A stretch of 64,000 nucleotides of DNA from Chitinophagaceae bacterium. GTDB lineage: Bacteria > Bacteroidota > Bacteroidia > Chitinophagales > Chitinophagaceae. Both the position numbers and the translations under genes were made by a program. How positions within the stretch are numbered: position 1 is the first letter of the stretch; every line of letters starts with the position of its first letter. The notes below the pieces were generated by a model, which saw only the letters and a program-made list of their open reading frames with translations, searched no databases and was not told the DNA's origin. Below are positions 1 through 64,000 of the stretch, piece after piece. Where the stretch lies: NCBI GenBank assembly GCA_023957155.1, contig JAMLHK010000010.1, positions 1 to 64,000 of the forward strand. The letters run 5' to 3'.

Positions 1-220
1 CGATGTGGCGGGGAGCGCGTGTATGTGACTGACTGTTGCAGCGAATAATTTTTCACTCACTTTCGCCGGCTCGAGGACTCCAGAACTCAGCCAGTTTTCA
101 GCATTTTCTCCGCAAGCCCGCTAACGTTCCACTAAAAATGAGCGGTTTAAATCACCACTTTGACACGGTTTCTTTGAATAGCCGTTGTATAATTCATTTT
201 GATTCATAAAATTTATCCCC

Positions 221-277
221 AATAAAGACAAAAATAAAATAATTGTCTTTATTGTAACGACAAATTTATTAATTTTG
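221..277 (+). promoter_or_regulatory. Inverted repeat and -7 promoter element before the ATPase gene
   Basis: An 11-bp perfect inverted repeat (221-231 AATAAAGACAA, 243-253 TTGTCTTTATT, 11-nt loop) lies just upstream of TAATTTTG at 270-277, which fits the Bacteroidota -7 consensus TAnnTTTG. The ATG at 285 is only 7 bp beyond the -7 element, so the transcript would be nearly leaderless. The dyad is placed where a repressor could act. This is read from sequence only. The first 220 bases hold no gene that I can support. Confidence 0.45.
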
Positions 278-284
278 TCTCCAT

Positions 285-1601
285 ATGAAGGATAAAATAA
301 AAGAAATATTATCAGAATATGCGGATAGTGAATATTTTGATAGATTGATTCCAAGAGACACCGATCTTATACCGGATTTGGAGAAAATGCAGGCAATCAT
401 CGGGCCGAGAAGAGTAGGCAAAACTTCCGCAATGTTTCTAACCATGCGCGAATTGAAACAAAAAAAACGGCTTGCTGCCGGGCAGATCCTTTATTTTAAT
501 TTTGAAGACGACAGGTTGCAATTTCAAACGCAGGATATGGATTTAATCCTGCAGGCGCAGACCGAGCTTTATCCGGATATAAACCTAAAAGAGGTCCGGT
601 TTTTCTTTGACGAAGTACAGGCTGCTCCCGGTTGGGAAGAGTTTTTGAACAGGATCAATGAAACCCTAACCAAGAAGATATGCTTTACAGGGAGTAACAG
701 CGCCGTACTTCACACCAAAGTAAAGTCTGTGATGAGAGGAAGAAGCCTGGCAAGGGAACTGCTGCCGCTCTCGTTCCGGGAATATTGCAACTTCACCGGT
801 GTCCAAACGGGTCAGTACGGAAAAGCAAAAACACAAACGATAGCTGCTTTTCAAAAATATTTGATCTATGGAGGGTTTCCGGAAACAACAATGCTTGGCG
901 ACAATATTGTACACTTGTCCTATCTCCAGGAATATTATAATGCCATGTTGTTGAGAGATATCGTGGAATACAACCAATTATCTAACTATAATTATCTCAG
1001 GGCTTTGTACAGGCATGCCACCACCACTATCGGTAAAACGGTAAGTGTACGGAGATTATTTAATCAAATAAAGTCACAAGGTTATAATGTTTCGCTCAAC
1101 AGCCTTTATGATGTTATGGATATGGCTGAAAATGCGTATTTATTTAAGCGGATCAGTAAGTTTGATCATTCATCGCTCAAATCGGCTAAGTCGGATAAAA
1201 AGATATACTGGATAGACAATGGCTTATTGAATGCAATTACAACCCAGTACACTTCTAATAAAGGACAATTACTGGAAAATCTTGTCTTTTGGGAATTATA
1301 CCGGAAATATGGTAATGTGTATAATAATAATGTTTTTTACTACAAAGATGGAACTTCGGAATGCGACTTTATAGTGCAAACGCATGAAGAAAAGTTAGTG
1401 CCTGTTCAGGTTTGCTGGTCTTTCTCAGCAATCGGCACCAGGGATAGGGAGTTGAAAGAATTACTTAAGGCCTGTGGTTATTCGGGGAGTAAACAGGCCT
1501 GGATGATCAGTTCAGATGAAGAAGATGATCTTGTTTTGGATGGAGTGAATATTAAAATCATTCCGGCCTGGAAATGGCTTTTATTTAGCGAAAACTTTTA
1601 A
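285..1601 (+). CDS. AAA+ ATPase with DUF4143 domain
   Basis: This 438-residue protein belongs to the common prokaryotic AAA_14/DUF4143 ATPase family. Near residue 40 it has a P-loop, GPRRVGKTS. A Walker B strand with FFFDEVQ lies near residue 110, and a sensor-like segment FTGSNS near residue 137. The C-terminal half is the DUF4143 region, and near residue 365 it carries an SECDFIV...PVQVCW segment resembling a degenerate PD-(D/E)XK core. Members are cytoplasmic, often single-gene and variably present, and their biological role is unsettled. The gene stands alone with its own promoter. Family assignment is firm; any function beyond ATP binding is inference. Confidence 0.9.
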   Translation: MKDKIKEILSEYADSEYFDRLIPRDTDLIPDLEKMQAIIGPRRVGKTSAMFLTMRELKQKKRLAAGQILYFNFEDDRLQFQTQDMDLILQAQTELYPDINLKEVRFFFDEVQAAPGWEEFLNRINETLTKKICFTGSNSAVLHTKVKSVMRGRSLARELLPLSFREYCNFTGVQTGQYGKAKTQTIAAFQKYLIYGGFPETTMLGDNIVHLSYLQEYYNAMLLRDIVEYNQLSNYNYLRALYRHATTTIGKTVSVRRLFNQIKSQGYNVSLNSLYDVMDMAENAYLFKRISKFDHSSLKSAKSDKKIYWIDNGLLNAITTQYTSNKGQLLENLVFWELYRKYGNVYNNNVFYYKDGTSECDFIVQTHEEKLVPVQVCWSFSAIGTRDRELKELLKACGYSGSKQAWMISSDEEDDLVLDGVNIKIIPAWKWLLFSENF

Positions 1602-1735
1602 ATATGGCATATTTATATTCCGTTAGCCCCGTTTCACACGAAAAATGTTTAACCCCTCCAACTCATCCTCCATTTTTTGGTTTATTTCGCTATTTTCATT
1701 AGCATTAGCTCTTGTATCTAAACGAAACCTGACGA

Positions 1736-3523
1736 ATGAATATTCTTTGGCACTATCTCAAACCGCATCGCTGGCTGATTGTACTGGCGCTGTCTTTAGC
1801 CGGAGCAGCGCAATTGCTCACGCTGATTGATCCCCTGATCTTCGGAAAGATCATTGACGATTATGCTACTAACCCCGGAACTAAAACTGAGAAGGAATTA
1901 GTCAACGGCGTGATTTTCTGGTTGCTGGTGGCAGTTGCTATTGCTTTGCTGGCGCGGCTTGCCAAAGCGCTGCAGGATTATGTGATGCGGCTGGCTGTGC
2001 AAAAATTCGGGATGCAGATCTTTAACGATGGTTTAAAGCAAACCCTCCGGCTTTCCTTCCAGGAGTTTGAAGGACAAAGAAGCGGCGAGACGCTTTCCGT
2101 GCTGCAGAAAGTACGTACTGATACCGAACGGTTCATCAATTCGTTCATCAATATCCTTTTTTCTTCCCTTATCGGTATCGGCTTTTTAATATGGTATGCT
2201 GTTACCAGGCACTGGTTGCTGATACCGGTTTTTATTATTGGCGTGGTGGTACTGGGCGGACTTACAGGATTGCTGAGCAAAAAAATAAAAACCCTTCAGC
2301 GCTCCATCAACCGCGAAACGAACCAGATGTCGGGCGCTATTACCGAATCACTTCGTAATATTGAGTTGGTTAAAAGCCTCGGACTTACCTATCCCGAAAT
2401 CAGGAGGCTGAGAGACCATACCAAAAAAATATTCGACCTCGAAATACAGAAGGTAAAAAAAGTTCGGATGCTCAGCTTCTTACAAAGCTCGGCGCTTACT
2501 TTATTGCGGCAATCCATCTTGTTCATTTTATTGTGGCTTATCTTCCGGCACGTGCTTACCACCGGGGAGCTGATCAGTATGCAATTCATCTCCACTACTA
2601 TTTTTGGCCCGCTGCAGGATCTGGGCAATATCATTCTTTCCTACCGGGAGGCGGAGGCGTCTCTCATGAATTTCGACCGGCTGATGAAAAAACCGGTGGA
2701 AACCCGGCCGGAGGAGCCGGTTGCGATCGGGCCGTTGGAATCCCTGCGCTTTGAGCACGTGGTGTTTCGCCATACCAGCGCCCCGGTGAACGCGATTGAT
2801 GATGTCTCCTTCGCGTTGAAAAGTGGCGATACGATTGCCTTTGTGGGACCCTCCGGATCGGGGAAATCTACTTTGCTGAAATTGCTGGTGGGTTTGTACC
2901 GCCCGGTAAAAGGGGAGATCTATTTTAATGATATCCCCGCCGCGGATATCCGCTATAATGAAATGCGTCGTCAGATTGGATTTGTAACGCAGGACACGCA
3001 GTTATTTTTTGGAACCATAAAAGAAAACCTCCTGTTTGTGAAGCCCGGGGCAACGGATGAGGAAATACGCCATGCCCTGCACCAGGCGTCCTGTGAGGCG
3101 ATGCTTGCCCGTTCCGCTAAAGGGCTGGACACAGTTTTAGGGGAAAGCGGCATGAAATTGTCGGGAGGCGAAAAGCAACGGATCGCCATAGCCCGGGCCT
3201 TGTTACGGCAGCCGCGACTGCTGATCTTTGATGAAGCTACTTCCGCGCTGGACTCGCTTACCGAAGAATCCATCACGGAAACCATCAAATCTATTTCCGC
3301 GCAAAGAGATCCGATCACCATCTTAATAGCCCACCGGCTGTCCACCATCATGCATGCGGATATCATTTATGTGCTGGAAAAAGGAAAGGTAGCCGAGTCG
3401 GGCAGCCATGATTTCCTGGTAGAAAAAAAAGGATTGTATTATGCCATGTGGCGGCAGCAGATTGGAGAAAGAAGAAGTGAGCCCGTGATGGTGGAGGAGG
3501 ACAACGACACCGGGGAGGAATGA
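1736..3523 (+). CDS. ABC transporter, fused permease and ATP-binding protein
   Basis: The 595-residue protein has the half-transporter layout of the exporter (MsbA/LmrA-like) family. An N-terminal six-helix membrane domain spans about residues 15-310. A nucleotide-binding domain from about residue 340 carries Walker A GPSGSGKST, signature LSGGEKQR, Walker B LLIFDEATSALD and an H-loop IAHRLST. It would work as a homodimer in the inner membrane and export a hydrophobic substrate, which cannot be named from sequence. The ATG at 1736 gives a start just before the first membrane helix. The 134-bp gap upstream contains no other gene. Confidence 0.93.
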   Translation: MNILWHYLKPHRWLIVLALSLAGAAQLLTLIDPLIFGKIIDDYATNPGTKTEKELVNGVIFWLLVAVAIALLARLAKALQDYVMRLAVQKFGMQIFNDGLKQTLRLSFQEFEGQRSGETLSVLQKVRTDTERFINSFINILFSSLIGIGFLIWYAVTRHWLLIPVFIIGVVVLGGLTGLLSKKIKTLQRSINRETNQMSGAITESLRNIELVKSLGLTYPEIRRLRDHTKKIFDLEIQKVKKVRMLSFLQSSALTLLRQSILFILLWLIFRHVLTTGELISMQFISTTIFGPLQDLGNIILSYREAEASLMNFDRLMKKPVETRPEEPVAIGPLESLRFEHVVFRHTSAPVNAIDDVSFALKSGDTIAFVGPSGSGKSTLLKLLVGLYRPVKGEIYFNDIPAADIRYNEMRRQIGFVTQDTQLFFGTIKENLLFVKPGATDEEIRHALHQASCEAMLARSAKGLDTVLGESGMKLSGGEKQRIAIARALLRQPRLLIFDEATSALDSLTEESITETIKSISAQRDPITILIAHRLSTIMHADIIYVLEKGKVAESGSHDFLVEKKGLYYAMWRQQIGERRSEPVMVEEDNDTGEE

Positions 3524-3662
3524 CACAAATACCTGTTTTAAACAATATTTGGACAGCGGAAAAAGGGAAAGATGTTGCCCTGGTTACTGCGGCGTATCCT
3601 TACAAGCCTTTTTAATTGCGATCCGCTCTATTCTCCTTTCAACTTATTCACGATCCACTCAT

Positions 3663-4943
3663 TCAGTTTTCCCTCTGTTCGGGGAAGGTCCAGTGCCCCG
3701 TTTCCGGAACCGTAAACAATTCTTTGGACGCGGTGATCACGTTGTAAGCTGCGAACATGGAGGTAGGCGGACAGGTTTCATCATTAAAACCCAGGGTATA
3801 TATTCCCGGCACTTTCAGTTGCCTCGCAAAGTTCACTACATCATAATACCCTGCCGTATTGATCTTTTCCCGGGTGTTGTTGAATGTAAGATTATTTTTA
3901 TCAAACAGATGTGGCCATCCTCCGGCGCGGCCTTTTAAATACCCCGTTACATCGGATAAGGCGGGATAGAATGAGGCGAGGAACTTTACACGTGGGTCAA
4001 GCGCAGCGGTTACGATGGACAAAGCCCCACCCTGGCTGCCACCTATAACTCCCAGATTTTTTCCATCATATTGGGGAAGGCTTGTCAAAAAATCATTGGC
4101 CCGTATGCAACCAAGATAAACGCGTTTGTAATAATAGCGGTCTTTGTCGTCTAAATTATAGTTCCAATACCCTGCAAACGCCCCTGCCATGAGATTGCTA
4201 TAAACAGATGCATCCAGGGTAACCGGTATTCCATGAATACCAATCTGGAAAGTGATTATACCTTTTTCAGCATTGGCAATATCCCCATAATAAGGCCGGG
4301 CGCCGGCTCCGGGAACTTGTAACAAGGCGGGATATTTCCCTTCTTTTTTAGGTACACACAATATCCCGTAAAGCCTTGTACCTACCTTATAATGCTGAAG
4401 GTTGACATGATATACATTGACATTTTCTGTGCAGCGCTCAGGAAGTAAAGTCATTCCTGCATCGAGTGGTATCTCTGCCAGTTCGGCTTTTGCCGTAGTC
4501 CAGAAATTGTGAAAATCCGGAGGGTTGCCAACAGTGGGTTCTATTTGCAATGGATTGAAACCGGCTGTAGCCAGTCCTCTGTAGGTTTTTCCGTTTACAA
4601 AGGCAGTGACTGTGCAGCGTAAAAATCCGGGAGTTTTCAGGGTGCCGCCGTCTATGCTAAGGATACCGTTGGCTATGCTCAGTGAATCTTTTTTTGTTGC
4701 CTCCATCCTTTCCGGCCCCACTTCGTATTTCACTATGGCATTTTTTAACGCATTTCCACTTTGTAAAACCGTAATGGTAAACTTTACTTTTTCACCCGGT
4801 TTATAGGTCCAGTCTGAGTGATCCGGAGCCACCACCACTTTGATCAATTGTTGGGCAGGCTGGCCTATGCCATAGCTGATAAAGGCGGAGCAGGCGAACA
4901 CCAGCGCAAGGCGGCGAATGATTAGGGAGGTAATAAAGCGCAT
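3663..4943 (-). CDS. Acetylxylan esterase/cephalosporin-C deacetylase-like hydrolase, frameshifted near its C-terminus
   Basis: A secreted alpha/beta hydrolase of the AXE1 type. The ATG at 4943 is chosen because it starts a signal peptide (MRFITSLIIRRLALVFACSA) ending at a Gly-Gln site; the open frame further upstream to 5009 lacks one. An N-terminal beta-rich region is followed by the hydrolase fold. The nucleophile elbow is GGSQGG, the acid is in GFNDETCPP and the histidine in GHW, so the triad is complete. The frame stops after FPEQREN. The next frame continues with KLNEWIVNKLKGE and stops at 3628, which is how family members end. One base appears to be missing from the T4 run (A4 on the coding strand) at 3667-3670. 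The enzyme probably acts on acetylated polysaccharide in the periplasm. Confidence 0.85.
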   Translation of the reverse strand: MRFITSLIIRRLALVFACSAFISYGIGQPAQQLIKVVVAPDHSDWTYKPGEKVKFTITVLQSGNALKNAIVKYEVGPERMEATKKDSLSIANGILSIDGGTLKTPGFLRCTVTAFVNGKTYRGLATAGFNPLQIEPTVGNPPDFHNFWTTAKAELAEIPLDAGMTLLPERCTENVNVYHVNLQHYKVGTRLYGILCVPKKEGKYPALLQVPGAGARPYYGDIANAEKGIITFQIGIHGIPVTLDASVYSNLMAGAFAGYWNYNLDDKDRYYYKRVYLGCIRANDFLTSLPQYDGKNLGVIGGSQGGALSIVTAALDPRVKFLASFYPALSDVTGYLKGRAGGWPHLFDKNNLTFNNTREKINTAGYYDVVNFARQLKVPGIYTLGFNDETCPPTSMFAAYNVITASKELFTVPETGHWTFPEQREN

Positions 4944-5028
4944 AATGAAATTTTTATTGAAAATATGGCTTTTTCTCCTTGATATACAATAATTTCTAAC
5001 TTTAGGCATTGTTACAAAAACAGGAGGA

Positions 5029-8000
5029 TTGAAAAACCGGCTGCTATTGATATTATTGTGTTTATTGGGTGTTCAATTGGGAACCGCGCAGGAAAATCCT
5101 TCTCTCTCCAACCTCCGGAAAAAATACCTGCCTGTAACATCCGATACTCTTTTACTGGATACCCTGAGCATTGTTCCCGAAACGTTTTTAATAGAAAATA
5201 TAGACAGCAGTGATTACTCGCTGGATATTTTTAACGCCCGGCTTATCTGGAAGAAAAAACCGCAGCGGGATTTTGTAAACGTTTCCTACCGGGTTTTTCC
5301 GGGAAAGTTTAACCCGGTTTACCAGCGTCTGCGGTTTGATAGTATCAGTAACTATTTTCTCGCCCCGCCTGTGAGCGGGGAAAGCTTATCCGGGATCGGG
5401 AATTCTATCTTTGATTTTGGCAACATTAATTACAACGGCAGCTTTGGCAGGGGATTGTCTTTTGGAAACCAGCAGGATGTGGTGCTGAATTCCACCCTTA
5501 ACCTGCAGATGAACGGTTATCTCGCTGATAGTATTCAGATCGCCGCTGCTATTACCGACAGCAATATTCCTATACAACCGGACGGCAATACCCAAAATCT
5601 GAATGAATTTGATAAAGTATTTATCCAGTTTAAAAAGAGGGGCTGGCATTTTGATATAGGGGATATTGACATCCGCCAGCAAAAGCATTATTTTCTGAAC
5701 TATTATTCCCGCCTACAGGGTGCGGCTTTTGAGCAACAAAACAAAATAGGGGCAGGCGTGAACAACCGGTTGATGCTGAGCGGCGCTATTGCAAAAGGAA
5801 AATATACACGAAATATCTTCAATGGTCTGGAAGGCAATCAGGGCCCGTACCGGCTGCAGGGACCCAATAATGAACTGTTTTTCATAGTGCTCGCCGGAAC
5901 AGAACGCGTATATATTGACGGGGAATTAATGCAACGCGGGGAGGACCAGGATTACGTGATCAATTACAATACGGCGGAACTTACTTTCACACCCAGGCAA
6001 ATGATCACCAAGGATAAGCGGATCCAGGTAGAGTTTGCCTATGCAGACCGGAACTTCCTTAATTCGCAGTTGTTTGTTTCGGACGAAGCGGAGATCAATG
6101 AAAAACTAAAACTGAGAGTGGCGGCTTATTCAAATGTGGATGCAAAAAATTCCCCGGTCAATCAAACCCTGGACCCGCTGCAGAAACAATTTTTATCCGA
6201 TATCGGCGACAGCATCTACCAGGCGCTGTATCCTTCACAGGTACCGGATACTTTTTCCGTTAATAAAATATTGTATAAAAAAATTGACACTGTTTATAAC
6301 AACAACGTACACGATTCCGTGTATGTATATGCCACTTCTCCCGGAGAAAGTTTATACAACCTTGCTTTTACCGAAGTCGGACAGGGCAATGGGGATTATA
6401 TACCGGATGAAACCAGCGCAGCCAACGGAAAATTATTTAAGTGGGTGGCTCCCGGCGCCAATAATGAAAAGCAGGGCAGATACGATCCCGTAATATTACT
6501 GGTTACGCCTAAGAAGCAACAGGTCGTTAGCGTTGGTGCGGATTATAAAATTACGGAACATACTAATTTGAGCGCTGAGATGGCCATGAGTAATTATGAC
6601 ATCAATACTTTTTCAAAAAAAGATAAAGAAGACAACAAGGGATATGCTGTAAAAATGCAATTGACCGATGCCCGCCCGTTCAGGAAAAGTTCCCCGGATC
6701 TGATGCTGAAAACCCGGTTGAATTACGAATGGGTGCAAAACCGGTTCAGACCCGTGGAACGTTTGCGGAATGTAGAGTTTTTCAGGGGCTGGGGCTTGCC
6801 TTTGAATTATGTTCAGGAGGCAACGGAAAACCTGGTGCAGGCAGGTGTGGAACTTAATGGCGCCAATGGAGATCTGATAGGCTATCAGGTTGAAAATTAT
6901 ACCCGCAGCGACGGGTATAAAGGCGTGAAAAACCTGGTGCAGTACAAAGCCGATTACGGAAACTGGCATCTGAACAATCAATTTGTTGTTACCACTTTCA
7001 GTCAGCCCGATCAAAAGGGTTATTATCTAAAACCCGGTATTGACGTCTCACGGTTGTTTCCCCGGATAGGGAACTACCGGATCGGGGGAGGATATACCTC
7101 CGAACGGAACGACCTGCGCTACCGGCAGTACGATTCCCTGAATGCCGGCAGCTTTTCGTATGCTATCTGGCAGGCCTACCTGAAATCTCCTATGGAAAAA
7201 CCAAACAAGTGGGGGCTGAGCTATTATACAAGAAGCGACAAATATCCCTATCAGGCAAAACTGGTTCCTTCGGACCGAAGTAGTAACATCAATGCCTACA
7301 CGGAGTTGATGAAAAATGAAAAACATCAGTTGAAGGTAAATCTGACCTACAGGAAACTGACGGTAACAGACACGAAGGTAACCACCCAACAGCCGGAGGA
7401 AACCGTGTTGGGCAGAGCCGAATATTTTATCAACGAACTGAAAGGGCTGATCAATGGGAACATATTGTACGAAGTAGGAACGGGGCAGGAACAGAAACGC
7501 GATTTTACTTATGTGGAAGTGCCTCCCGGACAGGGAGAATATACCTGGAATGATTACAATGGAAATGGTATTCCGGAACTGAATGAATTTGAGTTATCCC
7601 AGTTTCGCGACCAGGCAAAATATATCCGGATTTTTACCCCCACCAACGATTTCATAAAAGCCAACTATCTGCAGTTCAATTACAGTTTTATAATCAATCC
7701 CCGGTCCGTTATTGACCTGTCGAAAGCAGCGGGTTTTCGGAAATTTCTCACCCGGTTATATTTCCAGAGTTCACTGCAGGTAAATAAGAAGGAAAATTCC
7801 GATCGGTTACAGTTCAATCCTTTTGCGGTGCCCTGGCAGGATACTTCCCTGATCCTCCTTAACCAGGTATTCAGTAATTCATTTTCCTTCAACCGCTTCA
7901 GCAGTGTTTGGGGCATGGATGTCAATAATGTCCGGAACAACAATAAAGCTTTTCTGACCTATGGCTATGAAAGCCGGCGGGTCAATGATTGGAATATAAG

Positions 8001-8514
8001 GGGAAGATGGAATCTCAGCCGTTCTTTTCTGCTGGAACTGGTTGGTAAGAAAAATGAAAACCAGCTGGTAACCCCCAATTTTGATAACCGGAACTACCAC
8101 ATTGAGGCTTATGGCGTTGAACCGCGACTGTCTTTCATCCGGGGAACCGGCTTCAGAACGGTTGTGGGATACAAACTGGATCATAAGGTTAATACGGATT
8201 CTGTGCAAAAGGCGATCATCCATTCTCTTACGGGAGAGGTAAAATACAATGTACTTTCCAGCAGTTCCATCACCGGTAAATTCACTTACAGCCAAATCCG
8301 GTACGATGATCCCGGAAGCGGCAACGTTCCCAATACCAGCGTTTCCTATATCATGCTGGATGCGTTATTGCCGGGTAAAAATTTTCTCTGGACGCTTGAT
8401 TTCAGCAAGCGGCTGACTTCTTACCTGGAGTTGAATTTTCAATATGAGGGTAGAAAAGCGGGTCATTCCCATACGGTACATATCGGGAGGGCGTCCCTCA
8501 GGGCCCTGTTTTAG
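5029..8514 (+). CDS. Large secreted outer-membrane beta-rich protein of unknown function
   Basis: The 1161-residue protein starts at TTG 5029, where a signal peptide (MKNRLLLILLCLLGVQLGTAQ) begins directly after an AGGAGG at 5022-5027; the spacing is tight, but no better start is visible. The rest lacks membrane helices and is rich in alternating aromatic and polar strands, as expected for a large outer-membrane barrel or surface protein. A motif near residue 846 (NDYNGNGIPELNEFE) looks like a calcium-binding Asp/Asn-rich loop. The C-terminal third reads as repeated amphipathic strands up to the final RALF, a typical barrel-closing strand with a terminal aromatic residue. Similar large proteins are conserved in Bacteroidota without known function. 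Confidence 0.7.
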   Translation: MKNRLLLILLCLLGVQLGTAQENPSLSNLRKKYLPVTSDTLLLDTLSIVPETFLIENIDSSDYSLDIFNARLIWKKKPQRDFVNVSYRVFPGKFNPVYQRLRFDSISNYFLAPPVSGESLSGIGNSIFDFGNINYNGSFGRGLSFGNQQDVVLNSTLNLQMNGYLADSIQIAAAITDSNIPIQPDGNTQNLNEFDKVFIQFKKRGWHFDIGDIDIRQQKHYFLNYYSRLQGAAFEQQNKIGAGVNNRLMLSGAIAKGKYTRNIFNGLEGNQGPYRLQGPNNELFFIVLAGTERVYIDGELMQRGEDQDYVINYNTAELTFTPRQMITKDKRIQVEFAYADRNFLNSQLFVSDEAEINEKLKLRVAAYSNVDAKNSPVNQTLDPLQKQFLSDIGDSIYQALYPSQVPDTFSVNKILYKKIDTVYNNNVHDSVYVYATSPGESLYNLAFTEVGQGNGDYIPDETSAANGKLFKWVAPGANNEKQGRYDPVILLVTPKKQQVVSVGADYKITEHTNLSAEMAMSNYDINTFSKKDKEDNKGYAVKMQLTDARPFRKSSPDLMLKTRLNYEWVQNRFRPVERLRNVEFFRGWGLPLNYVQEATENLVQAGVELNGANGDLIGYQVENYTRSDGYKGVKNLVQYKADYGNWHLNNQFVVTTFSQPDQKGYYLKPGIDVSRLFPRIGNYRIGGGYTSERNDLRYRQYDSLNAGSFSYAIWQAYLKSPMEKPNKWGLSYYTRSDKYPYQAKLVPSDRSSNINAYTELMKNEKHQLKVNLTYRKLTVTDTKVTTQQPEETVLGRAEYFINELKGLINGNILYEVGTGQEQKRDFTYVEVPPGQGEYTWNDYNGNGIPELNEFELSQFRDQAKYIRIFTPTNDFIKANYLQFNYSFIINPRSVIDLSKAAGFRKFLTRLYFQSSLQVNKKENSDRLQFNPFAVPWQDTSLILLNQVFSNSFSFNRFSSVWGMDVNNVRNNNKAFLTYGYESRRVNDWNIRGRWNLSRSFLLELVGKKNENQLVTPNFDNRNYHIEAYGVEPRLSFIRGTGFRTVVGYKLDHKVNTDSVQKAIIHSLTGEVKYNVLSSSSITGKFTYSQIRYDDPGSGNVPNTSVSYIMLDALLPGKNFLWTLDFSKRLTSYLELNFQYEGRKAGHSHTVHIGRASLRALF

Positions 8515-8717
8515 ATGCAATTGGAATTTTCTTTCAAAAAAAATATTCCCTGCCTGATGGGTGTTTTGCCTTCCTCTATATACTTATAAAAGGGATCGCG
8601 GAACGTCTGTAAAATATAGCATTATGATAGGTCCCTTTTGATTACCCATATTATTCCACTACATTTAAAAAATAAAATATTACATCCGGCAAACAGACCC
8701 TGTACTTTTCGGCGCTT

Positions 8718-8813
8718 CCCGGATTTTCGCAGGTGGGACACCCGTCTGTAGGACCTACTACCGGTTGGCGTCCTTCACCGACCGGAATGACACAGGTAGA
8801 GCGAAAATCCGGG
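8718..8813. repeat. Inverted repeat in the intergenic region before the ceramidase-like gene
   Basis: The 388-bp region 8515-8902 has no gene. It holds a 13-bp perfect inverted repeat, CCCGGATTTTCGC at 8718-8730 and its complement at 8801-8813, separated by 70 bp. The string GTACTTTTC also occurs just outside each arm (near 8702 and 8822) in direct orientation. The layout is that of a small palindromic mobile or interspersed element, possibly flanked by a target duplication. No transposase is present. Confidence 0.45.
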
Positions 8814-8902
8814 ATGCACCCGTACTTTTCATCCTTTGCTGTTTCCCGGGTATTTTAAGTATATTTAAAGATTTTGATTGCATATTATTAAACGATCCGG
8901 AT

Positions 8903-10297
8903 ATGACACATGCACAACGACGGAGATTTTTTATAACGGGGGCAGCTTTGATCTTGCTGACCCTTCCTGTTTTGGGACAAAATAATAATAATGAAGGCTG
9001 GAAGGCAGGCGTCGCCAGCGCCATTATTACGCCCGGTCAACCGCAGTGGATGGCGGGATACGGATTCAGAGACCATCCCTCTGAAGGTAAAATAATGGAC
9101 ATATGGATAAAGGCATTAGCCCTGCAGGATGCAAACGGGAAACAGGCGGTTCTTATAACGGCGGATTTGGTGGGTATCCCCAAAAAACTGTCGGATAAGG
9201 TCAGAGATCAGCTAAAAACAAAATATAATTTATCCCGGTCACAGATCATCATCAATACTTCTCATACGCATACGGGTCCTGTTTTGTCGGATGCCCTGGT
9301 GAGTATTTACCCGGTGAATGAAAATCAGCAAAAAGATATTGACAACTATACGAACCAGTTAGGAGATAAGCTGATAGACCTCGCAGGTAAGGCGCTGCAT
9401 GACATGCAGCCGGCACAACTTTACTCCGGCAATGGGGTGGCCCGCTTCCAGGTGAACAGAAGAAATAATAAGGAAGCTACCTTGTCGTCACAATCTCATC
9501 TCAACGGGCCGAATGATTATGCCGTTCCGGTAATTAAGGTCGTCAACAGAAACGGTGGTCTAATGGCGGTTGCCTTCGGTTATGCCTGTCATAATACAAC
9601 ATTGTCGCTGTACAAATGGTCGGGAGATTATGCCGGGTTTGCACAGGCGGAACTGGAAAAAATGTATCCCGGCGCCACTGCCTTGTTCATGCAGGGTTGT
9701 GGAGCCGACTTAAATCCCCTACCACGTGGTAATGTTCAATTAGCCGAACAATATGGAAAGGAGCTTGCCGCGGCCGTAAACAGGATGTTAGAAGAAGAAA
9801 TGAAACCATTACGCCCGGAATTAGCCACTTCCTATTCGGAAATTGATCTGCAACTAAACACAGCTCCCTCCAGGGAGGAATTGCAGAACGTAGCCGAAAA
9901 TGGCAGCGGGTATGAAAAACGCTGGGCTCAGAATATGATCCAACAGTTGGATAAAGGACAGGCGTTGATGAGTTCCTACCCCTACCCGGTGGAGGTTTGG
10001 AAATTGGGCGACCAGTCAATGGTGGCTTTAGGAGGAGAAGTGGTCGTAGGGTATGCGCTTGAGTTGAAACGGATCTTTGGAGAAGATGTATTTGTGCTGG
10101 GTTATTCCAACGATGTTATGAATTACATTCCCACCGCTCTAATATTGAGAGAGGGGGGATACGAAGGGGCATCGGCCTCCATGGTATATGGGTTGCCTGC
10201 CACCTGGAAAGCCAATATTGAGGCCGATATTCTACAGGAAGTTTTGAAACTTGCTACACAAATAGGGGTGCCCATACCTGAAACAAAAATTCGTTAA
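8903..10297 (+). CDS. Neutral/alkaline ceramidase-like secreted hydrolase
   Basis: The start at 8903 gives a signal peptide (MTHAQRRRFFITGAALILLT). The open frame begins at 8765, but the extra 46 residues look non-coding. Characteristic features of the Ceramidase_alk N-terminal family are the early AGVASAIITPGQPQWMAGYG strand, TSHTHTGP near residue 125, YACHNTTL, and FMQGCGADLNP near residue 270. The histidines and the GCGADLNP loop correspond to zinc and substrate-binding positions of the family. The length of 464 residues is that of the bacterial short form without the C-terminal immunoglobulin-like domain. Many such proteins cluster with glycosidases, so the substrate need not be ceramide. 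It is followed by a relic and a second family member. Confidence 0.85.
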   Translation: MTHAQRRRFFITGAALILLTLPVLGQNNNNEGWKAGVASAIITPGQPQWMAGYGFRDHPSEGKIMDIWIKALALQDANGKQAVLITADLVGIPKKLSDKVRDQLKTKYNLSRSQIIINTSHTHTGPVLSDALVSIYPVNENQQKDIDNYTNQLGDKLIDLAGKALHDMQPAQLYSGNGVARFQVNRRNNKEATLSSQSHLNGPNDYAVPVIKVVNRNGGLMAVAFGYACHNTTLSLYKWSGDYAGFAQAELEKMYPGATALFMQGCGADLNPLPRGNVQLAEQYGKELAAAVNRMLEEEMKPLRPELATSYSEIDLQLNTAPSREELQNVAENGSGYEKRWAQNMIQQLDKGQALMSSYPYPVEVWKLGDQSMVALGGEVVVGYALELKRIFGEDVFVLGYSNDVMNYIPTALILREGGYEGASASMVYGLPATWKANIEADILQEVLKLATQIGVPIPETKIR

Positions 10298-10323
10298 TCA
10301 TTTTTCTTATATTTTTAAATGAT
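10297..10323 (+). terminator. Weak hairpin after the first ceramidase-like gene
   Basis: ATCATTT at 10297-10303 pairs with AAATGAT at 10317-10323 around an AT-rich loop, directly at the stop codon. The stem is short and lacks a following T-run, so it is only a possible terminator. Confidence 0.3.
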
Positions 10324-10441
10324 CCTACAATGTCCACTGGTATTGAAAAGATAGGTCAACGGTATAGAAGTATCATCCTGTATTTTCTGGTAGCTGTTTC
10401 TGTTTCGGCCATTCTGTTTTCTTTCAGCAAACTTGAACACA

Positions 10442-10632
10442 ATGGTCAGGGGTAAAAAAGGCGTTGACATAAGGAATTCGTTGGCTGGGCCTATCAATGA
10501 AGATGCAGACTGGATGTCCGGCGTGTCGCGGCGGGTACTCACGCCAACCACACCGATGTGTGGCTGGCCTGGAATGTGGAAGATCGTATTGCTAAAGGAG
10601 TACATCGCGTAGTGAAGCAGGTGAAAAGATAA
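10442..10632 (+). pseudogene. Relic of a ceramidase-like gene: both ends kept, middle lost
   Basis: A reading frame from ATG 10442 includes WMSGVSRRVLTPTTPM, the typical N-terminal strand of the ceramidase-like family (compare AGVASAIITPGQPQWMAGYG in the upstream neighbour). One frame over it continues MWLAWNVEDRIAKGVHRVVK and stops at 10632. That tail resembles the C-terminus of the downstream ceramidase-like protein (APEVEDRLMNAVKELLKK). About 400 codons are therefore missing, and a frameshift separates the two ends. It sits between two intact family members, so the locus once carried three copies in tandem. No signal peptide is obvious. Confidence 0.65.
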
Positions 10633-10668
10633 CACCATCTTGAGTTATAGTACTTAAAATCTTCTGAT

Positions 10669-12117
10669 ATGATTATTAACCGGAACAGCAGGAGTAGAGT
10701 CCCGAAATTGTTTAGCATAATTTTTTTCATTTTCTTTTTGACCTCGCTTGAACTTTTGGCTGGTTTGCCAGCGCATATTGAATTAATAAATTCGGCTAAA
10801 GATTCAGTCCCCGGCGGATTAAGAATTTCTACGTTTGATATTGATGCCACCCCTCCTGTTGGTAATGCCTTAGCTTACGATCGGGAAATCAACAAATGGG
10901 ATTTGGGATTGCGGGCAAAGGGGGTGGTTATTCTGGGTTCAAGGCAGCCTATCGTGTTGTGTGCTGTTGACTGGATTGGGATTGCTAATGAAGGAATGGA
11001 TGAATTTAAAAATGCGCTGGCAGCAGCAGCAGGAACCACCCCTCACCGCGTTTCAGTTCATGTATTGCATTTGCACGATGCGCCATGGTATGATTCCGGT
11101 GCAGAACAAATATTGCTTGAAGCAGGGATAGACCTTGCTTCTATTCATCCGATGAGTTTTGATGGCGGGTTTGGCAGGGAGACCATCCGGCATCTTACAC
11201 AAGCGGTAAGGAGTTCATTAAACCACACTCAACCTGTAACACATGTGGGTTTGGGAGAAGCCAGGGTGGAAAGGGTTGCGTCTAACCGAAACATCTATGG
11301 CCCTGATGGGAAAGTCAGGGCTACCCGGTGGTCGTCCACCGGAGATGTTTCTTTACGTGCAGAACCTGAGGGACTGATTGACCCGATATTATCTCTTGTC
11401 AGTTTTTGGAATCAGGATAATCCGGTGGTCGTTATGAGTTATTATGCCACTCACCCACAGAGCTATTACAGAACAGGGGTAGCCAATCCCGATTTTCCCG
11501 GAGTCGCCCGGTTTTTCCGTCAGCTTGCGGTACCTGAAGCGCTGCATATTCATTTCAATGGTGCAGGCGGAAATGTCGCAGCGGGGAAATACAATGACGG
11601 GTCGCATGAAAACCGTCTCCTTCTTGCTGAACGTCTTGCTGATGGAATGAAGCGTGCATGGGAATCCACGAAAAAACAGCCTGTCACCAATGAAGATATT
11701 GACTGGGCTGTGGAGCCTGTGATTATTCCGCCTGCTGAGTATTTGTATCAATTACAGCAGGATTTATCCTTAAGTAACCAACTGCTTCTCGAAAATAATG
11801 ATAATGCAAGGAAAATGGCTTTCCTAAAGAGATGTGAGGCGGGGAAAAAATTTGACGTTGCCTGCCTGAAGTTGAAAAATGCAAGGATCTTATATATGCC
11901 GGGAGAACTGTTTGTAGAATATCAGTTGGCGGCAAAAGCAGCACGACCTGATTTGTTTGTGGCAATGGCGGCTTACGGAGATTTGGGAACAGGCTATATT
12001 GGTACTGCCAAAGCTTATGAAAAAGGGGGCTATGAAGTGAGTGAATTAGCTTCTAATGTGGCGCCGGAAGTGGAAGATCGTTTAATGAATGCGGTAAAAG
12101 AACTGTTGAAAAAGTAG
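10669..12117 (+). CDS. Second neutral/alkaline ceramidase-like secreted protein
   Basis: The 482-residue protein has a long hydrophobic signal (LFSIIFFIFFLTSLELLAG) behind a basic start. It shows the ceramidase-like N-terminal domain pattern: FDIDATPPVGNAL near residue 60, VHVLHLHDAP near residue 128 in place of the usual SHTHTGP, YYATHPQSYY near residue 260, and HFNGAGGNVAAGKY near residue 295. It is a divergent subfamily, because the metal-site histidines are arranged as HLHDAP and THPQ. It is probably periplasmic. The genes run in one direction with the first ceramidase-like gene, the DUF1080 relic and the glycosidase-like gene, which suggests a shared role in degrading a glycoconjugate. 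Confidence 0.8.
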   Translation: MIINRNSRSRVPKLFSIIFFIFFLTSLELLAGLPAHIELINSAKDSVPGGLRISTFDIDATPPVGNALAYDREINKWDLGLRAKGVVILGSRQPIVLCAVDWIGIANEGMDEFKNALAAAAGTTPHRVSVHVLHLHDAPWYDSGAEQILLEAGIDLASIHPMSFDGGFGRETIRHLTQAVRSSLNHTQPVTHVGLGEARVERVASNRNIYGPDGKVRATRWSSTGDVSLRAEPEGLIDPILSLVSFWNQDNPVVVMSYYATHPQSYYRTGVANPDFPGVARFFRQLAVPEALHIHFNGAGGNVAAGKYNDGSHENRLLLAERLADGMKRAWESTKKQPVTNEDIDWAVEPVIIPPAEYLYQLQQDLSLSNQLLLENNDNARKMAFLKRCEAGKKFDVACLKLKNARILYMPGELFVEYQLAAKAARPDLFVAMAAYGDLGTGYIGTAKAYEKGGYEVSELASNVAPEVEDRLMNAVKELLKK

Positions 12118-12139
12118 TACAAACTTTAAAAAATAAATT

Positions 12140-12573
12140 ATGAAACAATTGAAATTTCCGTCTTTCATCCCAATGTTTGCAGTTTTCTTTTTATTATCCT
12201 GCTCAGATGGATCGAAAAAAACAGATTCAGAAGATACAACCCCGGTCAATGCTTCAGATGACGGATGGGTGAGTCTTTTCAACGGAAAGGATCTTGCAGG
12301 ATGGCAGGTGTGCGAAGGTACGGCGCCCTATATTGTTGAGGATGGAGAAATCGTGGGCACCACGGCTCCAGATAACCCCAACGGTATGCTGTGTACGGTT
12401 GACACTTTCAGCAACTTTATTTTGGTAGATTCTTTGGACTCCAATGGGTTTGTCGGATTCCAGGTTCATCAAAGTTCAGGCGACTGGTACAATTCGGGAA
12501 TATCCGGATAAAAGTATTGGATGGATCATTCTCGAAATTCGATAAGATTTTAGGACTCAAACCGCCTGGCTAA
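12140..12573 (+). pseudogene. Relic of a DUF1080 (3-keto-disaccharide hydrolase-like) lipoprotein gene
   Basis: The start encodes a lipoprotein signal (FFLLSCSDGS) and the DUF1080 opening WVSLFNGKDLAGWQ. After SNFIL it jumps to GFVGFQVHQS, which belongs near the end of the domain. The frame then stops at 12511. In another frame the expected C-terminus continues as RNIRIKVLDGSFSKFDKI and ends at TAA 12571-12573. The gene has therefore lost roughly 100 internal codons and also shifted frame. Intact members are near 230-270 residues. The relic lies 22 bp behind the ceramidase-like gene. Confidence 0.75.
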
Positions 12574-12624
12574 TTGTGTGAATGCCGGTTGTGGAAGATT
12601 TTTTAATATTATATACTTCAAGCA

Positions 12625-14871
12625 GTGAATACAGAATCAAATCCCAAAAATGTGAACCGTAGATCTTTTATCGGATTAAGCGGTTCCTTCTTAGCAGGCT
12701 GGACATTATTGCCCCAATCCGCCATCAGCGGCTTTGATAGAAAGCGGGGGAAGGAAGGACCGGTGAATAGTTTTTTAGGTAATTCAGCATTGCCCGGCAA
12801 AAGATGGTGGGAAAAAGAACCGTTGCGGATCGTGGAATTAGAGGAAGGCTATGAATTTGGAGAGAAAGCATCCTTGTTAGACAGGCTGGGTGCAAATATG
12901 GAACACCTTACTACTTTTAAGGATACTTCTCCCGGCACTTCATTTTTATACAATCACCATCTTTTCACCGGGAAAGGAGTTGACCTCGACTCTTTAGCCG
13001 GATATTTAAATGAAGTCCAAAAAAACATTAAAGTAATCATCTATTATAATGTACATGCAATATTGTTTTCCTATGCAAATGAGCATCCGGAATGGCAGCA
13101 GATTAAGGATGATGGCAATCCGGTTGACCAGATTTACGAAATAGACTCTTCCTTTTGTATCAATAGCCCCTGGCGGGAAGAAGTATTTGATACTTTAAAA
13201 AAGCTTTCTGCCTATAAAATTGATGGTGTGTTTTATGACGGGCCTATATTTTTTTCAAACACCTGTTATTGTGATAGCTGCAGAAAATTATTCAAAGAAA
13301 AATACAAGAAGGAGATACCGCTCAAAACAAAAATGGCTTCCACGCGTTCGGGAGCCGCCTGGAGGGAGCTGGTGGAATTTCAGTCAGACAGTATTGCCCG
13401 CTTTTTAAAAGACTCCAATGATATTTTGAAGAAAGTAAGCCCGGGCTGTCTTTTTTATATGAATGGCAGTACACTTGGACCTACGTGGCCAACCGGCAGG
13501 GATAACCGAAAGATTATTAGAGAATCCGATATTTTGGGAGCGGAGGGAGGATTCCTGTATGGAGCCTTAACGGAGCCGATATATAAGCCGGGGGCTGTGG
13601 CTAAATTACTGGAAGCGCAGGCCGGTGGGAAGCCAACGGTTATTTTTAATGCTGCCAAACAGGGTCCCTGGGCTATATCAATGCTTGCAGCCGGAGAAAT
13701 TAATATTCTTTACAGCCAGACTATTACTCACCAGGCTAATGTATGGCTTGCAGTATGCGATGATCCCGATGCTCATGGGGAAGAAATGGAGGTGATTGAA
13801 AAATACAACCGTTTTATCAGGCGGAATCCTGAACCGTTTATGAATACGGTTTCCGCAGCAAAGATCGCCTTAGTATGGCCCCAGGAAGGAAGTAATTATT
13901 ATGGCGGTTCCTCCGTTCCTTTAACCGATTTTACCAAAGCGATGAGCGCGCAAAAGGCCGGGAACCTGACCGGTGAATTTTATGGATTCTATGAGGCGCT
14001 TTCAAGAGCACACTTCCCGTTTGATGTAATAGATGAAGTGTCGCTTCAAAATGATTTGGAAAAGTATGAACTTATTATTTTGCCCAATACCCCCTGTTTT
14101 AGTAAAGATCAGATTGAGCGAATAAGAAATTTTGTGGAGAATGGAGGAAATCTTATTTCCACCTTTGAAACTTCACATTATAATGAGGACGGCGGTAAAC
14201 TCACTAATTTTCAATTGAATGATGTTTTCGGAATAGAAAGCTCCGGTGATATTTTTGGACCTCTGAATCATGATTATGTGGCTGTAAAGGAAGAGCGCAG
14301 GGTTTCGTTGAAAGGCATCAGGCAGAAATTATTATACGCCCCGGCTTACGGAATGAAGATCAAAACCGGTCCGGCAACAATAGCGCCTCTGTTTTTTTGT
14401 AAACCTCTGCCGGGAAGTTATGCGGGTATTCCGGATGAGTCGGTTTTTCCCTTTCTCATTGAAAATGAATTTGGGAAAGGTAAGTCGGTTTATTTTGCAG
14501 GCAGTTTTGGGGACTCCCTGAACAAATTCCAATTTCCTGAGTATTACCGGATAGTGGCAAACCTGGCAGCCGATTTAAGTACACAGGTTATTGAAGTACA
14601 AAATACGCCCTCTTCAGTGGAGGTAAGCCTAAGAAAAAAGGGGAATTTAATTTTCCTTTATTTAATCAACTTTACTTCTGATATGAGGAGACCGATACAA
14701 CAAATAATCACATGCACGAACTTAAAAATCCGGGTATTGATTAGTGAAAAAGTGAAAAGTGTTAAAACGCTCTGGATGGAAAAGAAAATTGAATTTACTC
14801 AAAGGGGGAATTCGGTTGATTTCGTTTTGCCGGCTGTTGATGCCTATGAGGTGGTTGAAATTAAGATATAG
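12625..14871 (+). CDS. Secreted glycoside-hydrolase-like protein with beta-galactosidase trimerisation-type domain
   Basis: The GTG at 12625 begins a 748-residue protein with a twin-arginine-type signal (NRRSFIGLSGSFLAGW). Residues 70-380 fit the hypothetical glycosyl hydrolase 6 (alpha-amylase-like barrel) family, with IDGVFYDGPIFF and a CYCDSC cysteine cluster near residue 215, as in related enzymes. Residues 460-560 resemble the glutamine-amidotransferase-like trimerisation domain of GH42 enzymes (IILPNTPCFSKDQIERIRNF). It likely acts on a plant or host glycan in the periplasm. The substrate is unknown. It ends the ceramidase-like gene group. Confidence 0.7.
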   Translation: MNTESNPKNVNRRSFIGLSGSFLAGWTLLPQSAISGFDRKRGKEGPVNSFLGNSALPGKRWWEKEPLRIVELEEGYEFGEKASLLDRLGANMEHLTTFKDTSPGTSFLYNHHLFTGKGVDLDSLAGYLNEVQKNIKVIIYYNVHAILFSYANEHPEWQQIKDDGNPVDQIYEIDSSFCINSPWREEVFDTLKKLSAYKIDGVFYDGPIFFSNTCYCDSCRKLFKEKYKKEIPLKTKMASTRSGAAWRELVEFQSDSIARFLKDSNDILKKVSPGCLFYMNGSTLGPTWPTGRDNRKIIRESDILGAEGGFLYGALTEPIYKPGAVAKLLEAQAGGKPTVIFNAAKQGPWAISMLAAGEINILYSQTITHQANVWLAVCDDPDAHGEEMEVIEKYNRFIRRNPEPFMNTVSAAKIALVWPQEGSNYYGGSSVPLTDFTKAMSAQKAGNLTGEFYGFYEALSRAHFPFDVIDEVSLQNDLEKYELIILPNTPCFSKDQIERIRNFVENGGNLISTFETSHYNEDGGKLTNFQLNDVFGIESSGDIFGPLNHDYVAVKEERRVSLKGIRQKLLYAPAYGMKIKTGPATIAPLFFCKPLPGSYAGIPDESVFPFLIENEFGKGKSVYFAGSFGDSLNKFQFPEYYRIVANLAADLSTQVIEVQNTPSSVEVSLRKKGNLIFLYLINFTSDMRRPIQQIITCTNLKIRVLISEKVKSVKTLWMEKKIEFTQRGNSVDFVLPAVDAYEVVEIKI

Positions 14872-14947
14872 GGAGAAGCCCGGCTTTTTTTAGTTTCTTC
14901 TCTTTATTTCCATTTAGCGCGTAACGAATGCTTCCACCCATTAATGC

Positions 14948-14980
14948 GAGAAGCCGGAAAGTTCTGTTTCCCGGCTTCTC
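14948..14980. terminator. Hairpin between convergent genes
   Basis: GAGAAGCCGG at 14948-14957 pairs perfectly with CCGGCTTCTC at 14971-14980 around a 13-nt loop, in the 131-bp space between two convergent genes. A partial copy (GAGAAGCCCGGC followed by seven T) lies at 14873-14891. Together they probably end transcription from both sides. Confidence 0.6.
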
Positions 14981-15002
14981 ACGTGATATAAAAACTTTAA
15001 TA

Positions 15003-15980
15003 TTATCCGAAAATACCGCCCTTCTTAAGGGTTACAGCGCCTTCGCCAATCCTGAAGCCATTTTGATACACCTCCACCTTGTAAGTACCCGTTTTATATT
15101 TGTCAACCTGCTTCAGGTCAAAACTCACATTTTTTCGTTTGCCCTGCTCATAATCAATAGACACTTTGTTGGTGAATTCCTTATCACCGTCGTCCCGCGT
15201 GTTAACGGTACCAGAGCCCAGTCCTTCTTCTTTCACTACCGTTCCATCGGGATCGGTAACGATGACATAAAGATCTTTGGTGCCGGTTGTCGCCAGGCGG
15301 TTTTCCACGTCAAAAGAAACCCTTAGTTTGTCGGCTTTTTTTGCTTTTGAGGTTTCTTTTTCTTTCCCACTTTTCTTTTCGTTGATAGCGGTAAGATAGA
15401 AGTTGGAAGCATTCAGCGTAGAGCCTACGTCCACTTTGCCGGTCAGGTCTTTATTTTCCGTAACGGTGGTCTCCAGCGTTTCGGTCAATTGTTGCTTCTC
15501 GGTGGTCAGTTGCTCCTTATCGGCTGTCAATTGCCTGTTTTCCCCCTGCAGCCGCTCTATCTCCTGAACGTATTCTTCGATCTTACCATTGAGCTGGTTG
15601 ATCAGCTTCCTGGCTTCTGCGAGATCCGCTGCGCTGGCGTTTTGCTTGCTGATCAGGGTTTTGATCCTGCTTCGCATGGCAGCCACGTCTTTATCACGGG
15701 TTTTAACCAGGCTGTCGAGGTTTGCGTTTTCCGAAGTCAGCTTATCCAGCCGGATTTCAGCGGCCTGGTAATCCGTTGCCAGCTGGTTCCTTACCGAATC
15801 CAGGGAAGCGAACTGAACATCCTTTTGTTGAATTACTTCCTTGGTTTTACTTTTATCATAAATAATATAGCCCCATGTGCCTAATAATGCGGCAATTAAA
15901 ATACCGTATATTATACCCCGGTTGTCTTTTTTGGGTAATTGCGGTTGATTTGAGGCGGAGGGATAATTTGAAGCGCTCAT
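15003..15980 (-). CDS. Membrane-anchored coiled-coil protein of unknown function
   Basis: The 325-residue protein has a short polar N-terminus, one membrane helix (IIYGILIAALLGTWGYIIY, about residues 24-42), a long coiled coil (about residues 50-180, with repeated QLTADKEQLTTEK-like heptads) and a C-terminal beta-sandwich-like domain (about residues 190-325, SFDVENRL...DLYVIVTDPDG). The topology suggests an inner-membrane anchor with a periplasmic rod and head. Similar proteins are conserved in Chitinophagaceae and lack a known role. It is single, divergent from the exonuclease gene and convergent with the glycosidase gene. Confidence 0.7.
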   Translation of the reverse strand: MSASNYPSASNQPQLPKKDNRGIIYGILIAALLGTWGYIIYDKSKTKEVIQQKDVQFASLDSVRNQLATDYQAAEIRLDKLTSENANLDSLVKTRDKDVAAMRSRIKTLISKQNASAADLAEARKLINQLNGKIEEYVQEIERLQGENRQLTADKEQLTTEKQQLTETLETTVTENKDLTGKVDVGSTLNASNFYLTAINEKKSGKEKETSKAKKADKLRVSFDVENRLATTGTKDLYVIVTDPDGTVVKEEGLGSGTVNTRDDGDKEFTNKVSIDYEQGKRKNVSFDLKQVDKYKTGTYKVEVYQNGFRIGEGAVTLKKGGIFG

Positions 15981-16018
15981 AAAGGTTATTTTTTTTTGAT
16001 TTATGCAAATTTAAGAAA

Positions 16019-16747
16019 ATGATACACCAGATAAACTTAGCGAATTTACTGATTATTGATATCGAAACGGTGCCCGGAGTGCCTGATTTTCAACAGTTAC
16101 CGGATAACTGGCAGGAACTCTGGCGAAACAAGATATCCAAAAACGTGCCAGAAAATATTCCCCCCGCCGAATCGTATCATGATAGGGCGGGGATCCTGGC
16201 CGAATTTGGAAAGATCGTTTGTATCTCCACCGGCTTTTTCTATAACGATCCGAATGGTGATTTATGTTTTAAACTGAAATCTTTTAGCGGGGATGATGAA
16301 GCGGAACTATTACTGGCATTTGCCGGTTTGCTGGATACTTTTCGCGCCAAAAGAGGCAATTTTTCCGTGGCTGGCCACAATCTTAAGGAATTTGACATTC
16401 CTTATATCTGCCGCCGGATGCTGGTACAAAACATCCCGCTTCCGGAATTTTTACAATTGAGCGGTAAAAAACCCTGGGAAACCGGGATGATAGATACGAT
16501 GGAATTATGGAAGTTTGGCGATTTTAAAAACTATGTATCCCTAAATTTGCTGGCTGCGGCTTTAGGGATCGCTACGCCGAAAGACGATATTGACGGCAGT
16601 AAGGTGAGAGAAGTGTATTATGAGGAAAAAGATCTGAAACGCATCGTAACCTATTGTCAGAAAGATGTGGTTACGGTAGCCAACATTATCCTGCGGTTCA
16701 GGAATCAACCCTATCTGGACGAGAAAAATATTACCATAGTGGAATGA
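16019..16747 (+). CDS. Predicted 3'-5' exonuclease related to the PolB exonuclease domain
   Basis: The 242-residue protein begins with LLIIDIETVPG, the ExoI motif (Asp-x-Glu) of DEDD exonucleases. It continues with a Exo II-like segment near residue 119 (AGHNLKEFDIPYICRR), and ends with YCQKDVVTVANI, which supplies the Exo III tyrosine/aspartate. The length matches the stand-alone PolB_exo2 family. It likely trims single-stranded DNA or RNA in the cytoplasm; the physiological substrate is unknown. It is followed after 54 bp by holA in the same direction. Confidence 0.85.
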   Translation: MIHQINLANLLIIDIETVPGVPDFQQLPDNWQELWRNKISKNVPENIPPAESYHDRAGILAEFGKIVCISTGFFYNDPNGDLCFKLKSFSGDDEAELLLAFAGLLDTFRAKRGNFSVAGHNLKEFDIPYICRRMLVQNIPLPEFLQLSGKKPWETGMIDTMELWKFGDFKNYVSLNLLAAALGIATPKDDIDGSKVREVYYEEKDLKRIVTYCQKDVVTVANIILRFRNQPYLDEKNITIVE

Positions 16748-16801
16748 CCGGTGCGCCGTGCCGGTTAAAAATTTATACCTGCTGTTGTTCAATTTATACT
16801 G

Positions 16802-17800
16802 ATGAGTGTTGAAAAAATTATTAAAGATTGGAAGCAAAAGAAGTTCAGTCCGGTTTACTGGCTGGAAGGAGATGAGAATTTTTATATTGACCGCCTCGTT
16901 GATTATGCCGAAAAGCATATTCTCAGCGAGTCGGAAGCCGGCTTTAATCTCTCTGTTTTTTATGGAAAGGATGCCCATTGGGCAGAGCTGATCAATGCCT
17001 GCAGGCGCTATCCCATGTTTGCCGAACGGCAGGTAGTGATATTGAAGGAGGCCCAGCAAATGCGCGATATAGACAAGTTGGATGCCTATGTGGAACGTCC
17101 GCTGAGCTCCACGGTTCTTGTAGTGGCGTATAAAGAAAAGAAACGGGATGGAAGAACCCGGTTGTCCAAATTGCTGAAGCAACATGCCGAAGTGCTCACC
17201 ACCCAAAAAATGTATGACAGCCAGTTGCCTGAATGGATCACCGCGCAGGTACAAAAAAAAGGCTTCGAAATCAAACATAAAGCCGTTATGTTGTTGATCG
17301 AACATATCGGCAATGATATCAGTCGTATCAACAACGAAATAGATAAGCTGTCGCTCAACCTGGGAACCGGCAAAACCATCACCGAAGAACATATTGAACA
17401 GTTTGTAGGCATCAGCAAGGAATACAATGTTTTTGAGCTCCAGGAAGCGCTGCAGCGCAAGGATGCCGCGAAGGCGATCCGTATCATACAATACTTTGGA
17501 GCCAACCCCAAATCCGCTCCTATTCAAATGGTGTTGCCCGCCCTCTATGCTTTTTTCAGCAAAGTGTATCAGCTTTTTGGGATACGGTCGAAGGATGAAA
17601 ACGCTATTGCTAATGCATTGGGCGTCCGTCCTTTCCATGTAAAAAACTATCTGCTTGCCGGGAAGAATTATGGTTTCGAAGGAACGGAGCAGGTACTGCT
17701 GCTGTTGCATCAGTATAACCTGCGCAGCGTAGGCATCAAAGACGCGGGCACGGAAGACGCATCATTGATGAAAGAGATGGTAGTGAAAATGATGCAATAA
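16802..17800 (+). CDS. holA: DNA polymerase III subunit delta
   Basis: The 332-residue protein matches the clamp-loader delta subunit. It starts with KKFSPVYWLEGDENFYIDRL, the N-terminal signature in which family members have a degenerate P-loop. It continues through a RecA-like domain (VVAYKEKKRDGRTRL) and the helical lid (LLIEHIGNDISRINNEIDKL) to a C-terminal collar domain. Delta opens the beta sliding clamp during replication. The length is typical. An intrinsic hairpin follows the stop codon. Confidence 0.92.
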   Translation: MSVEKIIKDWKQKKFSPVYWLEGDENFYIDRLVDYAEKHILSESEAGFNLSVFYGKDAHWAELINACRRYPMFAERQVVILKEAQQMRDIDKLDAYVERPLSSTVLVVAYKEKKRDGRTRLSKLLKQHAEVLTTQKMYDSQLPEWITAQVQKKGFEIKHKAVMLLIEHIGNDISRINNEIDKLSLNLGTGKTITEEHIEQFVGISKEYNVFELQEALQRKDAAKAIRIIQYFGANPKSAPIQMVLPALYAFFSKVYQLFGIRSKDENAIANALGVRPFHVKNYLLAGKNYGFEGTEQVLLLLHQYNLRSVGIKDAGTEDASLMKEMVVKMMQ

Positions 17801-17806
17801 AAAATA

Positions 17807-17836
17807 ATAGCCCCGGTAAATTTTACCAGGGGCTAT
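17807..17836 (+). terminator. Intrinsic hairpin after holA
   Basis: ATAGCCCC at 17807-17814 pairs with GGGGCTAT at 17829-17836, and GGTAAA pairs with TTTACC inside it, giving a near-continuous stem. On the minus strand it is followed by a TTATTTTTTATT stretch, so it can also serve the convergent cytochrome gene. Confidence 0.75.
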
Positions 17837-17902
17837 CGTGATCTTTTATAATGACAGACAATCTTGCTTCCTCCGCTATTCAAAGCGCCGGATAAAATAC
17901 AA

Positions 17903-18328
17903 TTAGCGATTGGGTGGGGGCGGAAGCGTTATCTTACTTTCGGGGTGCACTTTCCCGTTGTGACAGGTAATACAGGTAATTGCCGCAACGTCTTCGCCTC
18001 CGGATTGGTTGAAATATTTCTTGTTGATCTTGGCCGTCATACGGATCATGTGGCGGGCCGTGGTTTTTTCCGGCTTTTCATCACTGGCAAAATCCAGTTT
18101 CTTGGGATCTGTTTTAGCCGGAGCATGGCAATGGTTGCATTTCACGCCCAGGGAAACGTTAAAACCCTTCATGATCTTTTCCAGTTCTTCATGACTGATA
18201 TCTTTGGGAAGCACTTTAAGATTAGGTTTGGGTCCTTTGTCTTTAACGGTAGTGGCTGCAACGCCTACCAGCAGGATAAAACATAAGCCGGCGCCTGCCA
18301 GAAGCTTTTTCTTTTGAAATTGAAACAT
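17903..18328 (-). CDS. Di-CxxCH c-type cytochrome (reaction-centre cytochrome-like)
   Basis: The start at 18328 gives a signal anchor (MFQFQKKKLLAGAGLCFILL); the longer frame to 18400 adds an unlikely leader. The mature part holds two heme-attachment motifs, CNHCH near residue 65 and CITCH near residue 117, plus histidine and methionine residues (ARHMIRM) that could act as axial ligands. The family resembles the cytochrome subunit of photosynthetic reaction centres but occurs widely in non-photosynthetic Bacteroidota as a small periplasmic electron carrier. It ends with a proline-rich tail (LPPPPNR). Confidence 0.85.
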   Translation of the reverse strand: MFQFQKKKLLAGAGLCFILLVGVAATTVKDKGPKPNLKVLPKDISHEELEKIMKGFNVSLGVKCNHCHAPAKTDPKKLDFASDEKPEKTTARHMIRMTAKINKKYFNQSGGEDVAAITCITCHNGKVHPESKITLPPPPNR

Positions 18329-18485
18329 GGCAACTGATTTTTGGGTAAAGTAAAGTATTCTTTTGATGATATAGCAATTTTTTTTACAAAACGATGACAA
18401 AAAATTAGAAGTTTGTATTTTCTATGTGGGCGTTGCCATGGACACGAAACGCCAGGTTACGGATTATAAATTCAAAATTTGAAGT

Positions 18486-19433
18486 ATGACAAAAGATAAG
18501 ATCCTGGTAATAGGCGCTTCCGGACAAATCGGCGTTGAACTGACCCTGGCTTTGCGGAAAATCTATGGCAACGCCCAGGTGGTGGCGTCTGATCTGAGGG
18601 AAGAGAATGAATTGTTGAAAGGAACAGGGCCTTATGTTTCCCTGGATGTGATGAACAAGGAGATGTTGCATGTGCAGGTGATCCGGCAGAATATCACCCA
18701 GATTTATCTGCTGGCGGCGATCCTGTCGGCCACGGGCGAAAAAAATCCGGGGCTGGCCTGGCATCTGAATACCCAAAGCCTGTTGAATGTACTGGATATT
18801 GCCCGGGAAGAGCAGGTGCAAAAGGTATATTGGCCCAGCAGCATCGCCGTGTTTGGTCCCACCTCTCCCAAACAAAACTGTCCCCAGCAAACCATCATTG
18901 AGCCGGTGACGGTTTACGGGATCAGTAAATTTGCCGGGGAATTCTGGTGCAACTATTACAACCATCGTTTTGGCGTTGACGTTAGGAGTCTTCGCTACCC
19001 GGGACTGATCAGTTATAAATCCTCCCCGGGTGGTGGCACTACCGATTATGCCGTAGAAATTTTCAACGAAGCGCTGGAGTCAGAAAAATACACCAGTTTC
19101 CTCGCTGCCGGTACAAGACTGCCCATGATGTACATGCCGGATGCCATCCGGGCTACAATTGAGGTGATGGAAGCGCCTGCAGACCGTATTTCCATAAGAA
19201 CTTCCTATAACCTTGCAGCCATCAGTTTTTCGCCCGCGGAAATAGCCGCGGAAATAAGAAGACATCTTCCTGATTTTGCCATTCAATATCAGCCCGACTA
19301 CCGGCAGGACATTGCCAACAGTTGGCCGCAGAGTATTGACGATCAGGTGGCGCGGAGGGATTGGGGATGGAAGCATCAATATGAATTGCCTGAAATTACG
19401 GCCGATATGCTGCTGAACCTCCGGCAGCACTAA
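18486..19433 (+). CDS. NAD-dependent epimerase-type L-threonine 3-dehydrogenase
   Basis: The 315-residue extended SDR protein has the nucleotide-binding loop GASGQIG at residues 9-15, a catalytic serine/threonine in YWPSSIAVFG, and YGISKFAGE (Tyr-x-x-x-Lys). The segments LDVMNKE, PGLAWHLN and YPGLISYKSSPGGGTTDYAV are characteristic of the UDP-galactose-epimerase-like threonine dehydrogenases of Bacteroidota. It would oxidise L-threonine to 2-amino-3-ketobutyrate in the cytoplasm. No glycine C-acetyltransferase gene is adjacent. A TlpA-like gene follows 27 bp later. Confidence 0.85.
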   Translation: MTKDKILVIGASGQIGVELTLALRKIYGNAQVVASDLREENELLKGTGPYVSLDVMNKEMLHVQVIRQNITQIYLLAAILSATGEKNPGLAWHLNTQSLLNVLDIAREEQVQKVYWPSSIAVFGPTSPKQNCPQQTIIEPVTVYGISKFAGEFWCNYYNHRFGVDVRSLRYPGLISYKSSPGGGTTDYAVEIFNEALESEKYTSFLAAGTRLPMMYMPDAIRATIEVMEAPADRISIRTSYNLAAISFSPAEIAAEIRRHLPDFAIQYQPDYRQDIANSWPQSIDDQVARRDWGWKHQYELPEITADMLLNLRQH

Positions 19434-19460
19434 GTTTCGTATTTTTGTTTTAAAAGAAGG

Positions 19461-20723
19461 ATGGGTATGACAAAAGCGCTGTGGATATGGATCGTTATAC
19501 TGGCAGGGTTGTCCTCGACGGCACAACAAAGCCGTCATCTTTCTTCCGGCCAGTGGCGGGGCGAACTGATCCGGGAAGATGGCATATCCATCGTGTTTAA
19601 TTTTGAGGTAGATCAGCAACAAGGAAAAACGGTTCTCTCTCTGCTGAATGGCGATAATCGCCTGACGGCGGACGATATCAGGATTCGGAATGATTCGGTA
19701 TTCATCCGGTTGCCGTTTTTTGATTCCCGGTTCAGCGCGGCTTTCGTGAATGACCGGGAGATCAGGGGTTCCTGGATCAAAAGGCTTGCAGACCGCGACC
19801 AGGTGATGCCGTTCATTGCGGTTAACCACGGTCAGAAAAGGTACAGGTTTGAAGTGGATCATGACCGGCCAATTGCCGATATGACCGGGCGATGGGCAAC
19901 CGGTTTTGTTGATGAAACTACCGGTAATACGACAAAAGCTATTGGCGTTTTTACACAGAAGGGAACCCGGTTAACAGGATCTTTTCTAACCCGTTCCGGC
20001 GGCTCCCGTTTCCTGGAAGGAGTGGTGGATGGCGATTCACTCAGATTGTCCGGGTTTGATGGGGGGTATGCTGTCAGCTTCACGGCGAAAATCAACAGCG
20101 ACCGGCAGATTTCCGGCGGGAAATATTTTTCCGAAACCTCGCCCTTTCCCAGAACCTGGGAGGCGGTTAAAGATCCGGACGCAACCATCCCCGAAGACCC
20201 TTCGTTATCCGGGCTGAGACCCGGCGTTTCCCGCAAGCTGGATTTCACTTTCAAAGACCTGGATGGACATCCTGTTTCATTTAATGATCTGCAATTTGCC
20301 AATAAAATAATGGTCATCCAGATCTTAGGCTCGTGGTGCCCTAATTGTATGGATGAAACGCAGTTTTTGAACGAGGTTTATGACAAATACAAATCCCGGG
20401 GAGTGGGTGTTCTGGGACTGGCATACGAACGCACCTCAGATTTTGCCCGCTCGCAACAGTCCGTAGGTAATTTTGTGAAACGTCTGAATGTAACATACCC
20501 GGTATTGATCACGCCGGTTGCGCTTAATGACCCCGATCTGGCTTTGAAAACCCTGCCCCAGTTGGAAAAGATCGCTGCCTTCCCCACTACTGTTTTTACC
20601 AACCGGAACGGAGAGATACAAAAGATTCACCCGGGATTTAATAATCCGGGCAGCGGGGAAGACTATGAAAAACAGAAGCAACAGTTTTTTGAGATCATAG
20701 AAAGGCTTTTATCAGAACAATAG
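19461..20723 (+). CDS. Secreted TlpA-like thiol-disulfide protein
   Basis: The 420-residue protein has a signal peptide (ALWIWIVILAGLSSTAQ), a beta-rich N-terminal half of about 250 residues of unknown role, and a C-terminal thioredoxin fold of the TlpA/ResA type. The active site is GSWCPNC and the cis-proline is in AFPTTVF. It would reduce or exchange disulfides in the periplasm. The N-terminal extension is common in Bacteroidota members of this family and may bind a partner. The neighbouring PLP-enzyme gene begins 16 bp later. Confidence 0.85.
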   Translation: MGMTKALWIWIVILAGLSSTAQQSRHLSSGQWRGELIREDGISIVFNFEVDQQQGKTVLSLLNGDNRLTADDIRIRNDSVFIRLPFFDSRFSAAFVNDREIRGSWIKRLADRDQVMPFIAVNHGQKRYRFEVDHDRPIADMTGRWATGFVDETTGNTTKAIGVFTQKGTRLTGSFLTRSGGSRFLEGVVDGDSLRLSGFDGGYAVSFTAKINSDRQISGGKYFSETSPFPRTWEAVKDPDATIPEDPSLSGLRPGVSRKLDFTFKDLDGHPVSFNDLQFANKIMVIQILGSWCPNCMDETQFLNEVYDKYKSRGVGVLGLAYERTSDFARSQQSVGNFVKRLNVTYPVLITPVALNDPDLALKTLPQLEKIAAFPTTVFTNRNGEIQKIHPGFNNPGSGEDYEKQKQQFFEIIERLLSEQ

Positions 20724-20739
20724 ATACTATTTTTATCCC

Positions 20740-22089
20740 ATGAAAGATTCATTCAACAGAACGGAGGGCGATATCAACCAATCCGCATCCCGTGATGCCT
20801 GGTACAAAATAATTGCGCATGCTGAAACGCAAAAGTATCTGGAGGAAGACGCCCGGTATTTTCTTCATCAGTCCATGTCCACACCCTGCCTGGATACACT
20901 TCAGTCCTGCGAAGGGATCTACATCACCGATAGGGCCGGTAAATCCTATATGGATTTTCATGGCAATAATGTGCACCAGGTGGGTTATCGCAACCCTTTT
21001 GTAATGGAACGGGTGAAAGCGCAGATGGACGTGTTGCCGTTTAGCCCCCGCCGTTATACTAATGTACCGGCCATCGAATTGGCTAAAAAATTGGCCTCTT
21101 TATTTCCCGGTGATCTGAACCGGGTATTATTGGCCCCGGGTGGTACCTCTGCCGTGGGTATGGCGCTTAAGCTGGCCCGGGTGGTTACGGGCAAACATAA
21201 ATTGGTGTCATTGTGGGATTCGTTTCATGGCGCTTCCCTGGATGCGATTTCGGCAGGAGGAGAGCAGGTGTTTCGGAAGGGAATGGGGCCTTTGATGCCC
21301 GGAGTGGAAAGGATACCGCCGCCCACTTCTTATCGCGGGATTTTTACGGATGATGGCAATGATGTGGTGTATGCGGATTACCTGGAATATGTGATAGAAA
21401 AGGAGGGCGATATCGGGGCTTTCATTGCGGAAACCATTCGGAATACCGATGTGCAGCTTCCCTCAAAAGCGTATTGGAAACGGGTAAGGGAAATATGCAG
21501 CCGCCATGGCGTTTTGCTGATCCTGGATGAAATTCCCATAGCTTTTGGCCGTACCGGGAAGATGTTTGCTTTTGAACATTATGAGATTGAGCCCGACATC
21601 GTATGCCTGGGAAAAGGCCTCGGCGCCGGCGTTATGCCCTTAGCAGCTATGGTTGCCCGTGATAAATATAACATTGCCAGGGAAGTTTCCCTGGGACATT
21701 ACACCCATGAAAAAAGTCCCTTAGGAAGCGTAGCCGCACTGGCCATGCTGGAATATATAGAAAAGGAAGGATTGCTGCAAAAGGTGAATGAAGATGCTGT
21801 ATTCATGAAAGAGGAACTGGAAAAGCTACAGCAAAAACATTTTCTGATAGGCGATATCAGGGGCATGGGTTTATTATGGGGAATTGAACTGGTTAAAGAC
21901 CGGCAATCCAAAGAAAAAGCCATCGAAGAAGCGGAAACCGTTTTGTACGAATGCCTGGCAAATGGTTTGAGCTTTAAGATTTCGCAGGGGAATGTTTTAC
22001 AACTTTCGCCCCCGCTGATCATAACAAGGCAACAGTTAAGGGAGGCAATTGAAATTATTGACGCCGCTATTACAAAAGCTGGAAGCTGA
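20740..22089 (+). CDS. Class III aminotransferase-fold PLP enzyme, possibly a phosphonate ammonia-lyase
   Basis: The 449-residue protein has the fold-type I class III pattern: APGGTSAVGMALKLAR, the WDSFHGASLDA cofactor loop, LLILDEIPIAFGRTGK with the PLP-binding aspartate, and CLGKGLGAGVMPLA with the Schiff-base lysine. The segments FLHQSMSTPCLDTL, DFHGNNVHQVGY and FSPRRYTN resemble what I recall of PbfA, the (R)-1-hydroxy-2-aminoethylphosphonate ammonia-lyase, but no other phosphonate gene is in the window. A 4-aminobutyrate- or ornithine-type aminotransferase is the alternative. The enzyme class is certain and the exact substrate is not. Confidence 0.7.
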   Translation: MKDSFNRTEGDINQSASRDAWYKIIAHAETQKYLEEDARYFLHQSMSTPCLDTLQSCEGIYITDRAGKSYMDFHGNNVHQVGYRNPFVMERVKAQMDVLPFSPRRYTNVPAIELAKKLASLFPGDLNRVLLAPGGTSAVGMALKLARVVTGKHKLVSLWDSFHGASLDAISAGGEQVFRKGMGPLMPGVERIPPPTSYRGIFTDDGNDVVYADYLEYVIEKEGDIGAFIAETIRNTDVQLPSKAYWKRVREICSRHGVLLILDEIPIAFGRTGKMFAFEHYEIEPDIVCLGKGLGAGVMPLAAMVARDKYNIAREVSLGHYTHEKSPLGSVAALAMLEYIEKEGLLQKVNEDAVFMKEELEKLQQKHFLIGDIRGMGLLWGIELVKDRQSKEKAIEEAETVLYECLANGLSFKISQGNVLQLSPPLIITRQQLREAIEIIDAAITKAGS

Positions 22090-22124
22090 TCGTATGTATT
22101 ATCTTGCAGGCGCACTGTTATAAT

Positions 22125-23030
22125 ATGTGGAAGACTTTATTTATTACTTTGCTGTGTCTCGGCACGGAATGGGTTTGGTCGCAGCATTTTCTTCCTCCTT
22201 CCGAAAATTACCGGCCCGACCGGTTGAAAAAAGTGGTGATTACCGAGGCGGTGATCGGAACCGCCGTAAGCGTGGGACTGTATTATCTCTGGTATAAAAA
22301 ATTTCCCCGGAGCCGGTTTCATCTTTTCAATGATAACGGGGAATGGCTGCAAATGGATAAAGCGGGTCATGCCGTTACCGCCTATAACGTAGGTGTGTTA
22401 CAATATGATATGATGCGCTGGTGTGGCGTGAAGAAAAATGATGCTATCATTGTAGGCTCTGCAACTGCCTTGGGGAGTTTGAGTATCATTGAGATCCTGG
22501 ATGGTTTTTCCAGGCATTGGGGATTTTCCAAAGGCGATATGCTGGCCAACCTGGTAGGTACGGCTATTTTTGCTGCACAGCAACGCTGGTGGGATGAGCA
22601 ACGCGTAGGGATGAAATTTTCTGCCCACTTCTCTCCTTATGCGCAATATCACAGCGGTGAACTCGGCAAATCCTGGGCCTCGCGTATTCTTAAAGACTAT
22701 AACGGGCAGAGCTACTGGCTGAGCTTCAACATCCGGTCTTTCCTTCCGGGTGGTGCCGGTTTTCCTTCCTGGCCGGCTGTTGCCCTGGGCTACGGAGCAG
22801 ATGGAATGACGGGAGGTCATTTTAATCCGGATAGTATCCGTGGCAAACCGGTACCCCATTTCGAAAGAACCCGCAGGTTTATGTTATCGCCGGATGCAGA
22901 TCTCTTCCGGATACATTCCCCGGCGCCTGTAGATGCCGCAACCTACCTCACAAAACCCTTTAAGATCCCCGCTCCCACGCTGGAAATAAATTCGAAGGGG
23001 AAATTTAAATTTTACGGGCTGTATCATTAG
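22125..23030 (+). CDS. DUF2279 (YfiM-like) protein
   Basis: The ATG at 22125 begins a signal peptide (MWKTLFITLLCLGTEWVWSQ); seven residues upstream in the open frame are unlikely. The body has the DUF2279 layout: an early helix (AVIGTAVSVGLYYLWYK), WLQMDKAGHAVTAYNVG, a second hydrophobic stretch (ALGSLSIIEILDGFSRHWGFS) and GDMLANLVGTAIFAAQQ. It likely sits in the cell envelope; its function is unknown. Its TAG stop shares bases with the stop codon of the convergent ispH gene. Confidence 0.8.
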   Translation: MWKTLFITLLCLGTEWVWSQHFLPPSENYRPDRLKKVVITEAVIGTAVSVGLYYLWYKKFPRSRFHLFNDNGEWLQMDKAGHAVTAYNVGVLQYDMMRWCGVKKNDAIIVGSATALGSLSIIEILDGFSRHWGFSKGDMLANLVGTAIFAAQQRWWDEQRVGMKFSAHFSPYAQYHSGELGKSWASRILKDYNGQSYWLSFNIRSFLPGGAGFPSWPAVALGYGADGMTGGHFNPDSIRGKPVPHFERTRRFMLSPDADLFRIHSPAPVDAATYLTKPFKIPAPTLEINSKGKFKFYGLYH

Positions 23031-24274
23031 GGCTTATTCCCCGGATTTCTTGTCCATTCGTCAATGAGCGCTTCAATCTTTGGCTCCGCCTGGTATAAGG
23101 AAGCTACTTTTCTGACCACCTCTTCCACCAGCGCGTCCGGGCAGGAAGCGCCGCTGGTAATGAGTATCCTGGCAGGATTTACGTGTGGCAGATAATCTGT
23201 GGTAAGCACTTCCTGTTTGGAATGTAAATCGTAATGCAGGACCTGCTCTGCAGACAGGAGTTTACTTTCGTCTTTGATAAAATATGTCGGTAGCTTTTCT
23301 TCGCATAACGCTACGAGGTGGGAAGTATTGGAGCTGTTGTATCCTCCGATCACTATGGCTATATGCGCATCCGTATCCAGCATGCCGTTAACGGCGGTTT
23401 GATTATCGTTGGTGGCATAGCACAGGGTGTCTCTTGTGTCGGCGAAACGATCCGCCAGATTGATTTCGGTTAAACCGTAATGCCCGATCATCACCTGTTT
23501 GAGATGGTCTGCAATAGCCTGGGTTTCCGTTGCCAGCATAGTGGTTTGGTTTACCACGCCAATGCGCTGCAGATGATCAGCAGGATTGAATCCATCCGAA
23601 AACCGGCTCCGGAACTCCCGGTAAAATTCTTCCGCAGGTTTCTCACCGGTAATGTATTTGCCCAGTTCCACAGCTTCTTCCATGTTTTTTATAGTGACGG
23701 AAGCCGTATTTGCAATGCTGTGGGAAAAAGTGGCCCGGGTTTCTTCATGTTCCGGCCGCCCGTGGATGATAACGCTATAGCCTCTCCTCGCAATTTGTTC
23801 GGCCCGGTTCCACACTTTTTCAACAAAGGGGCAGGTGGTGTTGAAGCGTTTGGTTTCGAGTCCTATATCCTGTAATCTTTTTTCCATCTGAATTGTAGTG
23901 CCAAAGGCCGGTGTGATCACTATATCATCCGGAGTCAGCATCTCAAAAGGCAATATTTCTTTACCCCGTGTGTCCTGTAGAAACCGCACCCCTCTTTCCT
24001 GCAGGTCTTCATTAACGTGGGGGTTATGGATCATTTCGCTTAACAGGAATATTCTTTTCCCCGGGTTTTCGTCTATGGTACGGTAAGCAATTTCAATGGC
24101 ATTTTTTACCCCGTAACAAAAGCCGAAATGCCGGGCCAGGTAGATTTGCAGGCCCCCTAAATCGAGCAGGGTAGGAGTGAAATCCTTTTTCATCTTATCC
24201 TGTTCCTGCCGTTTCCGCTTGATGGCGGCGATGAGCGGGCTCCGGTATATAATAGGGACTTTAAATTCTTTCAT
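23027..24274 (-). CDS. ispH: 4-hydroxy-3-methylbut-2-enyl diphosphate reductase
   Basis: IspH makes isopentenyl and dimethylallyl diphosphate in the last step of the non-mevalonate isoprenoid pathway. The three iron-sulfur cysteines are seen in HFGFCYGV, NTTCPFVEKV and SGASCPDAL. Substrate-binding histidines appear in HNPHVNE and IHGRPEHEET. At 415 residues this is the long form common in Bacteroidota, with an N-terminal extension of about 45 residues. The gene is convergent with the DUF2279 gene, and the stop codons overlap by two bases. Confidence 0.95.
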   Translation of the reverse strand: MKEFKVPIIYRSPLIAAIKRKRQEQDKMKKDFTPTLLDLGGLQIYLARHFGFCYGVKNAIEIAYRTIDENPGKRIFLLSEMIHNPHVNEDLQERGVRFLQDTRGKEILPFEMLTPDDIVITPAFGTTIQMEKRLQDIGLETKRFNTTCPFVEKVWNRAEQIARRGYSVIIHGRPEHEETRATFSHSIANTASVTIKNMEEAVELGKYITGEKPAEEFYREFRSRFSDGFNPADHLQRIGVVNQTTMLATETQAIADHLKQVMIGHYGLTEINLADRFADTRDTLCYATNDNQTAVNGMLDTDAHIAIVIGGYNSSNTSHLVALCEEKLPTYFIKDESKLLSAEQVLHYDLHSKQEVLTTDYLPHVNPARILITSGASCPDALVEEVVRKVASLYQAEPKIEALIDEWTRNPGNKP

Positions 24275-24489
24275 TCCTATAAGAAATACGACAACGGCGA
24301 AGGTACGAAGTTTGGCTTTAGCAGGCCTGCCCGGTCAATTTGAATTGCCAAAACACGGACGTAGCCCCGAAGCATATCGTAAAAACGGGTTTCAATCCGT
24401 TTGAAAAAATGAAAAACTTGTTGAGAGCCGCAGGCTCGGCTCGTTATGCATCGTGTCCACCGCTGCCACCTGCTTTTAACAGTTTCCGT

Positions 24490-24497
24490 TACTTTTG
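24490..24497 (+). promoter_or_regulatory. -7 promoter element for the LacI regulator gene
   Basis: TACTTTTG fits the TAnnTTTG consensus and lies 78 bp before the chosen ATG at 24576. The surrounding 300-bp gap (24275-24575) contains no gene; a GC-rich hairpin (GAGCC/GGCTC, near 24425-24442) is also visible. Confidence 0.4.
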
Positions 24498-24575
24498 CAT
24501 ACCAGACCCAGGGCTGCATCGTTTCGCAGAACTATAGGTGCCGGAACCCCGGTATTTAAAAATATAATTGTTGAT

Positions 24576-25637
24576 ATGCCAAAGAAAAACAATCAGTTCA
24601 CCGGCGTTAAAGAAATAGCCAGAAGGGCTGGCGTATCTATCGGTACAGTGGACCGGGTGCTCCATGACAGGCACGGCGTTTCTCCCAAAACCAAAGAAAA
24701 AATACTAGCTATCATCCGGGAGCTGGATTATCATCCCAATCTTTTGGCCCGCCGTCTTGCTTCACGAAAGGTAATTCGCTTTGCCACCCTCATCCCTTCG
24801 GTGTCAAAAGATACCAGTTTCTGGTCACTGCCATTGCAGGGCATCAACCAGGCGGAGGAAGAAATTAGACAATACAATATCCGGATAGACAAATATTTTT
24901 TTGATCAGAACGACCGGGATTCTTTTGTCGGCCAATCACGTAAAATTCTCAGGAAAAAGCCTGATGGAGTACTCCTGGCACCGGATTTAGCGGAGGAAAC
25001 CATTGCGTTTACCAACAAATGTACCCGGCTCGGTATTCCTTATGTATTTATGGATTCAGATGTTGAGGGACAGAACAGCCTGAGCTATATTGGTCCCCAT
25101 TTATACGACAGCGGTTACCTGGCGGCCAACCTGGTAAACTACCTCCTCAGAGACAAAGAAGAGATATTGTTGTTAAATATCTCTAAAAAGATGTACAAAC
25201 ACCATCATCTTTTGAGAAAAGAAGAAGGATTCAGAAAATATTTTACAGATCATGGGATACCGAAAAAGATAGAAAAGACAGATCTTAAAAAGACCGACCC
25301 TGCATCCATTGAAAAACAGGTAGCCGGGATACTTTCCCGGAACAAAGCTATCCGGCTTGTTTTTGTAACGAATTCAAGAGTATATACCGTTGCCGATAGT
25401 TTAAAGAATTTGAAAAGGAAGCTGATTGTAATGGGCTATGATTTTACCCCGGAAAATATTGAAGGATTAAAAGCGGGTACGATTGATTTCCTGATTTGCC
25501 AGAAGCCCGGCAAGCAGGCCTACCTGGGGATCATGGCGCTGTATAAAAATGTGGTACTCAATGCACCGGTAGATAAAATCCAGTTCATGCCCATTGATAT
25601 CATCACCAAAGAAAACTACCGGTTCTATAATAACTGA
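24576..25637 (+). CDS. LacI-family transcriptional regulator
   Basis: The start at 24576 places the helix-turn-helix (VKEIARRAGVSIGTVDRVLH, residues 11-30) at the N-terminus as expected; the open frame extends 27 codons upstream, but that part is not conserved-looking. The hinge helix is PNLLARRLAS. Residues 65-350 form a periplasmic-binding-protein-like sensor domain. The subgroup with a VDRVLH second helix is common in Bacteroidota and usually senses a sugar or sugar acid. It heads a co-directional catabolic cluster and probably controls it. Confidence 0.9.
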   Translation: MPKKNNQFTGVKEIARRAGVSIGTVDRVLHDRHGVSPKTKEKILAIIRELDYHPNLLARRLASRKVIRFATLIPSVSKDTSFWSLPLQGINQAEEEIRQYNIRIDKYFFDQNDRDSFVGQSRKILRKKPDGVLLAPDLAEETIAFTNKCTRLGIPYVFMDSDVEGQNSLSYIGPHLYDSGYLAANLVNYLLRDKEEILLLNISKKMYKHHHLLRKEEGFRKYFTDHGIPKKIEKTDLKKTDPASIEKQVAGILSRNKAIRLVFVTNSRVYTVADSLKNLKRKLIVMGYDFTPENIEGLKAGTIDFLICQKPGKQAYLGIMALYKNVVLNAPVDKIQFMPIDIITKENYRFYNN

Positions 25638-25763
25638 TGCCGGCGCTTTATAGTTCACTACTTTGTACAACAAGATTCCGCATCGTGTTGACTAAAAAAT
25701 GATTATTTTGCTGATCCCAATCCGGCAGTTATGCTATAATTCATCTTCAAAACAGTTCAGCCA

Positions 25764-26780
25764 ATGGATGATATTCAGGAAAGATATGAGGCGTTACTGC
25801 TTCCCTCTGCTGCGCTTATTAACGACCTGGCGCAAATTGACGGTGACATCATGCTTCTCGGCGTGGGCGGTAAAATGGGTCCGGCTATGGCCCGGGTTTT
25901 GCATCAGGCTATTCAAAAGGGGGGCTTCGACAAAGATGTCATTGGCGTATCCCGTTTTTCCGAACCGGGTTTACAGGAAGAGTTGAACCGTATGGGTATA
26001 GAAACCATAGCCGCCGATCTGCTGAACGATGAGCAACTGATGCAATTGCCGGAAGTGAAGAATGTGATTTACCTGGCCGGCACCAAGTTTGGCACCACCG
26101 GCAAAGAATCCTTCACCTGGGCTATGAATGCATATCTTCCCGGCAGGGTGGCCTATAAATTCCGGAATTCCCGCATTGTAGTCTTCTCTACCGGTAACGT
26201 ATATCCGCTCACTCCAGTGATCTGCGGTGGAGCAACCGAAGAGCAGAATCCGGAGCCTGTTGGTGAATATGCGCAATCCTGCCTCGGCAGGGAACGCATC
26301 TTTCAATATTCCTCGTTGAAATACAATACGCCTGTTTTGATTTTCCGGCTCAATTATGCCAATGATACCAGCTACGGGGTATTGCTTGAAATTGCGAAGT
26401 CGGTAGCTGCCGGAACGCCGATAGACCTGACCATGGGAAATGTGAATGTGATCTGGCAGGGCGATGCCAATGAAATTGCCATCCGGTCGTTGTTGCATTG
26501 CGAAACAGGCGGGAAACTGCTGAATGTTACCGGACCCGAAATCCTTTCTGTACGCTGGATAGCCCGGAAATTCGGAGAACTGTTTAATAAAGTGCCGGTA
26601 TTTACCGGGGAGGAGGAACCTACGGCTTTGTTGAGTAATGCTGCGGAATGTTGCCGGCTTTTCGGATATCCCAAGGTTTCTGTGATGGAAGCGATCGAAG
26701 TAATTGCAGCGTGGATACAGCAAGGGAAGAAAACGATTCATAAAGAAACTCATTTCCAGGAGCGTAAAGGACAATTTTAA
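25764..26780 (+). CDS. NAD-dependent epimerase/dehydratase-like protein
   Basis: The 338-residue protein has a Rossmann loop, LLGVGGKMGPAMARVL, near residue 31. The usual Tyr-x-x-x-Lys motif is missing: around residue 172 the sequence is GEYAQSCLGRERIFQY, so the lysine is replaced by Gly/Arg. It keeps the VFSTGNVYP strand of extended SDR enzymes. It would bind NAD(P) and act on a nucleotide-free sugar or sugar acid. Its stop codon is directly followed by the ATG of the DapA-family gene, so the two are cotranscribed. Confidence 0.75.
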   Translation: MDDIQERYEALLLPSAALINDLAQIDGDIMLLGVGGKMGPAMARVLHQAIQKGGFDKDVIGVSRFSEPGLQEELNRMGIETIAADLLNDEQLMQLPEVKNVIYLAGTKFGTTGKESFTWAMNAYLPGRVAYKFRNSRIVVFSTGNVYPLTPVICGGATEEQNPEPVGEYAQSCLGRERIFQYSSLKYNTPVLIFRLNYANDTSYGVLLEIAKSVAAGTPIDLTMGNVNVIWQGDANEIAIRSLLHCETGGKLLNVTGPEILSVRWIARKFGELFNKVPVFTGEEEPTALLSNAAECCRLFGYPKVSVMEAIEVIAAWIQQGKKTIHKETHFQERKGQF

Positions 26781-27836
26781 ATGACGGGTAATACATTAGA
26801 TACAGCGATAAGTGAACTACTGCGGGCAGGAACGGTCATTCCGGCTCATCCTTTAGCTTTAACAAAAGAACTTGCTATTGATGAAGCCCGGCAGCGTTTG
26901 CTGACAAAATATTATATCCGCAGCGGCGCCGGTGGCATTGCGGTGGGCGTACATACCACGCAGTTTGAGATCAGGAACAAAGAATTTAATTTGCTGGAGC
27001 CGGTTTTCAGAATGGCTGCGGAAGAAATAGAAAACCTATCGCCCGGCAGACCGTTTATTAAAGTAGCAGGTATTTGCGGCCCGGTTGAACAGGCGGTGGA
27101 AGAAGCTAAGTTGGCGGTAAAATACGGCTATCACCTGGGGTTGCTCAGCATGGGAGGATTGAATCATCTCTCTGAAGCGGAATTATTGGAAAGGACGCGA
27201 ATCGTTGCCGGAATTATACCCGTGTTCGGCTTTTACCTGCAGCCGGCAGTGGGAGGGAGGGTATTGAGCTACGATTTCTGGCTCAACTTTGCCAATATTC
27301 CCAATGTACAGGCCATTAAAGTGGCGCCCTTCAACCGCTACCTGACCCTCGACGTGGTAAGAGCGGTGTGTAATTCCAAACGCTGTGATGACATCACCCT
27401 TTACACTGGGAACGATGATAATATTGTATTGGATCTGTTAACGCCTTACCGGGTCAGCGTGGGGGGTAAAACCGTAGAGAAAAGATTTGCCGGAGGGCTG
27501 CTGGGTCATTGGGCGGTATGGACCAAAGCAGCGGTAGATTTGCTACAGGAGGTCAAACAATGTCTTCATAATAATTACGATGGGATAGAAAACCTGTTGG
27601 TGAAACATGTGGCCGTTACGGATATGAACGCCGTTATTTTTGACGCCGCTCATAATTTCCATGGATGTATCCCCGGCATTCACGAGGTGTTGTACCGGCA
27701 GGGATTGTTGCATGACACCCGGTGTTTAAATCCCGAAGAAAAATTGTCGCCCGGACAGGCGGAAGAGATAGACCGGATCTGTGCGCAATACCCGCACCTT
27801 ACGGATGATGATTTTGTAAAGTCTGTAATAGCATGA
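26781..27836 (+). CDS. Dihydrodipicolinate synthase (DapA/NAL) family lyase
   Basis: The 351-residue protein follows the TIM-barrel lyase pattern. The Schiff-base lysine is in VQAIKVAPFNRY near residue 181, and the catalytic tyrosine may be in PVFGFYLQPAVGG near residue 152. It is longer than DapA (about 290) and diverges from it. It more likely acts on a 2-keto sugar acid in catabolism than in lysine synthesis, as is common for DapA paralogues in sugar operons. It overlaps the next gene by 4 bp (ATGA). Confidence 0.75.
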   Translation: MTGNTLDTAISELLRAGTVIPAHPLALTKELAIDEARQRLLTKYYIRSGAGGIAVGVHTTQFEIRNKEFNLLEPVFRMAAEEIENLSPGRPFIKVAGICGPVEQAVEEAKLAVKYGYHLGLLSMGGLNHLSEAELLERTRIVAGIIPVFGFYLQPAVGGRVLSYDFWLNFANIPNVQAIKVAPFNRYLTLDVVRAVCNSKRCDDITLYTGNDDNIVLDLLTPYRVSVGGKTVEKRFAGGLLGHWAVWTKAAVDLLQEVKQCLHNNYDGIENLLVKHVAVTDMNAVIFDAAHNFHGCIPGIHEVLYRQGLLHDTRCLNPEEKLSPGQAEEIDRICAQYPHLTDDDFVKSVIA

Positions 27837-29032
27837 CCTTCCGATTAAAAGAAGAGATAAAAAAAATGGCCGGGGATATTCATCCGTCGGTCATAGATAA
27901 GCGCCGTTACCTGCACCGGCATCCCGAGTTGTCTTTTAAGGAATTTAACACCTCCGCTTTTGTAAAAAACTCGCTGGATGAAATGGATATCCCATGGCAG
28001 CCGATTGCCGGAACCGGCGTATTGGCCGGGATCACGGGAGATATGCCTTCTGACAAAGTGATTGCCTTACGGGCAGACATGGACGCGCTGCCGATCACCG
28101 AAGAAAACAAAGTAGATTACACGTCTGTTAACACGGGTGTAATGCATGCCTGTGGACATGATGCGCACACTTCCTCGTTGTTAGGTACTGCTTTTATCCT
28201 GCAAAAACTGAAGCCACATTATGGTGGAACGATAAAGCTTTTATTTCAACCCGGAGAAGAAATTTTACCGGGTGGAGCAACCCTCATGATAAGAGACGGC
28301 GCACTTGAAAATCCACGGCCTGGTGCGGTGATAGGGCAGCATGTGAGTCCGGTCATTGATGCCGGTATGGTGGGGTTTCGTTCGGGGAAGTTCATGGCCT
28401 CTATGGATGAAATCACTTTCCGGGTATTCGGCAAAGGCGGACATGGCGCGCAACCCCAGGACAATATAGACCCGGTATTAATTACTTCGCATATTATCGT
28501 AGCCTTACAACAGGTCGTCAGCCGGATGGCCCATCCCGGATCGCCCACCGTTTTGTCGTTCGGGAAGGTAATTGCCAACGGCGCTATTAATATTATCCCG
28601 TCGGAAGTATATGTGGAAGGCACCTTCCGGGCGATGGAGGAAAAATGGCGCATGAAAGCGCATGAAAATATGATAAAGATGGCCACCGGCATAGCTGAAA
28701 GTATGGGAGGCAGGTGCGAGTTTAAAATTTCAAAGGGTTATCCCTTTTTGTTGAATCATGAACCGCTGACCGGGGATTTGAAATCGTATGCAGAAGAATA
28801 CCTGGGCAAAGAAAATGTGCTGGATCTTGATATCTGGATGGCAGCGGAAGATTTTGCCTATTATTCCCAGGCAGCAAACGCCTGCTTTTACCTGTTGGGG
28901 ATAAGAGGTAAAGACGGCATGGGCACTTCTTCATTGCACAGCGCCACCTTCGATATAGAAGAAAGCGCGCTTTCGCTGAGTACGGGTTTGATGGCCTATA
29001 TCGCACTAAAAAGATTAGGGATTAAAATATAG
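27833..29032 (+). CDS. M20-family amidohydrolase
   Basis: The 399-residue protein has the M20D signature: RRYLHRHPELSF near residue 23, metal ligands in MHACGHDAHT near residue 104, FQPGEE near residue 141, and a lid domain with GKGGHGAQPQ. It would hydrolyse an N-acyl amino acid or similar amide with two divalent metal ions in the cytoplasm. Translational overlap with the DapA-like gene implies cotranslation, so the amide it cleaves may be an intermediate of the same pathway. Confidence 0.9.
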   Translation: MTFRLKEEIKKMAGDIHPSVIDKRRYLHRHPELSFKEFNTSAFVKNSLDEMDIPWQPIAGTGVLAGITGDMPSDKVIALRADMDALPITEENKVDYTSVNTGVMHACGHDAHTSSLLGTAFILQKLKPHYGGTIKLLFQPGEEILPGGATLMIRDGALENPRPGAVIGQHVSPVIDAGMVGFRSGKFMASMDEITFRVFGKGGHGAQPQDNIDPVLITSHIIVALQQVVSRMAHPGSPTVLSFGKVIANGAINIIPSEVYVEGTFRAMEEKWRMKAHENMIKMATGIAESMGGRCEFKISKGYPFLLNHEPLTGDLKSYAEEYLGKENVLDLDIWMAAEDFAYYSQAANACFYLLGIRGKDGMGTSSLHSATFDIEESALSLSTGLMAYIALKRLGIKI

Positions 29033-29049
29033 GAAAGCCTTCTTGTGGC

Positions 29050-30426
29050 TTAATCCGCCAATCGTTCTATGGAATAAGAATGACCAACGGGAACAGATAG
29101 TTGCCGGATGGTTTGCAGTAATGTGGCCGAGGTGGAGATCATGTCTTTTTCTTTAGGTTTATGGGTCAGGTAGGTTGAAAAAAGCTCCTTTAGTTTTTTA
29201 TGGGTTCGTACGTCCTTTGTTTCTTTCAGAATTTTTTCGAAAGTATTTTGAACCTCGTTTAAGGTTGCATGATGTTCAAAATGATTAATGTATTTGTATT
29301 GCACATAAGCGAGCATCCTTAAATCGTATTCCAGGCTCCAGAATTTTTCAAAAAAAGATAGAAGATTTCCTGCCTGAAGATATTGGGGTGTATTTTTAAA
29401 ACGAGAAAGATTGATCCCGTTTTCTAAATCCTGATTGGAAAATACGGCGATATTATTTTGATCAATCTTCAGTTGATAGCTTCCTCTTTCCAAGCCCTGT
29501 ATACAAAGAATATCGGCGTTCATTTCATCGGAGAAAGAGAATAGGGAATCCACATTTATACCGTCGGGCGCCGGAAAAGGCAGGGATTTACTTAGATGGT
29601 TAAAAGAGATGGTGCTCCGACCTGTTCGCAGCGAATCCACCTTGCCGTTTATCTGCTCCCGGACTTTATTCCGACGCACCTCGACTACCGTTCTGGAAAC
29701 GAACGGATTTACCGGGATTGTTTTTAGAAATTGATAGGCCATTGCAAAATTTCCATAGGAACCAACGTGCCGCCGGTCTTCCCCGATGATGGAATATTTA
29801 AGACTTTTTTGTTGCAGAACCTGATTGAGATTATTCAAAATCGTCCAGCAATCCACTACCGGTACTTTGTATTTTTTGGATAGGGTAAAAAGATAGCGTG
29901 CGCATTGCTGTAAGGTATCGTTTAGCCCGTAAGATATCTTCTCCGAAAAGTCTCCGGTCTGATCATAGATCGTAGGCGTTTGCAAAATCACCTTCACCTT
30001 ATTGTCCGTTAAAATCCTTACCAGGCTGTCGGCATTCCTGTACCAGTTTAAAACTGCCTCGTGTTTTTTTTTGTCAACATCCGCCTCGTTCTGTCTTTCT
30101 TCAAAATAGAATCCACGGTGCAGGTCATTTTCCTCTAACATGATTACCGCCCAGGTGGGTTTTTGAGCCAGGATATCGCTTCCCATCCGGTTGATGATGT
30201 CATCCGAAAGATCGCCCCCGATGCCTCCGTTTAAAAATACGATTTCCTGTTGCGGGTAGCGGGTGGCATAAAACAGGTTGAGATAGTGATAATTACCGCC
30301 GTTCATAACAATACTGCTGCCGATAAAAATAATGCGATCGCCGTTTTGAAAAGTGGAAGACTGACAAATACCGGGAGTAGGAAAAAGGAAGAGCAAAGAC
30401 AGTATCAACAATCCGAAATATTTCAT
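29050..30426 (-). CDS. Secreted SGNH-fold hydrolase
   Basis: The ATG at 30426 begins a signal peptide (MKYFGLLILSLLFLFPTPG). The N-terminal 250 residues have the SGNH pattern: block I IIFIGSSIVMNG (GSS instead of GDS, still with serine), block II GGIGGD, block III MLEENDLH (END instead of GxND) and block V DRRHVGSYGN with the catalytic Asp and His. The C-terminal 200 residues are of unknown fold. It is probably a periplasmic esterase. It lies on the opposite strand inside the LacI cluster, with only 17 bp after the M20 stop. Confidence 0.8.
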   Translation of the reverse strand: MKYFGLLILSLLFLFPTPGICQSSTFQNGDRIIFIGSSIVMNGGNYHYLNLFYATRYPQQEIVFLNGGIGGDLSDDIINRMGSDILAQKPTWAVIMLEENDLHRGFYFEERQNEADVDKKKHEAVLNWYRNADSLVRILTDNKVKVILQTPTIYDQTGDFSEKISYGLNDTLQQCARYLFTLSKKYKVPVVDCWTILNNLNQVLQQKSLKYSIIGEDRRHVGSYGNFAMAYQFLKTIPVNPFVSRTVVEVRRNKVREQINGKVDSLRTGRSTISFNHLSKSLPFPAPDGINVDSLFSFSDEMNADILCIQGLERGSYQLKIDQNNIAVFSNQDLENGINLSRFKNTPQYLQAGNLLSFFEKFWSLEYDLRMLAYVQYKYINHFEHHATLNEVQNTFEKILKETKDVRTHKKLKELFSTYLTHKPKEKDMISTSATLLQTIRQLSVPVGHSYSIERLAD

Positions 30427-30579
30427 CTTCTGAAAAAAATTAATTAAGATCTGGTGTAACCGGGAGCAGAAAGACAGGGATAAAGTTAGGAAAAACATTT
30501 TAGGACGGATAAAGGATTACTATTCTGTTGCCTATCTTTGAATCTCTGGAACATTTTGTATTCAAAATCGAAAACAGAC

Positions 30580-31596
30580 ATGAACAAACCCCTGATTGCT
30601 ATTGTTAATTCAAGCACTTTTGGTAAACATTTTGCGGATCATATCAAAACGCTGGAAGCATTTGCCGAATTGAGACACGTTACCGTTCCGGCGGATATTG
30701 GCGGAGACGCCCTGGCTGAAAAGATCAGGGATGTGGATGGTATCATTGCCAGCGTAACCCCCCGTTTCCCGAAGCAAACGCTGGAAAAATGTACCCAACT
30801 GATTTTGTTGGCACGCCACGGCATTGGCTGCGACAATGTGGACCTGGCGGCAGCTACCGAACTGGGGATTGCCGTTTCGCGGGTAAAAGGAGTGGTTGAA
30901 AGAGAAGCGGTATCTGAATATGCCATTGCCTTATTGATGGCCGCATCGCGACAGGTGCCGCAGGGATTGCTGGCGGTTAAAAACAGCAATTGGGCAGGCC
31001 GGTTCCGGATGGTGGGGATGGAATTGAAAGGAAAAACAATCGGTATTATCGGGTTGGGCAATATTGGATCGCGTAGTGCGGAAATTTTATCCAATGGTTT
31101 TAACGCGCGGGTGATAGCGGTAGATCCTTATATTGATAAAGCAAGATTTAAACAGTTTAATGCGGAAGAGGTCAGTCTTGAAGAGTTGATACGCAGTTCC
31201 AATGCTATCCTGTTCCACTGCCCGCTTACTTCAGAAACCAGCAGGATATTGGGTAAAGCACAATTTGCGGCGATGCAGAAAGGCGCCGTGCTGGTGAATA
31301 CCTGCCGGGGCGAGTTGGTGGATGAAGATGCCCTGTATGAAGCATTGCAATACGGTCCTTTAGGCGCTTACGGTACGGATGTAGTGGAAGGCGAACCGGT
31401 AGATGGAGATCATCGTTTGGTAAAACTGGATAATGTAATTGTTACGCCTCACCTGGGCGGTTATTCCTGGGAGTCGTTGCATGGCATGGGACAAACCTGC
31501 GTGGACGATATGGTGGCTGTCTTTCAACAGGGTGGCATTGCGGGAGAATTGGCCAACCCGGAAGTGTTACAAAAAGATTTCCGGAAATGGCGTTAA
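30580..31596 (+). CDS. D-isomer-specific 2-hydroxyacid dehydrogenase
   Basis: The start at 30580 (MNKPLIAIVNSSTFG) is preferred to a TTG 42 bp upstream. The 338-residue protein has the NAD loop GLGNIGSRSA near residue 151, the catalytic arginine in VNTCRGELVDE, the glutamate in VVEGEPVDGD and the histidine in VTPHLGGYSWE. It interconverts a 2-keto acid and a D-2-hydroxyacid. It overlaps the FGGY kinase gene by 10 bp, so both act in one pathway. Confidence 0.88.
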   Translation: MNKPLIAIVNSSTFGKHFADHIKTLEAFAELRHVTVPADIGGDALAEKIRDVDGIIASVTPRFPKQTLEKCTQLILLARHGIGCDNVDLAAATELGIAVSRVKGVVEREAVSEYAIALLMAASRQVPQGLLAVKNSNWAGRFRMVGMELKGKTIGIIGLGNIGSRSAEILSNGFNARVIAVDPYIDKARFKQFNAEEVSLEELIRSSNAILFHCPLTSETSRILGKAQFAAMQKGAVLVNTCRGELVDEDALYEALQYGPLGAYGTDVVEGEPVDGDHRLVKLDNVIVTPHLGGYSWESLHGMGQTCVDDMVAVFQQGGIAGELANPEVLQKDFRKWR

Positions 31597-33071
31597 CGCT
31601 GACTATAGATATGGGCACGACCAACCTGAAAGTGGGGCTGGTGGATGAAGAGGGTAAAATCCGGTCGTTGCATGTGGCGGCTATTGCCACCGTAAGCAGG
31701 GAAGCGGGGACTGCGGAACATGATCCTGCGGCGCTCCGGAAGCTGGTAATGAGTTTATGTAAAAAAGTATTGAAAGAAAATAACAGGGAGGAAGTAACCT
31801 GCCTGGTAGCCTCTACTTACCAGTTTGGATTGATGCTGCTGGATGAGCAAAGAAAACCGCTTACGGGCATGACCCTGCTGAGTGATATCCGCTCGCAGCA
31901 CCGTTTTTCAGATTTCGTGGATTTTTACAGGGATGTTGACATTTATCATCGCACCGGTTGTCCGCTGATCAGTCAATATGTTTTGCCCCGGTTGTATTAT
32001 TTCTTACGTGAATATCCAGCCTTATTAAAAAAGGCAAAATTCTTTACCGACGGGAAATCCTTTTTATTTGAATGGCTGACAGGAGAATGGGCAACGGATA
32101 TCAGCACTGCCGTGGCCACGCAATTTTATAATATACAAGAATTTCGCTGGGATCAGGAATTGCTGAGCAGGCTTCATTTGTCTCCGGAGCAGTTTCCGGC
32201 GCCGGAGAACGGCACAAAATTCATGGCGCCGCTAAAGCGGGAAATAGCCAGGGAACTGGGTTTGAACAAAGATGTTCAGGTAGTGTTGGGTGTGTACGAC
32301 GGGGCCGCGTTGGGAGTAGGGCTCAGCGGATTGGAACCGCATGTTGGCATTGTAAATCTGGGTACCACCGCGATGCTTCGGGTACCCGGCGCTGTGGCAG
32401 TGTGGGATAAAAATGAAAACAAGCGAATACAGGCTTATGCGCTCCATGAAAATTTTTTCCTGAACGGCGGGGCGCTTAATAATGCAGCGCTCCCGTTGAA
32501 CTGGATGAAAGACCGGTTGTATGATTTCGATTTGCAGGATCCGGGTTTATTGCAGATAACTCATGAGCCGCCGTTGATCTGTCTGCCTTATCTCACAGGG
32601 GAAAGAGATTCCCTCACGGGACCTTTTGCATCGGGGGTATTTTTTGGCGTTCGCCGACATCATGGGCGGATAGATTTTGCCCGCTCCGTATTGGAAGGTG
32701 TTGCTTTTTCCATGCGGTATCTTTATGAAGCGCTTGCTGAAAACAATTTGCCGGTAAAGGAGATCAGAATGGGAGGGGGCGGCGTAAATATTGAGGCCTG
32801 GCCGCAAATCTTTGCCGATGTATTAGGCGTACCGGTTACGCTGTCGTCCGGGAAGGAAATGGCGCTTGTGGGAAATGCCATGCTGGGTTTTGTAGCCGGC
32901 GGAAAATATAAAAACCTGGATGAAGCGACTAGGTATATGCTGAAAGATACCAGGAGAGTGGAACCCGTTGCGGAATCTGTAAAGATCCGGGATCAGCAAT
33001 ATCGCTTTTTCAAAAAACTGAGAGAAAACCTTGCTCCTTTGTATGAGGAACACAGTGGGTTGGGTTCCTGA
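31587..33071 (+). CDS. FGGY-family carbohydrate kinase (gluconokinase-like)
   Basis: The 494-residue protein begins with LTIDMGTTNLKVGLVD, the ATPase phosphate-1 motif. It has GVYDGAALGVG and VNLGTTAMLRV near residue 255, and ends with the adenosine region RMGGGGVNIEAWPQIFADVLG. Length and spacing match gluconate/xylulose kinases. It would phosphorylate a sugar or sugar acid delivered by the LacI cluster. A tandem repeat region follows immediately. Confidence 0.88.
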   Translation: MALTLTIDMGTTNLKVGLVDEEGKIRSLHVAAIATVSREAGTAEHDPAALRKLVMSLCKKVLKENNREEVTCLVASTYQFGLMLLDEQRKPLTGMTLLSDIRSQHRFSDFVDFYRDVDIYHRTGCPLISQYVLPRLYYFLREYPALLKKAKFFTDGKSFLFEWLTGEWATDISTAVATQFYNIQEFRWDQELLSRLHLSPEQFPAPENGTKFMAPLKREIARELGLNKDVQVVLGVYDGAALGVGLSGLEPHVGIVNLGTTAMLRVPGAVAVWDKNENKRIQAYALHENFFLNGGALNNAALPLNWMKDRLYDFDLQDPGLLQITHEPPLICLPYLTGERDSLTGPFASGVFFGVRRHHGRIDFARSVLEGVAFSMRYLYEALAENNLPVKEIRMGGGGVNIEAWPQIFADVLGVPVTLSSGKEMALVGNAMLGFVAGGKYKNLDEATRYMLKDTRRVEPVAESVKIRDQQYRFFKKLRENLAPLYEEHSGLGS

Positions 33072-33080
33072 TCTTATGCG

Positions 33081-33300
33081 GTTTACGGTCGGTACCGGAG
33101 GTCAGACCGTAAACCGGAGGACAACCCGGTCTGACGCCCTGCGTGCCGACCGGGTTGTGATCGGTATCGAGGGTCAGACCGTAAACCGGAAAGTCTTTTT
33201 CAAGGCAATCCGGACGCCACGCGCGCCGACCGGGTTGTGGTCGGTACCGGAGGTCAGACCATAACCCGGGGAAATCTTTTTCAGACAACCCGGTCAGATC
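33081..33300. repeat. GC-rich imperfect tandem repeat, two full units and a partial third
   Basis: Units begin at 33089, 33161 and 33241 with TCGGTACCGG or a close variant, followed by AGGTCAGACCGTAAACCGG and a PyrCGACCGGGTTGT block. Unit lengths are 72 and 80 bp plus a partial third of about 60 bp; the first unit lacks an 8-nt AAGTCTTT-type insert. Each unit contains dyads, for example GTTTACGGTC (33081-33090) with GACCGTAAAC (33105-33114), and ACAACCCGGT (33121-33130) with ACCGGGTTGT (33149-33158). The repeats start 10 bp after the kinase stop codon. Confidence 0.8.
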
Positions 33301-33315
33301 GCGAACTTTTCCTCG

Positions 33316-33486
33316 TATGGATCCGAAAACGGATTGCCCGGTAAATACGATTATAAGATCTATCTGCTTCTGATAGACCGACTATTTAAAATTACTGAAA
33401 TTACGGAAACGTTGGAGTCAATGAATGCGGGTCTGTCATGCATTCATGAGACCTGTTTGAATACCATCCGATCATATAAAATATAA
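33316..33486 (+). pseudogene. Short coding-like fragment without a start codon
   Basis: One frame reads YGSENGLPGKYDYKIYLLLI and continues to ETCLNTIRSYKI before TAA at 33484-33486. Its residue composition looks protein-like, but it has no ATG and enters from the repeat region. I do not recognise a family. It could be the 3' end of a small gene truncated by the repeats. Confidence 0.3.
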
Positions 33487-33706
33487 ACGGGCAACTGATA
33501 AATGGCAATCCGGAATGTGCTTTCTACCGGGTAGAATAAATCCGTTAAATATGTCTCGTGCCTACGGCACTCCATGACCTCCGGATATGTTCCCTGTTTC
33601 CGGAAATTCCGGCGTCATAAGATGCAGGCAGTCCTCCGGACTTTATGGATGAAAACCCTGTTTCAGAGGGTATAAAGAAAGAGGCGTCGTCCGGGTCATT
33701 GTTTGA
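33487..33706. repeat. Non-coding region with a REP-like palindrome
   Basis: This stretch holds no supported gene. It contains GTGCC-TAC-GGCAC (near 33560-33572) within a CTACCGGGTAG (33527-33537) and TTAAATATGTCTC context. The GTGCCGTAGGCAC palindrome read on the minus strand resembles interspersed palindromes I have seen in Bacteroidota intergenic regions. A short CCGGAAATTCCGG palindrome lies at 33600-33612. Confidence 0.35.
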
Positions 33707-34503
33707 ACCGTTGTAAATATACCAATCCCGGTATTTTGTAAAGCAACGGATCATTGCGGCGTTCCTTTTGCAGATGCAATATCGGTGGACATACACGAAC
33801 CGGCCACGATTGACCGGGGTCGCGCACCACGATATGCAGCAACCGGCCATTGACCTTAGATGCAGGCGATGGGTTCAGCAGTTATCGGTGGAGCAACGGG
33901 CAAACGGGCAGGTATGTGGAGGCAACGCAGTCCACCGCATACTCGGTGTTGGCTGCAGACGCGTTGGGTTGCATTTCAAAAGATACGATCGAAATAAAAA
34001 ATGCATATCCCGCCCCTGCAGTCTTTCTGCCCGCTGATACCGCCATTTGCGCAACGGATCCCTTCACCATACACCCTGTTCAGTCGTTTAGTGCCTACCG
34101 GTGGAGTACGGGCGCGTCCACTGAAAGCATTACCGTACAAATTCCTGGAACATACCGTTTACAGGTTGAGGATGATCACTGGTGCGCCGGACTGGATTCT
34201 ATCCGCATTGTTGCGAAAGACTGCGGCGACCGGTTTTTTGTTCCCAATGCCTTTACCCCTAACAATGATGGTGTTAATGACTCCTTTAAGCCGCTGATCA
34301 GCGGGCGGGTAAGCGATTATGAGTTTAGCGTATATAATCTTTATGGGCAAATGGTTTTCAGCAGCCGCCGGCCCGGTGAAGGCTGGAACGGGAAGTACAG
34401 GAACCGGTTTCAAAATGCCGGCACGTATATATGGATAAGCCGGTACAAAACGGGAAACGAAGCGATGCGGCTTGACAGGGGATTGGTTGAGTTGGTGCGG
34501 TAG
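33707..34503 (+). pseudogene. 3' relic of a T9SS-sorted adhesin with CHU_C domain
   Basis: From TTG 33850 an open frame encodes two immunoglobulin/PKD-like repeats (DAGDGFSSYRWSNGQTG and HPVQSFSAYRWSTGAST) and a C-terminal gliding-motility-associated sorting domain (FFVPNAFTPNNDGVNDSFKP). Upstream in the same frame, PGSRTTICSNRPLTLDAG is clearly coding but ends at a TGA at 33811. One frame over, GVPFADAISVDIHEPATID continues the same kind of repeat back to 33707. The gene has therefore lost its 5' part and has at least one single-base frameshift at the GACCGGGG run near 33812-33819. Intact relatives are very large surface proteins exported by type IX secretion. Confidence 0.75.
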
Positions 34504-34575
34504 GGGAGGGAGGTGGTATGGGTTACAGGTCACAGGGCATGTGGAGTTAGGAACCAGTCATCAGGAGAGGCATTC

Positions 34576-35508
34576 TCACTTTTTCATATTTTCATATTCC
34601 TTTTCAATATCCCGCTCACTCACCCACTCTTTATAAAGCACTCTCCAATTTATTGAATATTTTTTCCCTACTTCAAAATGGGGTAAAAGATAATGAAAAT
34701 CCCATGCCGGTTGTCCTTCTCCTGCGCCGTCCGGCGACTGGGAAAATCTGAAAACTCCTTCTTTGGGCTTAGGAAATAGGTAACCAAAAACCATGCTATG
34801 GAACCTGCCGTAATAGAAAGGTTTCTCAAACCGGCAGGCAGAGATTTCTTTAGCAAGAACGACATTGAAATCAGGAGCCATATAGAAATGGGCGGTATCA
34901 TCCAGGGCGGCATGGGTACCGTTTTTACCGTGTTGATCCGTAAACAGATATTTCCAATGGGAAGTGTCGTCACCTGGTTGCTTTCCCTTTAAATAAATCC
35001 CTAAGATTTCCGGCTGGTAGATATAAGAGGCCCAGAAAAAACCAATATACCCGTGTTTGAACATTTCCGCGTCATGTACGACAAAACTAAATTCAACGTC
35101 AAGATAATGTGGGGCAACCATTTTAAAGCGCGTCCAGCTTTCAACGTTAGTGGCGCCGGTACGCGGCTGATACAATTCTACTTTTGAACCCGATAATTTC
35201 CTGATTTTCATCGGTTGCTTTCTCGGCTCAAATAAAGAAACTAAAGAATCGCCACCAAAGATGTGTTCCAGATTCACCCCTGCGAAGGAAGGTACGAAAA
35301 GTGATGAGTCCTGTTTTTTATGATAGAGTTCTGCAATCCCGTTATAACCTTTGTAGTGATGTTCGCCATATTTACTGTTGTCAGCAAAAACAGCTTTCAG
35401 ATCCCCTTTCTTGAGGGTTACGGTAGGTTGCGCCCGGGTAGCTGCAAAAAATAATGCTGAAAGGAGGCAAAGAAATATTCTGTTGGCAGACAAGCGTACG
35501 ACAAGCAT
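34576..35508 (-). CDS. Secreted protein of unknown function
   Basis: The 310-residue protein has a signal peptide (IFLCLLSALFFAATRAQ) and no further membrane segment. The rest is rich in beta strands and aromatic residues (GYNGIAELYHKK, YIGFFWASYIYQPE, FHSMVFGYLFPKP), suggesting a carbohydrate-active or mutarotase-like beta-sandwich. I recognise no catalytic motif. It is monocistronic and transcribed away from the cold-shock and RRM genes. Confidence 0.65.
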   Translation of the reverse strand: MLVVRLSANRIFLCLLSALFFAATRAQPTVTLKKGDLKAVFADNSKYGEHHYKGYNGIAELYHKKQDSSLFVPSFAGVNLEHIFGGDSLVSLFEPRKQPMKIRKLSGSKVELYQPRTGATNVESWTRFKMVAPHYLDVEFSFVVHDAEMFKHGYIGFFWASYIYQPEILGIYLKGKQPGDDTSHWKYLFTDQHGKNGTHAALDDTAHFYMAPDFNVVLAKEISACRFEKPFYYGRFHSMVFGYLFPKPKEGVFRFSQSPDGAGEGQPAWDFHYLLPHFEVGKKYSINWRVLYKEWVSERDIEKEYENMKK

Positions 35509-35573
35509 TTTGATTTCAATCGGTTTTACATTTTTGTCCGGATAGCCACACTGCTCATGTGCAAAAAAAATTA

Positions 35574-36023
35574 TTAAGATATATCGTTCTCGATATTCAC
35601 GGCTACGTAGCCCTTGGGACCTCTTTCTATTTCAAAGCTAACTTTCAGTCCTTCCTGTAAAGGATAACGGGAGGATGACTGGTGTACAAAAACGCGTTCC
35701 CTCGTGATACTGTCTTCAATAAATCCGAATGCTTTTGTGCTGTTGAAATAAGTGATAGTGCCTTTGCGGATTAAATCCTGCGGATCGGGAGGTTGTTGAC
35801 GGGGAACGCCGATTTCAATATCCTCGGCTTTTATTTCGATCCTTTTATTATGATCCGGTGGCGTTGAGGTCAGGTTGCCGTTTTCGTCTATGTAGGCCAT
35901 CATTTCATCCAGGCTCTTCCCTTTAGCGGCGCTTTCTTTACGTTCCTGCTTTTTCTCTTCTTTTTTTCTACGCTTATCTTTTTTTTTGTTTTCTCTTTCT
36001 TTTTTGTTCCAGCTTGTTGCCAT
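35574..36023 (-). CDS. Cold-shock-domain protein with lysine-rich N-terminus
   Basis: The start at 36023 (MATSWNKKERE) is preferred to a TTG two codons earlier. Residues 1-45 are almost all Lys, Arg and Glu. Residues 80-149 form the cold-shock domain: the RNP1-like AFGFIEDS and RNP2-like VFVHQSS bind single-stranded nucleic acid, and GPKGYVAVNIE closes the barrel. Such fusions occur throughout Bacteroidota and probably act as RNA chaperones. The gene lies beside an RRM protein gene, also an RNA binder. Confidence 0.88.
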   Translation of the reverse strand: MATSWNKKERENKKKDKRRKKEEKKQERKESAAKGKSLDEMMAYIDENGNLTSTPPDHNKRIEIKAEDIEIGVPRQQPPDPQDLIRKGTITYFNSTKAFGFIEDSITRERVFVHQSSSRYPLQEGLKVSFEIERGPKGYVAVNIENDIS

Positions 36024-36199
36024 ATTCAATGTAAAATTTTGTTTCTATATACAAGGTTCAAAGGTTTTCTTACTTTTCTTCGCCGCCGGCTACGTGTTCT
36101 GAACCGTAATGTTGCGAAGAGCATGTAACAAAAACCCTCAAACCTTTTGACGCGCTTGTTAGCCGGTTGAGTAATCAGCGCATCCTGATAATAAACCTG

Positions 36200-36484
36200 T
36201 TACCAACGGTTGCCTGAACCGGATCCTCTGTTTTGTCTTTCTTCTCTGGGCCTGGCTTCAGACACTTTCAGCGGTCTGCCTTCCACCATCCGGCCATCCA
36301 GTTCTTTCAAGGCGGTTTCGGCGGCCTGCCTGTCGGACATTTCTACGAATCCGAAACCACGGCTTCTGTTGGTGAATTTGTCGGTAATAACTTTTGCAGA
36401 GGAAACATCGCCATATTCTCCAAAAAGTTTGCTCAAATCTTCGTCCTGGATACTATAGCCCAGGTTTGTTACGTAAATGTTCAT
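36200..36484 (-). CDS. RRM-type RNA-binding protein
   Basis: The 94-residue protein is a single RNA-recognition motif: RNP2 IYVTNL at residues 3-8 and RNP1 RGFGFVEM near residue 42, with a short Gly/Arg-rich tail. Bacterial RRM proteins bind RNA in the cytoplasm and often respond to cold. It shares orientation and probably conditions of expression with the cold-shock gene 177 bp downstream. Confidence 0.92.
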   Translation of the reverse strand: MNIYVTNLGYSIQDEDLSKLFGEYGDVSSAKVITDKFTNRSRGFGFVEMSDRQAAETALKELDGRMVEGRPLKVSEARPREERQNRGSGSGNRW

Positions 36485-36698
36485 AATGACACAATAATGA
36501 ATAAAAAATATCTGAGAAAAATAGCAGATGTAAAAAACAGGTGGGAGAAAATTGTTTTACAATAGCAATAGACCTCAAATTATCGCGGTAAAGGTAACAA
36601 AATTTAACGCTAATGACAGATTTATTTGGAGGTTTAACAAAATACGCATAGCCCGGGCGCCATCCCAACTCCAGACTTGCGCCAGGGAAGATCATAGT

Positions 36699-36795
36699 AT
36701 GTTTGAACAAAGAAAGAGATATGTTCGCGAAAATTCGGTGCGAGCAGGTTTTGTAGCGTTGCCGGAGCAATGGTTATATATGCTCAAAGACAGTT
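36699..36795 (+). mobile_element. C-terminal relic of a REP-associated tyrosine (Y1) transposase
   Basis: The frame encodes RKRYVRENSVRAGFVALPEQ followed by WLY. This matches the end of RAYT/IS200-like transposases, whose consensus is YIHxNPVRAGLVxxPExWxYSS. Nothing upstream of it is recognisable as the catalytic HUH domain, so only the tail survives. It marks the left edge of the AT-richer accessory region. Confidence 0.6.
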
Positions 36796-36819
36796 GCAAC
36801 GCGCTCATTGCGTTGATTA

Positions 36820-37090
36820 TTTCGCAATACTTAGAAAAGTTGGAAACCACAGACAAACTTTCATGGCTTGAAATTATTACCAAAGGTTTTAAAGCCCTGT
36901 TAGAACGTAATTTTACACAGCAAAACGCCCGGCACATACGCACAGCAGTTAAACATTTCCGTTGCCCGTCTGAACGAGTGCGCCAAAAACACGACAGGTC
37001 AATTCCGTTTCAAAGCATATTCAACAGCGTGTTATTTTCAAAAGCAAAACCAATCAATCGCCTTTGGAGTTCAGACAATCGTTTAACTAA
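36820..37090 (+). pseudogene. Relic of an AraC-family regulator gene
   Basis: Three frames hold consecutive parts of an AraC C-terminal domain: GFKALLERNFTQQ; then TYAQQLNISVARLNECAKNT (the first helix-turn-helix); then IFKSKTNQSPLEFRQSFN ending at TAA 37088-37090. The last piece is nearly identical to the C-terminus of the AraC protein at 40155-40838 (LFKSKTNQPPLKFRQSFN). The second helix-turn-helix is missing. The 266 bp that follow (37091-37356) hold nothing I can assign. Confidence 0.6.
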
Positions 37091-37356
37091 ACGAAAAAAT
37101 TGTAAATTAGCCGAACACAAACGCTTAACAAAAAGCCCAACATCCAACAATGGTAACCGTTGCGCTAAAAAAATAGAATTTAAGTTCAAAGCACCGAACG
37201 AAAGTCGGGGTTTTATTTGCCTGGACAAGTAACTATGCTCACTTTTCGGTGGTTGGAAACAAACTGCCAACATTCAACCTGACAATGGTAAACTTGATAG
37301 CGCAAAACAAAGACGAGTAAAAAATACTGCCTGTAACAAGATAGTTTGAATTTTGT

Positions 37357-38469
37357 TTATTTTCTAAACCTGTCAATAGACGCTTGCAATTCTTCTTCTG
37401 TTTCAGGTAATTGAGCTTTTAAACCACGTGAAATGCGGGCTTGAATACTTTCAGCAAATGGTTTGAATATTTCGGTATAATTCGCAAAAGCAATTTTATA
37501 ATCTTCATTTGCGTGCAATTCTTTCGCTAAAAGTGTCGCACCTTGCATTGCCAAACTTGTTCCCATTCCCGTAAAGAAACTTGGCGCGTGTGCCGCATCG
37601 CCGACCAAAGCAACACGACCTTTCGTCCAAGTCGGCATATGGATTTGACATACTGCATCAAAAAATATATCATTGGAATGCAATAGCGTATTTAGGATTT
37701 CAGGGATTTTCCAATTCGTGTTATTTTCAAAATTGTCTTTCAAAATTTGCTTTTGCTGTTCTATATTTCTGTAATCCCAATTGAGTTTAGGCGAACGAAA
37801 AATAAATCCGGCGTAACTTACTTCGTTAAACTGATAAATTATTGCCTGTTTATTCAACGCTCTGTAAATTATTCCTGTATTTTTGGGTCTTCCTGTATGT
37901 AGGTTGTCTGCTTCAGTAAAGCCAAAATAAGCACCGAAAAATTGTGAAAAATTCTCTTCATTTCCAAACACTAATTTTCTCACAACAGAGTGTGTGCCAT
38001 CTGCACCAAATACAAAATCAAAATTTCTTTTGTTGCCGTTTTCAAAAGTTACTGCAACATAATCTTCGTACTGAACAAGCGTTTCAATACTGTTATCAAA
38101 CAGAAATTCAACTTCGTTCTTCGGAACAATTTCATAAAGTATATCCAACAAATCGCCACGATGGATTTCAATATCGCCAAGATATTCAGCTTGGTCATTC
38201 AATGAAAACTTCACAAGCGTTTCATCTTGGGCGTTTACAATTTCGTCCGTATGCAAAAATTCTTTCGCTTTAATTTTTTCCAAAATACCCATTTCTTTTG
38301 CCACTTTCAAGGCTTCGCCACGCACATCAATAGGCGAACCACCTTTTCTAAGCTCTTTGCCAAGTTCAATAATCGTTACTTCGTACCCAAATTTGTTTAG
38401 CCAATACGCTAAGGTTAAACCTGCAAAACTTGCACCCGATATTAAAACGTTCTTTTTCATAATTTTCAT
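37357..38469 (-). CDS. FAD-dependent monooxygenase (TetX/PHBH-like)
   Basis: The 370-residue protein starts at 38469 (MKIMKKNVLISGASFAGL); the longer open frame upstream overlaps the divergent AraC gene and is not used. It shows the FAD loop ISGASFAGLTLAYWL, the DG motif FGADGTHSVVRK and the GD motif ALVGDAAHAPSFFTGMG of class A flavoprotein monooxygenases. The nearest well-known relatives hydroxylate aromatics or tetracyclines, but the substrate cannot be read here. It is divergent from an AraC regulator with a 78-bp shared promoter region, so that regulator probably controls it. Confidence 0.85.
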   Translation of the reverse strand: MKIMKKNVLISGASFAGLTLAYWLNKFGYEVTIIELGKELRKGGSPIDVRGEALKVAKEMGILEKIKAKEFLHTDEIVNAQDETLVKFSLNDQAEYLGDIEIHRGDLLDILYEIVPKNEVEFLFDNSIETLVQYEDYVAVTFENGNKRNFDFVFGADGTHSVVRKLVFGNEENFSQFFGAYFGFTEADNLHTGRPKNTGIIYRALNKQAIIYQFNEVSYAGFIFRSPKLNWDYRNIEQQKQILKDNFENNTNWKIPEILNTLLHSNDIFFDAVCQIHMPTWTKGRVALVGDAAHAPSFFTGMGTSLAMQGATLLAKELHANEDYKIAFANYTEIFKPFAESIQARISRGLKAQLPETEEELQASIDRFRK

Positions 38470-38503
38470 TTTATGTCGCAAAATTATATGTACTTTTACG
38501 AAT

Positions 38504-38533
38504 AAAATAGTCAAATAACAAGTAAAAATAGTC
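38504..38533. promoter_or_regulatory. Direct-repeat operator in the divergent promoter
   Basis: AAAATAGTC occurs at 38504-38512 and again at 38525-38533, exactly 21 bp or two helical turns apart. TACGAAT also repeats at 38497-38503 and 38541-38547. Two-turn direct repeats are the usual binding geometry for AraC-family activators, and an AraC gene starts at 38548. Confidence 0.55.
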
Positions 38534-38547
38534 GTAAAATTACGAAT

Positions 38548-39486
38548 ATGAAAATTAATAAAAAGACTCAATACGGAACACGGTTTGAACGGATAATAGG
38601 AAATGACCTTCAAAATATCGAAATAAAATCCATCAAAGCGTATGATTTCTTGCCGGAACTTGCTATACACTTTGGCTCGTACATCGCCAGAAAAAGTTTT
38701 GTCCGACAAACCGCAACGGCAAACGGAATTGAAAACGGAATTAGTTTTCACTTTTACAACATCTTTGAAGATAACGCACAAATTCCCGATAAAAGAAAAA
38801 TAAAAAGATCCAATGAAACGCCTTATGTGCGTGTTTTTCCCGTGGCCATCTCTCAGAAAATTCCTTTTATTAAAGACACACAGGTTACACATCTTTCCGT
38901 TGCTGTTAGCGCTGATTATTTAAAAAACTTTTTGCGCGAAGAAGTAAAACAGTTTCAATTTCTATTTGATAGCAGCAAAATCTTTTTGCTTGAAGAAATT
39001 ATGACTGAAGATATTTTACGAACGGTAAATGACATCGTAAAGCAAGATGAGCCAAGCGCTCTGAAAAGCTTCCACTACAAAATAAAAGCTTTGGAATTAC
39101 TTTTTTATCTATTTCAAAGTCTAAGTAAAAGAGAAAAATCTGTTCATCAAAAACTAAGTGAAAGCGACATAAAATCAATTTACAGAGTGCGAAATAAAAT
39201 AATTGCCTCATTAGAGAAACCAACGCCAATTGCAACATTAAAACAACTTGCAGGAATGAACGAATTGAAAATGCGAAAAATATTTACGCAGGTTTTCGGG
39301 ATGGGAATTTATGATTACTATCAGCACTTGAGAATGAAAGAAGCGGCAAGGCTTTTACGCGATGAAAAATTATCGGTATCGGAAGCAGGTTATCAAATGG
39401 GCTTTGAAAATCTAAGTCATTTCACAAGAGTATTTGAAAAACATATAGGTAAAAAGCCAAAGAAATACAGTGGTGAATTTGAATAA
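38548..39486 (+). CDS. AraC-family transcriptional regulator
   Basis: The 312-residue protein has a variable N-terminal domain and a C-terminal double helix-turn-helix: LKQLAGMNELKMRKIFTQVF and EAGYQMGFENLSHFTRVFEK, followed by HIGKKPKKYS. It is divergent from the FAD monooxygenase and probably regulates it and itself through the repeats between them. Codon use is AT-rich compared with the left half of the window. Confidence 0.9.
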   Translation: MKINKKTQYGTRFERIIGNDLQNIEIKSIKAYDFLPELAIHFGSYIARKSFVRQTATANGIENGISFHFYNIFEDNAQIPDKRKIKRSNETPYVRVFPVAISQKIPFIKDTQVTHLSVAVSADYLKNFLREEVKQFQFLFDSSKIFLLEEIMTEDILRTVNDIVKQDEPSALKSFHYKIKALELLFYLFQSLSKREKSVHQKLSESDIKSIYRVRNKIIASLEKPTPIATLKQLAGMNELKMRKIFTQVFGMGIYDYYQHLRMKEAARLLRDEKLSVSEAGYQMGFENLSHFTRVFEKHIGKKPKKYSGEFE

Positions 39487-39664
39487 AGAAAATTCACAAA
39501 TAGCATAGACGAAAGCCCGTACTGCCAACGATTTCAAAAATCAATCTCACACACTACGCAATAAAAAAGTGATTTTTCATTTCGGTTACAACAACAGTCG
39601 TTTTGGTTACACCTGTTTTTTGAAGTCGGTGCAACTTTGCTGCAACAAATTAAAACAGAAAAAA

Positions 39665-40191
39665 ATGAACATTGTATTAACAGGTTCTCTCGGGAACATC
39701 GGGAAACCACTTACAACAGTTTTGGCAAAAAAGGACATTCGGTAACAGTTATCAGCAGCAATCCCGAAAGGAAAACAGGCATTGAAGTGCTTGGTGCAAA
39801 AGCCGCTATCGGCAGTATGTATGATGCCGGTTTTTTAACGGCAACCCCCAAAGGGGCAGACATCGTTTACCTAATGGAAACGATGGAAGCTGCTGGCGAT
39901 ATGTTTGACAAATCAATTGATTTTATTGAGACTATCAACAAAATCGGGGAAAACTATAAAACAGCAGTTAAACAATCGGGGGTTAAAAAGGTAATCCATT
40001 TGAGCAGTATTGGTGCACATACCGATGAGGGAATTGGCATTCTTATTTTCCACTACAACGTAGAAAGTATTTTGAGACAACTGCCTGATGACGTGGCAAT
40101 CAAATTTATTCGTCCTGTTGGTTTTTACATCAATATGTTTTTGACGAAGGCATTATGTTTTTTGTTTCTCCTAATCAAGTTTTCAGAATAG
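39665..40191 (+). pseudogene. NmrA-like NAD(P)-binding protein relic, frameshifted and truncated
   Basis: ATG 39665 starts MNIVLTGSLGNIGKPLTTVL, an NAD(P)-binding loop. At the A6 run 39727-39732 the frame is lost; adding one A would give KKGHSVTVISSNPERKTGIE, which continues in another frame to FIRPVGFYINMF. Intact proteins are near 290 residues, and about 130 residues are missing from the end. The next codons belong to an AraC gene whose 5' end is also missing, so a deletion has fused the two genes near 40,130-40,145. Confidence 0.75.
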
Positions 40192-40838
40192 CGCCCGAAC
40201 CGACAAAAGCAGAGCGTTCAGGTTGGATGTTGCTTGTTCATCCTGATTTCATTTGGAACACATCACTTGCAAAAATAATTAAGCAATACGAGTTTTTCGA
40301 ATATGCCGTGAACGAAGCATTATTTCTTTCAGAAAAAGAAGAAAAAACACTCAACGGAATTATAGAGAACATTCAGCAAGAATATCAATCTAACATTGAT
40401 AAATTCAGCAAGCAAATCATCATTTCGCATATTGAAGCATTGCTTAACTATTCCGAACGTTTTTATAATCGTCAATTCATCACAAGAGAAAAAGCCAGTC
40501 ATCAAATTTTAGAACGGTTGGAAAAATTATTGAGTGATTATTTTAATAGTGATGAGTTGATTTCAAAAGGGTTGCCGACAGTTCAATATGTTGCCAATAA
40601 ACTAAACGTTTCGCCAGGTTATTTAGGTAATCTATTAAGAGTGCTGACAGGGCAAAATACACAGCAGCACATTCACGACAAGCTGATTGAAAAAGCCAAG
40701 GAAAAATTATCTACATCAGACCTTTCAATAAGTGAAATTGCTTACGAATTGGGCTTTGAACACTCGCAGGCTTTCAGTCGGCTTTTCAAAAGCAAAACCA
40801 ATCAACCGCCTTTGAAATTTAGACAATCCTTCAACTGA
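40155..40838 (+). CDS. AraC-family regulator, 5'-truncated
   Basis: The frame includes MFFVSPNQVFRIAP, the last strands of an AraC-type cupin sensor, then a helical linker and the double helix-turn-helix (VQYVANKLNVSPGYLGNLLR and ISEIAYELGFEHSQAFSRLF). Upstream of the ATG the same frame reads DEGI, typical of the preceding cupin strand, and then runs into NmrA sequence. About 60-70 N-terminal residues are missing. The DNA-binding half is intact and could still be made from ATG 40155. Confidence 0.7.
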   Translation: MFFVSPNQVFRIAPEPTKAERSGWMLLVHPDFIWNTSLAKIIKQYEFFEYAVNEALFLSEKEEKTLNGIIENIQQEYQSNIDKFSKQIIISHIEALLNYSERFYNRQFITREKASHQILERLEKLLSDYFNSDELISKGLPTVQYVANKLNVSPGYLGNLLRVLTGQNTQQHIHDKLIEKAKEKLSTSDLSISEIAYELGFEHSQAFSRLFKSKTNQPPLKFRQSFN

Positions 40839-40980
40839 CAGATGACAAACAACGAAAGAAAAAGATGGGTGATGTCATATAGATTTTTCGAGAACCACGA
40901 TTAGTCCAATAACCACTCTTTTTAGTCCTTTCCTGTGTTATTAAGCGTTGCTTTCTGTGCACTTAATAAAATTAAAGATT

Positions 40981-41383
40981 ATGCCACGTGCACCGAAGTG
41001 GGTATTTGATGTTGCTGAACGTCTGTTGCCAAAATTACCATTGATGGAAGTTGCTAATACGGAATTTCTATCACACACCGATAAGAAGATCCGTTTAAAA
41101 GTGGGTGATAAAATCAACAACAACCGGTCAGGAGCATTCAGATACTATGATAAATCGGCAGAAAAATTTGTGATTTTTGGCGATGAGACTTCCTTGGGAC
41201 TTACCCGTTCTTTTCTTCCTGTGTTAAAAAAAACAAACATCGGTTTCAATTCTATTTTGAATTAGACGAAGAAAAAAACTGTTTCAATTATTAGGCTTGG
41301 AAAACTGCACCGTATTTTCGAAAAACGGCTCATTCAGAAACGCAGAATGGATAGGCGATTTTGCCTGTTTTAAAATGACCTGA
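40981..41383 (+). pseudogene. Relic of a siderophore-interacting (FAD-binding) protein gene
   Basis: MPRAPKWVFDVAERLLPKLP is the typical N-terminus of this ferric-siderophore-reductase-like family. After KKIRLK the sequence jumps to VGDKINNNRSGAFRYYDKSA, losing about 45 codons of the FAD domain. The first frame stops at 41265, but LLGLENCTVFSKNGSFRNAE in another frame continues to TGA 41381-41383. The last 60-70 codons are missing. The gene has an internal deletion, a frameshift and a lost end. Confidence 0.7.
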
Positions 41384-41464
41384 TTTACGAAACACCGTTT
41401 TACCTGAAAGCAGGAATTAAAATGTCCAATACCGCAACTTACAAACTTGCACCAGTAGGATTTT

Positions 41465-41606
41465 TCGTACAAGCGTTGGGGTAACAAAAGATGGAAATAG
41501 AATAGCCAGCCTTTTAATGAGTTGGAATGGGAAAATCATAATCACATTTCAGGACGACATTACCTATGATATTACGAATGACAATGAGCCCAAAGACGAC
41601 TTGTGA
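41465..41606 (+). pseudogene. Unassigned C-terminal coding fragment
   Basis: One frame reads TSVGVTKDGNRIASLLMSWN and continues [16 protein letters not shown] to TGA at 41604-41606. It looks like the end of a protein but has no start and no family I recognise. It follows the siderophore-protein relic directly. Confidence 0.35.
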
Positions 41607-41688
41607 CTTTTACATAAAAATTTGCGAAACCAAAAGGTTGCGCGTATATTTGCAACCGGTTAGTTTCTTTAATATTAATACAAACGAA

Positions 41689-42009
41689 ATGAGAAGGGAT
41701 ATTTTTCAAGCCATTGCCGACCCGACAAGACGGGCAATCATTGCGCTAATTGCATTACAGGCTATGACACCAAACGCCATCGCCAACAATTTCGATACAA
41801 CACGGCAAGCTGTTTCAAAACATTTACGCATTTTGACAGAATGTGAACTTGTAAAACAGGAACAGAAAGGCAGAGAAATATATTACTCTCTTGAAATAGA
41901 CAAAATGAAAGAAATTGACAAGTGGCTTGAACAGTTTCGTAAAATTTGGGAAACACGTTTCGACCAGCTTGACAACCTGTTAGCAACAATTAAAAAACAA
42001 AAAAAATGA
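41689..42009 (+). CDS. ArsR-family winged-helix regulator
   Basis: The 106-residue protein starts at 41689 ([20 protein letters not shown]), the usual start of the HTH_20 ArsR subgroup; the open frame upstream is ignored. The recognition helix is [14 protein letters not shown], and no metal-binding cysteine pair is present. It overlaps the SRPBCC gene by 4 bp (ATGA). This ArsR plus AHSA1-type SRPBCC pair is a recurrent operon in Bacteroidota. Confidence 0.9.
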
Positions 42010-42506
42010 ACAGCAATTTAACATTCGACTTCACCGTCAACAAAGAAACCAACACGGTAAACGTAACGCGAGAATTTGCCGCCGACCTTGAATTGGTATG
42101 GGAGGCGTGGACAAATCCCGAAATTCTGGACCAATGGTGGGCGCCGAAACCTTATCGCTCTGAAACCAAATATATGCACTTCGAAGTAGGCGGACGAAGG
42201 TTTTATGCAATGGTTAGTCCAGAAGGACAAAAAGGGTGGGCCATTCAGAAATACACGTCCATTAGTCCAAAAACCAATTTCAAATTTTTGAACGCTTTTG
42301 CAGACGAAGATGAAAATCCTGATCTACCCGGTTCTGATTGGGATTTGACCTTCAGCGAGCTAAACGGCACTACAACTGTTCATATCTCTATTTATAATGA
42401 ATCCCGGGAGAGAATGGAGAAGATGATTGCTATGGGCTTCAAAGAAGGATTTACCATGACCTTAAATGACCTTGACACATTATTATCAACATTAAAAAGT
42501 AAATAA
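42006..42506 (+). CDS. SRPBCC (AHSA1-type) domain protein
   Basis: The 166-residue protein has the START-like helix-grip pattern: [20 protein letters not shown], then DQWWAPKPY, and a C-terminal helix [20 protein letters not shown]. These small proteins bind hydrophobic ligands. The first half is nearly identical to that of the next gene, so the two arose by tandem duplication. Confidence 0.88.
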
Positions 42507-42507
42507 A

Positions 42508-43485
42508 ATGAAACCGGCATTATTATTTGACTTCTTAGTCAACAAAGAAAACCACACGGTAAATGTGAAACGTGAATTTGCTGCAAACCTTGAATTGGTT
42601 TGGGAAGCGTGGACAAGCCCCGAAATTCTTGACCAATGGTGGGCACCAAAACCATACAAGACCAGAACAAAGTCAATGGATTTTAGAGAGGGCGGAATGT
42701 GGCTTTACGAAATGTTTAATACAGAAAAAGGGAAACAGGACGACTGTCATTGGTGCAAAAACGACTATCACAAGATAGTGCATCAGAAACAATTTTCGGG
42801 TTTAGACGCTTTTTGTGATGAGAACGGCACGGTTAATACCGATATGCCTAGAACATTGTGGACAAACACCTTTACCGAGAACGCAGGAACAACAACCGTA
42901 AACATTATAGCAAAATATGAAAGCCTTGCTGATCTTGAAAAAATAATTGAAATGGGTTTTAAAGAGGGCTTTACAATGGCTCTTGAAAACCTTGACCAAT
43001 ACATAGCGGCACAGTTCAAACTTCGTAAACAAAATAAATCAAACAATATGGCAAGAGTATCAACTTATGTAAACTTTCAGGGAAATACTGAAGAAGCATT
43101 TTTGTTTTACAAAAAGGTTTTCAAAACAGCATTTATCGGTAAAGGCATTCAACGTTTTGGCGATATTCCTGCAAGCTCAGAACATAAGCCTGTTGCCGAT
43201 GAAGTAAAGAAAATGGTGTTGCACGTGGAATTGCCAATTACGGGAAACCATATTTTAATGGGAACAGATGCACCCAAGGAAATGGGTTTTACTTTGACCC
43301 AAGGAAACAATATGCACATTTGCATTGAACCCGAAACAAGAGAAGAAGCTGACAGATTGTTTAACGAACTTTCGGCAGGCGGAAAGGTTACAATGCCAAT
43401 GGCAGAGATGTTTTTTGGCGCCTACTTCGGAGAATTTTCCGATAAATACGGAATCAACTGGATGATTAACTTTCAACGAAAATAA
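42508..43485 (+). CDS. Fused SRPBCC and PhnB-like VOC protein
   Basis: Residues 1-170 repeat the SRPBCC domain of the gene before it. Residues 181-325, from an internal ATG at 43048 (MARVSTYVNFQGNTEEAFLF), form a PhnB/glyoxalase-like VOC domain. The linker (KLRKQNKSNN) reads like an intergenic spacer, and a TAA at 43035 lies one frame away. The fusion therefore seems to come from a small indel that removed the first gene's stop. Both domains are complete. Confidence 0.8.
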   Translation: MKPALLFDFLVNKENHTVNVKREFAANLELVWEAWTSPEILDQWWAPKPYKTRTKSMDFREGGMWLYEMFNTEKGKQDDCHWCKNDYHKIVHQKQFSGLDAFCDENGTVNTDMPRTLWTNTFTENAGTTTVNIIAKYESLADLEKIIEMGFKEGFTMALENLDQYIAAQFKLRKQNKSNNMARVSTYVNFQGNTEEAFLFYKKVFKTAFIGKGIQRFGDIPASSEHKPVADEVKKMVLHVELPITGNHILMGTDAPKEMGFTLTQGNNMHICIEPETREEADRLFNELSAGGKVTMPMAEMFFGAYFGEFSDKYGINWMINFQRK

Positions 43486-43490
43486 CCACT

Positions 43491-43604
43491 ATGAAACGAG
43501 ATAAAATTATCGGCTTTGTTTTACTGCCAATCGTAGTAGGAATAATACTCGCAGTATCCTATATCTACAACCAAAAACTACATTTGAAAAACATAAAAAG
43601 CTAA
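43491..43604 (+). pseudogene. Small membrane ORF, possible DoxX-like relic
   Basis: The 37-residue frame MKRDKIIGFVLLPIVVGIIL continues to SYIYNQKLHLKNIKS. MKRDKII is a common start of DoxX-like proteins, and the rest looks like a last membrane helix and tail, so an internal deletion would explain it. It could also be a genuine small membrane protein. Confidence 0.35.
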
Positions 43605-43609
43605 ACATT

Positions 43610-43681
43610 ATGTCCTTTCAAGCTTACATCAACAACATTCAAAAGAAAACAGGTAAAACGCCCGATGATTTCAAAAAATAA
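43610..43681 (+). pseudogene. N-terminal relic of a DUF4287 protein
   Basis: ATG 43610 starts MSFQAYINNIQKKTGKTPDD, the very conserved N-terminus of DUF4287 proteins, then meets TAA at 43679. The following sequence belongs to the next gene (DUF6273), whose ATG at 43665 lies inside this frame. About 50 codons or more are lost at the junction. Confidence 0.7.
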
Positions 43682-44255
43682 CATCCTAACCTTTGGGGCA
43701 TATCATTGGCGGATACTCGATGTAAAAGAAGATACGGCCCTTGTTATTACCAAAGATATTGTAGAGCTACGTTGGTATTATAATAAATTTGAGGAGATTA
43801 CCTGGGCTGATTGCGAAATAAGAAACTATTTAGACCATGAATTTTATAATTCATTCAGCGAAGATGAAAAGAAAAATATTCTTACCGTAACAAACGAAAA
43901 TAATCATAATCCATGGTTTTCAACAGAGGGTGGGAATCAGACTATTGATAAAATATTTTTGCTAGGTCTTGACGAGGTTTGTGCTTATTTTGGCGATAGC
44001 CGGGAAAAACTGTGGAACAAAAGTGCTCAGAGGTGGCAAATAGAGGACGAAAACAACTGCTTTCTGCAGGCAAAATATGAAAATGAATTTCATTGGTGGA
44101 GGTTAAGGTCTCCCGGGTATTACAGTCGGACTTCTGCAAGTGTGAGTAAAAATGGCTGTGTTTATGTTCGTGGAAATGGTGTCTATGGCAAACCTAAAGA
44201 CAGTGGCGGAATCCGACCGGCTTTACATTTAAAAATTTCAGGTTTAACATTTTAA
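43665..44255 (+). CDS. DUF6273 domain protein
   Basis: The 196-residue protein has the family pattern: FGAYHWRILDVKEDTALVIT, WADCEIRNYLDHEFYNSFSE, and WWRLRSPGYYSRTSASVSKN with a C-terminal GGIRPALHL. Such domains are seen in surface or phage-like proteins of gut bacteria, and their role is unknown. The first codons come from the DUF4287 relic junction, so the native start may have been lost. Confidence 0.7.
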   Translation: MISKNNILTFGAYHWRILDVKEDTALVITKDIVELRWYYNKFEEITWADCEIRNYLDHEFYNSFSEDEKKNILTVTNENNHNPWFSTEGGNQTIDKIFLLGLDEVCAYFGDSREKLWNKSAQRWQIEDENNCFLQAKYENEFHWWRLRSPGYYSRTSASVSKNGCVYVRGNGVYGKPKDSGGIRPALHLKISGLTF

Positions 44256-44277
44256 TTCCCCTTTATTTTATAAAAAA

Positions 44278-44308
44278 AGACCAATTGGTTTATTTTCTCA
44301 TATCTTTG
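44278..44308 (+). promoter_or_regulatory. Operator and promoter of the TetR gene
   Basis: AGACCAATTGGTTTATTTT begins at 44278 and contains a perfect 10-bp palindrome, ACCAATTGGT (44280-44289). TATCTTTG at 44301-44308 fits the -7 consensus TAnnTTTG. A related sequence, GACCGAGTGGTTTATTTT, starts at 44941 just before the acetyltransferase gene, so TetR probably represses both. Confidence 0.6.
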
Positions 44309-44330
44309 TCTTCGAAATTGAATCTTAACT

Positions 44331-44921
44331 ATGTCAAAAGCAGAAAACACCAAGCAATTCATCGTTGAAAAAACAGCCGTTGTTTTCAATACAAAAGGCT
44401 ATGTCGGTACTTCAATGAATGATATTATGAGTGCAACAGGGCTTTCAAAAGGCTGCATATATGGTAACTTTGAGAATAAAGATGAAGTTGCATTAGCTGC
44501 TTTTGACTACAATCACGGCAAGGTTAATGAATACATGAAGTCAAAAATTTTGGCAACAGAAAATTCCATTGAGCGTTTGTTGATTTATCCGAATACCTAC
44601 CGTAATTATTTCAGGCTTCCGTTCCTGCACGCAGGTTGCCCGATTTTAAACACAGCAACCGAAGCCGATGATACGCATCCCCGGTTGAAAGAGAGAGCAA
44701 GTGCCGCTCTTGCTTTTTGGAAAAAATCAATTGAAAACCAAATAAAGCGTGGCATTTCCCGAAACGAAATAAAAGCAGACACGAACCCGACAGAAATTGC
44801 AGTCATAATGATTTCAATGATTGAAGGTGCATTTATGCAGGCAAAAGTAACAGGTAAAACTACCGAATTGAAAATTGCAATGAATTATTTAGAAAAAATG
44901 ATACAAAACTTGAGATACTGA
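44331..44921 (+). CDS. TetR-family transcriptional regulator
   Basis: The 196-residue protein has the N-terminal helix-turn-helix (SMNDIMSATGLSKGCIYGNF, about residues 28-47) and a helical ligand domain with HAGCPILNTATEADD near residue 103, typical of the TetR_C_6/YxaF-like subgroup. Its likely targets are its own promoter and the GNAT-SDR-DinB group downstream. Confidence 0.9.
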   Translation: MSKAENTKQFIVEKTAVVFNTKGYVGTSMNDIMSATGLSKGCIYGNFENKDEVALAAFDYNHGKVNEYMKSKILATENSIERLLIYPNTYRNYFRLPFLHAGCPILNTATEADDTHPRLKERASAALAFWKKSIENQIKRGISRNEIKADTNPTEIAVIMISMIEGAFMQAKVTGKTTELKIAMNYLEKMIQNLRY

Positions 44922-44940
44922 TTTTTTTTAATCAGAAACA

Positions 44941-44958
44941 GACCGAGTGGTTTATTTT
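44941..44958 (+). promoter_or_regulatory. Second TetR-type operator
   Basis: GACCGAGTGGTTTATTTT matches the operator before the TetR gene at 15 of 18 positions. It is 22 bp upstream of the acetyltransferase start at 44980 and 20 bp past the TetR stop codon. Confidence 0.5.
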
Positions 44959-44979
44959 ATTATAGATAACAAAAATACC

Positions 44980-45453
44980 ATGAAACTACATCCTGAAATT
45001 ACAATTCTTACCTACCAAAAAGCGTATGCGCCATATTTTGAAATGCTCAATAGGGAATGGATAGAAGAAAGCTACCATATTGAGGAAGTGGATATTCAGC
45101 AATTTCAAAACCCCGAAATGTCCATAGTAAAAAATGGTGGAGAGATTTTTTTTGCCAAACTCAGGGATGAAATTATTGGCACAGTCGCATTGAAGAAAAA
45201 TCATAATACTTTTGAGCTAAGCAAATTAGCTGTAAGTAAAAACAACAGAGGTTTAGGAGCCGGTGAAATGCTTTGCAGGGCTTTAATAGACAAAGCAAGA
45301 AATATTGGCATAAAGAAACTCGTACTTTATTCTAACTCAAAGCAAAATGCAGCCCTCAACTTATATCGAAAACTTGGCTTTGTTGAAGTTGAGTTAGAGC
45401 CAGTTCCTTGGGAACGTGTCAATGTGAAAATGGAACTGACTTTGAAAGAGTAG
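44980..45453 (+). CDS. GNAT-family acetyltransferase
   Basis: The start at 44980 (MKLHPEITILTYQ) is preferred to one 33 bp upstream. The 157-residue protein shows the acetyl-CoA loop VSKNNRGLGAGEMLCRAL and the final LYSNSKQNAALNLYRKLGFV. The substrate is unknown. It probably begins a TetR-controlled transcript with the SDR and DinB genes. Confidence 0.88.
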   Translation: MKLHPEITILTYQKAYAPYFEMLNREWIEESYHIEEVDIQQFQNPEMSIVKNGGEIFFAKLRDEIIGTVALKKNHNTFELSKLAVSKNNRGLGAGEMLCRALIDKARNIGIKKLVLYSNSKQNAALNLYRKLGFVEVELEPVPWERVNVKMELTLKE

Positions 45454-45478
45454 AATCATCTTATGAAATAACGAAAAT

Positions 45479-46222
45479 ATGAAAACAATATTGATAACAG
45501 GAGCAAGTCGTGGTATTGGAGCAGCAACGGCATTATTAGCTGCAAAAGAAAACTATGCCGTAGTTGTGAATTATAACAAAAACAAAAATGCGGCTGATAC
45601 AGTTGTTTCGCAAATACAAAATGAAGGAGGTACAGCCGTTGCTATACAGGCAGACATAACAAAGGAGCAAGATGTTGTAAAGCTATTTAGCGAAACCAAA
45701 CGTGTTTTTGGTAATTTGGATATCCTTATCAATAATGCAGGTATCCTCGAGCGTCAAATGAAATTTGAATCAATGAATATGGAGCGCATCAGCCATATTT
45801 TCAAAACAAATGTCTTTGCCCAATTTCTCTGCACACAGGAAGCCATTAAACAAATGGCTTTGAGTAAAGGCGGTAATGGAGGAGTGATTGTAAATGTATC
45901 TTCTTTAGCGTCAAAATCGGGAGCGCCCGGTGAATATATTGATTATGCCTCGGCTAAAGGCGCAATAGATACTTTCACTATCGGTCTTTCCAAAGAAGTT
46001 GCCAATGAAGGCATTAGAGTAAATGCGGTACGTCCGGCATTTATCTACACAGATATTCATTCAGACGGAGGTGAGCCTGACAGAATAAAAAGGATTCAAG
46101 ATACAATCCCCTTAAAAAGAGGCGGACATCCAAAAGAGGTTGCCGAAGCTATTTTATGGCTTGCCTCGGAAAAATCGTCTTATTGTACAGGAGTTTTTAT
46201 AGATATTAGCGGAGGAAAATAA
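45479..46222 (+). CDS. Short-chain dehydrogenase/reductase
   Basis: The 247-residue classical SDR has the cofactor loop TGASRGIG, NNAG, serine in VNVSSLASKSG, YASAKG (Tyr-x-x-x-Lys) and a PAFIYTDI tail. Motifs favour NADP(H). It resembles FabG-like or glucose-dehydrogenase-like oxidoreductases, and the substrate cannot be told. Confidence 0.9.
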   Translation: MKTILITGASRGIGAATALLAAKENYAVVVNYNKNKNAADTVVSQIQNEGGTAVAIQADITKEQDVVKLFSETKRVFGNLDILINNAGILERQMKFESMNMERISHIFKTNVFAQFLCTQEAIKQMALSKGGNGGVIVNVSSLASKSGAPGEYIDYASAKGAIDTFTIGLSKEVANEGIRVNAVRPAFIYTDIHSDGGEPDRIKRIQDTIPLKRGGHPKEVAEAILWLASEKSSYCTGVFIDISGGK

Positions 46223-46240
46223 CGGTAAACGCAAAATAGT

Positions 46241-46693
46241 ATGAAATCATATTTTAAGGAACTCTTTGAGTACAATCATCATTGCAATGCAAAACTGTCT
46301 GAAATTTTTGTGGAAAAAACGGATGTTGTAAGCGAAAAATCGATACAACTGCTCAGTCATGTTTTCAATGCACACCACATTTGGCTGCACAGAATAAAGT
46401 ACCAACAACCTCAATCTGGAGTTTGGGATATGCACACCGTCCAACAATTTAAAGAAATAAATGAAGAGAATTTTGACGAAACCACAAACCTGCTAAATCA
46501 CGTTGATTTAAATAAAATCATTTCATACCAAAACAGTAAGGGTCAAAAGTTTCAAAACAAAATCGGTGATATTTTATTCCATATCATCAATCATTCTACT
46601 TATCACAGAGGGCAAATAGCAACTGATTTTAGAGAAAACGGTATAGCCCCTCTTATAACCGATTATATCTTTTGGAAGAGAGAGACCCCGTGA
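46241..46693 (+). CDS. DinB-family protein
   Basis: The 150-residue four-helix protein has the three DinB metal histidines in HVFNAHHIWLHRI and HIINHSTYHRGQ. DinB/YfiT proteins bind a divalent metal and include thiol-dependent transferases. It lies 18 bp after the SDR gene, and probably ends the TetR-controlled transcript. Confidence 0.88.
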   Translation: MKSYFKELFEYNHHCNAKLSEIFVEKTDVVSEKSIQLLSHVFNAHHIWLHRIKYQQPQSGVWDMHTVQQFKEINEENFDETTNLLNHVDLNKIISYQNSKGQKFQNKIGDILFHIINHSTYHRGQIATDFRENGIAPLITDYIFWKRETP

Positions 46694-46815
46694 AACCAAC
46701 AATTTTAATGATAAATGACTATCTGTTCAAAAATAAAAGGCTGTGATTTTGAGATGGATGGTATTAAAAAGTTTATTGAAAATCTTAGGAAAACAAGCTT
46801 CAGGATATAACCTTT

Positions 46816-47430
46816 TCACTTGCCGCCTTTCACTTTAATAATGGTATCCGGAGATAATCCCAGCGCTTCTTTGTGTGTGTGTTTTATGGCATCCTCATTG
46901 GGGGCTGTCGAAAGGCACATGACCGTTCCATTGGTTTCGTCCACCCAATAATTGATAAAGTGTACGCCGTGTTTGCCTTCTGTTGCTATATCCTTCTTGT
47001 GAGCCTCGGCAATCGCTTCAGGAGTGACGCTTCCCGGCGGGAAATGATGAATATCTAAGTACAATTGTTTATTACCAGCGGGTAAGCCGGCTTCCTCTCC
47101 CTGTGCCACACGCATGATCTGATCAGGTACCAAACCGTGGGCTTCTTTATGTGTTTCATAAATGCTGTTTGCATTGGGCGCCTGGGAGATGCAGTATATT
47201 TTTCCTTCATTTTCATTGACAAAATACATGTGAAAATCCACACCATGTTTCCATTCTGTGGCCAAATCTTTTTCATGGGCGGCGGACACACCTGTAAATT
47301 GTACTTTGCCAGGACCCACGTCATGCACGTCAATAAAGTAAGGTAAGTCCTGGTTGCCGGATGTTGATTTATTCTGGGCCATGGAGACCGCAGAACAAAG
47401 AAGCAGAGATAGCGCGAGTCGCAATTTCAT
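46816..47430 (-). CDS. Secreted protein with two DUF4242 domains
   Basis: After a signal peptide (LRLALSLLLCSAVSMAQ) the protein contains two similar domains of about 80 residues: FIDVHDVGPGKVQFTGVSAA and YLDIHHFPPGSVTPEAIAEA, each followed by a KHGV and a YxVxExxGxxxC strand and a final THKEAxGLxPDxI helix. DUF4242 includes the nickel-binding SCO4226 fold. The two-domain form may act as an internal dimer in the periplasm. Confidence 0.85.
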   Translation of the reverse strand: MKLRLALSLLLCSAVSMAQNKSTSGNQDLPYFIDVHDVGPGKVQFTGVSAAHEKDLATEWKHGVDFHMYFVNENEGKIYCISQAPNANSIYETHKEAHGLVPDQIMRVAQGEEAGLPAGNKQLYLDIHHFPPGSVTPEAIAEAHKKDIATEGKHGVHFINYWVDETNGTVMCLSTAPNEDAIKHTHKEALGLSPDTIIKVKGGK

Positions 47431-47532
47431 GATGATAAAATTTTGTGGTGATTGAATAATTGATTTTCACAAAACTAAAACCCTTACCGGTGCATGACTT
47501 TACTTAAAAGTTCAAACTTTTTTCTTTGCGGT

Positions 47533-48420
47533 TCAATCTCTGAAATGGAAAGGCGGCCTACCATAGCGCTTTTTAAACACTCTGCTGAAATGGGAATTAT
47601 TTTCAAAACCATTTTCAAAAGCGATTTCGCCAATCGTTTTGTGTGTGGTTTCTATCTGGGTTTTGGCTCGTTCCAGTCTCTTTTGAGCCAGCCATTTGCC
47701 GGGCGAGGCGCCGTAAAATTTTTCAAATTCACGTTTGAATCCGGAAAGGCTTCTGTTTGCGAGTTGCGCAAATTCCGACAACTTCAGATTGTACATATAA
47801 TTAGCTTCCATAATTTCCCAGATCGGCGTTGCTTGGCCGTCTGCAAGATTGTTGATGTAGGAAAGTACGTTCCGGTTTTCCGGATTGATGAAAACATTAT
47901 ACAGCAATTCCTTCAGTTTGATTTCAATAATCTTTTCCGGTAGCGGCGCTGCCTGGTGAAAATAGGGGATAAAGCTTTCATAACAATTCCGGATGCGGTC
48001 GTTAATGTGTATGCGGATCATCATCTCCGTGGGAGAAGAGGGCAAATCCTTCAATGGCAAATCCAGTCTGAATTCGTCAAATATTCTTCGTAGGTGATCA
48101 TCTTGAATATAAAACGCAAGTAATTTCCATCCCAGGATATCATCGCTCATTTCCTGCAGGAACCCGGCTCTTCGCAACAGAAACCCGGAATCCTTGTTGA
48201 TATGATATGTATGTTCTCCCTGATGAAAGATCCTGCCGCCGTTCAGTGAAAAGGTAAACTGGTTATAGGTAGAATGCAGTTGCAGAATTTTGTCTTTCTG
48301 CGGACATTTGTAATACAAAAACAAGATATCCTTAATGGAAAATTGCCTGAAGATATCAGGATTAGATCGGTGAAATTCGTATATATTCATTCGTTGTATG
48401 TTATCAAAATTAGTATCCAT
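47533..48420 (-). CDS. AraC-family transcriptional regulator
   Basis: The start at 48420 (MDTNFDNIQRMNIYEFHRSN) is chosen over one 39 bp upstream. The N-terminal AraC-type sensor domain is followed by the double helix-turn-helix (LSEFAQLANRSLSGFKREFE and IGEIAFENGFENNSHFSRVF). Its target is unknown; it lies 102 bp upstream of the DUF4242 gene in the same direction. Confidence 0.9.
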   Translation of the reverse strand: MDTNFDNIQRMNIYEFHRSNPDIFRQFSIKDILFLYYKCPQKDKILQLHSTYNQFTFSLNGGRIFHQGEHTYHINKDSGFLLRRAGFLQEMSDDILGWKLLAFYIQDDHLRRIFDEFRLDLPLKDLPSSPTEMMIRIHINDRIRNCYESFIPYFHQAAPLPEKIIEIKLKELLYNVFINPENRNVLSYINNLADGQATPIWEIMEANYMYNLKLSEFAQLANRSLSGFKREFEKFYGASPGKWLAQKRLERAKTQIETTHKTIGEIAFENGFENNSHFSRVFKKRYGRPPFHFRD

Positions 48421-48449
48421 GCGGCTCCATATTGGGAAGTTTATTTTCC

Positions 48450-48594
48450 TCACGTACATAGGTTTTTTATCTCATTATCAGCGTCATACCAAAACTCTGT
48501 TATGCCGTGGCCGGGGCCTTCATAAAATTTAAACCGAACCGGATGATAGTATTCATATAGTTTGTTTTTGTTGCTTATTGATATTTTCTGCTAT
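48450..48594 (-). pseudogene. C-terminal relic of an alpha/beta-hydrolase
   Basis: A minus-strand frame reads YYHPVRFKFYEGPGHGITEF and then YDADNEIKNLCT before TGA at 48450-48452. GPGHGITE looks like the catalytic-histidine region of a dienelactone-hydrolase or esterase. Nothing of the rest of the protein is present. Confidence 0.4.
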
Positions 48595-48633
48595 CGAGCC
48601 ATTACGCTTTTACGATTTCCCGGGAAAATATGC

Positions 48634-48921
48634 TTACAACCATCGCTTTACCTTTTGCTTATACACGTTGTATTCCTGGCCAAACTCAATCTCCAAATAT
48701 TTTTCCTCACGTTTTATTATATACTCCTGGATCACTATCAGGAGCAAGGGAAAAAATAAAGCAACGATTAAAAAGATCACACCAACAATTTTTACCGCTG
48801 TGGTGTGAAAAAGGGTATCAGAAATCGTTACTTTTTTTTGAATAAAAATAGCCAGGATAAAGATCAGGACATACAATAGTGGCGGTGGAATATAAACTCC
48901 CGGTCCTCTTGATTTGTTTAT
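48634..48921 (-). pseudogene. Relic of an isoprenylcysteine-methyltransferase-like membrane protein
   Basis: The coding-strand frame begins around NKSRGPGVYIPPPLLYVLIF, passes two helices and then joins IVIQEYIIKREEKYLEIEFG and YNVYKQKVKRWL, the standard end of ICMT/PEMT-like methyltransferases. The middle of the family, with the RNPMY substrate/SAM motif, is missing, so it cannot be active. A start codon is not visible in frame. Confidence 0.65.
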
Positions 48922-48973
48922 TTTACTGCTCTTGATTATTTTTTTTATTCAATATTATTCTGTCCATTACCGT

Positions 48974-49720
48974 TTATTGATTTCTTCTTTTTCCTTTTGT
49001 AAACGGAATCAGCATCGGCACTTCTTTCTGGTATTGTTTATACGGTTCGCCCAGTTGCTTGGCCAAATCTCTTTCTTCCAGGAATTTTACAGAAATAAGA
49101 ATATAAGCCGTCGTCATAATGGCGAAATACAAATGCCCCAGGGTCATCACCGGCGCAGCCCAAAAGGCAATGATAAACCCCAGCATCAGCGGATGCCGCA
49201 CTAAGTGATAGAAATATTTTTTGGTAAACGACGGAGGCCGTGGTGGCGTGTTGCGCAAATTTTCATACACCTGTTTCAGTCCGAAAAGGTCAAAGTGATT
49301 GATCATAAAAGTGGAAAGGAAAACGATCAGCCATCCTAATGCAAAAAGTCCCCACAATATAATAATCAGTGTGTTATTTTCCGTTTCCCAAACGATGCCG
49401 GTCATTGGCCGCCATTGCCAGAACAGCAGGATCAACACGATATTGGTGGCCAGCACATAAGTAGAACGTTCCACCGGTTTGGGGATGATCTTTGTCCACC
49501 ATCTTTTAAATGCCGGACGCGCCATTATCGCGTGTTGCACGGCAAATAAGGTCAACAGAATTGAATTAACAATAAAGGCTTCCAACATCGTTGAATCCCC
49601 ACCAGTATCAATGGATTTCGGCACATAGATATTGCCCACAAAACCGATGGCATACAGAAATACGCAGAGAAAAATGATATAACAGATTAATCCGTAAATA
49701 AAATAAATGGCTCTTTTCAT
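48974..49720 (-). CDS. mddA: Methanethiol S-methyltransferase-like membrane protein
   Basis: The 248-residue protein has five to six membrane helices and the MddA pattern: FLYAIGFVGNIYVPKSIDTG near residue 22, VQHAIMARPAFKRWW near residue 62, and the cofactor end YHLVRHPLMLGFIIAFWAAP with FLEERDLAKQLGEPYKQYQK. MddA makes dimethyl sulfide from methanethiol with SAM. The alternative is a general NnrU/ICMT-like methyltransferase. It lies behind an alpha/beta-hydrolase gene. Confidence 0.8.
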   Translation of the reverse strand: MKRAIYFIYGLICYIIFLCVFLYAIGFVGNIYVPKSIDTGGDSTMLEAFIVNSILLTLFAVQHAIMARPAFKRWWTKIIPKPVERSTYVLATNIVLILLFWQWRPMTGIVWETENNTLIIILWGLFALGWLIVFLSTFMINHFDLFGLKQVYENLRNTPPRPPSFTKKYFYHLVRHPLMLGFIIAFWAAPVMTLGHLYFAIMTTAYILISVKFLEERDLAKQLGEPYKQYQKEVPMLIPFTKGKRRNQ

Positions 49721-49742
49721 TGTTTGGTTATTTAGTAATTAA

Positions 49743-50690
49743 TTATTCCTCAGATAAGCTTTTTCTCAAAGCATTAAAAAACGCTTCCGGCTGTTCCAGC
49801 CAGGGAAAATGACCGGCTCGTTCTATATAAAATATTCTGGAATGTTTCAATCGTTCATTCAATCGTTCCTGTGTGCCGCCGTTTACCGGATCCTGGCGCC
49901 CCTGGATGATGCGTACCGGCAGGTCTAAAGCATAAGCCTGCTCGCCAATATCAAAAGTTTTAAAATGCGGATTATGCACGAATGCGTTAAAGAATTCATC
50001 GTTTTGCAGGTAGGGGATTTCTTCTTCGGGCACATTGGCAAACAGCAGCGATGCCTTATCATGATCGTAGAAATATCCCCTGAACCAGACCTTTGATATT
50101 TCCAATGAATTTGACGAAGGCAGTTTTGACAGGGAATCCATTTCTGCTATATCCTGTTCAGTTAATTGCATTCTTATGTTATCGGAATAATATTTCAGAA
50201 AGCTGTTATCCGTTCCGGCAGTGGCTATTAAAATAATTTTTTCCGTGTGCTGCGGATGTTTGATGGCATAATACAAAGCGGTGTGTGTAGCCCAGCTATG
50301 TCCCAAAACCGTCCATTTACCAATTCCGAGATGTTGTCTGAGCAACTCCACATCCTGCATCATATTGTCCTGGTTTACCCAGGTGGAATCTGCTTTTTTA
50401 TAGCGGGAATGCCCGGTTCCCCGGAAATCAATAAGGATGGTTTTGTAGCCCTGCAACGAATCCGAAATGTCCCGCATGTAATAACTGGAATAGCCCGGCC
50501 CACCGGGCAACAGCACAATACGCTTACCTTTTCCTTTTGTATAATAATGGATGAAGCCGCCACTAACTTTAGCGGAATCATGAACGTATGGCAAAGAGGA
50601 TTGGGCTGAGACATCCTCAATATCTCCGATCAACATCCCGAAAATAAATAGCAGGCCAGATGACTGAAGAATCTTGTTTACATGCATCAC
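49743..50690 (-). CDS. Secreted alpha/beta-hydrolase (prolyl-aminopeptidase-like)
   Basis: The 315-residue protein has a signal peptide, an oxyanion-hole loop LLPGGPGYSS, the nucleophile elbow GHSWAT near residue 133, the acid in IQGRQDPVNGG and the histidine in AGHFPWLEQP. The GGPG loop points to the proline-iminopeptidase branch, but related esterases share it. It is 22 bp upstream of the mddA-like gene and probably cotranscribed with it. Confidence 0.85.
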   Translation of the reverse strand: MMHVNKILQSSGLLFIFGMLIGDIEDVSAQSSLPYVHDSAKVSGGFIHYYTKGKGKRIVLLPGGPGYSSYYMRDISDSLQGYKTILIDFRGTGHSRYKKADSTWVNQDNMMQDVELLRQHLGIGKWTVLGHSWATHTALYYAIKHPQHTEKIILIATAGTDNSFLKYYSDNIRMQLTEQDIAEMDSLSKLPSSNSLEISKVWFRGYFYDHDKASLLFANVPEEEIPYLQNDEFFNAFVHNPHFKTFDIGEQAYALDLPVRIIQGRQDPVNGGTQERLNERLKHSRIFYIERAGHFPWLEQPEAFFNALRKSLSEE

Positions 50691-50863
50691 ATTATAATTT
50701 TTAAGTTATCCGTACCGCCCCGATATACCAGGTGCCTATGGCTATGCAATGCTGCTTGTCCGCACGGGACAAAAACAATTAAGTGCTTAAATGCTTATGA
50801 CGATATACGCCAGTCGTTCAAATGTATAAGTTTGGCATAAAAAATTACTGTACAAATCGGACA

Positions 50864-51742
50864 TTATGAAAAGGATCCCAAAGCATTAAGGTACTGCTGG
50901 GCCAAAGGATTTATATTATCGTCTAATTCAGAAGGAGGAAGCGATACTTTATTTCTAAAATCTCTGGCCATGTGTGCTACATCAAAGTATCCTGCATCAA
51001 AAGCAACTTGTTCCAATCTCTCTCCTGGGAACCGGTGAATGAGATCCATGGCATATTCTATTTGCCATATTTTAGCGTACGCTTGTGGCGGAAGCCCTAC
51101 TTTCAAAAGAAACTGGCGGCGCAGCGTCCTCTCGCTCATGCAAAACTGCCTTGCAAGTTTTTGTACTTTGATGTTTCCATTCCTGCGGGAAATCTCGTTT
51201 ACTGCATGGTATATCGGGTCGTTTTCATAAGATGACTTTGGTGGTAAAGCTTCAGCAAAAAATCTTTGGACATATGGATTTTCAAATGAATTGATCTTGT
51301 AATCGGCCTCAACTTTTTCCAGAAAACGCCCGCAGCCTTCAATCAGTTTGCATACTCTTATCTGCCTGTCGGTCAACTCGCACATTGGCCTCTTAAGAAA
51401 ATGGTACCCTATTACCGGGTGTACCTTCATAGCAAAGGCGCCACCACGGCCTAATTGACGAACCAATAATGAACTTTCCGAAAAGAGCCCGGCTATATAC
51501 ATGTGATTGGGCAGCGCAACAGATTGATCGTAGTTCATGAACCGGCTTTCAAAATACGCATCCGTACCGATACAAAAAGTAAAGATCAAATAACCTGTTC
51601 TTGGAAAGACGGTAGTAAATGGATCCGGGGTATTTATATTTACAATCGAATAGACAAACATATAATCGCGAATCTTCTTTGAGTCGTATGCCATTTGCAA
51701 TATAGAAGAGGATGTATTTTGTGAAGATTGCGAATCATTCAT
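50864..51742 (-). CDS. AraC-family transcriptional regulator
   Basis: The start at 51742 (MNDSQSSQNTSSS) is one of two close choices; a TTG is 12 bp upstream. The DUF6597-like N-terminal domain is followed by the double helix-turn-helix (VQKLARQFCMSERTLRRQFL and LEQVAFDAGYFDVAHMARDF). A perfect 15-bp palindrome, TGCATTTTAAATGCA, at 51799-51813 could be its operator. Confidence 0.88.
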   Translation of the reverse strand: MNDSQSSQNTSSSILQMAYDSKKIRDYMFVYSIVNINTPDPFTTVFPRTGYLIFTFCIGTDAYFESRFMNYDQSVALPNHMYIAGLFSESSLLVRQLGRGGAFAMKVHPVIGYHFLKRPMCELTDRQIRVCKLIEGCGRFLEKVEADYKINSFENPYVQRFFAEALPPKSSYENDPIYHAVNEISRRNGNIKVQKLARQFCMSERTLRRQFLLKVGLPPQAYAKIWQIEYAMDLIHRFPGERLEQVAFDAGYFDVAHMARDFRNKVSLPPSELDDNINPLAQQYLNALGSFS

Positions 51743-51826
51743 ATCAAAAAGCAATTTATATAATTGTTTGGTTGATAGTTGGATTGTGGCAAGCTATCTG
51801 CATTTTAAATGCACGCATGAATTAAA

Positions 51827-52882
51827 TTAAATCACCTTTTCAGAAACGAATTTAAAATAAAATATTTGCTTTTCCTCAATCCACGGGTAAGGGTTGGCAG
51901 CCGGTTTGGTTTCTTTGGTTTTGAAATCATAGAGGTAATACCTCACCTGCGCTCTGTCATTGCCCGTTGCAACAATGGCTTTTGATCGGGCGTCATCATA
52001 ACTTACAATTTCCGGCTCATAACCTTCAAACTTTTTATCCAGGTTGTTTTGAATTGTTTCCCAGGTTGCATCAAAAAAGTGTTTTTCCTTTTTCTCCGCC
52101 TGCCAGTACACGGAAGCTAAAGATTGCCTTTTTCTGTCGTATTTAACGGTGCTTAAATCATAATCGTTGCTGGTATATAATTCTTTTAGCTCTTTTTTCG
52201 CAACGGGGTCATATTCGACCAAAGCTGTTTTGTCTCTGCTTATATTGCTAAGCACATATATATTCTTATTGTCTTTATCAAAAGAAACAGGAGTAAAATT
52301 GTCTTTAAACGAAGTGGTAAGCAAGGGTGTAAAGCTGCCCATGTCCGGATCACGGTAATTCCGGGTAATATTTACACCGTCTGTTTTTGAAGCAAGGCGG
52401 ATAATTCCGTTGTTATCTGTAATCCAACTGTCGTAGTTTTCTTTATTGTTATAAAGTAATGTCAATGCCCCGGTTTCTACGTTCAAAAGATATGGGTCGA
52501 AGTATTCCTTTACTCTTTTATTGATCTGTACAATCAGTTCTTTTTCTTTTCCGGTAATATCTGTCAGGGCATCAATGACATCGCTCCTTACAGCAGGAAA
52601 AGGCGTTAACGCTTTTAAATCTGTTCCATCCGTTTTTACAGAAAAAAGCTGAAAGTTCTGGTCTCCGCCAATATCCTGTGCATAAACAATCCTGTTACTT
52701 TTCCAGAAATAACTGTAAATACTTCGTAAAGTGTCGTTGCTAACACGAACGGCCGTATCGTCGCCTACTTTTTGAACAAAAATGTTCATCTTTCCCTTGT
52801 AGTCTGCACGATAGCTAAAATAATTTCCATCAGGTGAGATCCGGAAAGTACTTTTTTCACCATTTTGGAAAAACGTTTTCAT
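51827..52882 (-). pseudogene. S9-family peptidase fragment: propeller only, catalytic domain lost
   Basis: The 351-residue frame matches the beta-propeller half of prolyl-oligopeptidase-type exopeptidases (FRISPDGNYFSYRADYKGKM, YFWKSNRIVYAQDIGGDQNF). It ends shortly after ANPYPWI, where intact proteins of about 650 residues enter the catalytic alpha/beta-hydrolase domain. No catalytic Ser, Asp or His is present. There is no signal peptide, and the start appears inside the domain, so both ends are missing. It might still be transcribed from the promoter copy upstream. Confidence 0.75.
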
Positions 52883-52991
52883 ATCAAATGTTTAACGAGA
52901 TAAGGTATGCACCCTTCTCCGGAAATGAGGGTGAAGCGGGGTTTCCAAGGGGAAATTGAATTGGCCGACAGGATATTGGGTTATTCACGCG

Positions 52992-53039
52992 CAAGTTATA
53001 CACTCGTTTTGAGGAATGCAATCACACATTTGGGTGATT
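52992..53039 (-). promoter_or_regulatory. Promoter/operator module, copy 1
   Basis: On the minus strand the dyad AATCAC-CCAAATGT-GTGATT (53020-53039) is followed by TTG (53019-53021), 18 nt and TATAACTTG (52992-53000). It directs transcription towards the S9 fragment. It directly abuts the T-run of the terminator at 53041-53075. Identical architecture is seen at 57,943 and 58,851. Confidence 0.7.
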
Positions 53040-53040
53040 T

Positions 53041-53075
53041 TAAAAAAATGCCCCATAGCTGTAACTATGAGGCAT
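53041..53075 (-). terminator. Intrinsic terminator after the nuclease gene
   Basis: An 11-bp stem (53048-53058 and 53065-53075, one mismatch) around CTGTAA is followed on the minus strand by seven T (53041-53048). It ends transcription of the protease operon or at least of the Rpn-type nuclease gene. Confidence 0.8.
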
Positions 53076-53096
53076 GCCCGATTTATTTTTCAGTAA

Positions 53097-54035
53097 TTAT
53101 TTTTTCTTTTTTAAAGAAGCGCGGATTTTCTTTACAAAGCTTACAGGCATTTCAACAATATCTGCTACCTGCTCATCCGAAAGCCTCATTTTAATGATCA
53201 GGTTTCCAATAACTTCCTGCTTTCCTTTTTCTATACCTTTTTCTATACCTTTTGCTATGCCTTTCTCCATGCCTTTCTCCATGCCTTTTTTCTCTGCAGT
53301 CTTTCTTACCGCATAGTCGGTCCATTTATCTAAAAGCGCTTTTTCGTACAACATATATTCCTCCTTTTTTAGATTGGCTGTTTCAGCTATCTGAAACAAT
53401 TTCTGAAATATCTTCTTGTGTAAAATTACAGGAATTTTTTCCATTTTCGCCATATTGCGCAGCACATACATCCAACGTTCGAGGTCAGTTTTTATTTCCT
53501 TTTCTTCCAGATTGAAATTAGGCAACTCTAAAAATATAAATCCCAGCTTATTATAAAAGGTTTCACCGGTTTTCTCTTCTGCCAGCCTTACGCGGTGCAG
53601 GTACTTATCACTTACCGTTTTTTCAAAGCTGAAATCCATTAACGCTATAAAATACACTTCCTTTAGTTCAAAGTCCCAATTCTTTTCTCCTTTTTGCCCT
53701 TGTTCATATAGTTTGCTCGCAGTATAAAAGATGGTCCGGTCTATGAAAAACCTCTGCTCTGCCCTTTGCATTTCAATAATAAAAGTTTCCCCGTCTATTC
53801 CTGTACAGGTAAGATCAAAAATGGTTTTTCGGTAATGCTGCGCCGGACCACTGTTTTCCTGCGGGTTATATACTATGTCCTTTATGACCTTGCGACCTTT
53901 GAATAATTCATTCAGGAAGGCTATCAGCAAATCCTTGTTTGGTTCGGAGCCGAAAATTCTTTTAAACCCGAAATCCGTGAGTGGATCAATAAAACGGCCA
54001 ATGAATAGCGCGGTGTTTCTTTTGGTGTTTTTCAT
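53097..54035 (-). CDS. Rpn-family PD-(D/E)XK nuclease/putative transposase
   Basis: The 312-residue protein opens with FIDPLTDFGFKRIFGSEPNK and has TIFDLTCTGIDGETFIIEMQ, the Asp...Glu-x-Gln core of the Rpn/PDDEXK_2 family, near residues 70-90. These proteins act in RecA-independent recombination or as abortive-infection-type nucleases. Near residue 255 it carries a run of KGMEKGMEKGIAKGIEKGIE encoded by 12-bp tandem repeats, which is a usual feature of the family and slippage-prone. It is the last gene in the protease operon direction. Confidence 0.88.
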   Translation of the reverse strand: MKNTKRNTALFIGRFIDPLTDFGFKRIFGSEPNKDLLIAFLNELFKGRKVIKDIVYNPQENSGPAQHYRKTIFDLTCTGIDGETFIIEMQRAEQRFFIDRTIFYTASKLYEQGQKGEKNWDFELKEVYFIALMDFSFEKTVSDKYLHRVRLAEEKTGETFYNKLGFIFLELPNFNLEEKEIKTDLERWMYVLRNMAKMEKIPVILHKKIFQKLFQIAETANLKKEEYMLYEKALLDKWTDYAVRKTAEKKGMEKGMEKGIAKGIEKGIEKGKQEVIGNLIIKMRLSDEQVADIVEMPVSFVKKIRASLKKKK

Positions 54036-54078
54036 AACATAAAGATAGGAGGAAAATTTAAATGCATCCCCTAATACG

Positions 54079-55665
54079 TCAGTCCCATTTCAGCCGGATA
54101 TCCGGCGATGGGCATACAGGCACTTTTTTGCAGATGAATGCCAACAGCTCCATCCCTTGTTGATCTTTTTCTGTGGCAGTGGTGTCTTGAGCTTTTACCG
54201 GGCCATCTACCGGAGACGCCACGTTAACCGTGTTGGCTGTTGCTCTTTTTGAAACAGCGGCGAAGCCGGCTTTTAAGAATAAGGGTTGTAGCGTAGTGTT
54301 GTGCGGAACGGCCGGTTTCTTCTTTATATCATTAGATTTCAATACGACTTTCGTTAGCGGCGCTTTCGACAACTCTGGCGAGGCTGTAGCGGTATGCATG
54401 AGTACCCGGGGACTAAAGAAAGTATTGTCTTTTGCCATTATACTCCGGACGCTGTCAGCTTTAACCTTTCTGTTGATCAGCACTTTACTGTTGTTTTGAA
54501 GTGTAGTGTTTATTTCGGGCTTAAGCTCTTGAATGAGCTGACGATTCAGGTGCCACCTGACGGGGGAAGACGGTTTGGGAACCGGTGTTTCAATTTTCAG
54601 ATTTCTTATAAATATCATTTTATCGGGAAAGGCAGGTAATCTTCCTTCTGTTTTTCCATCGGACAATGACACTGCGCCATCCGGTAATTTCCAAAAATGC
54701 TGAAGAAGGAAATCTTTGTAATGAAGCCATTCCCTTATTATTTCTACTACGGTATATTCAAAGGAAATTTTGTTGATATCTATATCCTGAGTACTTATGT
54801 CGAATAAGTCTTTCAATCTCCGGGGCGCCTGCTCTACCAAAGCGGTTACTTCTGCTTTCTCAAGCTTCATTTGCTGCCAGCTTATATTATCTTCAAAAAA
54901 ATTAACCGGCGTAAAATATGTAGGAATATAGTGGAGTTCGTTTGCCAGATGATCTACGGAGCCAGCTTTTGTAAAAAGCTCGTATTCTAACTTCAGATCC
55001 GCTATCATTTTCCCGGGGGAGCTTCCTGAAAGCGACAGGAAATCTCCTAAATATTTTTCTACTTCTGCCCTTTTTCCTAATGTTTCCCAGTTTAATAATG
55101 CGGCGGCAATTGCCTTTTTCAAGTTGGGTTCATCTAACTGGAAAGCTGTTTTTATTTCACTGCCATCGTCTCCCCTCGCATTTAAGGATGCCAACGCTCT
55201 GCTCTTATATTCGCTCAGCGCTTCCTTATACTGATTTTCATAACTATCGTAGTTGGCCAGGCACGTGACGCTTTGCCCGTCAGGCGTTTGGATAAGTTCG
55301 TATAAAAAATCTTTTGCAGCGTTGTACCGTTGTTCTTCCTCCTGGGTACGGGTACTGTTGGCGGCAATAGCGGTTTTTAAGGTTTGATAGTACACATCTT
55401 CCAGCTCATCAGGCGCGGGTGAAATAAAATCATCTACCGCTGTAATAAAATTAAAGCTCCTCGAAAAGTCAACCATCTTTAAGGCGGCGTCAATAGGTCC
55501 AAGCTGATATTTATCCGGTTCAATAAAATAAAAGTTTTCTTTGGAAACGGGGAATGATCCGTTTTGAAAGGAGAGAAATTTATCCGGTAGCTTATTACCT
55601 TCTGCGTCCGTTTCAAAGATTAATTTCAACTTGGTTATTAATGCTATGGCGACGTAAGGTGTCAT
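54079..55665 (-). CDS. Protease-operon protein B: unknown, homologous to its upstream neighbour
   Basis: The 528-residue protein has no signal peptide and no clear membrane helix, so it is probably cytoplasmic. I know no family. It is homologous to the gene upstream through matching segments: PTYFTPVNFFEDN (about 248-260), SFEYTVVEIIREW (301-313), FWKL, IRNLKIE and a final GMELLAFICKKVPVCPSPDI (504-523). Residues 360-500 are a low-complexity Pro/Lys/Thr-rich insertion not found in the neighbour. Genes for both and for the C70 protease are closely packed in one operon (52 bp from the neighbour). Confidence 0.75.
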   Translation of the reverse strand: MTPYVAIALITKLKLIFETDAEGNKLPDKFLSFQNGSFPVSKENFYFIEPDKYQLGPIDAALKMVDFSRSFNFITAVDDFISPAPDELEDVYYQTLKTAIAANSTRTQEEEQRYNAAKDFLYELIQTPDGQSVTCLANYDSYENQYKEALSEYKSRALASLNARGDDGSEIKTAFQLDEPNLKKAIAAALLNWETLGKRAEVEKYLGDFLSLSGSSPGKMIADLKLEYELFTKAGSVDHLANELHYIPTYFTPVNFFEDNISWQQMKLEKAEVTALVEQAPRRLKDLFDISTQDIDINKISFEYTVVEIIREWLHYKDFLLQHFWKLPDGAVSLSDGKTEGRLPAFPDKMIFIRNLKIETPVPKPSSPVRWHLNRQLIQELKPEINTTLQNNSKVLINRKVKADSVRSIMAKDNTFFSPRVLMHTATASPELSKAPLTKVVLKSNDIKKKPAVPHNTTLQPLFLKAGFAAVSKRATANTVNVASPVDGPVKAQDTTATEKDQQGMELLAFICKKVPVCPSPDIRLKWD

Positions 55666-55717
55666 TATTTTTTTTATTAACGTTAAGATCGGGCTTACAC
55701 TTTATTACTCATCAAAT

Positions 55718-57157
55718 TCAATCAAACTTTGCATTCGGGTCGGGATTAGGGCATGTGCCAACAAGCCGGTTTACAAATCCGATCAATTGCATGCCGGGAC
55801 ACTCCAGCCCCTGCCCTGTATCCTTATAATGGAAATCCTGTTTTTCTTCTCCGTGTGAATAACCGCCTTTTACCCGGAACGGCCCCCAGCCCGCATTAGC
55901 GCTGGTATTAAGCTGGCTACGGTAGCTGCTGCTTTCCCAGGCACTTTTGTCAAAAGTTATCTTAAGATTTTTTGCAAAGAGGGCATTGGTAGAATAGGCA
56001 ATAAAAGAACCACGCGGAGGATTGCCGCCATCGGATAGCTGCGGATCGCCGAAAGTCCAGGTGCCGGGGTCCAGTTTCCATCCTCTGCAGGAGAACAACT
56101 CGGTTCCAAACCAGGGCCTTAATATTTTTACCTGGGCCAGGTCAAAACTCATAAGAAAGGTGGAAGTTTGTACACTATTATTAGTCCGCTCGTTAGAGCC
56201 GCTGGCTGATGCTCCTGCACTCCATAAACCCAGATTAATACCTCCACCCGCATTCCATGCATTAGTAGTCTTATCATGGTGGCTGGTATATTCATTTTCT
56301 TTAAAGTAATAATTCTGCCAGCTTTGCTTATAAAAATTAGCGGGAAATAACCTGACAGGATAAAAGCTAAAGTCAATCATAGACTCTGTGAATTTGGCAC
56401 GATCATATATATCACGGAGTTCCGCGAACCAGGAAGCCATACTCCTGCCGGTTACCTGTGCTATATAAGCCTGCATATCTTCTACTTCATTTTTGTAACC
56501 TGCTCCTGTCCATGCATTCATAGCTGCTTTCACCTTGTTGCGGTAAATTGCCGCGTTCACGCTGAAGTCAATCACGGCCTGCTTTTCATCGCTTGTGGCT
56601 GCGTTGATGCGTTTATTGTTATACAATAACGCAGCATCTTCATAGGCCTGCATTTTTTCGTTATATGCCTGTAATACCGGGCCTTCCGCTACCACTGTTT
56701 TTACTTCATCCGTTACCAGGTTCTTTTCTTCTTTGGTGGTATATAACAATTCCTTGAATTTTTTCATTTTGGTTTTTTCGGTTTCAGAAGGCTCCATGTT
56801 GGTTACCTTGGCAAATTTTAAAATATTACCGTAGATATTGCTTAGGCGCTCCTGGCTATTGCGATCCATTGTTTGACTCTGGTCGGCATTATAAATGGCC
56901 TTGGGGTCGGGCACCAGATCGGAAAACATCGCAAAGTCTGCCGATTGCATCACTAATTTTCTGACCTCGTTACCATCTTTGCCATTAAATCCCTTTTCCA
57001 GGAATTCAAAATCGCTATTGCCAAAAGGCATTCCGGGCATTATCCAGGAAATAAAATTATTTTTACTGGCAGGCGCAAATTCGTCTCCACCGGTGACGAT
57101 CTCATTTAACTTCGCCAGCGTGGCTTTCATTAATTCTTCGCTTTTAAAAAGTGCCAT
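55718..57157 (-). CDS. Protease-operon protein A: unknown, Gly/Ser-rich beta segments, CPxPD tail
   Basis: The start at 57157 (MALFKSEELMKATLAKLNEI) avoids a longer leader that would overlap the protease gene. The 479-residue protein has a helical N-terminal half (about 1-260) and a beta-rich C-terminal half. Two Gly/Ser-rich alternating segments (about 302-340, NAGGGINLGLWSAGASASGS, and 418-440) look like amphipathic hairpins. SFDLAQVKILRPWF at 337-350 and the tail GMQLIGFVNRLVGTCPNPDP (455-474) match the next gene. No signal peptide is present. I recognise no family; a pore-forming or self-assembling role is only a guess. Confidence 0.75.
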   Translation of the reverse strand: MALFKSEELMKATLAKLNEIVTGGDEFAPASKNNFISWIMPGMPFGNSDFEFLEKGFNGKDGNEVRKLVMQSADFAMFSDLVPDPKAIYNADQSQTMDRNSQERLSNIYGNILKFAKVTNMEPSETEKTKMKKFKELLYTTKEEKNLVTDEVKTVVAEGPVLQAYNEKMQAYEDAALLYNNKRINAATSDEKQAVIDFSVNAAIYRNKVKAAMNAWTGAGYKNEVEDMQAYIAQVTGRSMASWFAELRDIYDRAKFTESMIDFSFYPVRLFPANFYKQSWQNYYFKENEYTSHHDKTTNAWNAGGGINLGLWSAGASASGSNERTNNSVQTSTFLMSFDLAQVKILRPWFGTELFSCRGWKLDPGTWTFGDPQLSDGGNPPRGSFIAYSTNALFAKNLKITFDKSAWESSSYRSQLNTSANAGWGPFRVKGGYSHGEEKQDFHYKDTGQGLECPGMQLIGFVNRLVGTCPNPDPNAKFD

Positions 57158-57186
57158 GATAATGTTTTTTGAGTTAATAGAATGAT

Positions 57187-57705
57187 TTAGTAGTGCATAA
57201 TCTGAATGTTCCATTCTTCAGCATCTGCCATGGATTCGAACTTTGAAGTGAACGTTTCAAAACTTTCCTGATAAGTGGTGCCCGTCCATGGGTCAATAAT
57301 GTCGAGGAACGTATCGGAGATATCGCCGTTTCCCTGTATGCCTGTCACAATTCTGGCATGTACAGCAAAATTTGCCGAATTATCCTCATCGTCAATTACA
57401 ATAAGAGGACCATAGCTCTGTAGCATTTGTAAAATACTCTCAGGTGTTTCGCAGCGTTGGTACTCAATCTGCATGCCTGTAGCATGGGCAAGGTCGTTCA
57501 TGCGGTCCGCCGCCAGCCCGGTGTTGTCGTCAAATATTTTACGAAAATCGCTACCTAATGAGTCCATAGCTGTTTCTATGGAAAAGCTTTGTTTGTTGTT
57601 CCATGACATGACCATGGTGGTTACCGTAGCCCAGCAAGCCATATTGTAGGGTTGTTGTATTACCGGTATTTCGCCCGGCGCTGTATAGTTTAATGTTTCA
57701 CTCAT
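57187..57705 (-). CDS. Papain-like cysteine protease (C70/AvrRpt2-type)
   Basis: The 172-residue protein has the papain-fold triad: Gln18 and Cys24 in QQPYNMACWA, His116 in FAVHARIVTG and Asp138 in IDPWTGTTYQ. Length and motifs fit the C70/papain-like C39-like group, whose best-known member AvrRpt2 cleaves host proteins. There is no signal peptide, so it works in the cytoplasm or is exported by another route. It is the first gene of an operon with proteins A and B and has a 232-nt leader from the shared promoter module. The natural substrates may be its two neighbours. Confidence 0.82.
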   Translation of the reverse strand: MSETLNYTAPGEIPVIQQPYNMACWATVTTMVMSWNNKQSFSIETAMDSLGSDFRKIFDDNTGLAADRMNDLAHATGMQIEYQRCETPESILQMLQSYGPLIVIDDEDNSANFAVHARIVTGIQGNGDISDTFLDIIDPWTGTTYQESFETFTSKFESMADAEEWNIQIMHY

Positions 57706-57846
57706 TTTCCTTTTTTATTTTAAGGTTGTAGCATATTGTTTACCGGATATCCTGCATAGTTTGGTTACCCGACTCGTGTTTCATGAGCCGTCTCTCAGTG
57801 TTCGTAACTTTTCAGGGATCAGTATTTCGTAAGATATGGACCCATG

Positions 57847-57867
57847 CTATAAGCGGAAAACTTATAG
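57847..57867 (-). promoter_or_regulatory. Leader hairpin before the protease gene
   Basis: CTATAAG at 57847-57853 pairs with CTTATAG at 57861-57867 around a 7-nt loop within the long untranslated leader of the protease operon. The remaining leader has no convincing small ORF. Confidence 0.4.
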
Positions 57868-57942
57868 GTCTTACTGCAATGGGCCGGGCATGTTTCTTTG
57901 AAGGGGTTGAATTAGCGGGTAGGATTTGCTATTATTGAAATG

Positions 57943-57990
57943 CAAGTTATAGTCTCATTTTGGACTATGCAATCACATGTTTGTGTGATT
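57943..57990 (-). promoter_or_regulatory. Promoter/operator module, copy 2 (protease operon)
   Basis: On the minus strand: AATCAC-ACAAACAT-GTGATT (57971-57990), TTG (57970-57972), 18 nt, then TATAACTTG (57943-57951). The dyad touches the -33 region, as expected for control by a response regulator. It is the only promoter candidate before the C70 protease gene. Confidence 0.72.
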
Positions 57991-58104
57991 TTATCGAAAA
58001 GGTTATAGAACGGGTTAGGCTTCCCTTCAAAACAGGGCATTAAAATGTTATGTTTGGCTGATTACAAACCTGCCACACTTAAACAATGCTGCTATGAACA
58101 AAAA

Positions 58105-58132
58105 AGCTATACCTGGTTAAGATAATACCAGG
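58105..58132 (-). terminator. Hairpin with T-run after the response-regulator gene
   Basis: On the minus strand CCTGGT and ACCAGG (58112-58117 and 58127-58132) form a 6-bp stem, followed within a few bases by TTTTTT (58099-58106). It separates the regulator gene from the protease operon promoter. Confidence 0.5.
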
Positions 58133-58207
58133 CCCGGAGGAAAGATAGAAAAGTTGCAGGTTTCTTTCATGTCCGGTGAAGTTCCTCTCTTTTACTTTAT
58201 TTACAAT

Positions 58208-58840
58208 CTACCCGTTTTTTATGATACGGTGTTTCAAGGCTTTTGCCACGGCTTCCCTACCGCTGCAAACCTGCAGTTTGGTATAGATGTTTTTGAGATG
58301 GGTACGTACGGTGTCCAAAGATATAAAACACTCCGACGCAATTTTTTTATACGTATATCCCTGTACCAGTAGTTGCAGGATCTGTCGTTCGCGGTTAGAC
58401 AGGGCAAACTCCCGCCGTGGTTTGGGGTGAAAACTGGTTAAGATTTTTTTTGCCACGCCGGGGCTTACCGGGGCGCAGCCCAGCGTTACATCTTTAATGG
58501 CTTCATACAGTTTTTCGGAGGAAGTGCTTTTGAGCAAATATCCGTCTGCTCCGGCTTCCAGCGACCTGAATATCTTTTCGTCATCATCGAAAACAGTGTG
58601 CATGATCACGCTGATCTCCGGGTTGATCTTCTTTATCTGCTCTACGCCGTAAATGCCATTCTTTTCCGGCATGTCAATGTCCATTAAAACCACATCGGGC
58701 TTAAATTGTAAGATGTCCTGCTCTACCGTGGCGCAGTTGCCCAGTCCGGCTGCCAGCTCCACATCTTTCATGCTGTTCAGCATTAAGCAAAGGGATTCCC
58801 GTAGAATTTCTTTGTCCTCATATATAAATACCCTTAACAT
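58208..58840 (-). CDS. NarL/FixJ-type response regulator
   Basis: The 210-residue protein has a receiver domain with acidic pocket YEDK and phospho-acceptor Asp54 in VVLMDIDMPEKNG, followed by a LuxR-type DNA-binding domain (LSNRERQILQLLVQGYTYKK, ECFISLDTVRTHLKNIYTKL). It is the partner of the adjacent sensor kinase. Its start is only 10 bp from the -7 element of promoter copy 3, so the mRNA is almost leaderless. The shared operators imply that it controls itself and the protease operon. Confidence 0.93.
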   Translation of the reverse strand: MLRVFIYEDKEILRESLCLMLNSMKDVELAAGLGNCATVEQDILQFKPDVVLMDIDMPEKNGIYGVEQIKKINPEISVIMHTVFDDDEKIFRSLEAGADGYLLKSTSSEKLYEAIKDVTLGCAPVSPGVAKKILTSFHPKPRREFALSNRERQILQLLVQGYTYKKIASECFISLDTVRTHLKNIYTKLQVCSGREAVAKALKHRIIKNG

Positions 58841-58850
58841 ATTTGGTATG

Positions 58851-58898
58851 CAAGTTATCTTTCCTCAGCCGGATATACAATCACACATTTGAGTGATT
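58851..58898 (-). promoter_or_regulatory. Promoter/operator module, copy 3 (regulator gene)
   Basis: On the minus strand: AATCAC-TCAAATGT-GTGATT (58879-58898), TTG (58878-58880), 18 nt, then GATAACTTG (58851-58859). The dyad begins immediately after the stop codon of the sensor-kinase gene, so the regulator has its own promoter. Confidence 0.72.
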
Positions 58899-61800
58899 TT
58901 ATAAACGAAGCGAGACCTTTATACAGACGCCTTTTCCTGGTGCGGATATAACCTGGAAATCGCCTTTGCCTGTTTTAGCCCGCCGTTCCATATTATCTAT
59001 GCCATTACCCCGGTTTATCAGTTCGGGGTGAAAACCTCTGCCGTTATCGCTCACTTCAAGTGTTATTGTGTTGAATTCCTTGTAGAGTTTTATAACCGCT
59101 TTCTGTGCGCCCGAGTATTTGGCCAGGTTGTTCACCGCTTCCTTAAAGATAAGATAGAGATGCTGACGGGTGTTGGCATCGGCTATTTCATCGTTGGGTC
59201 GGGTATTGGTTTCAAATGCAAAGTCAATGTTTTGAGCCTCCAGTAATTCGGATGCATATCGTTTCATCCTGCCTATGATGATATCAATCTTGTCGTTTTT
59301 AGGATTAATGCTCCATACAATATCTCTTAATGCAGCGATTACTTCCGAGGTTTGTTCATTTATTTGCTTAAGGTATTTGTTGCGGGTGGCGGCATCCGAT
59401 GTTTTCTGTGAAAGCTGGGAAAGAATATGGATGCTGCTCAGTGAAGCGCCGATGTCATCGTGCAGATTTGCCGAAATGTGTTGTCTCAACCACTCCATCT
59501 TTTTCACCTGTCTTATTTTGTATTGCATCAGGGCGTACACCGTTACGATAATCGTTGCAGCAATCAACAGGTAGAACCACCAGCTTTCAAACCACGGGCG
59601 TGTTATAATAAGCGCCAGTGTAGTGGAAATACTGCCCCTGATCCCGGCATTGTTGGATGCCCGTATATTCATTTGATAACTACCCGGATCTAATTGGGTA
59701 TAGTTGACATAATTCCTGTTGCCGCTCTTTATCCACCCGGTATCAACGCCGGTGAGCATATACTCATAACTGATCTTTTCGCTGTGGGCATTTCCCGGCG
59801 ACTGAAATTCAAAGCCAACAAAATTCTGATTATACGGCAGGGTGATGGCATGAATATAGGGGGTGGCTGTATCGGCTATATAGGGTTTGTTCATTACCGT
59901 TATATTGGTGATCAGCGGTGGCAGCATATCTCGTTGCGTCAATATTTGTTCCGGATCTATCATATTCATCCCGTTAATACCGCCAAACCAAAGCCTGCCT
60001 TTCCTGTCTTTATAGCATGCGGCAGTATTAAATTCCATTGCCTGCAGTCCGTCTTCACCCGTAAATTTTTCACAAATGCCGGTTGTGGGATCCAGCCTGG
60101 CAATGCCGGCATTGCTGCTTACCCAGATCTGTTTACGGCTATCGGCAGCCACGGCATAAATGTAATCATCAGGCAGCCCGTTTCGGGTATTCCATATTTT
60201 CACCACCTGCATAGATGCTGCAAGCGCCTGTATCAAACCATCGTCTGTGGCAATCCATATATACGGATCGCTCAATACAAAATGGCGGGAGGTGGCGGAT
60301 ACTTCCTGTAGTTGGGGATAGATGGTGAAGGAACCGGAGAGGTAGTTGTATTTCACAAGGTTTAACTTTTCCGTGGACATCAGTACGTCACCGCTGTTTG
60401 TTTCCTCCATATATCGTACCCTTAGCAGGTGACGGCTGAGGAACCCGGCAGTATCGGGGCAGGATTCCCAGTGCAGGGTGGCTGGGTTAAAAAGACGAAG
60501 TCCGCCTGCCTGCCCGCCTGTTAAAAGCCGGTTACCTGTTTTGAGCCTGATCACGGCATACAGTTCCCTTGTTTGCTTGTCTGTCGGCTGGAAATATTGT
60601 TTGAATTTTTTAGTGGTTTTGTTAAAGCTGTAAAGCCCCGCCCATGTGGCCATCCATAGCAGATCTTTGTCGCCTGCAATTACCTGGTAGATATTCCTTG
60701 AACCGGTGGCGGTCAGGTTGTTCAGTGGCGGTTGGAAATACCGGCAGTAACCTGTTTTTATATTACGCTGCATGAGACCGCCATATAATGTGCCCGCGTA
60801 AAAGTCTTCATCATTGCCGGAGAAAATGCTGAACAGCATATTGTCATCAGATCTGCCGCCCGCTTTTTCTTCACTTCTCCACAAGCCGAACTTAATGCTT
60901 TGCGGGTCGTATTGCGCCACGCCGCCGCCGCTTAACCCTACCCAGGTAATATGATTGCGGGTAGTATAAAGACTTAGAATAAACCGGCTTTTTAAGTAAT
61001 TGTGGTTGCCGGCTGCCTCGCTGTGTTCCACCACTTTATTCTCCATATTTATCTTCAATAATCCATCGCTGCGGCTGCCTATCCACACGGTGTTGCTGTC
61101 GCTCTGATGAATGATCCGGGGCTCCTGCAAAAGATGGGCAGCGCTATAAACCTTATCAAATGCCGTGTACTTTACCCGGTAATCCATTGCGGTATCAACC
61201 AGTATTATTTTCGAGGCATTTAATATCAGCCATAATTTGTCGCGGATAATTTTGCATTCGGTTATCGTGGCCTTTTGCGGCAAGTGCAATTGGCTGTTGA
61301 GACCAAAGGGAATAAACACTCCGTTTACATACCTGTAAATATCCTTTTCACCTGCCGCGATAATATTTTCGTTGGGTGCAATGCATACCGATATTATTTT
61401 GTCGGGGGCGGTGCCGTTCTGCCACTCCAGGTCTGTCATTTGTTGCCGGCGTTTATCGTAGCAGAAAAGTCCGTCGCTTTGCGTAGTTATCCAGATCTTT
61501 TCGTTTGGGTCTTCAGTAATACCGGTGATATAAGCGTCTTCCGCTATGGCAAAATGGTTGAACCGTGATGCAGGAGGCTGGTAATGGTTCAACACCGGAT
61601 CATATAATAGTATTTCGCTGGTAGTGCCTACCCATAAAAATCCTTTACGGTCGGTATGCAGCGCGGTGATCATTTTTGAGGAAGCCGGTTTGCCATGAGT
61701 CACCGGAGCATTCACCCGCATAAAGCTTTTGCCGTCAAAGCGGTTGAGCCCATCCTGTGTGCCGAACCACATAAACCCTTCAGCCGTTTCCGCAGCGCAG

Positions 61801-61994
61801 TACACACTGTTTTGGGTAAGCCCCTGTGAAGTGGTGAAGGACTGAAAAAAAAGCTGCTGACCCAGTCCGGGTACACCGCACAAAGCAGCCGGCAACACTA
61901 TCGCTACTCTATACAGCCATAGTATATGCAAACGCGGCTTCGGACAAAAGCGACCGGTCATAAAAAGAGAGAATGCTTTATCAAATTTAAACAA
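58899..61994 (-). CDS. Propeller-type sensor histidine kinase
   Basis: The 1031-residue protein has a signal sequence. A periplasmic region of Reg_prop repeats follows (about residues 45-710; typical units include EGFMWFGTQDGLNRF, RKGFLWVGTTSEI, KQIWVSSNAGIARL). A Y_Y_Y domain lies at about 720-795 and a membrane helix at 800-822. The kinase core is HisKA_3 (LHDDIGASLS, His845) plus HATPase (EAVNNLAKYSGAQKA, SDNGRGF). There is no fused receiver or AraC domain, unlike the hybrid glycan sensors of Bacteroidota. It signals to the NarL-type regulator downstream. The ligand is unknown. Confidence 0.92.
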   Translation of the reverse strand: MFKFDKAFSLFMTGRFCPKPRLHILWLYRVAIVLPAALCGVPGLGQQLFFQSFTTSQGLTQNSVYCAAETAEGFMWFGTQDGLNRFDGKSFMRVNAPVTHGKPASSKMITALHTDRKGFLWVGTTSEILLYDPVLNHYQPPASRFNHFAIAEDAYITGITEDPNEKIWITTQSDGLFCYDKRRQQMTDLEWQNGTAPDKIISVCIAPNENIIAAGEKDIYRYVNGVFIPFGLNSQLHLPQKATITECKIIRDKLWLILNASKIILVDTAMDYRVKYTAFDKVYSAAHLLQEPRIIHQSDSNTVWIGSRSDGLLKINMENKVVEHSEAAGNHNYLKSRFILSLYTTRNHITWVGLSGGGVAQYDPQSIKFGLWRSEEKAGGRSDDNMLFSIFSGNDEDFYAGTLYGGLMQRNIKTGYCRYFQPPLNNLTATGSRNIYQVIAGDKDLLWMATWAGLYSFNKTTKKFKQYFQPTDKQTRELYAVIRLKTGNRLLTGGQAGGLRLFNPATLHWESCPDTAGFLSRHLLRVRYMEETNSGDVLMSTEKLNLVKYNYLSGSFTIYPQLQEVSATSRHFVLSDPYIWIATDDGLIQALAASMQVVKIWNTRNGLPDDYIYAVAADSRKQIWVSSNAGIARLDPTTGICEKFTGEDGLQAMEFNTAACYKDRKGRLWFGGINGMNMIDPEQILTQRDMLPPLITNITVMNKPYIADTATPYIHAITLPYNQNFVGFEFQSPGNAHSEKISYEYMLTGVDTGWIKSGNRNYVNYTQLDPGSYQMNIRASNNAGIRGSISTTLALIITRPWFESWWFYLLIAATIIVTVYALMQYKIRQVKKMEWLRQHISANLHDDIGASLSSIHILSQLSQKTSDAATRNKYLKQINEQTSEVIAALRDIVWSINPKNDKIDIIIGRMKRYASELLEAQNIDFAFETNTRPNDEIADANTRQHLYLIFKEAVNNLAKYSGAQKAVIKLYKEFNTITLEVSDNGRGFHPELINRGNGIDNMERRAKTGKGDFQVISAPGKGVCIKVSLRL

Positions 61995-62090
61995 AACACC
62001 GGGGAATATTTATTTTTATATTGCTTCGGACTGGTGTTTGGGCTTTTGGACGCGGGTAATTTTGGCTCCCGTTTCAGATCCGTTTGTAAA

Positions 62091-62120
62091 CGTTTTTAAG
62101 TACTTTTAAGTGTTTTTAAG
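62091..62120. repeat. Three 10-bp tandem repeats upstream of the sensor-kinase gene
   Basis: CGTTTTTAAG, TACTTTTAAG and TGTTTTTAAG follow one another with a 10-bp period at 62091-62120, about 100 bp upstream of the kinase start. Helical phasing suggests a binding array for a regulator. The surrounding 62000-62290 has no gene. Confidence 0.45.
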
Positions 62121-62291
62121 TGCTTATAGTATTTAAGGTATCAGCAATTGGTGAGTTATGTGCCATTTAAGGCTTCAAAATATTTTAAAAGTTTGACATA
62201 GTTTAAACCTAAATTACCCGGGTATGACTTCAAAGATTTCCCAAAGATCAATCATGAGCATCGTTGAGTTTTGACAGTTGTTTAGGTTGAG

Positions 62292-63293
62292 TTGCTATTA
62301 CAAGCATATTATTACTCCTGTGCTGACAATGGAAATTTTAGGCAACAAGAAAGAAGCTCAGGGGAAGGAAAGCACCACCCAGAGATAGAGTTAAGGACTT
62401 TACCAAAAAAAGCTGTTCCCTATGGAGACAGTTGTAAACTTACATTACAGAGTTTTGCCCAAGGCGACCTTTTAGGCAACCCAATTTCTTTTGATGGCAG
62501 ACCATCGAATCAAGCTGTGCCTCTGAGTGGAATGCGAGGATATTTAATTGAAGAAACAGAAGAAAGAAAAATCTGTCTATAAATGGAAAGAGGAAATTTT
62601 TCCGAAGCAGACCATGAACTATCTGCACTTTGGCGGATGACGACAACTCAAGAAGATTTACTGAGAGGTTAAAAAAATCTTTAAATCCTGATGCAGCATT
62701 AAAGTTTGTGGACTTCCAAGAGTTAAACAAATTTGTAACTGAAAGTATCACTAATCCAGCGACACAGCAATTCCTTTTGATTTCTCTTTTACAGAACTAC
62801 GACATTGATGCAATAAGCAGCGTTTCAAATATTTGGTAGATGGAATCAAGAAGGCAAACCCTTGATAAAAGATTTTGCTCCTTTTCGCTTTTCACTGCTT
62901 AAAGGTTGACACTTTATTTCTATTCGGCTTGACAAGTGGTTTAATAGGAACGACCAACAAACAGAGTAGATTTAGAGTATCTCTATTACTTGCCATTTGG
63001 AAATATTTTACTGGCTGACAAGGTTCATAAAAATCTTGCGCCCGCTTTTACTTCAGGACTATCAAAGATTTATTACAGGGCCAGAACTAAAAGAAGATTT
63101 AAAAAATATTGTCCTTATCTCAATACTTTGGAAATTGAAGAGAAGAAAGTTTAAAAATGTTCCACCAATTATAGACTCTTCCAATTGCTTTCCAACTTTG
63201 GAAGAATTTTCAGCTATCCTCAAAAAAGTGCCAATGGTGTATTACGGAGTGGATAGAATGAAAGAGAAATTCAGTAATAAAAAAACAATTTAA
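62292..63293 (+). pseudogene. Decayed coding region, several frames
   Basis: Protein-like pieces occur in changing frames: SFAQGDLLGNPISFDGRPSN (around 62450-62510), DAALKFVDFQELNKFVTESI and NPATQQFLLISLLQNYDIDA (62690-62820), VDLEYLYYLPFGNILLADKV (about 62966-63025) and KFKNVPPIIDSSNCF (about 63150-63195). The pieces do not join into one reading frame and no start is convincing, so I read it as a frameshifted relic of one or two genes. I do not recognise the family. Confidence 0.45.
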
Positions 63294-63294
63294 A

Positions 63295-63732
63295 ATGAAA
63301 CAAATACTTATCCTGTTTTCAGCACTCTTATTTCTTTCTTCATTTTCAAATACAAAAGAAGAATACAGTTTAACAATTGAAGTAGAAAACTTACGCAATT
63401 CAAAAGGTGTTTTACAAGTAGCTTTATACAACAAAGACGGCTCAATACCTGATGAACAGTACAAAAACTATTACAAAATTCAGACTACAAATATTGAGAG
63501 CGGAAAAGCCGAGATTACTTTTAAAAATCTCCCGAAAGGAAAATATGCTATAAACATTTTGCACGATGAAAACAAAAATGGCAAAATTGACAAAGGGTTA
63601 ATCTTGCCCAAAGAGGGAATTGGCTTTTCATACTATTCATCTATAGGATTAACCAATCGTCCTAATTTTAAAAAAGCAAGTTTTGATTTGTTTCAAGACA
63701 AAGAAATTAAAGTAAAAGTGATTTATATGTAA
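63295..63732 (+). CDS. DUF2141 secreted protein
   Basis: The 145-residue protein has a signal peptide (MKQILILFSALLFLSSFS) and the DUF2141 pattern: YSLTIEVENLRNSKGVLQVA, LPKGKYAINILHDENKNGKI and a C-terminal IGFSYYSS...PNFKKASFDL. The domain is a beta-sandwich found across Bacteroidota and Proteobacteria, function unknown. The DENKNGKID loop could bind calcium. Confidence 0.9.
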   Translation: MKQILILFSALLFLSSFSNTKEEYSLTIEVENLRNSKGVLQVALYNKDGSIPDEQYKNYYKIQTTNIESGKAEITFKNLPKGKYAINILHDENKNGKIDKGLILPKEGIGFSYYSSIGLTNRPNFKKASFDLFQDKEIKVKVIYM

Positions 63733-63741
63733 GCCAAGCAT

Positions 63742-63810
63742 AGGTGAAAGCACATTTGCAAGCCGCACAAGTCCGAGCTCAGACCAAAGCTTGCAAAAGA
63801 GCTTTCACCT
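63742..63810. repeat. 22-bp imperfect inverted repeat at the right end
   Basis: The arms 63742-63763 and 63789-63810 match at 20 of 22 positions (AGGTGAAAGC...GCAAGC) around a 25-bp spacer, directly after the DUF2141 gene. The remaining 63811-64000 has no supported gene and ends with TAACATCGG...GCGGGC, similar in style to cassette-end sequences. Confidence 0.6.
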
Positions 63811-64000
63811 CTCCAACGCTGACAAAGATTGAATTAAAAAAATCCTTCCCTTCAAAAATAAAAAAATACACAACCACACAGACCAATACGACAAAGGCAG
63901 AGAAAGATAGTATTTACAATAGTTTGCAAGGACATCGGACAAGAACCACTGGCTATAACATCGGTTTTGCAAGATAGCGGGCGAAGTGCTTCGTTTGAAA

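Follow-up and report, generated by a model that had tools for sequence, protein, structure and literature searches.

Within a 64,000-nucleotide stretch of DNA from a Chitinophagaceae bacterium (the window; GCA_023957155.1, contig JAMLHK010000010.1, positions 1-64,000 of the forward strand), a gene for a C70 papain-like cysteine protease and its two neighbors, encoding the large proteins A and B, may constitute one functional cassette, a reading given here slightly less than an even chance of being correct. A would be the pore former, B its non-inserting partner and the protease the activator, with a two-component system in control in this genome. In such an arrangement, A could serve as the pore-forming subunit of a large β-pore of the gasdermin or CDC-like kind, two short amphipathic segments within its β core refolding as membrane hairpins, and B, which lacks these segments, could contribute by binding the membrane or a target, by recruiting or by restraining. 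The protease would most likely switch the pair on by cutting A or B, and the producing cell or a neighbor may be lysed as a result.

All genes that the original prediction had named between 53041 and 61994 were found where it placed them, on the minus strand (Table 1). The protease matches Peptidase_C70 (PF12385) at 71.8 bits (cut-off 19), and the nuclease matches PF12784 at 216.8 bits (cut-off 27.4) and TIGR01784 at 102.1 bits (cut-off 52.1). Two of the proposed catalytic residues of the protease, Cys24 and His116, are identical in all four aligned proteins (the window, two from Pedobacter and one from Sinorhizobium), whereas the third, Asp138, is retained in three and missing from the Sinorhizobium protein. 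Translation of A probably begins at the ATG at 57157 (479 aa) rather than at 57214, since the former agrees with the Pedobacter start; it also leaves the A gene without overlap with the protease gene.

Table 1. Features of the protease-A-B locus, in window coordinates.
Feature	Positions	Strand	Basis or remark
Sensor histidine kinase	58899..61994	-	Pfam: Reg_prop propeller, Y_Y_Y, HisKA_3, HATPase_c
Operator-like motif copy 1	58878..58898	-	Upstream of response regulator gene
LuxR-type response regulator	58208..58840	-	Pfam PF00072 Response_reg and PF00196 GerE
Operator-like motif copy 2	57970..57990	-	Upstream of protease-A-B genes
C70 papain-like cysteine protease, 172 aa (Cys24, His116, Asp138)	57187..57705	-	PF12385
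Protein A, 479 aa, A-type (candidate pore-forming) subunit	55718..57157	-	Longest ORF start 57214
Candidate membrane hairpin 1 of A (residues about 299-323)	56189..56263	-	Alternation and spacing; putative membrane role
Candidate membrane hairpin 2 of A (residues about 415-437)	55847..55915	-	59-residue spacing; putative membrane role
Conserved C-terminal tail of A (residues 466-479, PNPDP motif)	55721..55762	-	Alignments
Protein B, 528 aa, B-type (hairpin-less) paralogue	54079..55665	-	Sequence comparison
Rpn/PDDEXK_2-type nuclease	53097..54035	-	PF12784, TIGR01784
Terminator-like site at end of gene row	53048..53075	-	12-pair stem and T run
Operator-like motif copy 3	53019..53039	-	Upstream of gene 51827-52882
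Propeller-like ORF, 351 aa	51827..52882	-	Position of motif copy 3

The description of A and B as proteins of no known family stands, as neither has a match in four profile libraries. Sequence comparison additionally identifies them as paralogs, a relation absent from the original prediction, and their family is present in Bacteroidota, Cyanobacteria, Pseudomonadota and Bacillota. Each of the 15 loci that hold at least two confirmed family members contains exactly one A-type member. The B-type genes at two loci (L020 and L043) were confirmed with a profile built without them (E 3e-22 and 5e-49, respectively); the three genes behind the A-type gene at locus L095, at first sight B-type, were rejected as such, a profile built without them giving a best E of 25 for one and no match for the others. 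As previously proposed for A and B, neither of them shows a signal peptide on inspection by eye, and the same holds for the protease. With the PADLOC models, neither the protease nor A has a match at E up to 1, B matches only JetA at E 0.033, and the end of the Rpn protein matches only C3a178 at E 0.00049. A phage origin was considered and is unsupported: 50,697 phage records gave no match at E 0.01, and two viral-contig scans produced 199 and 33 pattern hits that included no relatives.

The division of labor proposed for the pair follows the distribution of the two candidate hairpin segments, both of which are absent from B and from all 18 B-type partners. In all 20 A-type members the two spacings measure 63-68 and exactly 59 residues, values that a second alignment method reproduces exactly; the corresponding spacings in the 18 B-type members range over 26-110 and 15-420 residues. 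The averaged hydrophobicity of the two A segments follows a zigzag that exceeds column shuffles (residues in runs of at least 8; p 0.004 and 0.0013). Extra modules on some B-type partners, namely DUF7452 repeats and a borderline PLAT domain (22.8 bits, cut-off 23), are also counted in favor of the cassette reading. The tail of B resembles the conserved C-terminal tail of A, a 14-residue element that is predicted to come after the last strand, in a low-confidence part of the model.

A second-look structure comparison of the A model, itself a weak model, places gasdermins in 6 of the best 50 matches (ranks 1, 3, 4, 5, 12 and 17). Among the 50 listed, only the gasdermins run the length of the model (residues 10-472, approximately), and the other 44 fall in residues 91-261, within a predicted helical insertion of about 200 residues. 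The analogy to gasdermins in the original prediction gains weak structural support from these listed matches; a Foldseek comparison of A gave none. The model of B provided no informative lead, and a gasdermin match for A or B was found neither in the Pfam scan nor among the sequences of solved structures.

Conceivably, A and B could instead form a secreted or intracellular two-protein complex that acts in adhesion or in lipid or wall binding and makes no pore, their Gly/Ser-rich segments of fixed length providing a rigid interaction surface. The weakness of the A model and the Foldseek result are consistent with such a complex, as are the signal-like N-termini seen by eye in the Pseudomonadota family members at loci L011 and L095 and the DUF7452 and PLAT-like modules on some B-type partners. 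However, the absence of both segments from every B-type partner and the gasdermin matches of the A model fit a pore former better, and the non-pore complex is considered quite unlikely.

The three-gene unit recurs outside the source genome, in Pedobacter antarcticus and P. cryoconitis, a conservation that the original prediction had named as a point in its favor. Identity between the window and Pedobacter is 80% for A, 55% for B and 54-55% for the protease. The original prediction also implied that the protease would accompany A and B in most genomes, and this does not hold: a C70 gene is present at 3 of 27 A/B loci (a count that includes the unscanned loci L055 and L032), so it was rejected as an obligatory partner. 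The C70 domain itself appears in 2 of 87 scanned neighbors from 24 loci, P. cryoconitis having been added by alignment. Viewed from the protease, C70 is common in the order (23 of 298 genomes, including the source genome), and among its 26 C70 loci only the window's own has A and B within about 1.5 kb. Likewise rejected as core components are two elements that the original prediction had put in or next to the gene row, the Rpn-type nuclease and the sensor kinase with its regulator: PDDEXK_2 occurs in 1 of the 87 neighbors, the window's own, and neither element is seen beside the pair at two Pedobacter and two Flavihumibacter loci (ORFs by eye). The nuclease is possibly co-transcribed with protease-A-B while lying outside the conserved unit.

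It is very improbable that the protease is itself the toxin, with A and B as delivery or restraining partners. AvrRpt2-like effectors do act as toxins, and C70 genes also occur behind very long genes on plasmids (loci L047 and L049) and, in one genome (locus L098), between genes that resemble type VI secretion genes by eye. Set against this are the low frequency of C70 at A/B loci and the standing of A as the best-conserved part of the unit.

Elsewhere in the wider A/B family, proteases are a minority among the partners. At one relative locus the pair is preceded by genes for a caspase-domain protein and a trypsin-like protein, the latter below threshold; other partner enzymes are a muramidase with PG-binding, CHAP with PG-binding, Amidase_2 with SH3, a C92 papain-like amidase, and PG-binding with a sub-threshold GH19. 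PG_binding_1 is the most frequent family in the 87 near neighbors (4 occurrences; raw counts); the list of 25 families for 136 more distant genes does not include it, and at least one of those genes, a Cytobacillus matrixin, has it.

This variety bears on a different role for the enzyme. Perforin with granzymes and holin with endolysin each combine a hole maker with an enzyme payload, and A and B might similarly open a membrane through which a hydrolase passes, its target being the wall or the proteins either of the producing cell, which would lyse, or of a neighbor. The enzyme partner varies by locus while A and B stay constant, PG_binding_1 leads the near neighbors, and the muramidase, CHAP and amidase partners have N-termini without a signal peptide by eye, all of which would suit a payload. 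In the window, however, the enzyme is a protease in which Pfam detects no wall-binding domain, and 17 of 27 loci have no such enzyme within two genes (by crude ORF calls of at least 100 aa, with some contigs ending there and locus L032 unscanned). Export of A and B in Bacteroidota would also be left without explanation, and passage of the enzyme through the pore is judged unlikely.

Under the preferred reading, in which the protease is an activator, the cassette would answer to its dedicated two-component system in this genome. A near-palindromic motif, absent from the original prediction, occurs in three copies, one each ahead of the genes for the regulator and the protease and one ahead of the ORF on the far side of the terminator (Table 1); copy 2 lies inside an 87-nt region that is repeated at 52956-53042 with 74% identity. 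The draft genome has three motif sites, all at this locus, and none for a reversed control. Across 147 genomes the motif occurs once each in two others and the reversed control in three, which is chance level; one of the two outside sites is next to genes that, on inspection, look AraC-type and hemA-like. The regulator may bind this motif, and the 351-aa propeller-like ORF, which has no Pfam family above cut-off, is possibly its third target. Of the shared promoter and intrinsic terminator originally predicted, a terminator-like site is present, but a sigma-70 scan stays at shuffle level (19 matches versus 20.0, sd 4.3, no excess). The terminator scan returned 6 sites versus 11.4 in shuffles, so that it is just the stem length and place of the site that speak for it. 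The operator position and the Bacteroidota promoter consensus suggest a shared promoter upstream of the gene row.

If confirmed, the cassette would represent an unrecognized kind of two-part bacterial pore system. Should A and B make pores, they would offer another bacterial route to large β-pores besides gasdermins and CDC-like toxins, with a built-in and directly testable division of labor between a hairpin subunit and a hairpin-less one. The change of partner enzyme across loci allows one to ask whether the enzyme switches the pore on or travels through it, and the two-component system with its three candidate operators provides a handle on the trigger. A broader proposal, possible though doubtful, is that these genes represent an unrecognized two-subunit giant-pore lineage of at least four phyla, in which one paralog carries two fixed-length hairpins, the other has lost both, and the accompanying hydrolase, a protease or murein hydrolase, is interchangeable. 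If true, a single gene family would connect suicide of the gasdermin type with CDC-like antagonism and with delivery in the manner of perforin and granzymes.

A literature search, largely of titles and abstract openings, found no described system of this composition, as originally stated. The window protease resembles peptidase family C70 (AvrRpt2) in its PF12385 match and conserved Cys and His, and differs in adjoining A and B under a two-component system. Among fungi, RCD-1-1 and RCD-1-2 are two related gasdermin-like proteins that reportedly act as a pair (PMC11760362). A and B are likewise a pair of related proteins, unlike them in that the RCD-1 pair is fungal and heteroallelic. Both RCD-1 subunits presumably insert, which also differs from the roles proposed for A and B.

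The CDC-like (CDCL) toxins of Bacteroidota are encoded by adjacent genes for two related subunits, occur in several phyla, require proteolytic activation and form a giant β-barrel pore; they are collected by PF01289, SpII lipoprotein signals are predicted for the analyzed pairs, a C11 protease on the surface of the target strain is required to activate them in vivo, and an immunity lipoprotein is encoded in at least one operon (PMC11169675, PMC11952106). A and B resemble the CDCL toxins in being adjacent related subunits and in the spread of their family over several phyla, and proteolytic activation and a large β-pore are proposed for them too. They differ in having no PF01289 match (Pfam-A, E up to 1), no visible signal peptide in the window, including no SpII lipoprotein signal by eye at either N-terminus, and a gene for a C70 protease as their neighbor.

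Bacterial gasdermins have a protease gene beside the pore gene, a pore domain that is a twisted antiparallel β sheet, an N-terminal-proximal Cys for palmitoylation in most members, and a short C-terminal inhibitory peptide that the protease cuts off (PMC9079055, PMC10989679). The position of the C70 gene immediately ahead of A, both in the window and at two Pedobacter loci, recalls this arrangement, as do the caspase-domain and trypsin-like genes of the one relative locus. Unlike bacterial gasdermins, A has 479 residues with a helical insertion (the three matched bacterial gasdermin chains have 240-263), lacks a Cys near its N-terminus (by inspection there is none in the first 20 residues of A, with either start, or of B), neighbors a C70 protease rather than a caspase in the window, and is paired with a hairpin-less paralog at multi-gene loci.

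All genes that the original prediction had placed in an undescribed operon (protease, A, B and Rpn nuclease) or next to it (two-component system) were recovered in place by gene and family scans of the window, which comes from a 4.6-Mb draft genome of 26 contigs that is 88% complete. Judged by its Pedobacter counterparts, A most probably begins at 57157, giving 479 residues. A stretch from a Chitinophagaceae bacterium MAG (L051) is near-identical to the window (100% over 159 residues compared). Beyond the terminator-like site, a 351-aa propeller-like ORF resembles, by eye, the N-terminal portion of a larger enzyme, here standing alone.

Features of the protease-A-B locus in the window
Feature	Positions	Strand	Place in transcription order
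Sensor kinase	58899-61994	minus	first
LuxR-type regulator	58208-58840	minus	second
C70 papain-like protease, 172 aa	57187-57705	minus	third
Protein A (longest ORF)	55718-57214	minus	fourth
Protein B	54079-55665	minus	fifth
Rpn/PDDEXK_2 nuclease	53097-54035	minus	sixth
Terminator-like site	53048-53075	minus	after nuclease gene
351-aa propeller-like ORF	51827-52882		beyond terminator

In Pedobacter antarcticus and P. cryoconitis, a C70 homologue likewise immediately precedes the co-oriented A and B genes, with identities to the window of 54-55% (C70), 80% (A) and 55% (B). At neither locus is a kinase, regulator or Rpn gene seen beside the three-gene unit when the ORFs are inspected by eye, and the nuclease and two-component genes are thus no longer tenable as fixed parts of the system. 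Pfam identified C70 in 2 of 87 neighbours of family members (24 loci, with L055 and L032 outside the count), namely in the window and P. antarcticus; the third C70 locus, P. cryoconitis, was added by alignment. C70 as such is common, being carried in the order by 23 of the 298 genomes searched, own genome counted, and A/B lie beside it in one of 26 fetched C70 loci (~1.5 kb on each side), the window's own. From the Pedobacter loci and these counts, the predicted co-occurrence stands in that the unit recurs in a second genus, and falls in that C70 is only one of several partners.

C70 genes also occur in other settings. In L098, from a genome of the order, the gene sits by eye between an AAA/ClpV-like gene and a type VI sheath-like gene, which suggests that its product may be a type VI effector. 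On rhizobial and Undibacterium plasmids, C70-like genes follow very long genes of unassigned function, their products measuring about 1,270 to over 1,650 aa (L049:2-5465, L050:2-5465 and L047:659-5369).

Scans of A and B against Pfam-A, NCBIfam, PHROGs and PADLOC gave nothing significant, and searches of solved-structure sequences nothing convincing (best E 0.58 with the A sequence, 0.33 with the A-family profile and 0.25 with the B profile). On sequence comparison they are paralogues: A as query finds B at E 1.4e-4, and in joint alignments they have a framework of conserved positions in common and C-terminal tails that resemble each other, with 23.7% identity over 427 aligned positions.

The occurrence of the family is rare and patchy. 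It is carried in the order by 6 of 396 genomes (A as single query) and in the phylum by 8 of 395 (11-row profile), own genome counted in both, by 4 of 146 in the phylum of a cyanobacterial centre, itself counted, and by 3 of 349 in the phylum of a Rhizobium centre, counting the centre and one weak partial match. Among 72,556 plasmid records A was found in three and B in none, and 50,697 phage records held no A match; a B-only profile matched own genome alone among 228 of the order, a sample that may lack other A carriers. Scanning genome contigs with a C-terminal profile yielded 46 pattern matches and 10 loci (the L051 MAG, P. antarcticus, P. cryoconitis, two Flavihumibacter, two cyanobacteria, Cytobacillus citreus, Rhizobium tropici and Chitinophagaceae MAG G325); the single pattern used was PNPDP plus four positions, so loci lacking a PNPDP tail escaped it. 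The 27 loci compared are the window with L051, L052, L053, L054, L060, L055, L056, L057, L058, L010, L011, L009, L019, L020, L021 with L059, L041-L046, L022, L032 and L094-L097, two further loci whose matches are partial and near E 0.001 (L018/L023 and L085) having been excluded before counting.

Two classes of member, first recognised by eye, were compared in a 41-sequence alignment through two spacings, from a conserved Trp to the Arg of an RPW motif and from a conserved Asn to the Gln before the tail, with the long single-chain members (L022, L046, L096, L097) and L032 set aside. The spacings are 63-68 and exactly 59 residues in 20 of 20 A-type sequences, with Gly/Ser-rich alternating segments, and 26-110 and 15-420 residues in the 18 B-type sequences. 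A second alignment method left all 20 A-type spacings identical and shifted several of the B-type ones, including two that fell from over 230 to 57; two rhizobial B-type values are 57 by both methods. All 15 loci that hold at least two members contain exactly one of A-type, though close relatives (L054/L060, L010/L058, L044/L045) make this set partly non-independent. The six single-sequence loci comprise five A-type and one B-type, L053, which is so classed only because the A gene there, partly masked, had been omitted.

Averaged hydrophobicity of the A-type segments was tested against column shuffles in 18 sequences (the 20 minus two near-duplicates), 14 of them for segment 1 and all 18 for segment 2. 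The number of residues in zigzag runs of at least 8 exceeded the shuffles in both segments (46 residues, p 0.004; 47 residues, p 0.0013); the longest run (p 0.14 and 0.079) and the zigzag amplitude (p 0.16 and 0.057) did not. We infer that the two segments are membrane hairpins, since their length is invariant despite otherwise low identity, as a barrel of fixed height would need.

Several members depart from the simple pair. The long subfamily (L022, L046, L096, L097) measures 720-963 aa, and no second family member was seen alongside. Four consecutive genes at L095:6860-11323 have signal-like N-termini by eye, and the first alone is a supported member; three L095 sequences considered as B-type found no support in a profile that omitted them, and they were excluded from the 21 non-A-type sequences. 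By-eye additions from L020 and L043 were supported by the profile check. Just before the L043 A-type gene, a 117-aa ORF (L043:6862-7215) aligns with the central part of the family profile (E 1.6e-6), so that it seems to be a piece of another member. A cyanobacterial B (L056:8647-10983) has three stretches of DUF7452 repeats in the region that corresponds to the second hairpin segment of A. In two Flavihumibacter, a related protein of 362-388 aa comes after the pair and has no Pfam match (L054:6118-7284, L060:8886-9974), nor, for L060, an NCBIfam match. Two Rhizobium strains share a similar 242-aa gene before the pair (L058:6379-7107, L010:4735-5463), the former with no Pfam or NCBIfam match.

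Partner enzymes, taken as Pfam or NCBIfam matches no more than two genes from a family member, occur in 10 of the 27 loci, three C70 loci included. Others are a muramidase with a PG-binding domain plus a TIGR02594 protein (L042), a muramidase plus a trypsin-like protein below cut-off (23.7 vs 27.6 bits; L043), CHAP with PG-binding (L044), Amidase_2 with SH3 (L056, and L055 by ORF comparison in place of a family scan), a C92 papain-like amidase encoded on the other strand (L020) and PG-binding together with a GH19 match below cut-off (L096). A caspase-domain gene in L043, one gene beyond the two-gene range, and a Cytobacillus matrixin with PG-binding, ~4 kb off behind other genes including a reverse transcriptase, count as far under this rule. 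A control scan, on ORFs of at least 100 aa from a simple caller, set the 87 near neighbours (24 loci) against 136 of the 160 genes lying farther out in those loci; nearly all of the 24 excluded reach the edge of the fetched sequence. Near the pair PG_binding_1 ranks first (4 of 87). It does not appear among the 25 families listed for the farther genes, of which it has one or two members: at least the Cytobacillus matrixin, and at most two because the last families listed have two. Its enrichment near the pair is suggestive.

Within the window's locus, the motif AATCACNCAAANRTGTGATTG precedes the regulator, the protease and the 351-aa ORF. At a tolerance of up to 3 mismatches the draft genome has no site but these three, all exact and on the minus strand, and the reversed control has none. 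A 20-base form gave five rows at the three places in the window vs 0.23 expected. Among 147 genomes of the taxonomic family, the motif (at most 1 mismatch) occurs in three, own counted, the other two having single sites; the reversed control occurs once each in three. Copies 2 and 3 lie within an 87-nt repeat (74% identical), and the third, at 53019-53039, accompanies a repeated promoter region before the 351-aa ORF. A dedicated, self-regulated two-component system thus likely controls the cassette and the downstream gene through these candidate operators.

In place of a fixed system, a broader pattern emerges, that of a hairpin-bearing paralogue whose partner lacks hairpins, together with a hydrolase that can be exchanged, which is more interesting than the composition originally noted. 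In the window, the sensor would perceive an outside signal and the regulator would bind the three candidate sites. Protease, A and B, which have no visible signal peptide, would be made in the cytoplasm; the protease could trim A or B, and A could oligomerise with or through B and then insert its hairpins. The candidate target is the own cell's membrane, as for bacterial gasdermins, or another's, as for CDC-like toxins. Some members from Pseudomonadota (L011, L095) begin by eye with signal-like sequences, which would fit an exported use.

A structure-cluster study reports unannotated gasdermin-like clusters (PMC10584675). The CDC-like criterion PF01289 was absent from A and B in the Pfam-A scan. 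The CDC-like pair of Bacteroidota requires proteolysis and two subunits (PMC11169675, PMC11952106) and is the nearest described analogue in print, the likeness lying in the two subunits and in the candidate proteolysis proposed here.
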